Origin: Eubacterium sp.
Lineage (GTDB): Bacteria; Bacillota; Clostridia; Lachnospirales; Lachnospiraceae
Direction of reading: 5' to 3'
NCBI GenBank assembly: GCA_017433615.1
Contig: JAFRGW010000093.1
Span: 1 to 35,274 of the forward strand
DNA length: 35,274 nt
Part shown: piece after piece, positions 1-35,274 of the stretch
Layout of the letters: the number at the start of each line of letters is the position of its first letter
Position numbering within the stretch: the first letter of the stretch is position 1
Notes under the pieces: model-generated
The model's input: the letters and a program-made list of their open reading frames with translations, nothing else
Databases searched by the model: none
Told to the model about the DNA's origin: nothing
Translations under genes and position numbers: made by a program

Positions 1-3000
1 AGTGTCACGGTGACGCTGCTGACCTTGTAACCGCTGTTCGGCTTGACGGTAAAGGAATATGCCTCGCCCTTGTCCGCAAAGTCGTTGGAAAGGGTTACCG
101 ATCCGTTGGTTGTCGGGCTGGTCTTCACCGTAATGCCCTTGCCCTCAATGACCGGGATGACGGTGATGTTGATCACATCCGTGTCCAGATTATATTCATC
201 TGTGCCCAGCCTGATCTTTGACGGAATCTTAAATCTCCACGCGCCTTCGCTGAAGATCGCGGCATGCGTATCCACATAAGGATCTCCGTCCGGGTTTTCT
301 TTCTGGTACGAGACTTTAAAGTTTGTGATCTTCTTGCCGGCCTTGACTGCCTCGTCCGTGAGGGAGACGGTGATCTCCTGACCAACGGCGCCGGCAGATG
401 CGGAAAGCTGTACATCTGTACACGGACTGCCGCTGTCGTCAGCCGCGGACAGTGCGATCGACTGATTGAAGAAGTCCGCGATAATGGTGACTTCCGCATT
501 CGGCATCGTGAAGGAATAGGTGCCGTCCTTGGCTTCCAGTTCCTTCTTGATATCCTGTCCGTCCAGCGTGTAACTGATGTACGCTTTCGCGTACTGGCTG
601 GACGCGCTGCTGTTATTGTTATCATTCGTTGTGACCGTGAAGGAGACTTTTTTGCCTTCCTGTGCCTTCGTTCCTTCTCCGGCCGACTGGCCTTCCGTGA
701 TCTTGATCTCGCCCGGAATCTGTCCGCCTTCTGCAACAGGCGTTCCCGCCTGCAGGATCTGGGTCTTGATCTCAATGTTATTGATATCAAATTCCGCGCC
801 GATCTCGATCTGAGAGCCCTCCTTCAGGCCTTCCAGATCCGCGATCTTGAAGAAATAGTTGCCGCTGCTGTCGGAAGTGAGAGCGATCTTGACTTCCTCT
901 TCCGTAGTGCCTGCGCCACTCTTTGTCTGTTTAATATACTTGATCCAGGGACTGCCGGAATCATTCTCGTCCGCTTTACCCTTCACCGCATAGCCGACTG
1001 CCGGTGTCACCTTGAACGCGTAAACCGCGCTGCCGGGTTTGCCGCTGGCATGGGTGATGGTTCCGTTCTGAGTACTATGGATTACCATTGTATTAGCGAC
1101 GAGATATTCTCCCTCGATCGGCATGCCTGCGTCAAGGCTGACTGCCGTGATGCTGACCTGCGTGCCGGCCTTGATCTCCAGCGCGGAGAGATCCACGGTA
1201 TAACGTCCGTTGGAATCGTCGTAAGCGGCGGTTCCGGTTCCTGCGGTACCGTCTGCTTTGGTGTACTTGAAGGTGACCTTTCCTTCTCCGTCTTCAAAAG
1301 TCGGGTCGAGAGAAATCGCCTGGAAGACAAAGATTCCTTTCGCCGCGTCTGAGCCGCCCACCTGCATCAGGGACACGCCTTTTGCGGGCTCGATATAGAC
1401 GGTATACGGAATGATCGTCTGTGCTGCTGTCTGGGAATTGACTTCCGGCCTTTCTTCCGGATCCTTATCTTCGTTCCTGGCATCCGGTCCGACCGCAGTT
1501 CCGTCCGCCTTGATGGCAGCAATCGCAGAGGCGTCCGCGTTCACTGTGACGACGCCGCCTGCCTTGATCTTTCCGGTCGTGGAAATCTCTGCTTTGTTAT
1601 TGTTGATGTTCACGCCGGCTGCCAGCGCGCCCGCTGACTGAGCGGTCTGCGCTTCCGATCCGGCTGCCGTCTGTTCACTCTGAGCGGTCGGATCCGGATC
1701 ACCGAATTCGGCGCTGAAAATAATTGACCAGCCGCCTTCCATCGCGTTCCAGGTGACTCCGTGCGGAATCTTGTAGATGTATTTTCCATCCACTTTCTCG
1801 ATGATATCAACCACTTCGCGCTGATTCGCCTGATCCAGGACATAATAGGTGTTTTTGGAATCAAGCGATGCGTTGTCATCCTGTTTTACGTAATCGCCGT
1901 CAATCAGAAGATAATAATCCACTCCGTCGGCGATATGTCCGGAGGCCGGGACGTACATCGTCTTATAGGTGGCCGTAACGGTCTTCACAACCTTGTTTTT
2001 GGCCGGGCTCACAATGACATTGATCTTCTTGCCGGCATCTACCTTGCCGACCTCCAGCATAACGCCGCCCGTGCGCACATAGTACTCTTTTTCAGAGTCC
2101 ATCGTGTCGCCTTCGCTCACATTATCAAGCCGCGTATAATTGTCATCGTTCTTCAGATAATAAGTGGTATCCGTGCGGAATATTCCGCCTTCTTCCTCCT
2201 GATCCACTTTTGCGTAAGCGCCGTCGCCGTACTTCACGGTAATATCCAATGGAGCAGGGTCAGTCTTGGTGGAATCTTCCGTCACGATCTCGTCGTCATC
2301 TTCCTGCGCAGAATCAAGGGACTCGTCGAGCAGGTCGGAGATATTGATATCCGTGCCGTCGCCGCCGTTTCCGTCATTACCGCTTCCCTCTTTGAACTTG
2401 ACAGTAATCGTGACCTCTGCCTCAGGCATCTGGAAGGTGTAGTTTCCGTCTCCGCCGGAAGCGATTCCATACGCAGATCCCGGCATCCAGTAGAAGGTCT
2501 TATAACTGTCAGATCCTGACAACAGGTACTTGATCTCGATTTTTTCAACCGTGTAACCCTTGTCCGGGGTGACGGTAAATTTAACCGGTTCCGTCTTTAC
2601 GTAATAAACCGGTTTCTTCGGCATTTCAGCGCCCGGACTGACAGTTGCCTGTGTATATCTTCCTGCTGAATCGCAGGTATAGTAAGTAACGCCCTCCTCA
2701 AATTTCTCCGAGGTGGCAATTTCATGGGCGTTGGCCGAAGTCGGAGCCGTAACGGCGCCGTTCTCGGTTTTTGCTGTGTTGATCTTGTAGGTCTTTCCGC
2801 CGAATTTCTGGCCGATGCCGTTCAGAAGATCAGCGATCGCGCCCTTTGCGTTTGCTGCAAATACTGCTGCAATGTCGCCGAACATGCCCTTGATGCCATC
2901 CATGCCGGACTTCGTGGACGTGCCGCCGCCGGCGCCTGCCCCGTTGTCGTTCTTCGCGCTGCTGGCAACCGCCATGGCATTCTGATTCGCGGTGGAGGAA

Positions 3001-6000
3001 ACCTTTACATTGCCTCCCGCCGTGATGGCCGCCTGATCGGTGACCTCTGCGGATGCATTCTGGACAACGACTTCCGCCGTAATATAAACGCTGACATTTC
3101 CGGCGAGGGCGCCTCTGTTTGCCTTCGCCTCAACAGAAGTGATTGCGCCTGATACCAGTTCCACATCCTGGTTTGCATTAATCTTGCTGTTTCCGGACAT
3201 CTTGACGTGCGCGTCATTTACGCCGACAGCAACTGCCAGTGAGATCGGCAGCTTGCCGGTGGTGGCCTCAGCGATCAGGGAAACCTTTGAATCCGCGTTT
3301 GCCTTCACGCTTCCGCATTCCGCCACAATCACGGCGTTGTCCTTGATATCAATGTTGACGTCGGTCACGGAGACCACAACCGCCAGCGGGACAAAGGCGC
3401 TCGCCAGAACCGAGTTGCTCGCCTTGATGGTCACGTTGGCTTTGGCCGTGAGGTTGACGTTATTCCGCGCCGTGATTTTACCCTTGACGATGATATCCGC
3501 ATTTCCGACCTTGACATTGATCACATTGATTCCCGCCAGCGCGTCGCCGAAGAGGTCGATCAGGCTGCGGTTCTGGTCGATGACGGATGACAGGGTGACA
3601 TCACCGGAAAGCGCTGTCAGAGAGCCGGCTGCTTCCACGATGATTTCCGCGGATGCCTCGAAATCGAACAGGCTTCCAGAGAAAGCGCTCTTCGTGTTTG
3701 TCTGCACTCCCGTACCTGTGCCTGTACCGGTTCCTGTTCCCGTACCTGTGCCTGTACCGGTTCCTGTTCCGGTTCCTGTTCCCGTGCCTGTACCCGTTCC
3801 TGGTCCGGTAGGTTCTCCCGTAGCGGGATCCGTCGTGGGTTTCGGGGGCATCAGGTCGAACATCGTGTCGTTGTCATTCGCCTTGATATTGATGGAAGCA
3901 GCCTGTACCGCACTGCCCACCTCAATGTGGCTGCCCTGAACCACCAGGTTTACGGAAGGTATTTTAATGTACCCAAGCCGGACGCTTTCCTTCTTTTCGC
4001 CCAGCGTCAGATTGGTCAGAACAACCGTATACCTGCTCCAGTCCGCTGTCAGCGGGATCAGATTCCCGCTGCTGTCTTTCAGCTTGCCGGTGTAAGTATA
4101 ATTGGTAAATGAGCTCGGAGATTTGCCTTGTTCAAATTCCAGCTTATTCAGCTCTACCGTAGGCTTGTTCTGCAGAGAGTCGGTCATCGCATTGAAACCG
4201 ACAAGATCGATCTGTGCCGCTGTATCCTCAGCTTTTGCCGTTCCCCACAGCATCTGCACATAACCGAAGTAATTCTCCAGTGCCTGACAGATGATGCCTG
4301 CCAGCGGGCTCTTGATCTCATTGGAAATCTTTCCGTCCTTCTTCAGATCTCCGACAAGAGATACGCTGTCAAACCCTGAATCAGTAATGCTGGCGCTGAG
4401 TCCCTCATTGCCGCTCTGTCCCAAAGTCTGTGTCACATCTGTCTGTTCATATTTGCCTGCCAGCTTGTCCAGTCCGGTGCCGCCGAAAAACTGCATCTTT
4501 TCGAATGCTTTTCCGAGGTTGGCATTGACTGTGACAGAGTCATTGCCCGCTCCGAGATCTACCTTCAGAGACGACTTGACTGTCGTATCACCCTTGGTGT
4601 AGGAGCGCGCCGCGTTTACTCCGCTGGTCATGGCTACAGAGTCGTTTCCGCCCCCTGTCAGGATTGTGCCCTGCAGCACACCGGTCTGGTGTGTCAGTGT
4701 CACACGGTCGGCTCCGTCGCCCGTATCGATTGTTACGACATTGCCGAAATTTGACCCTGCGTCCATTCCACTGTACTGGGTGGTCAGGGACACTTTGTCC
4801 GTGCCTCCTCCGGTATCAATCGACAGGGTACTCTCTTTTCCTGATACGACGGCGTTGACTGTATCCGCACCTGTCGTTCCGTAAATCGCCGTATTGATCT
4901 CATCACCGAGAACGCTGACTTTCTTCAGCGTCGATAAATAGATGCCGGCGATCACTACGTTAATGTCATCAATCGAGAGATTGCCGTTCAGTACGACGCC
5001 CGTTCCCCCGGTGGGCCCGATCGTCGACTTGTCGATGACATCCGTTTTCTTCCCGGGAGCTTCATAGGAACCTTCCCCGAGAATGTAAAGCGTGAAATCC
5101 TTGTTGGCTCCCAGAACCAGTTCCTGGACGTTGTTGAAGCTGATATTCACATCGCCGTTATAGGTTCCGGCCGCAACAGTGATCGTCACAGATTTGATTG
5201 TCTTCTCCGAATCTGCCGCCGCTTTCTTCAGCGCGTCGTTCACTGCCTTCTGGATCGCGTTTGCAGATTTCGTGACCGTGGTCTTTGTAATGTCCACGGC
5301 TGTATTGTCCGCGTTCGGTGTCACTTTGTACGTGACTTTAGCACCGGCCTTGTCGACCTTGTTCTGATCGGCCGCTTTCAGGTCTTTGCCTGATTCGGTC
5401 ATCTTCCAGGTCGTCTCAGTCGGTGTCATTGTCGCGACATAGCCTGATGCCGTATTATCCGTGATGGTCGTATCTGTGGAATTATACTTTTCCGTGATCG
5501 TCACAGACTGGACATCATTCGTATACGTAGTCTGTAAAGACTCCTGTCCTTCCTTCCAGAGCTGGTTGATATCCTCCTGTCCGTTCAGAACCTCCTCTGC
5601 CAGGACTGCACTTCCATCCGTTACCTTCAGCGCCTCTGTAGCTGCATCGTCGACGATATCGGAATTGTTTGCGGAGGATATGTCTTCTGTCGTGACAGCC
5701 GGCGGCTCTTCCTGTGAGCCTTCTTCCGATCCACCTGCCCTGGTGCCGCCGGGGCTGTCTGACGCAGTGTCCGGCGCGGATGCCGTCACAGTCGTCGTTG
5801 ATGAAGACGACGATGACGCAGCCGCCGGAGCAGCTGATGCCGCAGGCGCTGATGCCGCCGGGGCTGACGCTGCAGGGACTGATGACGCCGGAGCAGCTGA
5901 TGCCGCAGGCGCACTTGCCGCCGGAGCAGCTGATGCCGCAGGCGCACTTGCCGCCGGAGCAGCTGATGCCGCAGGCGCACTTGCCGCCGGAGCAGCTGAT

Positions 6001-6266
6001 GCCGCAGGCTCGCTTGCCTTCGGAACTGGAGCCGCGGGTTCACTTGCCGCGGGCGCAGCCGAAGCAGCCGGCGCAGCATCCTGCGCTTTTCCGCCGTCAT
6101 CAGACGAACCGCCGCTCTGCTCGCTGGAACTCTCCGCTGCGCTTTCTCCTGTGTCCTCAGCCCTTACGCTGTAAGTGCCAAAGGCAAAAAGAAAGAGCAA
6201 AACGAACAGTACCAGACAGATACTGCTGATCTTTCCTCTTTTCGTTTTCTCGATGTTCGTACTCAT
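1..6266 (-). CDS. Giant secreted RTX-like / filamentous-adhesin-like surface protein (C-terminus beyond window)
   Basis: The reading frame is open from the ATG at 6266 to the left edge, giving 2088 complete codons without a stop, so the 3' end is missing. An AGGATG-like ribosome binding site precedes the start. Residues 1-36 form a signal peptide: basic start, hydrophobic core CLVLFVLLFLFAFG, probable cleavage after VRA. Then come an Ala/Pro/Ser-rich region (about 45-160), a region with right-handed beta-helix character, and four or five glycine/aspartate turns such as DTGGGTDKV, DTGDGADRV, LTGGGNDSV and DLGAGNDSV (about 455-585) that resemble RTX calcium-binding nonapeptides. A Gly-Thr dipeptide run follows (823-853), then long Val/Ala/Asn-rich stretches like haemagglutinin/LktA-type adhesins, and three copies of a YY...G.Y...YYV repeat (about 1190-1480). 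The family name is from memory of LktA-like adhesins. Export and cell-surface location are well supported; ligand and anchor cannot be seen. Long plus-strand ORFs here are mirror frames. Confidence 0.85.
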   Translation of the reverse strand, partial: MSTNIEKTKRGKISSICLVLFVLLFLFAFGTYSVRAEDTGESAAESSSEQSGGSSDDGGKAQDAAPAASAAPAASEPAAPVPKASEPAASAAPAASAPAASAAPAASAPAASAAPAASAPAASAAPASSVPAASAPAASAPAASAAPAAASSSSSSTTTVTASAPDTASDSPGGTRAGGSEEGSQEEPPAVTTEDISSANNSDIVDDAATEALKVTDGSAVLAEEVLNGQEDINQLWKEGQESLQTTYTNDVQSVTITEKYNSTDTTITDNTASGYVATMTPTETTWKMTESGKDLKAADQNKVDKAGAKVTYKVTPNADNTAVDITKTTVTKSANAIQKAVNDALKKAAADSEKTIKSVTITVAAGTYNGDVNISFNNVQELVLGANKDFTLYILGEGSYEAPGKKTDVIDKSTIGPTGGTGVVLNGNLSIDDINVVIAGIYLSTLKKVSVLGDEINTAIYGTTGADTVNAVVSGKESTLSIDTGGGTDKVSLTTQYSGMDAGSNFGNVVTIDTGDGADRVTLTHQTGVLQGTILTGGGNDSVAMTSGVNAARSYTKGDTTVKSSLKVDLGAGNDSVTVNANLGKAFEKMQFFGGTGLDKLAGKYEQTDVTQTLGQSGNEGLSASITDSGFDSVSLVGDLKKDGKISNEIKSPLAGIICQALENYFGYVQMLWGTAKAEDTAAQIDLVGFNAMTDSLQNKPTVELNKLEFEQGKSPSSFTNYTYTGKLKDSSGNLIPLTADWSRYTVVLTNLTLGEKKESVRLGYIKIPSVNLVVQGSHIEVGSAVQAASINIKANDNDTMFDLMPPKPTTDPATGEPTGPGTGTGTGTGTGTGTGTGTGTGTGTGTGTGTGVQTNTKSAFSGSLFDFEASAEIIVEAAGSLTALSGDVTLSSVIDQNRSLIDLFGDALAGINVINVKVGNADIIVKGKITARNNVNLTAKANVTIKASNSVLASAFVPLAVVVSVTDVNIDIKDNAVIVAECGSVKANADSKVSLIAEATTGKLPISLAVAVGVNDAHVKMSGNSKINANQDVELVSGAITSVEAKANRGALAGNVSVYITAEVVVQNASAEVTDQAAITAGGNVKVSSTANQNAMAVASSAKNDNGAGAGGGTSTKSGMDGIKGMFGDIAAVFAANAKGAIADLLNGIGQKFGGKTYKINTAKTENGAVTAPTSANAHEIATSEKFEEGVTYYTCDSAGRYTQATVSPGAEMPKKPVYYVKTEPVKFTVTPDKGYTVEKIEIKYLLSGSDSYKTFYWMPGSAYGIASGGDGNYTFQMPEAEVTITVKFKEGSGNDGNGGDGTDINISDLLDESLDSAQEDDDEIVTEDSTKTDPAPLDITVKYGDGAYAKVDQEEEGGIFRTDTTYYLKNDDNYTRLDNVSEGDTMDSEKEYYVRTGGVMLEVGKVDAGKKINVIVSPAKNKVVKTVTATYKTMYVPASGHIADGVDYYLLIDGDYVKQDDNASLDSKNTYYVLDQANQREVVDIIEKVDGKYIYKIPHGVTWNAMEGGWSIIFSAEFGDPDPTAQSEQTAAGSEAQTAQSAGALAAGVNINNNKAEISTTGKIKAGGVVTVNADASAIAAIKADGTAVGPDARNEDKDPEERPEVNSQTAAQTIIPYTVYIEPAKGVSLMQVGGSDAAKGIFVFQAISLDPTFEDGEGKVTFKYTKADGTAGTGTAAYDDSNGRYTVDLSALEIKAGTQVSITAVSLDAGMPIEGEYLVANTMVIHSTQNGTITHASGKPGSAVYAFKVTPAVGYAVKGKADENDSGSPWIKYIKQTKSGAGTTEEEVKIALTSDSSGNYFFKIADLEGLKEGSQIEIGAEFDINNIEIKTQILQAGTPVAEGGQIPGEIKITEGQSAGEGTKAQEGKKVSFTVTTNDNNNSSASSQYAKAYISYTLDGQDIKKELEAKDGTYSFTMPNAEVTIIADFFNQSIALSAADDSGSPCTDVQLSASAGAVGQEITVSLTDEAVKAGKKITNFKVSYQKENPDGDPYVDTHAAIFSEGAWRFKIPSKIRLGTDEYNLDTDVINITVIPVIEGKGITVKTSPTTNGSVTLSNDFADKGEAYSFTVKPNSGYKVSSVTVT
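3708..3800 (-). repeat. Hexanucleotide repeat encoding a (Gly-Thr)n linker
   Basis: A run of 31 alternating Gly and Thr codons (GGN ACN) occupies residues 823-853 of the giant surface protein. The third bases vary, so it is a six-base degenerate repeat rather than a perfect microsatellite. It separates the upstream beta-helix/RTX-like part from the downstream Ala/Val/Asn-rich part and most likely acts as a flexible, O-glycosylatable linker (inference). Confidence 0.85.
5887..6018 (-). repeat. 33-bp tandem repeat encoding a Pro/Ala/Ser linker
   Basis: Four head-to-tail copies start at 5887, 5920, 5953 and 5986, a constant 33-base period. The first three are identical over nearly their whole length; the fourth drifts at its end. 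Each codes for 11 residues of the type APAASAAPAAS in the giant surface protein. Degenerate relatives flank the array (about 5815-6080). The period is a multiple of three, so copy-number change would lengthen or shorten a cell-wall-spanning stalk without breaking the frame. Confidence 0.9.
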
Positions 6267-6358
6267 AATCTTCATCCTATTTGCTGAACTGTGCCTTCTA
6301 TATATTATCTTCCTGTTCTCTGCCGTTTATTACCGGTTCACTGCCGTGCATACGTTTC

Positions 6359-6673
6359 TCACGGCTGCTCCTTTTCAGTGCTTTTCTGATCCCGTTTCCG
6401 GAAGTATCTTCCCAGTTCCGCAACCAGTATCCCGATCACAAATGCGATCACGGCAACCAGAACATATCCGCCGGTCTGCGGTCCCAGCAGAAATGCGCCC
6501 ATCACGGAATACGTCTGTGCCGTGGTGCCTGCACCGGAAAAAGCGGAAATAGCAGCGACAAGTGAAACCAGAAGCAGGCACACGCAGCTCAGCATCACAC
6601 GCATGCGCCTTGCCCTCTGCCTTTTCTTTGCGGTATGAATCCGCCTGATAATTTCATCTGCTTTCTGCCTCAT
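6359..6673 (-). CDS. Small two-helix membrane protein, unknown function
   Basis: This 104-residue protein has a very basic first 26 residues (MRQKADEIIRRIHTAKKRQRARR), a first hydrophobic helix at about 27-46, a second at about 68-88, and a charged tail RYFRKRDQKSTEKEQP. The topology suggests both ends are cytoplasmic. A strong AAGGAG site lies 8 bases before the ATG, which supports a real gene. It sits 92 bases upstream of the giant surface protein on the same strand and may be co-transcribed with it. No family was recognised. Accessory roles in export or assembly of the surface protein are possible but are only suggested by position. Confidence 0.7.
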   Translation of the reverse strand: MRQKADEIIRRIHTAKKRQRARRMRVMLSCVCLLLVSLVAAISAFSGAGTTAQTYSVMGAFLLGPQTGGYVLVAVIAFVIGILVAELGRYFRKRDQKSTEKEQP

Positions 6674-6694
6674 TTAATAAATCTCCTTATATCT

Positions 6695-6722
6695 ATTATC
6701 AACCAGAATTATAAATACGCAA
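6695..6722 (-). promoter_or_regulatory. Candidate promoter for the small membrane protein and surface protein
   Basis: On the minus strand TTGCGT (6722-6717) is followed after 16 bases by GATAAT (6700-6695), about 22 bases before the start codon at 6673. The surrounding DNA is AT-rich. The match is moderate, and the short leader makes it less certain. Confidence 0.35.
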
Positions 6723-6837
6723 AATACGCCTATATTTATTACTTCCCGCTCCGACGCAATTTACCCACCAAAATTCACACCCGGAATTTGTGTAAAATGC
6801 ACAAAAAAAGAGCTGTGACATTTCACATCAGAATGTT

Positions 6838-6875
6838 TCAACTCAGTGACGGGTAACAATCCCCCACTGAGTTGA
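6838..6875. repeat. 11-bp inverted repeat in the intergenic region 6674-6978
   Basis: Arms TCAACTCAGTG (6838-6848) and CACTGAGTTGA (6865-6875) are perfectly complementary, and the 16-base loop can add a GGG/CCC pairing. No T-run follows on either strand, so it is not a clear intrinsic terminator. It lies downstream of the PrsW operon and upstream of the small membrane protein gene, so it could act as a 3' stem, a regulator site or a degraded element. Confidence 0.7.
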
Positions 6876-6892
6876 GCCTCCGGCGGATCGCA

Positions 6893-6926
6893 GAGCTGCG
6901 CAGCTCGCGCGCGATCAGAGATCGCG
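6893..6926. repeat. GC-rich palindrome plus adjacent hairpin
   Basis: GAGCTGCGCAGCTC (6893-6906) is a perfect 14-base palindrome. It is followed immediately by a 7-bp hairpin CGCGATC-AGA-GATCGCG (6910-6926). With the inverted repeat at 6838-6875 it makes this non-coding stretch of about 300 bases rich in secondary structure. On the minus strand the group follows the end of the PrsW gene, so a role as a transcription end or RNA-stabilising 3' structure is plausible. Confidence 0.65.
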
Positions 6927-6978
6927 ATTGAATGTCCCGGCTCTTTATCTGGCCATCTGTTATTCTGTATCAGGCACT

Positions 6979-7641
6979 CTAAGTATCAGCCTCTTCACCC
7001 ATCCTCGCTGTACCTCCTGCGTTGTCGCGCAGGTATCTGTAAGGAACCACCGATGCAAACGCGGTCACGAGCGGCAGTGCATACCCGATGTATGACGGAA
7101 CACCTCCTTCTGAAACCAGCAGATTATAGAGTCCGTGAAACATCACGGATAGTGACAGCGCCCCGAATATTCCCGGGAACGACATCTCACGGAACCGTCT
7201 GATCATTACCAGACCCAACGCCAGCATCAGCACACTGACAATGTGCATCACACCGACAGCCAGTCCCCGGATCATGATGTACGACAGTCTGCCGGCACCG
7301 AACGACAGAATGTAACAGCAGTTCTCAAACGTGGCAAACCCGCTTCCAATCCCGATCGCAGCAAGAAAAAAGTCCTTCTCCGCCGGAAGAAACAGCAGAA
7401 TATACAGAAGCAGCGGAAAGAATTTCATGAGCTCCTCCACTACCGGAGACAGATATACCTTCGTCTCATCGCCCATGCCGGCAAGCATCCCGAGATAGCT
7501 GCCAAGATACGCGGACACAAGACAGACCGCCATTCCAAGCAGAAAAGCAACTACAAATCTCCTGACACTGCCCCTGACAAAATACAGTACCGTCAGGAAC
7601 GGAACCGCAATGCACAACAGAATATTCTCCGCGTAAATCAT
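6979..7641 (-). CDS. PrsW-family intramembrane metalloprotease
   Basis: A 220-residue polytopic membrane protein with about seven hydrophobic helices and the PrsW/CPBP-like signature: VVEELMKFFPLL (EExxK), GSGFATFENC, GVMHI, and MFHGLYN near the end. B. subtilis PrsW, of similar size, makes the first cut in the anti-sigma factor RsiW and so releases SigW. The start was placed at the ATG at 7641, whose first bases overlap the upstream stop (ATGA), which indicates translational coupling. A GTG nine bases earlier is in frame but lacks room for a ribosome binding site. It is the third gene of an operon headed by an ECF sigma factor, which fits a role in releasing that sigma factor, though no canonical anti-sigma substrate is encoded here. 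Confidence 0.85.
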   Translation of the reverse strand: MIYAENILLCIAVPFLTVLYFVRGSVRRFVVAFLLGMAVCLVSAYLGSYLGMLAGMGDETKVYLSPVVEELMKFFPLLLYILLFLPAEKDFFLAAIGIGSGFATFENCCYILSFGAGRLSYIMIRGLAVGVMHIVSVLMLALGLVMIRRFREMSFPGIFGALSLSVMFHGLYNLLVSEGGVPSYIGYALPLVTAFASVVPYRYLRDNAGGTARMGEEADT

Positions 7642-8429
7642 GATTCCCACACCTTCTTTCCAAAAGCATCCAGCATGAATAAAAAGATGATTGTAGTGAA
7701 AAGACCGGTCAGTTCATAAATCGGCTCCGCACTCATGTACAGACTCACTACAGTCCAGCCGAACGCCGCAAAAGACAGCGTGAACCCGGTATCGATATTC
7801 CGGTCCCGCAGGATTGCCCTGATCATCTTATAAAAGAAAAACAGAATTAACACATACATGATCACATAACAGAGCACATCAACCGGTTTTTTCATTTTCT
7901 CCGGAAGAAAGAAAATCAGTGCCTGCAGGATCACCAGACAGTAGCTGCCGGTCAAAAGACCCGCCCACTCCCTGCGCGAGAGGGCTTCTGTCTGCTTCAG
8001 TGAGCATACGGAAGCACAAAGAAAGAATCCAAAAATGATCCCTCCCGCAATATCCTGCAGCCACTCGCCTGACCAGCCGATCCAGAGCGCAATATTTGCC
8101 GCAGTGAATATGCCTGTCAGCACAATTTCTCTGACTGCTCCGTCAAAGATATTCTGAAATGCAAAAATAAGAACCGACGCAAACAGCAGGAAACTTGCGC
8201 TTTCCCCGAATTCGTTGGCCGCAAATGGCATTCTCTCACCCGGATTAATAAAACTGTAGGCAAGCCAGTACATATCACTCATCACAAAGCTGATACATCC
8301 AAACGTAAAATAAGCAGCGAGCATGGGCCGGCTGCTTTTTCTGACCAGCGAGATCGAGCGTACTATCATTCCCATTACCACGACGATCTGTATGAAAATA
8401 TTGATTCTGTTGAGATATTCAACCGGCAT
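7638..8429 (-). CDS. Polytopic membrane protein of the ECF sigma/PrsW operon
   Basis: A 263-residue protein with eight to nine hydrophobic segments (about 11-30, 36-58, 77-95, 101-119, 124-144, 154-174, 184-203, 216-232, 237-256) and very short loops, ending FGKKVWES. A GGAG site lies six bases before the ATG. It starts 20 bases after the sigma factor stop, and its own stop overlaps the PrsW start by four bases. No family was recognised: it lacks the zinc anti-sigma motif (HxxxCxxC) and any large soluble domain. By position it may be the sensor or the membrane partner that holds the sigma factor, but this is inference. The short charged loops give little surface for binding a sigma factor, which weakens that idea. 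Confidence 0.75.
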   Translation of the reverse strand: MPVEYLNRINIFIQIVVVMGMIVRSISLVRKSSRPMLAAYFTFGCISFVMSDMYWLAYSFINPGERMPFAANEFGESASFLLFASVLIFAFQNIFDGAVREIVLTGIFTAANIALWIGWSGEWLQDIAGGIIFGFFLCASVCSLKQTEALSRREWAGLLTGSYCLVILQALIFFLPEKMKKPVDVLCYVIMYVLILFFFYKMIRAILRDRNIDTGFTLSFAAFGWTVVSLYMSAEPIYELTGLFTTIIFLFMLDAFGKKVWES

Positions 8430-8449
8430 GACAGCTCCGTTCTGTTTAA

Positions 8450-9037
8450 CTATGGTTGTCCGTAATCAAATCCAATCCGCTCAAGTTCATTTCTGAGCGC
8501 CTGCTTTCCCCTCCCGGCGAGATGATACATCTGCTTTTTGCTCTTATGCATAATCACTCCGGCCTCTTCATAGCTCATCTGTGCAAAATACAGAAGATAC
8601 AGGACATCCCTGTATTCCGTATGAAGTTTCTCCATGGCCTCATAAAGCTGCCGCTTCTGCTCCTCTTTCAGCAGTTCTGTTTCCGGGCCGTTAAACACTG
8701 CATCGGATGATTCGGCACCCCTCCCGGGAGGTTCAGACCGGTATTTTTCTGAAAGATTCAACTCCCGCCGTTTTTTTCGATTATGTTTCAGTGCAAGCTT
8801 CCGCCCGATTGCAAACAGCCATGTTTTAAAGCTGCTCCCTTTTGCCGTCCAGGATTTTTTCAGTGCGATCGCGACAAAGCTGTCCATCATCAGATCTTCC
8901 GCATCTTCCATGGTATCCACATAACCGCGCAGAAAAAGCGTCAGACTGCTGCCGTAGCGGTCCAGCAGCTCTCCAAGTGCCTCTTTATCTTCATCAGCCA
9001 GAAAGCGACTGTATAATTTTTCGTCTGTTTCATGCAT
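8450..9037 (-). CDS. ECF-type RNA polymerase sigma factor
   Basis: The protein has 195 residues, the usual ECF length. Residues about 10-95 are sigma region 2, with DRYGSSLTLFLRGYV, DAEDLMMDSFVAI and the -10-reading stretch FKTWLFAIGRKLALKHNR. A linker rich in charge follows. Residues about 125-190 are region 4, with LHTEYRDVLYLLYFAQMSYEEAG and the helix-turn-helix SKKQMYHLAGRGKQAL that reads the -35 element. It is the first gene of the operon with the polytopic membrane protein and PrsW. An inverted repeat overlaps its upstream region (9064-9082). Its regulon cannot be read from this window; the surface protein on the same strand is a natural candidate. Confidence 0.93.
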   Translation of the reverse strand: MHETDEKLYSRFLADEDKEALGELLDRYGSSLTLFLRGYVDTMEDAEDLMMDSFVAIALKKSWTAKGSSFKTWLFAIGRKLALKHNRKKRRELNLSEKYRSEPPGRGAESSDAVFNGPETELLKEEQKRQLYEAMEKLHTEYRDVLYLLYFAQMSYEEAGVIMHKSKKQMYHLAGRGKQALRNELERIGFDYGQP

Positions 9038-9063
9038 AGCCGTCTTCCCCCGCCTTTGTTTTC

Positions 9064-9082
9064 AATATGATTGTATCATATT
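9064..9082. promoter_or_regulatory. Perfect inverted repeat, candidate operator upstream of the sigma factor
   Basis: AATATGA (9064-9070), five bases, then TCATATT (9076-9082) form a perfect dyad 27 bases before the sigma factor start. On the minus strand it contains TACAAT and TAATAT hexamers that could serve as a -10 element. A dimeric regulator or a promoter with overlapping operator would fit. The rest of 9083-9160 shows no other clear element. Confidence 0.5.
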
Positions 9083-9166
9083 ATCGTGCAGAATAAATGT
9101 CCTATCTGTAACCTTTCTGTTTGCTTTGTATCGATATTTGATCCGCTTCTGCCTTTCGATCATCCC

Positions 9167-9195
9167 TTGTATCTTTTTTCCCGTTACGTTATGAT
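9167..9195 (+). promoter_or_regulatory. Sigma-A type promoter for mtnA-deoD-murG
   Basis: TTGTAT (9167-9172) and TATGAT (9190-9195) are separated by exactly 17 bases. The first gene starts at 9274 behind an AGGAAGG site. This is a good housekeeping-sigma match for the three-gene operon. Confidence 0.7.
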
Positions 9196-9273
9196 AGAAC
9201 ATGACAAAAAGCAGCAGAATCTTGTCACCAAAACACACACAGATGATTATATATATCAGGAAGGAACCCGCAA

Positions 9274-10347
9274 ATGACTTCAGACAAACTCAAACAGGTA
9301 ACCCACATTGACAATGTGCGTCTCTCAGATGACGACTGCTCGGTCATTATCATTGACCAGACCCGGCTGCCGAATCACGTGGAATACATCTCGCTGCACA
9401 CTGCGCAGGAGATCTGGGACGCGATCCATCTGCTGAAGGTACGCGGCGCCCCGGCGATCGGCATCGCTGCCGGTTATGGCATCTATGTACTTGCCCGGCA
9501 GATCGAATCCGACAATTATGAAACATTCCTGACCGAATTCCACAGGCAGGCGGAATATCTTAATTCCTCCCGTCCGACCGCGGTCAACCTGAGCTGGGCA
9601 CTGCGCCGCATGGAACAGGTTGTAAAAGACAATGCTTCTCTTTCCGTGCCGGAAATTCTGGATCTGCTCGGCAAAGAATGCCGCGCAATCCACGAAGAAG
9701 ACATCGCGATGTGCCGCGCAATCTCAGAATACGGTCTGTCGCTCTTAAAAGACGGCGACGGCGTGCTGACGCACTGCAACGCCGGTCCGCTCGCGACATC
9801 CCGCTACGGAACCGGACAGGGACCGCTCTTCCTCGCCGCCGAAAAGGGTGTGAATATCAAGGTGTTCGCAGATGAAACCCGGCCGCTCCTGCAGGGCGCA
9901 CGTCTGACCTCCTATGAACTGCATAACGCAGGTGTCGATGTCACGCTGATCTGCGACAACATGGCAAGCATCGTCATGAAGAATGGCTGGGTGCAGGCCT
10001 GCATGGTCGGCTGTGACCGTGTCGCGGCAAACGGAGATGCAGCCAACAAGATCGGCACCAGCGGTGTCGCCATTCTGGCAAAACACTATGGTATCCCGTT
10101 CTACGTGCTCGGCCCGACGTCCACGATCGACATGAACTGCCCGACCGGTGATGACATCAAGATCGAGCAGCGCAATCCGGACGAGATCAAGGAAATGTTC
10201 TACGCAGAACCTGTCGCTCTCAAAGACGTCAAGTGCTACAATCCGTCATTCGACGTCACCGATCACGAACTGATCACAGCCATTATCACCGACAAAGGAA
10301 TCTGCCGGCCGCCGTACACGGAGAGTCTGGCGAAGTTATTCGAATAA
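9274..10347 (+). CDS. mtnA: S-methyl-5-thioribose-1-phosphate isomerase
   Basis: MtnA isomerises 5-methylthioribose-1-phosphate to methylthioribulose-1-phosphate in methionine salvage in the cytoplasm. The 357 residues match the family length. Diagnostic motifs are [13 protein letters not shown] near residue 60-72, [16 protein letters not shown] with the expected catalytic Cys at 168, [18 protein letters not shown], and [17 protein letters not shown] with the catalytic Asp at 248. AGGAAGG lies 9 bases before the ATG. The purine nucleoside phosphorylase gene follows after 41 bases; a phosphorylase acting on methylthioadenosine would supply the substrate of MtnA, so the pair could form the start of a salvage or ribose-1-phosphate-type shunt. 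Later salvage genes (dehydratase, aldolase, kinase) are not in this window. Confidence 0.94.
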
Positions 10348-10388
10348 TCACCACACTTTATACGCTACTGGCAGAAAGGAGTTATCAA

Positions 10389-11120
10389 ATGTCTGTAATT
10401 ACATCCATCACCGGCTGCATCAAAGCCGAAAAAGACAACGTCGCAAAAGTAGTCCTGTTCCCGGGCGATCCGCTTCGCGCAAAATACATCGCCGAGAACT
10501 TTCTGGAGGATGCCATCCTGTTCAATGACGTCCGCAACATGCTTGGCTACACCGGCACCTACAGGGGCCGCCGCATTTCTGTCATGGGAAGCGGCATGGG
10601 CATTCCGTCCGCGTGCCTGTATGCGACAGATCTCTACAACCAGTTTGACGTCGAGACCATCATCCGCGTCGGTTCCACCGGTGCGCTGACTGACGACATC
10701 AACCTCAAAGACGTCATCGTAGCCATGAGCGCTTCCACAAACTCTGACTTTGCGTCTCAGTATGATTTTCCGGCACATCTGGCACCGACAGCTGACTGGG
10801 GCCTCCTGAAGACAGCAGTTGACGCCGGCGAAGCCATGAACATTCCGGTGAAAGTCGGCCCGGTTCTCTCGACCGACACCTTCATCAACGCAATTCCGAA
10901 TGTCAATGAAAAATGGAGAAACATGGGACATCTGTGCGTCGAAATGGAGACCGCCGGTCTCTATGCCCTGTCCATGGCATGGCACAAGAAGGCACTGGCC
11001 ATTCTCTCCGTCTCTGACCACATCTTCAAGGGAGAATTCCTGACACCGGAAGAGATCCGCGACGGCTTCACAGATATGATGAAGATTGCACTGGAGACAG
11101 CGTGGGCTTACGCTGAATAA
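10389..11120 (+). CDS. deoD: Purine nucleoside phosphorylase, DeoD type
   Basis: A 243-residue protein of the hexameric PNP family, which phosphorolyses purine nucleosides to base and ribose-1-phosphate. Visible motifs are VVLFPGDPLRAKYIAENFL (phosphate Arg), GSGMGIPSACLYATDL, IRVGSTGALTDDI, CVEMETAGLYAL (ribose-binding Met-Glu) and LSVSDHIFKG with the catalytic Asp. The start was set at 10389, where AAAGGAG lies 8 bases upstream; a longer in-frame extension back to 10233 overlaps mtnA and is not used. DeoD enzymes accept adenosine and some accept methylthioadenosine, so its place between mtnA and murG suggests it could feed MtnA (inference). Confidence 0.93.
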   Translation: MSVITSITGCIKAEKDNVAKVVLFPGDPLRAKYIAENFLEDAILFNDVRNMLGYTGTYRGRRISVMGSGMGIPSACLYATDLYNQFDVETIIRVGSTGALTDDINLKDVIVAMSASTNSDFASQYDFPAHLAPTADWGLLKTAVDAGEAMNIPVKVGPVLSTDTFINAIPNVNEKWRNMGHLCVEMETAGLYALSMAWHKKALAILSVSDHIFKGEFLTPEEIRDGFTDMMKIALETAWAYAE

Positions 11121-11168
11121 ATCGGGGTTTGTCGAGTTCGCACCTACCTTCAGAAATGGAGAATTATT

Positions 11169-12233
11169 ATGAAAAAAATCGTACTGACCGGCGGCGGAAC
11201 CGCCGGCCATGTCACGCCGAACATCGCCCTGCTTCCTGCTCTGAAGGAGGCAGGCTATGAAGTACATTATATTGGCTCCCATGACGGAATTGAAAAGGAA
11301 TTGATTGAGCGCGCAGGCATTCCGTATTACGGGATTTCCTCGGGCAAACTCCGCCGCTATGTGGATCTGAAAAATCTTTCTGATCCGTTTCGTGTCCTCA
11401 AGGGAATCGGTGATGCACGCAAAGTGCTGAAAAAGCTGAAACCGGACATTGTCTTTTCCAAAGGCGGATTTGTTGCAGTCCCGGTGGTTCTCGCCGCACG
11501 CAGGCTGAAGATCCCGGCTATCATCCACGAATCTGATATGACGCCGGGTCTGGCCAACCGGATCTGCATTCCAAATGCAGTCAAAGTCTGCTGCAATTTC
11601 CCGGAAACACTGCAGAATCTTCCGGCTGAGAAGGCGGTCCTCACGGGTTCACCGATCCGCAGCGAACTGCTCTCGGGTGACGCACTGAAAGCACGCGCCT
11701 TCTGCGGCTTCACCGATGACAAGCCTGTCATTCTGATGATCGGCGGCAGTCTCGGTGCCGTCGCCGTCAATGAATGCCTGCGCGAAGCGCTCCCGACACT
11801 GCTGAAACGGTATAATGTCGTGCACCTGTGCGGCAAGGGCAACCTTGATCAGACACTGGGAAGCGTCCCGGGCTACGTGCAGTATGAGTATATCAGCAAG
11901 GAACTGCCGGATCTGTTTGCACTTGCAGACATCGTGCTGTCCCGCGCGGGCGCAAATGCGATCTGTGAGCTGCAGGCACTTGCAAAGCCGAATCTTCTGA
12001 TCCCGCTTCCGGCAGAAGCCAGCCGCGGCGACCAGCTGCTGAATGCCGCTTCATTTGAGAAGCAGGGCTACAGCATGGTGCTACAGCAGTCAGAGATGAA
12101 CCGTACATCGCTTGTGGAGGCACTGGACAAGCTGTACGAAAACCGCGGACAGTACATCAGAGCCATGCAAAAGAGCGAGCAGGCTGATGCCGTGCGCACA
12201 ATTGTCGGCCTGATCGAGCAGTACAAAAAGTAA
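11169..12233 (+). CDS. murG: Lipid II synthase, UDP-GlcNAc:undecaprenyl-PP-MurNAc-pentapeptide GlcNAc transferase
   Basis: MurG adds GlcNAc to lipid I to make lipid II on the inner face of the membrane, the last cytoplasmic step of peptidoglycan precursor synthesis. The 354 residues show the GT28 two-domain layout: GGGTAGHVTPNIAL near residues 8-21, SKGGFVAVPVVLAARRL and HESDMTPGLANRI in the N domain, GGSLGAVAVNE at about 190, and the UDP-GlcNAc site LSRAGANAICEL at about 257. GGAG precedes the ATG. It is outside the usual division/cell-wall cluster and follows deoD by 48 bases, so a second copy elsewhere in the genome is possible. A strong terminator follows. Confidence 0.93.
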   Translation: MKKIVLTGGGTAGHVTPNIALLPALKEAGYEVHYIGSHDGIEKELIERAGIPYYGISSGKLRRYVDLKNLSDPFRVLKGIGDARKVLKKLKPDIVFSKGGFVAVPVVLAARRLKIPAIIHESDMTPGLANRICIPNAVKVCCNFPETLQNLPAEKAVLTGSPIRSELLSGDALKARAFCGFTDDKPVILMIGGSLGAVAVNECLREALPTLLKRYNVVHLCGKGNLDQTLGSVPGYVQYEYISKELPDLFALADIVLSRAGANAICELQALAKPNLLIPLPAEASRGDQLLNAASFEKQGYSMVLQQSEMNRTSLVEALDKLYENRGQYIRAMQKSEQADAVRTIVGLIEQYKK

Positions 12234-12261
12234 AACAACGTTGAATCTGAAACCCAAAAAA

Positions 12262-12292
12262 CGGCCGCACCCGGTATTTACCGGTGCGGCCG
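12262..12292. terminator. Bidirectional intrinsic terminator between murG and pgi
   Basis: CGGCCGCACC..GGT pairs with ACCGGTGCGGCCG (one bulged C, ATTT loop). On the plus strand it is followed by CCTTTTATTT. On the minus strand it is followed by GTTTTTTGGG. The convergent genes murG (ending 12233) and pgi (ending 12306) share it. Confidence 0.9.
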
Positions 12293-12305
12293 CCCTTTTA
12301 TTTCA

Positions 12306-13889
12306 TCAGATCTCCAGCAGGTCACTGAATGCCTTCAGCGCGCCGTCTGTCTCATGTGCCAGAACCCGTTTTGCCAGCAGCTTGCCGAGCTGTACGCCTT
12401 CCTGGTCAAAGCTGTTGACGTTCCACAGGAATCCCTGGAACATGATCTTATTCTCAAAGTGTGCCAGCAGTGCACCGAGGGATTCCGGATTGAGCTGCTC
12501 ACCTGTGATCAGGCTGGACGGACGTCCGCCTGCAAAATACTTGTTCGGATCTTCATCATCTTTTCCGCACGCGAACGCCATGATCTGCGCCACGACATTT
12601 GCGCAGAGCTTCTGCTGGCTGGTGCTGCCTTGGATGTCAACATCCATGCCTGCCTGATTCTGCTTAAATCCGACGAACTGCAGCGGAACAATGTTGGTTC
12701 CCTGGTGGAGCAGCTGGTAGAAGGAATGCTGTCCGTTGGTTCCCGGCTCACCGAAAATAACCGGACCTGTCACATAATTCACCGGCTCGCCGAAGCGGTT
12801 GACGGATTTGCCGTTGGACTCCATGTCGAGCTGCTGCAGATGTGCCGGGAAGCGGGCAAGCGCCTGTGAATACGGCAGAACTGCGGTGCAGAGATAACCC
12901 TGTACATTGCGCTCGTAAACGCCGATCAGCGCGTCCATCATTGCGGCATTCTGCATCGGATCCGGATTCTTTGCCAGTTCATCAGCAGCTGCTGCGCCGT
13001 CCATGATTCTCGCGAAAATGTCCGGTCCGAATGCAAGGGAAAGCACAACTGCGCCGACGCAGGATGAAGAGGAATAACGTCCGCCGATATAGTCATCCAT
13101 GAAGAAAGCTGCGCGGTAGTCCGTGCTGGAAGCAAGCGGCGAGGTCTCACTGGTAACTGCAAGCATATGCTGTGCCGGATCAACGCCTGCATTCTTAAGT
13201 GCTTCGCGGACAAAGGATTCATTTGTCAGCGTCTCAAGCGTCGTGCCTGATTTGGATACAACGATAAACAGAGAATGCGGAATATCAACGCTCTTGAGAA
13301 CTGCCGCCGCATCATCCGGATCAACGTTGCTGATAAAGCGCGCTTCCATCTTGAGCGCATCGTTCTGTTTTGCCCAGTTCTCCAGTGCAATATAGATCGC
13401 GCGCGGTCCCAGATCGCTTCCGCCGATACCGATCTGCACGACGGTTGTAAACGGCTCGCCGGCCGCATTGGTGATCTCACCAGCGTGAACAGCATTTGCA
13501 AAATCAGCGGCCTTCTTCTGCTGGGAGACATAGAATTCTCGCTTGTTGACGCCGTCCGCCATGACATCTTTGCCAAGCTGGCCGCGGCAGAGCTGGTGCA
13601 GAACCAGGCGTTTCTCACCGGTATTGATCACGGCACCGTTATACAATTCTTCGTATTTCTCTGTCAGCTGTGCTTCCTCTGCCAGTTCCTTCAGGACTGC
13701 GAGCACATTGTCGTCCACTTCCTTCGCTGCAAAATTATAATTCAGACCGCAGGCCATCGGCACGGTGTATTTTGCGACACGTGCAGCGCCGTTCTCGCCG
13801 GTCATCTCCTTAACGAGATCAACCGTTCCCTTCAGGGCAAGAAACTTATCATAGACAGCCAGCGTATCCAGATTTTTCCATGAAACCAT
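12306..13889 (-). CDS. pgi: Glucose-6-phosphate isomerase
   Basis: This 527-residue enzyme interconverts glucose-6-phosphate and fructose-6-phosphate in glycolysis. Motifs are VQIGIGGSDLGPRAIYIAL, the SIS-domain phosphate loop FIVVSKSGTTLETLTN, GGRYSSSSCVGAVVLSLAFG, the signature with catalytic Glu FGEPGTNGQHSFYQLLHQGT, and GSTSQQKLCANVVAQ carrying the late Lys. The size matches the large PGI form rather than the 450-residue Bacillus form. The start chosen is the ATG at 13889 behind AGGAGG; ten further upstream residues in frame are judged non-coding. It appears to be a single-gene unit with its own promoter and terminator. Confidence 0.95.
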   Translation of the reverse strand: MVSWKNLDTLAVYDKFLALKGTVDLVKEMTGENGAARVAKYTVPMACGLNYNFAAKEVDDNVLAVLKELAEEAQLTEKYEELYNGAVINTGEKRLVLHQLCRGQLGKDVMADGVNKREFYVSQQKKAADFANAVHAGEITNAAGEPFTTVVQIGIGGSDLGPRAIYIALENWAKQNDALKMEARFISNVDPDDAAAVLKSVDIPHSLFIVVSKSGTTLETLTNESFVREALKNAGVDPAQHMLAVTSETSPLASSTDYRAAFFMDDYIGGRYSSSSCVGAVVLSLAFGPDIFARIMDGAAAADELAKNPDPMQNAAMMDALIGVYERNVQGYLCTAVLPYSQALARFPAHLQQLDMESNGKSVNRFGEPVNYVTGPVIFGEPGTNGQHSFYQLLHQGTNIVPLQFVGFKQNQAGMDVDIQGSTSQQKLCANVVAQIMAFACGKDDEDPNKYFAGGRPSSLITGEQLNPESLGALLAHFENKIMFQGFLWNVNSFDQEGVQLGKLLAKRVLAHETDGALKAFSDLLEI

Positions 13890-13954
13890 AACGTAAAATC
13901 CTCCTACAGTAAAGTTCACATCGATCGGGTTTTGCTTTTAAACCTCCATTTACT

Positions 13955-13983
13955 ACTATACCACGTTCTAGTATTTCCTAAAA
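13955..13983 (-). promoter_or_regulatory. Promoter of pgi with extended -10
   Basis: On the minus strand TGGTATAGT is an extended -10 (TATAGT at 13960-13955). The -35 region TTTTAG about 17 bases upstream is weak, which is usual for extended -10 promoters. It lies 66 bases before the pgi start. Confidence 0.5.
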
Positions 13984-14026
13984 GATTACAAAAGTATTTT
14001 TTATACAACTGCAGTTGGACATAAGT

Positions 14027-14072
14027 AAAAATGCCGGCATTCGCAGAATCAATTCCGCGAAGCCGGTATTTT
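14027..14072 (-). terminator. Intrinsic terminator after the NhaC-type antiporter gene
   Basis: A long stem pairs AAAATxCCGGC with GCCGGxATTTT and continues with TCGCxGAAT/ATTCxGCGA. On the minus strand the stem ends in GCCGGCATTTTTAC, giving the T-run. It starts 22 bases after the antiporter stop at 14095. Confidence 0.8.
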
Positions 14073-14094
14073 ACAAACAACAATTCATCATGAT

Positions 14095-15462
14095 TTACAT
14101 GATAAACCCAAACACCAGATATAAAACCACCGCGCCGCCGGCTGCGATCATGACATACGGAAGCTGCGAGACCGCGTGCTCCATATTGTCGATTCCGGCA
14201 GCACTGGAGGAAAGAATCGTCGCATCGGTGTAGAAGCAGGCGTGGCTCCCGAACGCACCGCCGGAAATAATCGCCGCCATGGTAAGCACCGCGTTGCCGC
14301 CGATCGCCGCACACATAGGGATCAGGATCGGGATCACGACTGCGCTCATGCCCCAGTTGGATCCTGTGACAAATGCAAGTGTCGCGAGCAGGACAAAGGA
14401 AATGGCCGGAAACAGCGCCGGCGTCAGCAGCGGCTTCGCCAGTTCAATCAGATATTCCGTCAGATGCAGTTCGCCGCAGACATGTGCCAGGGAAAATGCG
14501 CCGACCAGCATGAAGAACACTGTCAGCATTTCGCCGAATCCCTGGATCATATGCTCTGTGAACACTTCCATCGTCATACGGCGGAACGGTACATAGAGGA
14601 CCACACAGAGTGCGAGTGTCACAATGACCGCCAGGAGCAGATCACCTGTCGCAATGGCAATGCCGACCAGCACGAGAATCGGGATCAGAAAATCCCGCAG
14701 CCGGCCATTCTGCATCTGCTCTTCGCCCTGCATGGGACCGCCGTGATTGTATTTTGCACTGTCGGCACTGTACACCTCTCCCGTTTTTTCCACACGGGCA
14801 AATGCCTTCTTCATCGCACCCAGTTTCGGGAATTTTCCGATCGTAAAAAGAAATACGATCAACAGCGCGAAAAAGGGATAAAAGCAATAGGGAATCGCAT
14901 GCACATAAGCGTCCATGCCGGACGCGAACTGTGAAGAAATCAGATCATGCTGATAGAAAAGACCCGCAAAAAACACGGCCCAGGTGGAAAACGGCAGCAG
15001 CACACAGACCGGCGCGCCGGTGGAATCCAGCACAAACGCCAGCGATTCGCGCGGCAGCTTCCGCCTGTCATACAGATCCTTCATACAGACGCCCACTGTG
15101 AGGACATTCAGATAATCATCCACAAAAATCAGAAGTCCCAGAAGAAATGACGCGAACATCGTGCGGTTCTGTGTTCTGCAGAACCGCGAGAGAATTCTGG
15201 AAAATCCGCCGGTCCCGCCCGCCGCCTGCAGAACGGCAATCAGACTGCCGAACAGGCCGCAGACCAGCCAGAGCCAGACATTATCCGGATCGCCGACAAC
15301 TTCCTGCAGAATGCCGATCCATTCTCCCAGAAAACTGCCGCGGTAGAGGACAATGCTTCCGGCCAGAGATCCCAGAAGCAGGAATTCGATGCAGCGCTTT
15401 GTGATGACAGCGCCGGCAACGACAAATAGAATGATGATTAATGCAATGAGACCGTCAGGCAT
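14095..15462 (-). CDS. NhaC-family Na+/H+ antiporter-like membrane transporter
   Basis: A 455-residue integral membrane protein with about 11-12 hydrophobic helices. It carries family-typical stretches FVDDYLNVLTVG, PFSTWAVFFAG, GSNWGMSAVVIPILIPM and GAFGSHACFYTDATILSSSAAG, the last being the conserved GxxxxxxxSDTTILSS-like loop of the NhaC/PF03553 group. Members exchange Na+ for H+ or couple the exchange to organic acids or amino acids; the substrate here is unknown. The start at 15462 follows AAAGGAAG; an in-frame extension to 15618 runs through the palindromic element and is rejected. It lies 205 bases downstream of an NSS sodium symporter, and a large nested inverted repeat in that gap may control it. 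Confidence 0.85.
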   Translation of the reverse strand: MPDGLIALIIILFVVAGAVITKRCIEFLLLGSLAGSIVLYRGSFLGEWIGILQEVVGDPDNVWLWLVCGLFGSLIAVLQAAGGTGGFSRILSRFCRTQNRTMFASFLLGLLIFVDDYLNVLTVGVCMKDLYDRRKLPRESLAFVLDSTGAPVCVLLPFSTWAVFFAGLFYQHDLISSQFASGMDAYVHAIPYCFYPFFALLIVFLFTIGKFPKLGAMKKAFARVEKTGEVYSADSAKYNHGGPMQGEEQMQNGRLRDFLIPILVLVGIAIATGDLLLAVIVTLALCVVLYVPFRRMTMEVFTEHMIQGFGEMLTVFFMLVGAFSLAHVCGELHLTEYLIELAKPLLTPALFPAISFVLLATLAFVTGSNWGMSAVVIPILIPMCAAIGGNAVLTMAAIISGGAFGSHACFYTDATILSSSAAGIDNMEHAVSQLPYVMIAAGGAVVLYLVFGFIM

Positions 15463-15490
15463 GATGCTGCTTCCTTTCGTTCTCTTTTTT

Positions 15491-15645
15491 GTGCGGAATG
15501 TGCCGAACAACATTCCATCGCAGACACGCTCTCGCTCGCTCATCCTCGCAGCGGTACTATGCATCGCAGGGAGCCCCCTGCTCTGCAAGTACCGGCGGGA
15601 TTCGAACGGTCTGCTCACGGAATTGTTGTTCGGTACATTCCGCGC
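15491..15645 (-). other. 155-base nested inverted repeat: candidate structured leader RNA or small palindromic element
   Basis: The outer arms 15491-15516 and 15619-15645 pair over 26 base pairs with one bulge and two wobbles. Inside them GCAGAC (15520-15525) pairs with GTCTGC (15609-15614). Further in, GGTACT (15553-15558) pairs with AGTACC (15588-15593), TGCA pairs with TGCA, and GCAGGG pairs with CCCTGC around a four-base loop. Read on the minus strand, the two inner stems flank a tandem GA/GA mismatch, a well-known stable RNA motif. The element ends 28 bases before the antiporter start and is followed by ACAAAAAAGAG and then the ribosome binding site. No open protein, no obvious target-site duplication and no terminal T-run were seen. 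Confidence 0.6.
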
Positions 15646-15669
15646 CAGAGTTTCTGTAATAAACCGCCA

Positions 15670-17025
15670 TCAGATCAGATTCATAACAAATATGAGTATG
15701 ATGATAAACGGCAGGACATATGTCATGTACGGCCGCATCCAGTTCCTGATCTTCATGCCGGTGCCCTGATTGGCCTCTGTCACGAAGTTGTCCCAGCCCC
15801 AGCCGATCCTGGTTACGCAGAACAGCAGGAAGGTGAGGCTGCCCAGCGGCAGCATCAGGTTGCTGACGATAAAGTCCTCGAGGTCGAGTACCTGTGAACC
15901 TGCGCCGAGCGGCTGGAAACCGCTCAGAAGATTGGAGCCGAGTGCACACGGCAGGGACAGCAGGATCATCAGCGGGATATTGATGAAGCAGGCCTTTTTC
16001 CGGCTCCAGCCGAATTCATCCATGCACATGCTGACGATGTTCTCGAAGACTGCCAGCACCGTGCTCAGTGCCGCAAATACCATAAACAGGAAGAACAGGC
16101 TTCCCCAGATTCTTCCGACTGCCAGATGGTTAAATACATTCGGCAGTGTGATGAAAAGGAGGCTCGGGCCGCTGTCGACGCTGACATTGTAGGCCGAGCA
16201 GGCCGGGAAAATAATCAGGCCGCTGCAGATTGCGACCAGTGTGTCCAGAATCGCGACGTTGATGCTCTCTCCGAACAGACTGCGGTCTTTCTCGATATAG
16301 CTTCCGAAGATCGCCATGGAGCCGATGCCGAGACTCAGTGTAAAGAAGGACTGCGTCATCGCGCCGAGAATGACCGTCGGGATGCCGACCGCTTTCATTC
16401 TGGCAAAATCGGGCTTCAGATAGAAGATCAGACCGGATTTTCCGCCTTCAATCGTGATACTGTGAACCGCCAGCACCAGCATCAGGGCAAGCAGCAGGAG
16501 CATCATCCATTTCGTGACCTTCTCCAGACCATTCTGCAGTCCGACGCTGAGGATCAGAAAACCGAGTACCACGACGATGATCATGCATCCGGCCATAGTC
16601 CCGGGCGATGCGAGCAGATCCGAGAAGAATCCGGCGATCTGATCGCTGTTCATCCCTTCATAGGCACCTGTCGCGCTTGCGTACAGATAGTACAGCATCC
16701 AGCCTGCCACGGTTGTGTAGAACATCATCAGCAGATAATTGCCGACAAGGCAGAGCTGCCCGTGAATGTGCCATTTGTGTCCCGGCTTCTCAAGTTCCTG
16801 ATACAGACGGATCGGACTTTTTGCCGCGGCGCGGCCGACGCTGAATTCCATCGTCATCACCGGCACACCCATAATGACCAGGAAAATCAGATAGAACAGC
16901 ACAAAAGCGCCGCCGCCGTACTCTCCTACCATATAAGGAAATTTCCAGACATTACCGATCCCGATTGCACATCCCGCACTCAGAAGAATAAATCCGAGCC
17001 GGGAGCCGAGTTTTTCTCTTTCCAT
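15670..17025 (-). CDS. Neurotransmitter:sodium symporter (NSS) family transporter
   Basis: A 451-residue LeuT-fold transporter with about 11-12 helices. The unwound first helix motif AGCAIGIGNVWKFPYMVGEYGGGAF is the classic NSS signature (quoted in parts: AGCAIGIGNVWKFPY, then GEYGGGAF), where backbone and side chains bind Na+ and the substrate. VPVMTMEFSVGRAA and the long segment around QSFFTLSLGIGSMAIFGSY are also typical. Such proteins import amino acids or amines with Na+. A GAGGG-type site precedes the ATG. It follows the unidentified membrane protein gene by 39 bases and precedes the NhaC-like antiporter, so a Na+-coupled uptake system with sodium export is a reasonable reading of the set. 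Confidence 0.92.
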   Translation of the reverse strand: MEREKLGSRLGFILLSAGCAIGIGNVWKFPYMVGEYGGGAFVLFYLIFLVIMGVPVMTMEFSVGRAAAKSPIRLYQELEKPGHKWHIHGQLCLVGNYLLMMFYTTVAGWMLYYLYASATGAYEGMNSDQIAGFFSDLLASPGTMAGCMIIVVVLGFLILSVGLQNGLEKVTKWMMLLLLALMLVLAVHSITIEGGKSGLIFYLKPDFARMKAVGIPTVILGAMTQSFFTLSLGIGSMAIFGSYIEKDRSLFGESINVAILDTLVAICSGLIIFPACSAYNVSVDSGPSLLFITLPNVFNHLAVGRIWGSLFFLFMVFAALSTVLAVFENIVSMCMDEFGWSRKKACFINIPLMILLSLPCALGSNLLSGFQPLGAGSQVLDLEDFIVSNLMLPLGSLTFLLFCVTRIGWGWDNFVTEANQGTGMKIRNWMRPYMTYVLPFIIILIFVMNLI

Positions 17026-17064
17026 GATGAACCACCCTCATACTTATGATTCATTAATATGCTG

Positions 17065-17766
17065 TCAGAATTCTGCCGGCGCCGGATCATTTCCTGCCAG
17101 CATTTTTCTGGCTTTTGCCAGAATCCGCAGATAAATAAGATACGCTGCGACGGTAATCACGCCTGCGGCGACCGCAATCACTGTAGCCGCGATTCCTGCT
17201 GCGCCCGCAGAAGGCTCCTTAACCGCAACGGCCAGAACCATCGTCAGAATCTCGACGAAAATCACAATGCCATAGACAACAGTGAGGAGACGGACCGTCT
17301 TCCGGCCAAATCTGCTCACTTCCTCATCGTCCAGCTGTTCCGCAAGCCGGACAATTCCGGTCACCACATTGTAATTAATCATATATTCGCAGAGGCTGCT
17401 GATGATCCCGGCAAATGCCGCCATAATCTCACTGGTACTCTGCGCGATGCTTCCGACCAGCGACGCGACAATTCCGATGATCAGCCAGATCATTGCCCGC
17501 TTAAAACTTTCTTCGTCTTTCGACGCATTGGATATGCCGGAAATATTCATAAAGAACGCAATCAGCGCCAGAATCGACGCGACACCGCCGACCGCCGCAA
17601 GCGCCAGAACACCCCCGCTGACTACAGCGGCATCTCCTGCCGCGATACTGTCCAGTGCGCCGCCGGCACCGATCAGGGCAATCACGAGAATGATACCGGA
17701 TATCATCGTCAGAATTTCAGCAGTAAAAATCTGAGAGATTCCCTTATAAGCATTTGGAAACTGCAT
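17065..17766 (-). CDS. Integral membrane protein, unknown function
   Basis: A 233-residue protein, MQFPNAYKGISQIFTAEIL at the start, with about six hydrophobic helices rich in Ala, Gly, Ile and Val and short polar loops (NASKDEESFKRA, AEQLDDEEVSRFGRK). A glycine/alanine-rich segment at about 34-60 resembles the low-complexity membrane proteins common in clostridia. The start at 17766 has AAGGAG at the right distance; the open frame extends to 18069 but the extra 101 codons lack a good start and overlap the divergent gene. It is the first gene upstream of the NSS symporter (39 bases) and may be a partner or merely co-transcribed. Family not recognised. Confidence 0.75.
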   Translation of the reverse strand: MQFPNAYKGISQIFTAEILTMISGIILVIALIGAGGALDSIAAGDAAVVSGGVLALAAVGGVASILALIAFFMNISGISNASKDEESFKRAMIWLIIGIVASLVGSIAQSTSEIMAAFAGIISSLCEYMINYNVVTGIVRLAEQLDDEEVSRFGRKTVRLLTVVYGIVIFVEILTMVLAVAVKEPSAGAAGIAATVIAVAAGVITVAAYLIYLRILAKARKMLAGNDPAPAEF

Positions 17767-17818
17767 ATGGACTCCTTCCTGAATGGCATTGCCGCCTGTA
17801 ATGGCAGCCGCAAGGCTT

Positions 17819-17824
17819 ATCATA
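17819..17824 (-). promoter_or_regulatory. Extended -10 promoter candidate for the membrane protein/NSS/antiporter set
   Basis: On the minus strand TGGTATGAT gives an extended -10, with TATGAT at 17824-17819, 53 bases before the start at 17766. No good -35 is visible at 17 bases. The 246-base divergent region 17767-18012 otherwise holds only the plus-strand promoter candidate. Confidence 0.4.
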
Positions 17825-17875
17825 CCATACTTACAGGCATTTATGCGCATTTCTTTCAAGAAAAAATCTGCTGCG

Positions 17876-17904
17876 TTGACTTCTTTTCCTTCGGCATGTA
17901 ATGT
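17876..17904 (+). promoter_or_regulatory. Promoter candidate for the pseudouridine synthase
   Basis: TTGACT (17876-17881) is followed after 17 bases by TAATGT (17899-17904). The -35 is near consensus and the -10 is imperfect. It lies 109 bases before the start at 18013. Confidence 0.4.
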
Positions 17905-18012
17905 AATAGCATCTTCCGGTATACATATCGAGGATTCTGGCCGCTGTATCAGCATACCCGCAAATCCTGCTGCAGCCGGATCGTCATACCTTAGAACCAA
18001 ATGGAGAGTCAC

Positions 18013-19128
18013 ATGATCCGAACATTTCAATATGAAATAACCGCATCCGACCTGCCTTCTACCGTCCATCAGTATCTGCGGCGTCAGGGCTATTCACGCC
18101 ATATTCTGGCATCTCTGAAGCCCCATCCGGATGCCGTGCTGCGAAATGGCGGACATGTGTGGTTTTCAGACAAACTGATAACAGGTGATACGCTGACGGT
18201 TACCGTCCGGGACGAGATTTCTTCTGTCAATATCGTGCCGGCACCGGTTCCCTTTTCCATTGTTTACGAAGATGAAGATCTGATGGTAATCAACAAGCCG
18301 GCGGGTGTCTCCATCCATCCGGCGATCAACCATCCGGCAGATACCCTCGCCAACGGGATCGCGCAGCTTTATCAGGACCGCGGGATCCCTTACGTATTCC
18401 GCTGCATTAACCGCCTGGACCGCGATACAACCGGGCTTCTGATTCTGGCAAATAATGTCCTCTCCGCTTCCCTTCTGGAACAGGCGCTGCAGCGCCGGGA
18501 AATCTCCCGGACGTATCTGGCTGCCGCAGAGGGCGCAGTGGAGCCGGAAGGCATCATCGATCTGCCGATCGGCCGGAAAGAAGCATCTCTGATTGAGCGC
18601 TGTGTCGATCCGGAACATGGCGACCGGGCTGTGACACATTTCCGGACACTGCAGGTGTTTTCCTCTGATCGCCTGTCTGCAGCATCCGTGACGAACACCG
18701 GCAGTCCTGAACCGATAAATCCCATGACATCCGCACACAGTACTGCACCTGCAAATTGGACCGAAGATGCCAATCATTCTAATAAGACGTACTCTCTCGT
18801 AGAGCTGCATCTGGAAACCGGACGCACACACCAGATCCGTGTCCACATGGCAGCCGCCGGACATCCACTGCTCGGGGATACCCTTTACAATCCGCGGTAT
18901 CAGACTGCCGGCCCGGATCAACACCGTTCAGCAGAAGACAGCCCGGCAACGGACAGTCATGCACAAAAACCAGCTGACTCCCGGTACGGTCATGTATTCC
19001 CGGATATCACCCGCCAGGCACTCCACGCCTGGAAGCTGGCTTTTATACATCCCATAACAAAAGAAGCGATGCAGTTTACTGCACCGCTTCCGGATGATTT
19101 TCAGAGCTTGTTAAATTTGTCTTGCTGA
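18013..19128 (+). CDS. RluA-family RNA pseudouridine synthase
   Basis: This enzyme isomerises uridine to pseudouridine in rRNA or tRNA. The 371 residues hold an S4-like N-terminal domain (about 10-65), then YEDEDLMVINKPAGVSIHP, and the catalytic motif INRLDRDTTGLLILAN with the nucleophilic Asp at 136, followed by LHLETGRTHQIRVHMAAAGHPLLGDTLY. The start at 18013 has GGAG six bases upstream; an ATG at 18001 lies before this site and is not preferred. Two polar insertions (about 220-255 and 296-335) rich in Ser, Thr, His and Gln make it longer than the usual 300 residues. The exact target (RluD-like or other) cannot be told. It converges on the NifX/FKBP fusion gene with 12 bases between stops. 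Confidence 0.9.
   Translation: MIRTFQYEITASDLPSTVHQYLRRQGYSRHILASLKPHPDAVLRNGGHVWFSDKLITGDTLTVTVRDEISSVNIVPAPVPFSIVYEDEDLMVINKPAGVSIHPAINHPADTLANGIAQLYQDRGIPYVFRCINRLDRDTTGLLILANNVLSASLLEQALQRREISRTYLAAAEGAVEPEGIIDLPIGRKEASLIERCVDPEHGDRAVTHFRTLQVFSSDRLSAASVTNTGSPEPINPMTSAHSTAPANWTEDANHSNKTYSLVELHLETGRTHQIRVHMAAAGHPLLGDTLYNPRYQTAGPDQHRSAEDSPATDSHAQKPADSRYGHVFPDITRQALHAWKLAFIHPITKEAMQFTAPLPDDFQSLLNLSC
19063..19090 (-). terminator. Terminator of the NifX/FKBP fusion gene inside the pseudouridine synthase coding end
   Basis: On the minus strand GAAGCG-G-TGCAG pairs with CTGCA-T-CGCTTC around a four-base loop, then TTTTGTTAT follows. It lies 51 bases past the minus-strand stop at 19141 and inside the last 22 codons of the convergent plus-strand gene, which it therefore overlaps. 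Confidence 0.7.
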
Positions 19129-19140
19129 GCAGCAAATAAA

Positions 19141-20034
19141 TCACTCCAGCACTTCCAGCAGCTCAATCACGAAATTCAGTGCCTTGCCTGCCATCTCGTG
19201 GTTGGCGTCAAATGTGATCTTCTCATCGTCCTTCTCTGTGACAACAACCGGGAAGGACTGTCCCATCATGTTTCTGAGGAAAATACGCTGTCCGACAGCC
19301 AGATCCTCGGAACCTGCCAGATCCTCGATCAGAAGTGTGATAATGTTGCCCGGATCCGGCATGCCATATGCCTCTTCCGGTTCGAGGCGAATCTCGACCT
19401 TCTGGCCCGGCTCCATATCGACAACTGCCTTATCAAATCCCGGGATCATCTGACCCGCGCCGCTCAGGAATTCCATCGGCTCGCCGCGGTCATAAGAGGA
19501 ATCAAACTGTGTACCGTCGTCAAACGTCCCTTTATAATGAACGCGGACCTTCTTACCGGCGTTCTTTCCTTCCAGAATGATGACCGGCTCACCGCCGCCG
19601 CAGCCGCCACAGCCACCGCAGCCACCGCCGCCGCAGCCACCTTCGCTGCTGCCGCATCCGCCGCAGCCTTCTTCGCCTTCGTCGTGATGTTCACCGTGGT
19701 GATGATCGCAGTTTACGCCGGCTGTATCCAGCTCGCCGCGCAGGAATGCCGCGACCGCCTCATCTGCGTCACCCTGTGCACCGGAAATCACTGCAATGCC
19801 CGCTGCATCAAGTGCACTCTGCATGCCGCCGCCGAGGCCGCCGCAGATCACAAGGACGACACCCTGTGATGCAAGCATGCCGGCCAGTGCCTCATGGCCG
19901 GTTCCGCCATTGCCGATCACTTCTGTAGAAAGAATATTTCCCTGCTCAATATCATACAGCTTGAAGTTCTCTGTTTTGCCGAAATGCTGAAAAACAGTTC
20001 CGTTGCTGTTATCATATGTTACTGCTACTTTCAT
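19141..20034 (-). CDS. NifX/NifB-C-like domain fused by a Cys/His/Gly linker to an SlyD-type FKBP prolyl isomerase
   Basis: Residues 1-105 (MKVAVTYDNSNGTVFQHFG, FKLYDIEQGNI, VVLVICGGLGGG) match the dinitrogenase FeMo-cofactor-binding fold that carries iron-sulfur or metal cofactors. Residues 106-148 are a metal-binding-like linker with seven Cys (109, 124, 127, 134, 139, 142, 145) and five His in HHHGEHH. Residues 150-297 are an FKBP peptidyl-prolyl isomerase (VRVHYKGTFDDGTQFDSS, GAGQMIPGFDKAVVDMEPGQ) with the inserted-flap domain of SlyD (EEAYGMPDPGNIITL, FDANHEMAGKALNF). SlyD proteins usually carry the metal-binding tail at the C-terminus; here the metal region sits between the domains. A metal-handling chaperone is likely. 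An AGGAG site and a good promoter lie upstream. The domain order is clear; the joint function is inferred. Confidence 0.88.
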   Translation of the reverse strand: MKVAVTYDNSNGTVFQHFGKTENFKLYDIEQGNILSTEVIGNGGTGHEALAGMLASQGVVLVICGGLGGGMQSALDAAGIAVISGAQGDADEAVAAFLRGELDTAGVNCDHHHGEHHDEGEEGCGGCGSSEGGCGGGGCGGCGGCGGGEPVIILEGKNAGKKVRVHYKGTFDDGTQFDSSYDRGEPMEFLSGAGQMIPGFDKAVVDMEPGQKVEIRLEPEEAYGMPDPGNIITLLIEDLAGSEDLAVGQRIFLRNMMGQSFPVVVTEKDDEKITFDANHEMAGKALNFVIELLEVLE

Positions 20035-20078
20035 GTCCTGACTCCTGTCTGCTTAATATAATGCGCACTGCGTCCGAT

Positions 20079-20108
20079 ATTATAACACAGATGCTGACAC
20101 TGCCGCAA
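20079..20108 (-). promoter_or_regulatory. Promoter of the NifX/FKBP fusion gene
   Basis: On the minus strand TTGCGG (20108-20103) and a perfect TATAAT (20084-20079) are 18 bases apart, 45 bases before the start codon at 20034. Confidence 0.65.
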
Positions 20109-20114
20109 CAGGCG

Positions 20115-21332
20115 TTACGTGCTTCGGATACATGAATACATAAGTGCTGTGAGAATCATCCCGATCCCGCCCATAAGATACAGCAGTGTAAAATTGTTTC
20201 CTGCAATCGGTGCAATTACAAATGAAGGAACGATGACCGCCCCGGCCAGCTGCATCGTTCCGACGATTCCGCCTGCTGTACCTGCATATAGCTGTCCGAT
20301 TTCAGGGAATTTTACCGGCATCATCATAACCGGCGGGATAATGCCTCCGAGACAGACACCCGTCACAAAGAATGCTGCTGTCAGCAAAAATGTGTTTCCG
20401 ATATGCCAGGACTCTGCAACACCTGCCGCACCAAGTATCGCAAAGGCTATGATTACCGGTTTCTGGCATCCCGTCCGCTGAATGACTGCAGGAACGACAA
20501 AGCATCCGATCAGATTTCCGATGGTGATAAACGCCGAGATATTGCCTGCTGTAACAGCATCGACTCCTTTTGCAGCCAGCGCTGTCGGGGCAAATGAATT
20601 ATAGAGAACGTTGATGGCCATCAGAAAAAACATGGTCAGCGCTGCAAACCAGACATTTCGGCTGCGCAATGTCACAGCAAGTGACTGTTTCATGCCCGGA
20701 GCCTCCACGGGTATAGAACCGGGTTTCATTTTCTGCACAAAATCAGATCCCGCGGTCCTGTCAGGCGGGTCTTTCATCAGCGCAAACCAGATCACGGCGG
20801 CTATTATCTGCAAAACTGCCCCGGCTGTAAAAGCCTCCCGGATTCCTGCAAATCGTGCAGTTGTAAACATCGCAATGGTCATTCCGATATTAGCGCCCGC
20901 AACCACAATTCCCATTTTGCTGTTGACCTGCTCCGCCGGATAATAACCAATCAGGATCTTGCCCGCGCCTGCATTGATAAACATGGCCGCAAATCCCGTT
21001 AACACAGTTGCCGCCATCAATGCCGGATAAGTCTGTGCTCCGATTCGCAGAATGCATCCCGCAGAGGCAATCAGCATACCGGCTCCGATCACTTTTTTCG
21101 GCCCGATTTTATCCATCAGCACCCCGCCCGGAACACTCAGGAAAATCGCCGGAATCATCGATGCCGTAAAGAGTGCGGAGAACTGACTGGTCCGCAGCGA
21201 AAACTGTTCCATAATCGCAGGCCCAAGCGGAGAAACCTGATATTGAATATAGTTTGGCACCAGATAACTGAATGTCAGCAAAATCAATATAATCACCGCT
21301 GTTCCGGATGGATTCCCAATATTCTTTTTCAC
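20115..21332 (-). CDS. Major facilitator superfamily transporter
   Basis: A 405-residue protein with 12 predicted helices. The loop between helices 2 and 3 reads GGVLMDKIGPKKVIGAG, the MFS motif A form (GxLxDrxGrrxx), and FTASMIPAIFLSVPG precedes it. The central loop (DPPDRTAGSDFVQKMKPGS) splits two six-helix halves. The start is GTG at 21332, with GAGGAG 9 bases upstream. Substrate is unknown; the general look is of the anion/organic-acid or drug-exporter branches rather than GPH. It lies 182 bases downstream of the catabolic operon on the same strand, separated by a strong hairpin, so it may be transcribed partly by read-through. Confidence 0.88.
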   Translation of the reverse strand: MKKNIGNPSGTAVIILILLTFSYLVPNYIQYQVSPLGPAIMEQFSLRTSQFSALFTASMIPAIFLSVPGGVLMDKIGPKKVIGAGMLIASAGCILRIGAQTYPALMAATVLTGFAAMFINAGAGKILIGYYPAEQVNSKMGIVVAGANIGMTIAMFTTARFAGIREAFTAGAVLQIIAAVIWFALMKDPPDRTAGSDFVQKMKPGSIPVEAPGMKQSLAVTLRSRNVWFAALTMFFLMAINVLYNSFAPTALAAKGVDAVTAGNISAFITIGNLIGCFVVPAVIQRTGCQKPVIIAFAILGAAGVAESWHIGNTFLLTAAFFVTGVCLGGIIPPVMMMPVKFPEIGQLYAGTAGGIVGTMQLAGAVIVPSFVIAPIAGNNFTLLYLMGGIGMILTALMYSCIRST

Positions 21333-21402
21333 AATACAATTCTCCTCTGCGATTCAAAATAAAACAGACGCATTTTATGGCAGGCAGATTTCCAAACTTG
21401 CC

Positions 21403-21438
21403 GGGGGCCAGGAGGTACCTTAAGTACTCCTGACCCCC
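21403..21438. terminator. Strong hairpin between the GPH symporter and the MFS gene
   Basis: GGGGGxCAGGAG and CTCCTGxCCCCC arms (one mismatch, one bulged base, a TAC/GTA extension) form a stable stem. It lies 76 bases past the GPH symporter stop. On the minus strand no T-run follows, so it may be a factor-dependent end, an mRNA-stabilising 3' structure or an attenuating stem before the MFS gene rather than a classical terminator. Confidence 0.5.
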
Positions 21439-21514
21439 GCTGCAGTTTTCATCTTATCTGTTTATGGACTTTACAGGATGATCCGGTCTGCCGGCCGTCC
21501 GGCAAAACCTGTCT

Positions 21515-22894
21515 TTATTCTGCGCTGCCTTTTTTCTGTGCGATTTCTGCCACAATACCGTCAAAGGTCTTGTAGTCCAGCTTGTAGAACATGAATGTGA
21601 TACCCATGATCACGCAGATGATTCCCGGAATCAGGAACATCAGGTAAGTAACGCCGTTCTGAACTGCTGCAGTCTGTGTCGGCAGATCCGGGTTGTACTG
21701 CAGGACGGAGAGCAGTGCTGCAACGCCTGCTGTACTGAGCGCCATACCGACCTTCTGGAAGAAGGAGGCATACGCTGCGAGGAAGCTCTCATTTCTGTAA
21801 CCATTCTGCCACTCGCCGTATTCGACGACGTCCGGAAGCATACCGTATGCGGCAGCTGCCTGCGTGCCGTTAAAGAAACCTGTGATGATTGAAAGCGGCC
21901 AGAAGATAACCGGATTATGAACCGGACTGATAAAGGTGCAAACGATCAGCAGGATGCCGAATATGATTGCCGAATATCCGTAGTTCTTACCTTTGTTCTT
22001 AAAATAGTTGGAAATATACGGGGACAGGAAGGATCCGAAAAGGAACGGAATATTGAGGGCCATTACATAGGTAGCCATCATCTTGTCCTGTCCGACGACA
22101 TATTTGAAATAATAAGCATAAGCCGCATTTCTTCCATAGTTTGTAACACCGACCAGGAAGAAAGAAAGCAGGATCAGACGGTACGGTTTATTCTTAAATG
22201 CGTCTTTTGCCTGTGTCAGGAAACTTTTCTTGACATCTGAAGGCGGCGGCGCGACTACTTCCTTCGTACCAAAGAAACAGATCGCAAAACACGGCCATCC
22301 GATCAGTACGGTCATAACAAATGCAGTCATGACATACCCGCGGGCATCATTTCCGTTTCCGAATACCGGAACGAAGTAGTTAATAATATAAGTAACAATG
22401 ATTGCTGTCAGGAAAGAGAAAGTCATACGGAATCCGCCGAGAGAACCTCTTTCCTTCGGATCCTGTGTCAGGGTTGCTGCAAGCGCGGTGTACGGAATAT
22501 TAACACCGGTATAAAAGAATACCAGGAATCCATATGTGACATACATGTATGCCAGCTTTGCGCCGCTGGACCAGTCCGGATGTGCCCAGAATGTCAGAAC
22601 CGTGAAAATTGCCATCGGCACTGCCATAAACAGCCACGGACGATAACGTCCCCATTTCGTTCTGGTTCTGTCAGACATAATTCCGATCATCGGATCGTTG
22701 ATCGCGTCCCAGAGACGGCTGATCAGCATCAGCACGGAGACAGAAGCTGCTGAAATTTTGAACACGTCTGTGTAGAAAATCATCAGGAATGAACTGGTCA
22801 GCGCCCAGCTGAAGTTACATCCCATGTCGCCAAATGCAAAGGCAATCTTGCGCCATGGTCCGAGTTTAATATACGTTGACTGATTGTTGTTCAT
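21515..22894 (-). CDS. Glycoside-pentoside-hexuronide (GPH):cation symporter
   Basis: A 459-residue, 12-helix carrier. The family signature is clear: ISRLWDAINDPMIGIMSDRTRTKWGRYRPWL (read as DAINDPMIG, then DRTRTKWGRYRPWL), with the cation-site Asp residues in the second helix, and IPYTALAATLTQDPKERGSL. Relatives (MelB, XynB/XylP, UidB, YicJ) import disaccharides, xylosides or glucuronides with H+ or Na+. AAGGGGG precedes the ATG. It is the last gene of the catabolic operon, 21 bases after the polyol dehydrogenase, and is the presumed uptake system for the substrate of this locus. The substrate itself is not readable. Confidence 0.92.
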   Translation of the reverse strand: MNNNQSTYIKLGPWRKIAFAFGDMGCNFSWALTSSFLMIFYTDVFKISAASVSVLMLISRLWDAINDPMIGIMSDRTRTKWGRYRPWLFMAVPMAIFTVLTFWAHPDWSSGAKLAYMYVTYGFLVFFYTGVNIPYTALAATLTQDPKERGSLGGFRMTFSFLTAIIVTYIINYFVPVFGNGNDARGYVMTAFVMTVLIGWPCFAICFFGTKEVVAPPPSDVKKSFLTQAKDAFKNKPYRLILLSFFLVGVTNYGRNAAYAYYFKYVVGQDKMMATYVMALNIPFLFGSFLSPYISNYFKNKGKNYGYSAIIFGILLIVCTFISPVHNPVIFWPLSIITGFFNGTQAAAAYGMLPDVVEYGEWQNGYRNESFLAAYASFFQKVGMALSTAGVAALLSVLQYNPDLPTQTAAVQNGVTYLMFLIPGIICVIMGITFMFYKLDYKTFDGIVAEIAQKKGSAE

Positions 22895-22915
22895 AGTACC
22901 CCCTTCATTTACCTG

Positions 22916-23944
22916 TTATGCAAATTTAAACATTACCTTGGCAGCTTTTCCGCTCATCATAGTATCGAATGCTTCCTGGAACTGCTCCGGTTCGAAAATT
23001 GCCTTTACATAGTCGTCCAGATCCAGTTTATCGAAGAATGCGACGGAACGCGGGAACATATACGGTGACTGGAATACGGTCTGCAGGGTAATTTCTCTCT
23101 CCCACATATCCAGCAGATCTACTTCGAATTTATAATCCCCGTAAATTGCAAACAGCTCAACCATCGCGCCTCTGGATGCGATCTTGTATGCCGGAAGAAC
23201 CGCATGCCGGGAACCGGATGTCTCGATAACGACATCATAGCCGAGGTTTTCTGTGATCTCTGCTGCTCTTGCGATCGTATCCTCAGACATCGGATCAATC
23301 GTATAATCCGCGCCGAGGCGCATTGCCATTTCACGCTTCTCAGCGACCGGCTCAATCATTGTCAGCTTTGTTGCGCCGGAGAGACGCGCCATCTGCAGGA
23401 ACAGGAGGCCTACGCCGCCGCCGCCGGAAATCGCGACTTTATCGCCCGGACGGATCTTTGCGAGATCGATGCCGTGCAGTACCACGCTGATCGGCTCAAT
23501 GATGCAGGCTTTTGCGAGATCGACATCGTCTTTCAGCTTAAAGACCTGCTGCTGATCCAGTACCAGATATTCCGTCATTGCAGAATCCTGCGTCTTCATA
23601 TTCAGGCAGAAGTTTTCCTGGCCGTTCCGGCAGAAATAGCAGCTTCCGCAGTGCTGGTTATAGTAAAATGTAACCTTGTCGCCTACCTTAAAGCCTTTTG
23701 CATTTTCACCTTCAGCGACTTCGACGATTTCGCCGGAAGCCTCATGACCGATGACAATCGGCTGACCCGGCTTAAAGCCGAGTTCCTGGAAGTGTCCGTC
23801 CGCTTCGCCTTTAACCGTGTGGATATCAGATCCGCAGATCGACGCATAGTGAACTTTCACCTTTACCTGGCCTTCGCTGGTAATCTGCGGTTCCGGAATA
23901 TCAATCAGCTTGATCCCTGGCATTGTGTAAGCAATCGCTTTCAT
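22916..23944 (-). CDS. Zinc-dependent medium-chain alcohol/polyol dehydrogenase
   Basis: A 342-residue NAD(P)-dependent dehydrogenase of the sorbitol/threonine/butanediol dehydrogenase type, oxidising a secondary alcohol to a ketone or the reverse. Catalytic zinc ligands are visible in ICGSDIH, IGHEASG and the Glu of IEPISVVLHG. The structural zinc lobe CGSCYFCRNGQENFC is complete with four Cys. The Rossmann turn is SGGGGVGLL, and the acidic residue at the end of the second strand (TMIEP) suggests NAD. AGGAGG lies 10 bases before the ATG. It sits between an oxidoreductase gene (118-base gap) and the GPH symporter gene. A polyol-to-ketose step is likely, the exact substrate unknown. Confidence 0.92.
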   Translation of the reverse strand: MKAIAYTMPGIKLIDIPEPQITSEGQVKVKVHYASICGSDIHTVKGEADGHFQELGFKPGQPIVIGHEASGEIVEVAEGENAKGFKVGDKVTFYYNQHCGSCYFCRNGQENFCLNMKTQDSAMTEYLVLDQQQVFKLKDDVDLAKACIIEPISVVLHGIDLAKIRPGDKVAISGGGGVGLLFLQMARLSGATKLTMIEPVAEKREMAMRLGADYTIDPMSEDTIARAAEITENLGYDVVIETSGSRHAVLPAYKIASRGAMVELFAIYGDYKFEVDLLDMWEREITLQTVFQSPYMFPRSVAFFDKLDLDDYVKAIFEPEQFQEAFDTMMSGKAAKVMFKFA

Positions 23945-24062
23945 AACAAAACTACCTCCTCTTCCTGGTTGTTATTTATTTTTATGGGAATCTGCTTCCC
24001 ACAGCTTCCAATCCGGTATTGTTTATAATAGTTATTGTTCAGAACGCCCCGCTGCCGTTCTT

Positions 24063-26027
24063 TCACAGAATCCGTGACTCCATCGTCAGAACTGCATCGT
24101 ATGCTGTCCTTGTCGCATTGCGGATATTGGCGACGCCGCCGGCATCTCCGATCACATAGGTATTGACGGGATCTTTTTCCATCAGCGTCTCTGCAAGTTT
24201 GTTCTCCGGTTTCAGCCCCAGCGCAATAATCACATCGTCACAGAAAATCTCCTCACGTCTGCCGTCATGCTCGACGACCACCTTGCCTTCAGCAAATTCC
24301 ATGATTTTACTGCTGCCCTGCAGCTTAACGCCGGATAACTCCACCTCTTTAAAGAGCGACTCATATGCAAACATAAACAGGTTTGCACAGAATGCTTCTG
24401 TCGGGATCATGTCAATGACTGTAACCTCATGGCCTCTTCTCGCAAAATCAACTGCAGATTCTACGCCTGAGAGCCCACCGCCGCAGATCACGATCTTTTT
24501 CCCGAGGGTTGTTTCTTCTGTTTCCGCATTCTTCAGCATATGCACATGCGGCAGATCAATTCCGGTAATCGGCGGTTTCAGATAGGATGATCCTGTTGCT
24601 ACAAATACAGCATCTGCCCCGATTGAATTCAACAGTTCTTCTGTCGCCTCTGTATTCATCAGGATCTCTGCCCCGGACCGCTCTGTCATGCGGATCATAT
24701 AATCCCGGTAACTGCGCATCAGCCATTTAAACGACACAGCGCCCGCATCATTTAATTTGCCGCCAAGCCGGTCACTTTTTTCGATCAGCACAACTTCATG
24801 CCCACGGCCGGTAAGCGTCTGCACCGCCTGCATGCCGGCCGGACCGGAACCGATCACAGCCACTTTTTTCTTCTGCACCGGCGGCTGAAGCAGTCTCGCT
24901 TCCGTCTCCATTCCCATTTCCGGATTCACCGCACATCTTGCCGGAAGTCCGTGGAAAATTTTTCCGCAGCCGTCCATACACTTCAGACATGGACGGACTT
25001 CATCGGATTTTCCGCATGCCGCTTTGATGAACAACTTCGGATCCGCCAGCGGTGACCGTGCAAAACCGATTACATCGGCATTTCCACTCTCCAGAATCTG
25101 CTCTGCATCTTCGAGATTCCAGATATTTCCCACGCAGGTCACCGGAATCTGCAGCCGCTTCTTCAGACGTCCGCATGCTGCTTCGTTGATGCGATGCTCC
25201 ATCATATACATCGGAGAGGTGTACATCCTCCCGTCCTTGTGAAAACAGTTGCCACGGGAGACGTGTGCCAGATCAATATATGGCTCTGCCGCCTCAAAAA
25301 AGCGGAAGCACTCCTCTTCTGTAATACCGCCTTCAATCATATCTGCCACACTGGCACGCAGTTCAATCGGTACATCTTCCCCGATGGCTTCACGCACCGC
25401 ACGGATCAGCTCCAGCGGGAACCGCATGCGGTTCTCCAGAGAACCGCCGTATTCATCCGTGCGGTGGTTGGTCAAGGGGGATAACCATGTTGACAAATAG
25501 GCATTATGGCCGCCATGGATGAAAATCATATCAAATCCGGCCTTCAGAACACGCTTTGACACAGCGACCTGTCTCTGAATCAGCCAGTCCATATCTTCTC
25601 TTGTCATCCTTGTACAGGAAGCTGCTTCCAGTGAAGGGACCGGAATTTCCTCCGTCATGCCCGCAGATCCTTCAATATCCTTTGCGGACTGCAGATCCCC
25701 TCTGCCGGAATGTGAGAGTTCGTAAGCCAGCTTCGCGCCATACTTATGAACCTCGTCAGCCAGGAGCGACAGGCCCGGGATGAACCGGTCATGTGTTGTC
25801 TCCAGGTCGGCAAATTCACTGAGCTTCCGGTTGGTGTCGGTAATGCACCCCAGCACGATCATTCCTGCACCTGTGCGCGCCTGCATGCGGATGAAATTAA
25901 TCATATCCTGCGTCACGCCGCCGTCACCATCCGCCAGACACGGAACAAACGGGGTCAGCTCAATCCTGTTCTTAATTATGAGTTTTCGCAGTTTCAGCGG
26001 CCGAAAAACATGTTTAAATGAATTCAT
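24063..26027 (-). CDS. FMN/4Fe-4S/FAD oxidoreductase of the 2-enoate / 2,4-dienoyl-CoA reductase family (copy 1)
   Basis: The 654 residues have the three-part layout of this family. An old-yellow-enzyme TIM barrel binding FMN covers about 1-340 (FIHGGHNAYLSTWLSP then TNHRTDEYGGSLENR). A 4Fe-4S motif CLKCMDGCGKIFHGLPARC starts near 346. The FAD Rossmann fold begins KVAVIGSGPAGMQA near 388, and the NAD(P) fold KIVICGGGLSGVESA is near 512. Such enzymes move hydride from NAD(P)H to a C=C bond next to a carbonyl. The tyrosine usually placed in HGxxGYL is displaced here (HGGHNAYL). The N-terminus LTPFVPCLADGDG is unlike the usual SPM start. AGGAG precedes the ATG; the paralogous gene lies 18 bases upstream. 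The substrate is unknown. Confidence 0.9.
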   Translation of the reverse strand: MNSFKHVFRPLKLRKLIIKNRIELTPFVPCLADGDGGVTQDMINFIRMQARTGAGMIVLGCITDTNRKLSEFADLETTHDRFIPGLSLLADEVHKYGAKLAYELSHSGRGDLQSAKDIEGSAGMTEEIPVPSLEAASCTRMTREDMDWLIQRQVAVSKRVLKAGFDMIFIHGGHNAYLSTWLSPLTNHRTDEYGGSLENRMRFPLELIRAVREAIGEDVPIELRASVADMIEGGITEEECFRFFEAAEPYIDLAHVSRGNCFHKDGRMYTSPMYMMEHRINEAACGRLKKRLQIPVTCVGNIWNLEDAEQILESGNADVIGFARSPLADPKLFIKAACGKSDEVRPCLKCMDGCGKIFHGLPARCAVNPEMGMETEARLLQPPVQKKKVAVIGSGPAGMQAVQTLTGRGHEVVLIEKSDRLGGKLNDAGAVSFKWLMRSYRDYMIRMTERSGAEILMNTEATEELLNSIGADAVFVATGSSYLKPPITGIDLPHVHMLKNAETEETTLGKKIVICGGGLSGVESAVDFARRGHEVTVIDMIPTEAFCANLFMFAYESLFKEVELSGVKLQGSSKIMEFAEGKVVVEHDGRREEIFCDDVIIALGLKPENKLAETLMEKDPVNTYVIGDAGGVANIRNATRTAYDAVLTMESRIL

Positions 26028-26045
26028 TCGTCTGCTCCTGTATCT

Positions 26046-28004
26046 TTAAAGGGAAAACGCTTCCATTGCCAGAACCGCATCATATGCCGTCCGTGTCGCA
26101 TTCCGGATGTTTTTAACTTCAGAAGCGTCTCCAATGATAAATGTCCGGAACGGCTCCTTTTCATACAATCTGTCTCCGAGAGACCGGTCTGCCTTCAGAC
26201 CGAGGGCGATGATGGTGTTGTCACACGGAATCAGTTCTTCAGCTCCGTCGTGATCAACCAGAACACCCCCTTCTGTGAATCGCAGGATCTTCCGGTCACC
26301 GAGCAGCTCCATATCTGTCTTTTTCACTTCGTGGAACAGCGCTTCATACGCAAAGTCAAACAGACTATTGCAGAACATCTCCCGCGGAATCATATCAAGG
26401 ACGGTCACTTTTTTACCCGACTTGGCGAGATCAACGCCGAGTTCCACACCTGAGAGACCGCCGCCGCAGATGACGATCCGCTCTCCGAGCGCCTGCCGGT
26501 CTGCCTCTGCTTCCCGCAGCATCAGGACATTCGGATTGTCTATACCGGGGATCGGCGGCTTCAGGAAATCCGCTCCGGTTGCCACAAACACAGCATCCGG
26601 CTTCAATTCATTCACCAGCATTTCTGTTGCTTCTGTATTCAGGCGGATTTCGGCACCGCAGCGTTCTGTCGCGCGGATCATATAGTCTGTGTAATCCCGC
26701 ATCAATCCTTTAAAGGATACGCAGCCGGCGTCATGAAGCTTTCCGCCCAGACGGTCACTCTTTTCACAGAGCAATACTTCATATCCTCTCGCTGTCAGTG
26801 ACTGTGCAGCCTGCATGCCGGCGGGACCGCCCCCGATTACCAGTACTTTTTTCCTGTCAGCTGCAGGCTGCAGAAGTCTCGCCTCTGTTTCGTACCCCAG
26901 TTCCGGATTGACTGCACATCTTGCCGGCAGTCCGTGGAAGATTCTTCCGCATCCGTCCATACACTTCAGGCAGGGGCGCACGTCATCTTCTCTTCCGGCA
27001 GCTGATTTCCACACCATTTGCGGATCTGCCAGAAGGGATCTGCAGAAGCCGACCACATCGGCCTGGCCGCCGGCAATAATATCTTCTGCGTCCTGCAAGG
27101 TCCAGATATTTCCGACCACTGCGACCGGCATGTTCAGCACCTGCTTTGCCCGCTCCGAATATTTCACATTCTGCTTATGCTCCATTGTGTACATCGGGGA
27201 CGTACATACTCTGGAGTTCTCATGGAACACATTTCCCATAGAGAAGTGTGCCATATCCACAACATCTTCCAGTTCTTTGAGGAAGGTCAGACATTCCTCC
27301 ATCGTCGCGCCATTGGGTGTGCGCTCTTCCGCAGAAACACGCATCTCGATCGGCACATCCGGACCGATTGCCTCACGCAGCGCCCGCGCCACTTCAAGCG
27401 GATAACGCAGTCTGTTTTCAAGACTTCCGCCATATTCATCAGTACGGTGATTTGTTTCCGGCGACATAAACGCCCCCATCAGGTTGTTATGCCCGACGTG
27501 CATAAAAATCTCGTCAAATCCCGCTTTCAGCGCGCGGAGGCTGGTTTTGATGAATTCTTCTTTGACCCAGTCCATATCCTCGCGCGTCATGATATTGCAC
27601 ACAGATTCCAGCGGCGGAATATCATTTTCCTCCCCGTTTTCCTCCAGAACCAGCGGACCCATAGACGGCATCCATCCTCTTCCGGAGTGACATACCTCAT
27701 ACGAAATCTTCGCGCCGTACTTATGTGCTTCATCCGCCGCAAGAGACAAACCGGAGACAAACCGGTCCTCCAGAAAATCCAGGTCTGCATGACAGCACAT
27801 ACGGCGGTCCGGATCAATAATCGAACCCATAATCAGATTCGATGCGCCGGTCCGCGCCTGCATCCGGATAAAATTGATCATATCCGGCTGCGGATAGCCC
27901 TGTGAATCGACCAGGCAGGGGACAAACGGCGTGAAAATGATTCTGTTTTTTAATGTCATTTTGCGCAGCCTGAGCGGCTGGAATACATGACTGTAACGAT
28001 TCAT
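26046..28004 (-). CDS. FMN/4Fe-4S/FAD oxidoreductase of the 2-enoate / 2,4-dienoyl-CoA reductase family (copy 2)
   Basis: A 652-residue paralogue of the next gene, alike along its whole length: N-terminus IFTPFVPCLVDSQG, MHVGHNNLMGAFMSP with TNHRTDEYGGSLENR, the cluster motif CLKCMDGCGRIFHGLPARC near 345, FAD site KVLVIGGGPAGMQA and NAD site RIVICGGGLSGVELG. The divergence is greatest in the barrel, so the two copies probably differ in substrate or form a heteromer. At the site of the usual catalytic Tyr this copy has Asn-Leu and no Tyr nearby. AGGAG lies 8 bases before the ATG. It follows the transketolase C subunit gene by 41 bases in the same operon. Tandem duplication within the locus is the simplest origin. 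Confidence 0.9.
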   Translation of the reverse strand: MNRYSHVFQPLRLRKMTLKNRIIFTPFVPCLVDSQGYPQPDMINFIRMQARTGASNLIMGSIIDPDRRMCCHADLDFLEDRFVSGLSLAADEAHKYGAKISYEVCHSGRGWMPSMGPLVLEENGEENDIPPLESVCNIMTREDMDWVKEEFIKTSLRALKAGFDEIFMHVGHNNLMGAFMSPETNHRTDEYGGSLENRLRYPLEVARALREAIGPDVPIEMRVSAEERTPNGATMEECLTFLKELEDVVDMAHFSMGNVFHENSRVCTSPMYTMEHKQNVKYSERAKQVLNMPVAVVGNIWTLQDAEDIIAGGQADVVGFCRSLLADPQMVWKSAAGREDDVRPCLKCMDGCGRIFHGLPARCAVNPELGYETEARLLQPAADRKKVLVIGGGPAGMQAAQSLTARGYEVLLCEKSDRLGGKLHDAGCVSFKGLMRDYTDYMIRATERCGAEIRLNTEATEMLVNELKPDAVFVATGADFLKPPIPGIDNPNVLMLREAEADRQALGERIVICGGGLSGVELGVDLAKSGKKVTVLDMIPREMFCNSLFDFAYEALFHEVKKTDMELLGDRKILRFTEGGVLVDHDGAEELIPCDNTIIALGLKADRSLGDRLYEKEPFRTFIIGDASEVKNIRNATRTAYDAVLAMEAFSL

Positions 28005-28045
28005 GTCTCTTCTCCTGTTGTTCCCGGCACCCCGGTAAACTATCT

Positions 28046-29002
28046 TTATACAAGCATTTCCTTCACTGCTTTAACGAGTGCTTCCGCATCGTATCCGTAT
28101 TTATGCTGCAGTTCTGCACCGGAACCGAATCCTGCATAAACCTGCGGAATGCCCATTCTGCGGAATTTCTCCGGCATTGTGCAGTGGTCGGTATATACAT
28201 CTGAGATTGCGGATGCGAGTCCGCCCGTCATCAGGTGATCCTCAAGTACGATGACTTTTCCCGTCTTCTCTGAAAGGCTGAGCACCAGTTCCTCGTCGAT
28301 CGGTTTGATCGAATACATATCAGCGATTGTGATCTCGATGCCTTCCTTTTCCAGCTCAACAGCTGCATCCATTGCTTCGCCGACCATCTCGCCGTGCGCA
28401 AAAACGGTAAGGTCTTTTCCCTCACGGACTACAAGACCTTTTCCGATCTTATAGTGGACCTGTTCTGCATCATAGATGACACGGTCCTTCTTGCCCTGCG
28501 CCAGGCGGATGTACATCGGTCCGTCCCATGTCATGGACTGTTCCAGAAGCTGCGGGATCATATTCGGATCCGCCACGGAAATCACGGTCATGTTTACGAG
28601 TGAACGCATGATGGAGATATCCTCCATCGCATTGTGGGTTGATCCGCCGCCGGAGGTGAGGCCGCCGCCTGTTCCGATCAGGCGGACCGGCAGATTCTGA
28701 TAGCAGATTGCCGTACGTACCTGCTCGCACGCGCGCATGGTCATAAACGGGATCATTCCTGTTACAAAACAGATATTGCCTGCAAGTGCAAGGCCCGCCG
28801 CTGTGCCCATAACGTTCTGCTCTGCGATGCCGACATCAACAAAACGGTCTGCATGATCTTTCTTATACGGTCCCAGAAAACCGCCCGTGTCAGCCGTCAG
28901 TACCCATACGTTGTCGAAACGGGATGCAAGCTCCTCGAGCTTTCTTCCGGTATTATCACGTCCTGATGCAAAAATCGCGTCGAAATTGAACGAAACCTTC
29001 AT
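28046..29002 (-). CDS. Transketolase-like protein, C-terminal subunit
   Basis: A 318-residue pyrimidine-binding half of a split transketolase. RFVDVGIAEQNVMGTAAGLAL carries the conserved catalytic Glu that activates thiamine diphosphate, then FVTGMIPFMTMRACEQVRTAI, a GGGLTSGGGSTHNAMEDISIMR stretch that lines the active site, and a C-terminal domain from about 190 (LTVFAHGEMVGEAMDAA). The start at 29002 uses AAGGAGG; its A is the last base of the upstream stop (TAATG), a sign of tight coupling with the N-subunit gene. With that subunit it should transfer a two-carbon ketol unit between a ketose and an aldose. The pair in a catabolic operon, rather than in the pentose phosphate set, suggests a dedicated substrate. 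Confidence 0.92.
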   Translation of the reverse strand: MKVSFNFDAIFASGRDNTGRKLEELASRFDNVWVLTADTGGFLGPYKKDHADRFVDVGIAEQNVMGTAAGLALAGNICFVTGMIPFMTMRACEQVRTAICYQNLPVRLIGTGGGLTSGGGSTHNAMEDISIMRSLVNMTVISVADPNMIPQLLEQSMTWDGPMYIRLAQGKKDRVIYDAEQVHYKIGKGLVVREGKDLTVFAHGEMVGEAMDAAVELEKEGIEITIADMYSIKPIDEELVLSLSEKTGKVIVLEDHLMTGGLASAISDVYTDHCTMPEKFRRMGIPQVYAGFGSGAELQHKYGYDAEALVKAVKEMLV

Positions 29003-29871
29003 TATGTCATTTCCTCCTTCTCTGCATTCCATGCAGCTTCTACGTCAGCAAGCGCGCGCTCCATATCCTCTGTTCCCAGCGTTCCGGAATGCCATCCCAG
29101 AGACCGCTCCATGAAGGAAACGCCTTTTCCTTTCAGGGTGTTGCACACGATCATGGTCGGCTTATCTCCGGACGGATCCGGAATTGCGTCCAGCGCATTT
29201 ACGATCTGTTCCATATCATTTCCGTCTTCGACTTCAATGACATTCCATCCGAATGCACGCCATTTATCTGCGTATGGATCCATCGACATATATTTATCTT
29301 CTGTATAGAACGTCATGGTCTGATGATTGCGGTCAACCAGTCCGACGATATTCCCAAGCTTGTAGGAACTGCTGAGCATTGCTGCCTCCCAGACAGAACC
29401 TTCGCCAGTCTCGCCGTCGCCCATCAGGCAGAATACGCGGTAGTTTTCACCCTTGCTCTTTGCGTGAATTGCGAGGCCGTTCGCCATGGCAAGTCCCTGG
29501 CCGAGGGAGCCGGAAGAGCACTCCAGCGCCGGAAGCTGTACGCGGCACGGATGCATGCCGAATTTGGAATCCAGCTTGCCATATGTAGAGATGATTTCGT
29601 CATAATCAAAGAATCCGCGCAGCGACATCGCGATGTACATTGCGAGGGCACCGTGTCCCTTTGACATGATAAAGCGGTCTCTCTCGGGCCATGCCAGATC
29701 CTCCGGATTGCATTTGATCTTATAATTCCAGAGTGCCACGAGCATCTCGGTCATCGAAAGGTCACCGCCGATATGTACCGAGCCACTGTAGGAGCCGCAG
29801 AACTTCAGCAGCTTCATCCGCATCTCGTATGCCAGTTCTTTTAAAGAAAAAATCTCCTTTGTTGTAGCCAT
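29002..29871 (-). CDS. Transketolase-like protein, N-terminal subunit
   Basis: A 289-residue thiamine-diphosphate-binding half of a split transketolase, first gene of the catabolic operon. Visible motifs are HIGGDLSMTEMLVALW, FIMSKGHGALAMY, GSLGQGLAMANGLAI and the thiamine-diphosphate motif GDGETGEGSVWEAAMLSS (GDG followed by the Mg2+ ligands), then VDRNHQTM. The start at 29871 lies behind AGGAGG; an in-frame extension to 29976 runs into promoter DNA and is not used. It overlaps the C-subunit gene by one base. The AraC regulator gene is divergent, which suggests induction by the substrate of the locus. Confidence 0.92.
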   Translation of the reverse strand: MATTKEIFSLKELAYEMRMKLLKFCGSYSGSVHIGGDLSMTEMLVALWNYKIKCNPEDLAWPERDRFIMSKGHGALAMYIAMSLRGFFDYDEIISTYGKLDSKFGMHPCRVQLPALECSSGSLGQGLAMANGLAIHAKSKGENYRVFCLMGDGETGEGSVWEAAMLSSSYKLGNIVGLVDRNHQTMTFYTEDKYMSMDPYADKWRAFGWNVIEVEDGNDMEQIVNALDAIPDPSGDKPTMIVCNTLKGKGVSFMERSLGWHSGTLGTEDMERALADVEAAWNAEKEEMT

Positions 29872-29927
29872 TGAACAGTTCCTCCTATTTTGTTTTTGGT
29901 TCCGGCTGTTTGAAACACTTGGTTGTA

Positions 29928-29956
29928 TTGACAACTTTTTTTGCAAATGCAATAAT
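29928..29956 (+). promoter_or_regulatory. Promoter of the AraC-type regulator, with an embedded TTGCA-N2-TGCAA dyad
   Basis: TTGACA (29928-29933) and AATAAT (29951-29956) are 17 bases apart on the plus strand. The dyad TTGCA-AA-TGCAA (29941-29952) lies between and over these elements, and a TTGCA half-like copy is repeated nearby (ACTGCAAAT, about 29961-29969). It is placed between the two divergent transcripts (29872-30102, 231 bases), so it could be an operator for autoregulation and for the catabolic operon. Confidence 0.5.
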
Positions 29957-30011
29957 AAATCAACTGCAAATTTCACAAATTTAATAGAGTATTTTTATTA
30001 TTTTCCTATAT

Positions 30012-30024
30012 TTTATACATGTAT
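30012..30024 (-). promoter_or_regulatory. Candidate -10 region for the catabolic operon, with a 10-base palindrome
   Basis: On the minus strand TATAAA (30017-30012) overlaps the palindrome ATACATGTAT (30015-30024). No convincing -35 is seen, as expected for a promoter that needs an AraC-type activator. The predicted leader of about 130 bases before the transketolase start would include the dyad at 29941-29952. Confidence 0.3.
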
Positions 30025-30102
30025 CCGGTCTGCGTCTTTACCATCCCATGACATTTGACATGCATTCTATGGCAGATTTTTGTAGTTTTGCAGGAGGCCG
30101 CT

Positions 30103-31017
30103 ATGGATCCAAACCCGAATATTCAATATCTCTGCTCCTACGTCACAGAATTTTCCTGGCTGACTGCAGATATTTCTATTTTGAATTTTGCTTCTATGGG
30201 AGACTTTCTGATCAATCTTCCGCACGAACACCCCTTCCGGGAGCTTCTTTATCTGGAGTCCGGCACGCTGCAGGTTCAGATCTGCGGTGATACATTTGAA
30301 ATGCAAAAAGGAGATCTGCTGTATATTAACAGTCAGATCCCCCATATTGTTTCATCTGCGGGAGATGATCCTCCCATCACTTATAACACCTCGTTTTTGC
30401 TTTCACACCGCGCAAATATTGAAAAGATTCCTTCCGCGTGGACAGATGATGAAACAAGTCTCATCCGTCCGCTGCTGGATCAGGATTATCTCTATGCGCA
30501 TGACACAGCCGCCTGCGGCGAACAGATTCAGGCAATCAAGGAAGCGATTGCGCTTCACCGGCGCGGAGATTTTGTACGTGTCCGGAATCACATTTCCAAC
30601 CTGTTCATCGGCGCGCTGCAGTCTTTTACAAGATTAGCACCGGATCCGCGCTATCATGAGACCATTACCGGAGAATACTCCTATAACGCCTCGAAGATAC
30701 TCCTGTATCTGCACGAACATTTCACCGAGGGACTGACACTGGCTTCTGTAGCAGAGGCACTCCACTACTCACCGCGGCAGTGCCAGCGCCTGATCCAGGA
30801 ATCCATGGGCATCAGCTTCTCGGAGCTGCTGCAGGATCTGCAGCTTTCCTATGCCAAGACCCTGCTCCGCACAACCGACGAAAGCCTCGAAACTGTCAGT
30901 GAGCGTTCCGGCTTCAGCAACAGCAGAAATTTCTATCACCATTTTAAGCAGCATGAGAGTGTATCTCCCTCCCAGTACCGGAAGCTTTACAGGCTGCGGA
31001 ACTGTACTGAGGCGTAA
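30103..31017 (+). CDS. AraC-family transcriptional regulator with cupin sensor domain
   Basis: A 304-residue regulator. The N-terminal half is a cupin-like sugar-sensing domain (HEHPFRELLYLESGTLQVQI, then GDLLYINSQIPHIV). The C-terminal 100 residues (about 205-300) hold two helix-turn-helix units, with LTLASVAEALHYSPRQCQRLIQ (first HTH) and ETVSERSGFSNSRNFYHHFKQ (second HTH), and end PSQYRKLYRLR. The start at 30103 sits five bases after AGGAGG; an in-frame ATG at 30055 has no such site. It is divergent from the transketolase operon and convergent with two dehydrogenase genes, so it is the likely activator of the locus. The effector is unknown. Confidence 0.92.
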   Translation: MDPNPNIQYLCSYVTEFSWLTADISILNFASMGDFLINLPHEHPFRELLYLESGTLQVQICGDTFEMQKGDLLYINSQIPHIVSSAGDDPPITYNTSFLLSHRANIEKIPSAWTDDETSLIRPLLDQDYLYAHDTAACGEQIQAIKEAIALHRRGDFVRVRNHISNLFIGALQSFTRLAPDPRYHETITGEYSYNASKILLYLHEHFTEGLTLASVAEALHYSPRQCQRLIQESMGISFSELLQDLQLSYAKTLLRTTDESLETVSERSGFSNSRNFYHHFKQHESVSPSQYRKLYRLRNCTEA

Positions 31018-31025
31018 GCACTCAT

Positions 31026-32126
31026 TCAACACGGAGCTGCCGCATTCAGCTGCAGGACCGCCTTGATACATTTTCCGCTGCCGGAATCGGCAAACGCCTC
31101 ATTTATTTCCTCAAACGGATAGGTTTTGATCAAACGGTCGACCGGGAAGCGTCCCTGCCGGTAAGCCTCGATCAGCTGCGGAATAAACTGCTGCGGATTG
31201 GAGTCTCCCTCGCTGACCCCCTTAATCGTGCGGGCACAGAGATCAAATGAACCCAGCGTCAGCTGAAAACCGCCGCCGGCAATTGCGATGGAGCCGGTAA
31301 AGGTAAGACTGTTTAAGAGAGAAGCTATCATCCGTCCGTTTCCGGATGTATCAACTGCATAATCCACCCCGCCGCCGGCCGTCTGCATGATTGCTTCGGT
31401 CAGATCCTCCACTTCTTTCCGGTTGATGGTATGCGTTGCGCCGAGTTCTTTTGCCAGCTCCAGGCTTGCCGGATTTCCGCCCACTGCGATGATTTTCGCA
31501 CAGCCACAGAGTTTGCCGGCCATGATCGCGCACATGCCGACCGTTCCGCACCCTCCTACAACCAGCGAGGAGCCGAATTCCGGTTTCAGCGAATTCAGAA
31601 CAATTCCTGCGCCGGTCTGGACGCCGCATCCAAATGGCGCCGCAACGGCAAAATCGATATCCTCAGGAATATGTACGGCACTTCTCTGGCTTACAAGGGC
31701 ATATCCGGCAAAGGAAGACTGCGAGAAAAATGAGCTCACCTTTTCTCCCTGCCACATAATCCTGTGCGCACCATCCGGATAGACCCCGAAAAAGTTAATT
31801 TCATTCATTCGTTCACAGGCATAGGGACGGCCCGCGATGCAGGCCTTACAGGTTCCGCAGCTCGCATAGGTCAGACAGACTGCATCCCCTTCCTGAAATC
31901 CGGTTACCCCTGCGCCGACTTTTTCTACGATTCCCGCACCCTCATGTCCAAGCACTGCCGGAAATGAGAACGGAAGCACACCGCTGCGTCCGGCTTCATC
32001 TGTGTGGCATACACCCGCCGCCTCAATCCGCACCAGAATTTCGTCTGCTTTCGGCTCAGCGAGTTCAACCTCTGTAAATTCAAACGGTGTTTCTTTTTCT
32101 TTCGTAATTGCTGCTCTGATCTTCAT
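31026..32126 (-). CDS. Zinc-dependent class III-like alcohol dehydrogenase
   Basis: The 366-residue protein is a medium-chain dehydrogenase of the aryl/benzyl alcohol dehydrogenase or class III type. Catalytic zinc ligands are in GVCHTDEAG, LGHEGAG and the Cys of FGCGVQTGAGIVLNSL. The structural zinc lobe CGTCKACIAGRPYAC has four Cys. The Rossmann turn is VGGCGTVGM. The second strand ends IAVGGNPASLELA, with Gly-Gly where an Asp usually selects NAD. AAGGAG lies upstream. It follows another dehydrogenase gene by 15 bases, so the pair are co-transcribed. Its stop is 8 bases from that of the convergent AraC gene. An alcohol or aldehyde of the locus is the likely substrate. Confidence 0.9.
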   Translation of the reverse strand: MKIRAAITKEKETPFEFTEVELAEPKADEILVRIEAAGVCHTDEAGRSGVLPFSFPAVLGHEGAGIVEKVGAGVTGFQEGDAVCLTYASCGTCKACIAGRPYACERMNEINFFGVYPDGAHRIMWQGEKVSSFFSQSSFAGYALVSQRSAVHIPEDIDFAVAAPFGCGVQTGAGIVLNSLKPEFGSSLVVGGCGTVGMCAIMAGKLCGCAKIIAVGGNPASLELAKELGATHTINRKEVEDLTEAIMQTAGGGVDYAVDTSGNGRMIASLLNSLTFTGSIAIAGGGFQLTLGSFDLCARTIKGVSEGDSNPQQFIPQLIEAYRQGRFPVDRLIKTYPFEEINEAFADSGSGKCIKAVLQLNAAAPC

Positions 32127-32141
32127 AGTCCCTCTCCTTTT

Positions 32142-33194
32142 TTAGAATGTAACAATCCCCTTGATGTAATCCGGTTCCGGATGTGCCAGCATTTCAAACG
32201 CTGCCTGAATCTGCTCAAATTTGAATTCATGTGAAATCAATTCGTCGCATGGCAGACGTCCGTCCATGTAGGACGCAATTCCCTCCAGCATATTGTCGCG
32301 CGGCCGCGGCGCAATTGTCGGATGTGTCGCAATCAGCGCAGGCGTCCGCTGCATCAGGTTAAATGCCAGGCTCTTCGGGAAAATTTCCTCCCGGCTGTAG
32401 ACAGAAGGGATCAACACTTTTCCGACGCCCCGGAATGTCCCGTCAAACTGCGCCATACCGCCCACATGCGGTTCGCGAATGATTTTGCAGGCCGTATCGA
32501 GGCCCTTCAGAGAACCTGTGATCTCAACAACAACATCAAAGAACCGCCCGTCCGTCATTTCCCAGGCAAGATCATCAATTTCTCCTTGCCGCGGATTCAG
32601 AACATGTGTGGCGCCATATTTTTTTGCCAGCTCCAGCTTATTATCCAGAAGATCGATCGCTGTCAGTTTCTTCGCGCCGCTTTTCCGAAGCCCGGCGATA
32701 ACCATCAGACCCATAAAGCCGCAGCCGACCACGGCAATATTCTCCCCGTACTGGCATGTGGCTTCCTTTACGATATTAACGATACAGCCGAGCGGCTCTG
32801 CACAGCAGTATTTTACAGGTTTGTCTCCGACGGGAATTTCGCAGAATGAGCGGTTATCATCTTTCATCACAATATATTCCCGGAAACCGCCGCCGAATCC
32901 GCCGACATATTCACCGACATGAAAATTCCGGACAGCTTTACCCACTTCTATAACTTCTGCGATTGGTTCATGTCCGACATCCATCGGAAATGACGGTTCT
33001 CCGACGCCGAGCCGCTCGAATCCGTATTTTGAAACGGAGATCCCCATCACGCCCAGAAATGCCGGAAGATCCGTATGGCACATTCCGACAGAAATCGTTT
33101 TCAGCAATACCTCATCGTCTGCAAGCGGCGGTAGTTCTTCATCAAATAGTTCCACCCGCATCGGCCCGACAACCATCGCTTTTCTATATTTCAT
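32142..33194 (-). CDS. Medium-chain dehydrogenase without structural zinc lobe
   Basis: A 350-residue zinc-binding alcohol dehydrogenase-like protein. Catalytic zinc candidates are Cys of GMCHTDLPAFLG, His of VGHEPIAEV and Glu/Cys of AEPLGCIVNIV. The four-Cys structural zinc loop is absent: the expected stretch reads GEYVGGFGGGFREYIV. The cofactor fold is AVVGCGFMGLMVIAGLRKSG with Asp after the second strand (TAIDLLDNKLELA), suggesting NAD. The start at 33194 lies seven bases after AAGGGG; a GTG six bases earlier is in frame. It is the upstream gene of the dehydrogenase pair and is separated from the isomerase-like gene by a terminator. Relatives include polyol, glucose and 2-deoxy-scyllo-inosamine type dehydrogenases; substrate unknown. 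Confidence 0.88.
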   Translation of the reverse strand: MKYRKAMVVGPMRVELFDEELPPLADDEVLLKTISVGMCHTDLPAFLGVMGISVSKYGFERLGVGEPSFPMDVGHEPIAEVIEVGKAVRNFHVGEYVGGFGGGFREYIVMKDDNRSFCEIPVGDKPVKYCCAEPLGCIVNIVKEATCQYGENIAVVGCGFMGLMVIAGLRKSGAKKLTAIDLLDNKLELAKKYGATHVLNPRQGEIDDLAWEMTDGRFFDVVVEITGSLKGLDTACKIIREPHVGGMAQFDGTFRGVGKVLIPSVYSREEIFPKSLAFNLMQRTPALIATHPTIAPRPRDNMLEGIASYMDGRLPCDELISHEFKFEQIQAAFEMLAHPEPDYIKGIVTF

Positions 33195-33269
33195 CGACAC
33201 ACCCCTTTCTGTAAAACCCGGTTACATTTCCAAATACATCTTTTCCTGCAGTTTTACTATATAAAAAGA

Positions 33270-33319
33270 GCCGGAGACACACTACGTAAAATCAGGACAA
33301 TTTTACGGTTGTCTCCGGC
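33270..33319 (-). terminator. Two-stem intrinsic terminator after the isomerase-like gene
   Basis: GCCGGAGACA (33270-33279) pairs perfectly with TGTCTCCGGC (33310-33319), and GTAAAAT (33286-33292) pairs with ATTTTAC (33300-33306) inside it. On the minus strand it ends GGCTCTTTTTATATAG, so it terminates the isomerase-like gene before the dehydrogenase pair. The remaining 33320-33472 segment shows no gene or other clear element. Confidence 0.8.
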
Positions 33320-33472
33320 ATAATTTTGTGGTTATGTCAGTATTTATTTCGTTTGCTGTGCTTTGGCGCCATCTGCAGAGGTGTGGCTTCTCCACCCGGG
33401 TTCAGTTCCGCCCCTGCGACAATCCTGCCGCGCATCACCTATCGTGTCGGGGCATCTCCCACTGAGATATCA

Positions 33473-34963
33473 TTATGCCCACGGATTCTCAGTCGGATAC
33501 CGCACGCCTGCCGGCTGGTTATAGCCGATCTCCTCGACCGGTACGCCGATGTATTTAAAAGTTTCAAACAGCGCTTTACCGTATTTTCCGAATGCCACTG
33601 CGCCGTGATGCGGATAGTTCTTCTCGATCAGAACGTGGCGGTAAAATCTTCCCATCTCTTTGATCGCGAAGACGCCGATTGCGCCAAAGGAGCAGCTCGG
33701 AACCGGCAGAACCTCGCCTTCTGCGATGTATGCGCGCAGCTTACAGTCCGCCGTGCTCTGCAGACGGTAGAATGTAATTTCACCCGGAACGATATCGCCC
33801 TCGAGTGTGCCGTTGGTCACTTCTTCCGGAAGTGAGCGGGCCATGATCTTCTGGTTGCGCATCTCATGGAAAGACAGGCGCTGTGAGCAGGTGTTGCCGC
33901 AGTGGAAGCCCATGAAGGTATCCGTATGTTTGTAAGGGAATTTTCCTTCAATCTTGTCGTGGTACATGTCCTTCGGAACAGAATTGTTGATGTCCAGCAG
34001 GGTAACGATGTCCTGGCTGATAACCGTTCCGATATATTCGCTGAGCGTTCCGTAAATATCAACCTCACAGGAAACCGGAATGCCGCGGCCGGTGAGAATG
34101 CTGTTGATATAGCACGGCACGAATCCGAACATCGTCTGGAATGCCGGCCAGCACTTGGTGGTGACCGCCACAAATTCTCTGTAGCCTTTGTGCTCTTCGA
34201 TCCAGTCAGTCAGCGTGAGTTCGTACTGCGCCAGCTTCGGCAGAATCTGCGGCTTCTTATTGCCCTCGCCCAGCTCCGTTTCCATTTCTTTGATCACTCC
34301 CGGGATGCGCGGATCATCTGCATGCTTCAGAAATGCCTCATACAGATCCAGTTCGGAATTCTCCTCGATCTCAACGCCCAGATTGTACAGCTGCTGGATC
34401 GGCGCATTACAGGCCAGGAAGTTGTTCGGACGCGGTCCGAAGCTGATAATCTTCAGATGTTCAATTCCATAGACCGCACGCGCGATCGGCAGGAAGTCGT
34501 GGATCATGTCCGCGCAGTCCTCTGCATCGCCGACCGGATACTCCGGAATATAAGCCTTCACGCCGCGGATTTTCAGGTTGTAGCTTGCATTCAGCATGCC
34601 GCAGTACGCATCGCCGCGGCCGTCCATCAGATCGCCCTGACTCTCCTCAGCCGCCGCACAGAACATCTTCGGACCGTCAAAATGCTTCGCCAGCAGCGTC
34701 TCTGAAATCTCCGGTCCGAAATTGCCGAGATAGACACACAGCGCATTGCAGCCCGCCGCTTTCACATCCTTCAACGCATTGACCATATCAATTTCACTTT
34801 CGATAATCGTCACCGGACACTCATAGATGTCCTCTGCGCCGTACTTCTTCGTATACGCCTCGATCAGGGCTTTTCTTCGGTTCTCCGCCAGAGACGCCGG
34901 GAAGCAGTCCCTGCTCACCGCCACAACACCGATCTTGATACTTGGGATATTATTCAGCTGCAT
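33473..34963 (-). CDS. L-fucose / L-arabinose isomerase family protein
   Basis: A 496-residue protein similar to the broad group related to L-fucose isomerase. Typical features are IKIGVVAVSRDCFP at the N-terminus, an NFGPEI segment (about 105), SCEVDIYGTLSEYI, which carries the acidic metal ligands, TLLDINNS, and FMGFHCGNTCSQ. The enzyme would interconvert an aldose and a ketose with Mn2+. The length is shorter than E. coli FucI (about 590) and near that of AraA (about 500). The start at 34963 lies behind AAGGAG. It forms its own transcription unit upstream of the dehydrogenase pair. Whether it acts on the substrate of this locus is inferred only from position. Its substrate could also be a sulfonated or deoxy sugar, since related isomerases act on such sugars. 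Confidence 0.85.
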   Translation of the reverse strand: MQLNNIPSIKIGVVAVSRDCFPASLAENRRKALIEAYTKKYGAEDIYECPVTIIESEIDMVNALKDVKAAGCNALCVYLGNFGPEISETLLAKHFDGPKMFCAAAEESQGDLMDGRGDAYCGMLNASYNLKIRGVKAYIPEYPVGDAEDCADMIHDFLPIARAVYGIEHLKIISFGPRPNNFLACNAPIQQLYNLGVEIEENSELDLYEAFLKHADDPRIPGVIKEMETELGEGNKKPQILPKLAQYELTLTDWIEEHKGYREFVAVTTKCWPAFQTMFGFVPCYINSILTGRGIPVSCEVDIYGTLSEYIGTVISQDIVTLLDINNSVPKDMYHDKIEGKFPYKHTDTFMGFHCGNTCSQRLSFHEMRNQKIMARSLPEEVTNGTLEGDIVPGEITFYRLQSTADCKLRAYIAEGEVLPVPSCSFGAIGVFAIKEMGRFYRHVLIEKNYPHHGAVAFGKYGKALFETFKYIGVPVEEIGYNQPAGVRYPTENPWA

Positions 34964-35032
34964 ATTCTTCTCCTTTTTCTGGGTTTTGTAATTTCGGCCG
35001 CCCATTGAGCCTGCCCGATTTCCTTCGGGACC

Positions 35033-35274
35033 GCGCGTTTCTTGCTTTCGCCTGTTCAGGCCGCCCCTGACGCGCTCCAAATCCCTTCCGGGGCGGCGCG
35101 TTTCTTACTTTCGCCTGTTCAGGCCGCCCCTGACGCGCTCCAAATCCATTCCGGGGCAGCGCGTTTCTTGCTTTCGCCTGTTCAGGCCGCCCCTGACGCG
35201 CTCCAAACCCCTTCCGGGACCGCGCGTTTCTTGCTTTTGCCTGTTCAGGCCGCCCCTGACGCGCTCCAAATCCC
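35033..35274. repeat. 63-bp tandem repeat, about four copies, continuing past the window
   Basis: Units beginning GCGCGTTTCTT start at 35033, 35096, 35159 and 35222, a constant 63-base period, with only a few substitutions between copies (GGGACC or GGGGCGG or GGGGCAG before the unit, TTGC or TTAC within it). Each unit contains the complementary arms GCGCGT and ACGCGC, and TCAGG and CCTGA, so it can fold into a hairpin. The array starts about 70 bases upstream of the isomerase-like gene. One copy breaks the minus-strand frame with TAA, so it is not coding. Nothing else is seen in 34964-35032. Confidence 0.9.

Follow-up and report, generated by a model that had tools for sequence, protein, structure and literature searches.

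Within the window, the whole 35,274-nucleotide stretch of Eubacterium sp. DNA that was analysed, a block of eight genes (21515-32126) may form a desmolase-like catabolic module that would take a two-carbon ketol off a bulky, unphosphorylated substrate and reduce conjugated C=C bonds, a reading from protein comparison that we hold at roughly even confidence. The gene set looks like an operon for cutting the side chain of cortisol rather than a sugar pathway, and its closest known counterpart, desABCD of Clostridium scindens, was absent from the first-pass annotation of this DNA. Candidate substrates are aromatic, steroid-like or modified-sugar compounds.

In the proposed scheme, the GPH symporter would take up a compound that is not phosphorylated and ends in a two-carbon ketol, or in a glycol that would become the ketol through oxidation by the DesC-like dehydrogenase (22916-23944). 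After two-carbon transfer, the two OYE-type enzymes would saturate carbonyl-conjugated C=C bonds of the residue, P7 would interconvert its aldehyde and alcohol, and these three enzymes may act as electron sinks; the AraC protein probably controls the operon. The direction of the route and the acceptor of the two-carbon unit are, like the substrate class, what we infer. If so, the locus is a testable example of gut clostridia applying transketolase chemistry to ketols that are not sugars, whether steroids or plant aromatics, which may matter for hormone metabolism and for biocatalysis.

Gene content and conservation

Domain and model searches confirmed the genes listed by the first-pass annotation (a split transketolase, two OYE-type flavoenzymes, three dehydrogenases, a GPH symporter, an AraC regulator and a Fucose_iso_C protein):

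21515..22894, minus strand: GPH (Na+/melibiose-type) symporter, desD-like position (TIGR00792, 340 bits, cut-off 231)
22916..23944, minus strand: threonine-dehydrogenase-like Zn dehydrogenase, desC-like position (top solved match 4OH1)
24063..26027, minus strand: OYE-b, BaiCD-type FMN/4Fe-4S/FAD oxidoreductase, paralogue of OYE-a (Pfam; NCBIfam BaiCD, 439 bits)
26046..28004, minus strand: OYE-a, BaiCD-type FMN/4Fe-4S/FAD oxidoreductase (Pfam; NCBIfam BaiCD, 410 bits)
28046..29002, minus strand: TktC, C-terminal transketolase subunit, desB-like position (Pfam Transket_pyr and Transketolase_C; alignment)
29002..29871, minus strand: TktN, N-terminal (ThDP-binding) transketolase subunit, desA-like position (Pfam Transketolase_N; residues)
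30103..31017, plus strand: AraC-type regulator (HTH_18 and cupin domains)
31026..32126, minus strand: P7, Zn alcohol dehydrogenase, benzyl/aryl-alcohol-dehydrogenase-like by solved relatives
32142..33200, minus strand: P8, divergent medium-chain dehydrogenase (a neighbour; block membership unproven)
33473..34963, minus strand: Fucose_iso_C protein, judged outside the unit (PF02952)

From tktN to the GPH gene the gaps are short (-1, 41, 18, 118 and 21 bp) and ribosome-binding-site-like sequence precedes the likely starts (tktN begins with ATG, with AGGAGG upstream), which suggests that these genes are one operon. The AraC gene is divergent from tktN and tail to tail with P7. A promoter and terminator scan was not decisive (18 promoter-like sites versus 15.4 expected; 19 terminator-like versus 15.1), nor was a comparison of the AraC-tktN intergenic region with its counterpart in locus L014.

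The order of the eight genes (P7, AraC, TktN, TktC, two OYEs, Zn dehydrogenase and GPH symporter) is identical, AraC orientation included, in L014, which belongs to another genus of the same family, at 55-85% identity. It is also kept in a genome of the same genus (G001, locus L017); locus L013 is near-identical. This recurrence in L014 and G001 is more than chance, and conserved order across two genera is one of the grounds for the desmolase-like reading. As one unit, the locus proposed earlier was confirmed for 21515-32126 but not for the genes beside it: neither P8, 15 bp upstream of P7, nor the fucose-isomerase-like gene was found in the 22 kb of L014 examined, where SbcC-like and JetD (Wadjet) genes occupy the corresponding side. 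The fucose-isomerase-like protein, previously counted in the pathway, was rejected as a member because its gene is widespread, with matches in 209 of the 348 family genomes sampled; in three genomes with related operons (G003, G014 and G1037) it and the transketolase are on separate contigs, and we judge it an unrelated neighbour.

Co-conservation of flavoenzyme and transketolase, the test set in advance, holds for L014 and also for L077, whose OYE is distant (33%), but OYE genes are absent from L041-L043, the loci of the nearest other P7-linked transketolases, so the OYEs are accessory to the core. At the 19 family places examined, P7 relatives share a locus with a transketolase at 7, an OYE at 6 and an ALDH or molybdenum hydroxylase at 6, and in G591 OYE and P7 relatives are adjacent without a transketolase; both patterns favour the desmolase-like module. 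A chance estimate for P7-TktN adjacency (~2.5e-11) disregards genome relatedness and is unusable as a probability. URO-D-type genes neighbour P7 relatives in L075-L077, which had prompted an O-demethylase idea. OYE-a matched 48 plasmid records, each at <60% identity at its best place (~31-32% in the 8 listed), and TktN had no relative among viral contigs.

The same neighbourhoods bear on detoxification, in which toxic aldehydes and enals would be substrates both of reduction by P7 and the OYEs and of condensation with a ketol donor by the transketolase. Every step is reversible, the G591 pair is accompanied by a divergent LysR gene and, ~2.5 kb away from its OYE, by a DJ-1/PfpI gene, and MATE and DJ-1-type genes lie upstream in L041 and L042. 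However, a dedicated symporter and AraC regulator fit this poorly, no stress gene was recognised in the conserved block and a polyol-type dehydrogenase would be unnecessary; we regard detoxification as very improbable.

The transketolase pocket

TktN and TktC were aligned with E. coli TktA and 6YAJ, and their residues are given in E. coli numbering. The ThDP-side and catalytic positions are kept (H66, H100, G114, D155, N185, H261, E411, F437 and H473), but TktC has F, M, G, a deletion and Q at S385, F434, H461, D469 and R520. Canonical transketolase has S385, H461, D469 and R520, with phosphate contacts among them (PMC5073344, PMC11659671); in their place stand F, G, a deletion and Q, while TktC keeps R358 along with E411. 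The changes suggest that the split transketolase has largely lost its hold on sugar phosphates, and they speak against an ordinary sugar-phosphate route. As three of the four phosphate-contact positions are changed, the desmolase-like module leaves it unexplained how a phosphorylated acceptor would be used, a point against it.

D469 has a role in acceptor recognition in canonical transketolase. Its salt-bridge partner is R91 (PMC5073344), replaced by Gly in TktN, and R or K at 91 occurs in all five rows with D/E469 and in none of the 16 without. These replacements beside an intact ThDP side, with R91 lost together with D469, support the desmolase-like module; F385 is confined to the window and L014 among the rows compared. 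The loss of D469 and R91 is, however, common to a whole clade of 14 split transketolases, several of them in loci that hold Gfo/Idh, hydroxypyruvate-isomerase-like and sugar ABC transporter genes. A bulky substrate therefore does not follow from this loss, which to that extent speaks against the module. All 14 clade loci have an aldehyde enzyme in the neighbourhood of the transketolase (at a distance of about 5-6 kb in L073 and L077); since aldehyde-type or OYE genes also lie near four of the six other split transketolases of the same genome, it is a weak clade mark, and that count too weighs against the module.

In a modified-sugar or cyclitol pathway, close to the unsaturated-sugar or cyclitol idea of the first-pass annotation, the substrate would be an unusual or dehydrated sugar. 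The dehydrogenases would form a ketose, an enone intermediate arising by dehydration would be reduced by the OYEs, and the transketolase would move two carbons of the unphosphorylated ketose. In its favour, the closest transketolase relatives include one at a locus (L018) that also carries PfkB, aldolase, Gfo/Idh and hydroxypyruvate-isomerase-like genes and others in loci with sugar ABC transporters, and GPH symporters usually carry glycosides. The same genome also holds a second transketolase-OYE cluster (L087) with an IolE-like dehydratase and a levoglucosan-dehydrogenase-like gene, but the transketolase there (L004) keeps H461, D469 and R520 and the OYE is short and NamA-like. The conserved block itself is without dehydratase, isomerase, kinase, aldolase or glycosidase, and the nearest named solved relative of P7 is a benzyl alcohol dehydrogenase; we consider this pathway rather unlikely. 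The earlier outline of a dedicated split transketolase with uptake, oxidation to a ketol and two-carbon transfer is supported by the sequence comparisons, as is the view that C=C reductases ill suit a plain sugar.

Flavoenzymes and dehydrogenases

OYE-a and OYE-b, 61% identical, are probable double-bond-reducing flavoenzymes that share the long FMN/4Fe-4S/FAD architecture of BaiCD and gut steroid 5-beta-reductases. BaiCD (NF041087) is the top NCBIfam model of both, but their scores are about half its curated cut-off (825 bits), with the bilirubin reductase (long form) model close behind (389 and 379 bits). The position of the catalytic Tyr166 of E. coli DCR holds Asn in OYE-a and Ala in OYE-b; Tyr is likewise missing there from six other OYEs compared, and its loss from both window enzymes counts against the desmolase-like module.

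A true glucocorticoid pathway would be a special case of the desmolase-like reading, with a variant desABCD removing the C21 steroid side chain and two BaiCD-type reductases saturating ring A. The gene set equals desABCD plus two OYEs, BaiCD is their top model and a locus near-identical to the window's was found in a roe deer jejunum MAG. The clade of the gut steroid 5-beta-reductase ci2350 is described as marked by N166, Y167 and S171 (PMC12238238); through the DCR alignment the OYEs have Asn at the first, which favours the pathway, but Ala/Asn at the second and Thr/Ala at the third, which do not. The half-cut-off BaiCD scores with bilirubin reductase near, the distance from DesC, the P7-linked sister loci L041-L043 without OYEs and a 17-ketone product that leaves P7 no aldehyde further make this pathway improbable.

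The Zn dehydrogenase at 22916-23944, predicted to interconvert the carbinol and ketone of the ketol, has 4OH1 as its top solved match (E 7e-59), and 4OH1 is given as DesC (PMC13348027). Identity to DesC is 34%, within the 32-38% of other transketolase-linked dehydrogenases, which weighs against the desmolase-like module.

For P7 the top solved matches in the PDB are 5TNX (unnamed, 314 bits) and the benzyl alcohol dehydrogenase 1F8F (296 bits; 43% identity over 356 residues), whose GHE and CxxCxxC-type Zn motifs it shares, versus 209 bits for class III formaldehyde-type enzymes. In NCBIfam it comes closest to the NDMA-dependent and the class III (formaldehyde-type) alcohol dehydrogenase models but reaches the cut-off of neither, so the 'aryl' label rests on solved relatives, a further point against the module. 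TMADH-like N-demethylation with formaldehyde fixation by a dihydroxyacetone-synthase-like transketolase was not favoured on these bit scores, although class III is among the two best models.

Comparison with known systems

The apulose-phosphate route has a kinase and an isomerase beside its split transketolase; no kinase or RpiB-type gene was found in the conserved block, for which the earlier statement of no kinase or sulfonate gene holds. The sulfo-transketolase SqwGH is likewise described as a split enzyme that removes C2 units from a ketose carrying no phosphate, the leftover aldehyde being reduced or oxidised, much as proposed here (PMC11659671). Its head-group residues are given as RAFDR and those of ordinary transketolase as RSFHR (PMC11659671), whereas the window has R-F-M-G-Q and its block neither sulfonate gene nor isomerase; the sulfo-transketolase comparison drawn earlier was rejected on these grounds.

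The pocket is altered at positions that engineers altered for aromatic aldehydes: S385Y/D469T/R520Q is a laboratory variant of E. coli transketolase evolved for benzaldehydes (PMC5073344), and the same three positions are replaced here (F, deletion/Gly and Q). Unlike that variant, the window enzyme is natural and also carries H461G, F434M and R91G; F434M takes away an aromatic contact that the variant uses, a point against the desmolase-like module. We consider it unlikely, but worth stating, that a natural pocket converged on this design and that gut bacteria split aryl- or enal-bearing ketols (for example, plant-food aryl-glycerol-derived ones), releasing an aldehyde and a two-carbon unit, while the ene-reductases and an aryl alcohol dehydrogenase would use the residue as electron sink.

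The steroid-17,20-desmolase operon desABCD is cortisol-inducible and converts cortisol to 11-beta-hydroxyandrostenedione. We know of no assigned substrate for desC-like/transketolase/symporter sets outside steroid desmolases. The desABCD genes of C. scindens ATCC 35704 are reported to cut off the cortisol side chain, a two-carbon ketol (PMC3735941, PMC5408610, PMC13348027), and transketolase and symporter genes to be conserved around desC-like genes in several anaerobes (PMC3735941). As described, desABCD comprises a split transketolase, a threonine-dehydrogenase-derived Zn dehydrogenase and a Na+/melibiose-type symporter (PMC3735941, PMC5408610); the window has all four types in one run, and this equivalence, with DesC as top solved match, supports the desmolase-like module. 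The window differs in its AraC gene, against lysR in the desmolase operons described (PMC5408610), in P7 beside the operon and in its 34% identity to DesC, the desABCD protein used for comparison; mean identity within desA is given as 78% (PMC12876203). To the transketolase/symporter/desC-like set it adds two ene-reductase genes, which interrupt the run between the desB-like and desC-like genes.

Conservation of the operon

Family scans of the window bore out every gene named in the first-pass annotation, in an assembly (G000) of 2.97 Mb in 173 contigs with a completeness of 94.3% and a contamination of 6.9%. The run from the transketolase N-subunit gene (tktN) to the GPH symporter gene has successive gaps of -1, 41, 18, 118 and 21 bp, and the likely start positions are as follows.

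29002, tktC, transketolase C subunit
29871, tktN, transketolase N subunit
30103, AraC-type regulator
34963, isomerase-like gene

A near-identical locus is found in L013, a MAG of Eubacterium sp. isolate RGIG4369 from roe deer jejunum. In L014, a Lachnospiraceae MAG locus of a different genus in the same family (JAAWJI010000022.1), all eight block genes occur in the window's order, with identities of 74% for the zinc alcohol dehydrogenase P7, 55% for AraC, 78% for TktN, 85% for TktC, 75% and 80% for the flavoenzymes OYE-a and OYE-b, 83% for the DesC-like dehydrogenase and 78% for the GPH symporter. No counterpart of the dehydrogenase P8 or the isomerase-like gene was found in 22 kb of L014; SbcC-like and JetD (Wadjet) genes lie at L014:15-2325, on the side where the window has these two. 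Of 348 family genomes, 209 contain a match to the isomerase-like gene; in G003, G014 and G1037 (the genome that L014 matches by coordinates) this gene lies on a separate contig from the transketolase. Its Fucose_iso_C product (33473-34963) resembles SftI distantly (66 bits against a cut-off of 700); the gene is widespread, with 72–94% identity among the matches listed, and a search by sequence found no solved relative.

The close OYE pair is rare: of 61 genomes, G001 and that of the window alone have it. With just three candidates scored per genome, and the window's genome included each time, OYE profile matches were found in 3/392 genomes order-wide (E up to 1e-130) and 2/391 class-wide (E up to 1e-150). 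L015 has a partial OYE (70% identity), and the remaining block genes were not found there. Among 397 family genomes, nine have TktN relatives (E up to 1e-100), at 12 places in all; those beyond the window and L014, nine viewed as longer stretches and a tenth being L018, have 55–60% identity. Three such loci, L041 in the window's genome, L042 and L043, have a P7 relative (53–54%) divergent from tktN-tktC-GPH-dehydrogenase, and no OYE was found in the longer stretches viewed. Hence, the OYEs seem to have been added to a core of P7, TktN, TktC, GPH symporter and dehydrogenase.

Flavoenzymes and P7

OYE-a and OYE-b each have an FMN domain, a CxxCxxxC...C motif and FAD/NAD domains. Their best NCBIfam model is BaiCD (439 bits for OYE-b and 410 for OYE-a, approximately half of the cut-off of 825), followed by long-form bilirubin reductase (389 and 379 bits) and mycofactocin OYE (356 and 353 bits). 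For OYE-b, the one looked up, the best solved match is NCR (2-naphthoyl-CoA reductase), then dienoyl-CoA reductase (DCR) and trimethylamine dehydrogenase. Both are likely ene-reductases. At the position of Y166 in E. coli DCR (numbering checked) OYE-b has Ala and OYE-a Asn, and both would have to use a proton donor other than that of DCR. The loss of Tyr is not peculiar to this operon, given that the OYEs of G591, L023, L024, L074, L075 and L077 have Asn or Trp there.

For P7 the label 'aryl' is our inference. The solved structures that match it best are 5TNX, which carries no name, and the benzyl alcohol dehydrogenase 1F8F (43% identity), whereas the leading NCBIfam models are those for NDMA-dependent (254 bits) and class III (249 bits) alcohol dehydrogenases, neither of which reaches its cut-off. 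A family-wide search for P7 relatives at E values up to 1e-90, which scored no more than five candidates in each genome, gave 20 places spread over 17 of 397 genomes, and all places except G891:C14 were examined; absences among these 19 are weak because several stretches are short or end at contig ends. A split transketolase is present in 7/19 loci (window, L014, L041-L043, and L073 and L077 at a distance of ~5–6 kb), an OYE in 6/19 (window, L014, L072 at a contig edge, L074, L075 and L077), an ALDH in 2/19 (L070, L081) and a molybdenum-hydroxylase-type pair in 4/19 (L079, L080, L082 and L083; one assigned by Pfam, the rest by clustering). In these last four, P7 relatives of 45–48% identity adjoin molybdenum-hydroxylase-type and Fer4_20 proteins. 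L077, a second locus of L014's genome, encodes TktN (45%), TktC (36%), GPH (26%) and OYE (34%) relatives together with a DesC-like dehydrogenase, AraC and P7. In G591, from another family, an OYE (50%) adjoins a P7 relative (54%); a LysR gene is divergent there, and the stretch showed no transketolase. A URO-D family protein, which may be a corrinoid methyltransferase, adjoins the P7 relatives of L075, L076 and L077 (Pfam for L077, clustering for the others).

The transketolase pocket

Positions assigned through sequence alignment with E. coli TktA and 6YAJ show H66, H100, G114, D155, N185, H261, R358, E411, F437 and H473 kept in TktN/TktC, with the replacements S385 to F, F434 to M, H461 to G, D469 to gap/Gly, R520 to Q and R91 to G. 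D469 and R91 form a salt bridge in the E. coli enzyme (PMC5073344). R/K91 is present in 5/5 rows with D/E469 and missing in 16/16 rows without; 14 of those 16 form one clade, so the co-loss represents few independent events. Within this clade the pocket pattern tends to track the neighbouring genes.

Residues at TktA positions 358/385/434/461/520, loci and neighbours
RFMGQ: window, L014; P7 and OYE
RNMGQ: L030, L032, L037; P7
RTMNR: L031, L033; ALDH
RGMYP: L008, L034, L035, L038; Fe-ADH at all four
KGMYP: L036; ALDH, ORF apparently broken close to its start
RSMHR: L073; basal, P7-linked, S385, H461 and R520 kept
KSFHR: L077; basal, P7-linked, S385, H461 and R520 kept

The published pattern at these positions is RSFHR for ordinary transketolases and RAFDR for sulfo-transketolases (PMC11659671). 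An E. coli variant evolved for benzaldehydes carries S385Y/D469T/R520Q, in which Y385 stacks over ThDP and clashes with phosphate (PMC5073344). In a search of mostly non-subscription literature, we found no report of a natural transketolase with the window's replacements or of a split-transketolase operon containing OYEs.

Other split transketolases and the desmolase operon

The genome is rich in split transketolases, with ten Transketolase_N matches, nine of them strong, in 3 Mb (6.9% contamination). Six others served as controls (L001-L005, L007). An ALDH-like gene (29%) adjoins the transketolase in L007, a Zn-dehydrogenase in L005 and a short OYE in L004; L003 has a weak Fe-ADH match (25%) ~2.5 kb away, and a limited query set found no aldehyde-type or OYE neighbour in L001 and L002. 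Aldehyde enzymes near split transketolases are thus general. The L004 locus (L087, G000:C57:1-19900) is the genome's second transketolase-OYE cluster; its transketolase keeps H461, D469 and R520, and its genes encode a short NamA-like OYE, EFR1 ferredoxin, IolE-like dehydratase, levoglucosan-dehydrogenase-like protein, XylB-like kinase and GPH symporter. It resembles a route for an anhydrosugar or cyclitol, and this gene content keeps alive the alternative that the window operon, too, serves an unusual sugar or cyclitol.

The reading we prefer is a desmolase-like module. In Clostridium scindens desABCD, desA corresponds to TktN, desB to TktC, desC to a Zn dehydrogenase (20-alpha-HSDH, with threonine dehydrogenase as its thought ancestor) and desD to a Na+/melibiose-type symporter (PMC3735941, PMC5408610). 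Cortisol induces the operon about 1000-fold, and in other anaerobes desC-like genes have conserved transketolase and symporter neighbours (PMC3735941). DesAB was proposed as the side-chain-cleaving desmolase (PMC3735941) and later taken as such (PMC5408610, PMC12876203, PMC13348027). Among solved structures, the window dehydrogenase matches DesC best (PDB 4OH1; PMC13348027), at 34% identity, a value bracketed by the 32–38% of other transketolase-linked dehydrogenases, a set biased because it was gathered around transketolases and P7. With TktN, TktC, Zn dehydrogenase and GPH symporter all present and identity to DesC at 34%, the window thus carries all four kinds of gene that make up a desmolase operon, a likeness at gene-set level and short of proven orthology.
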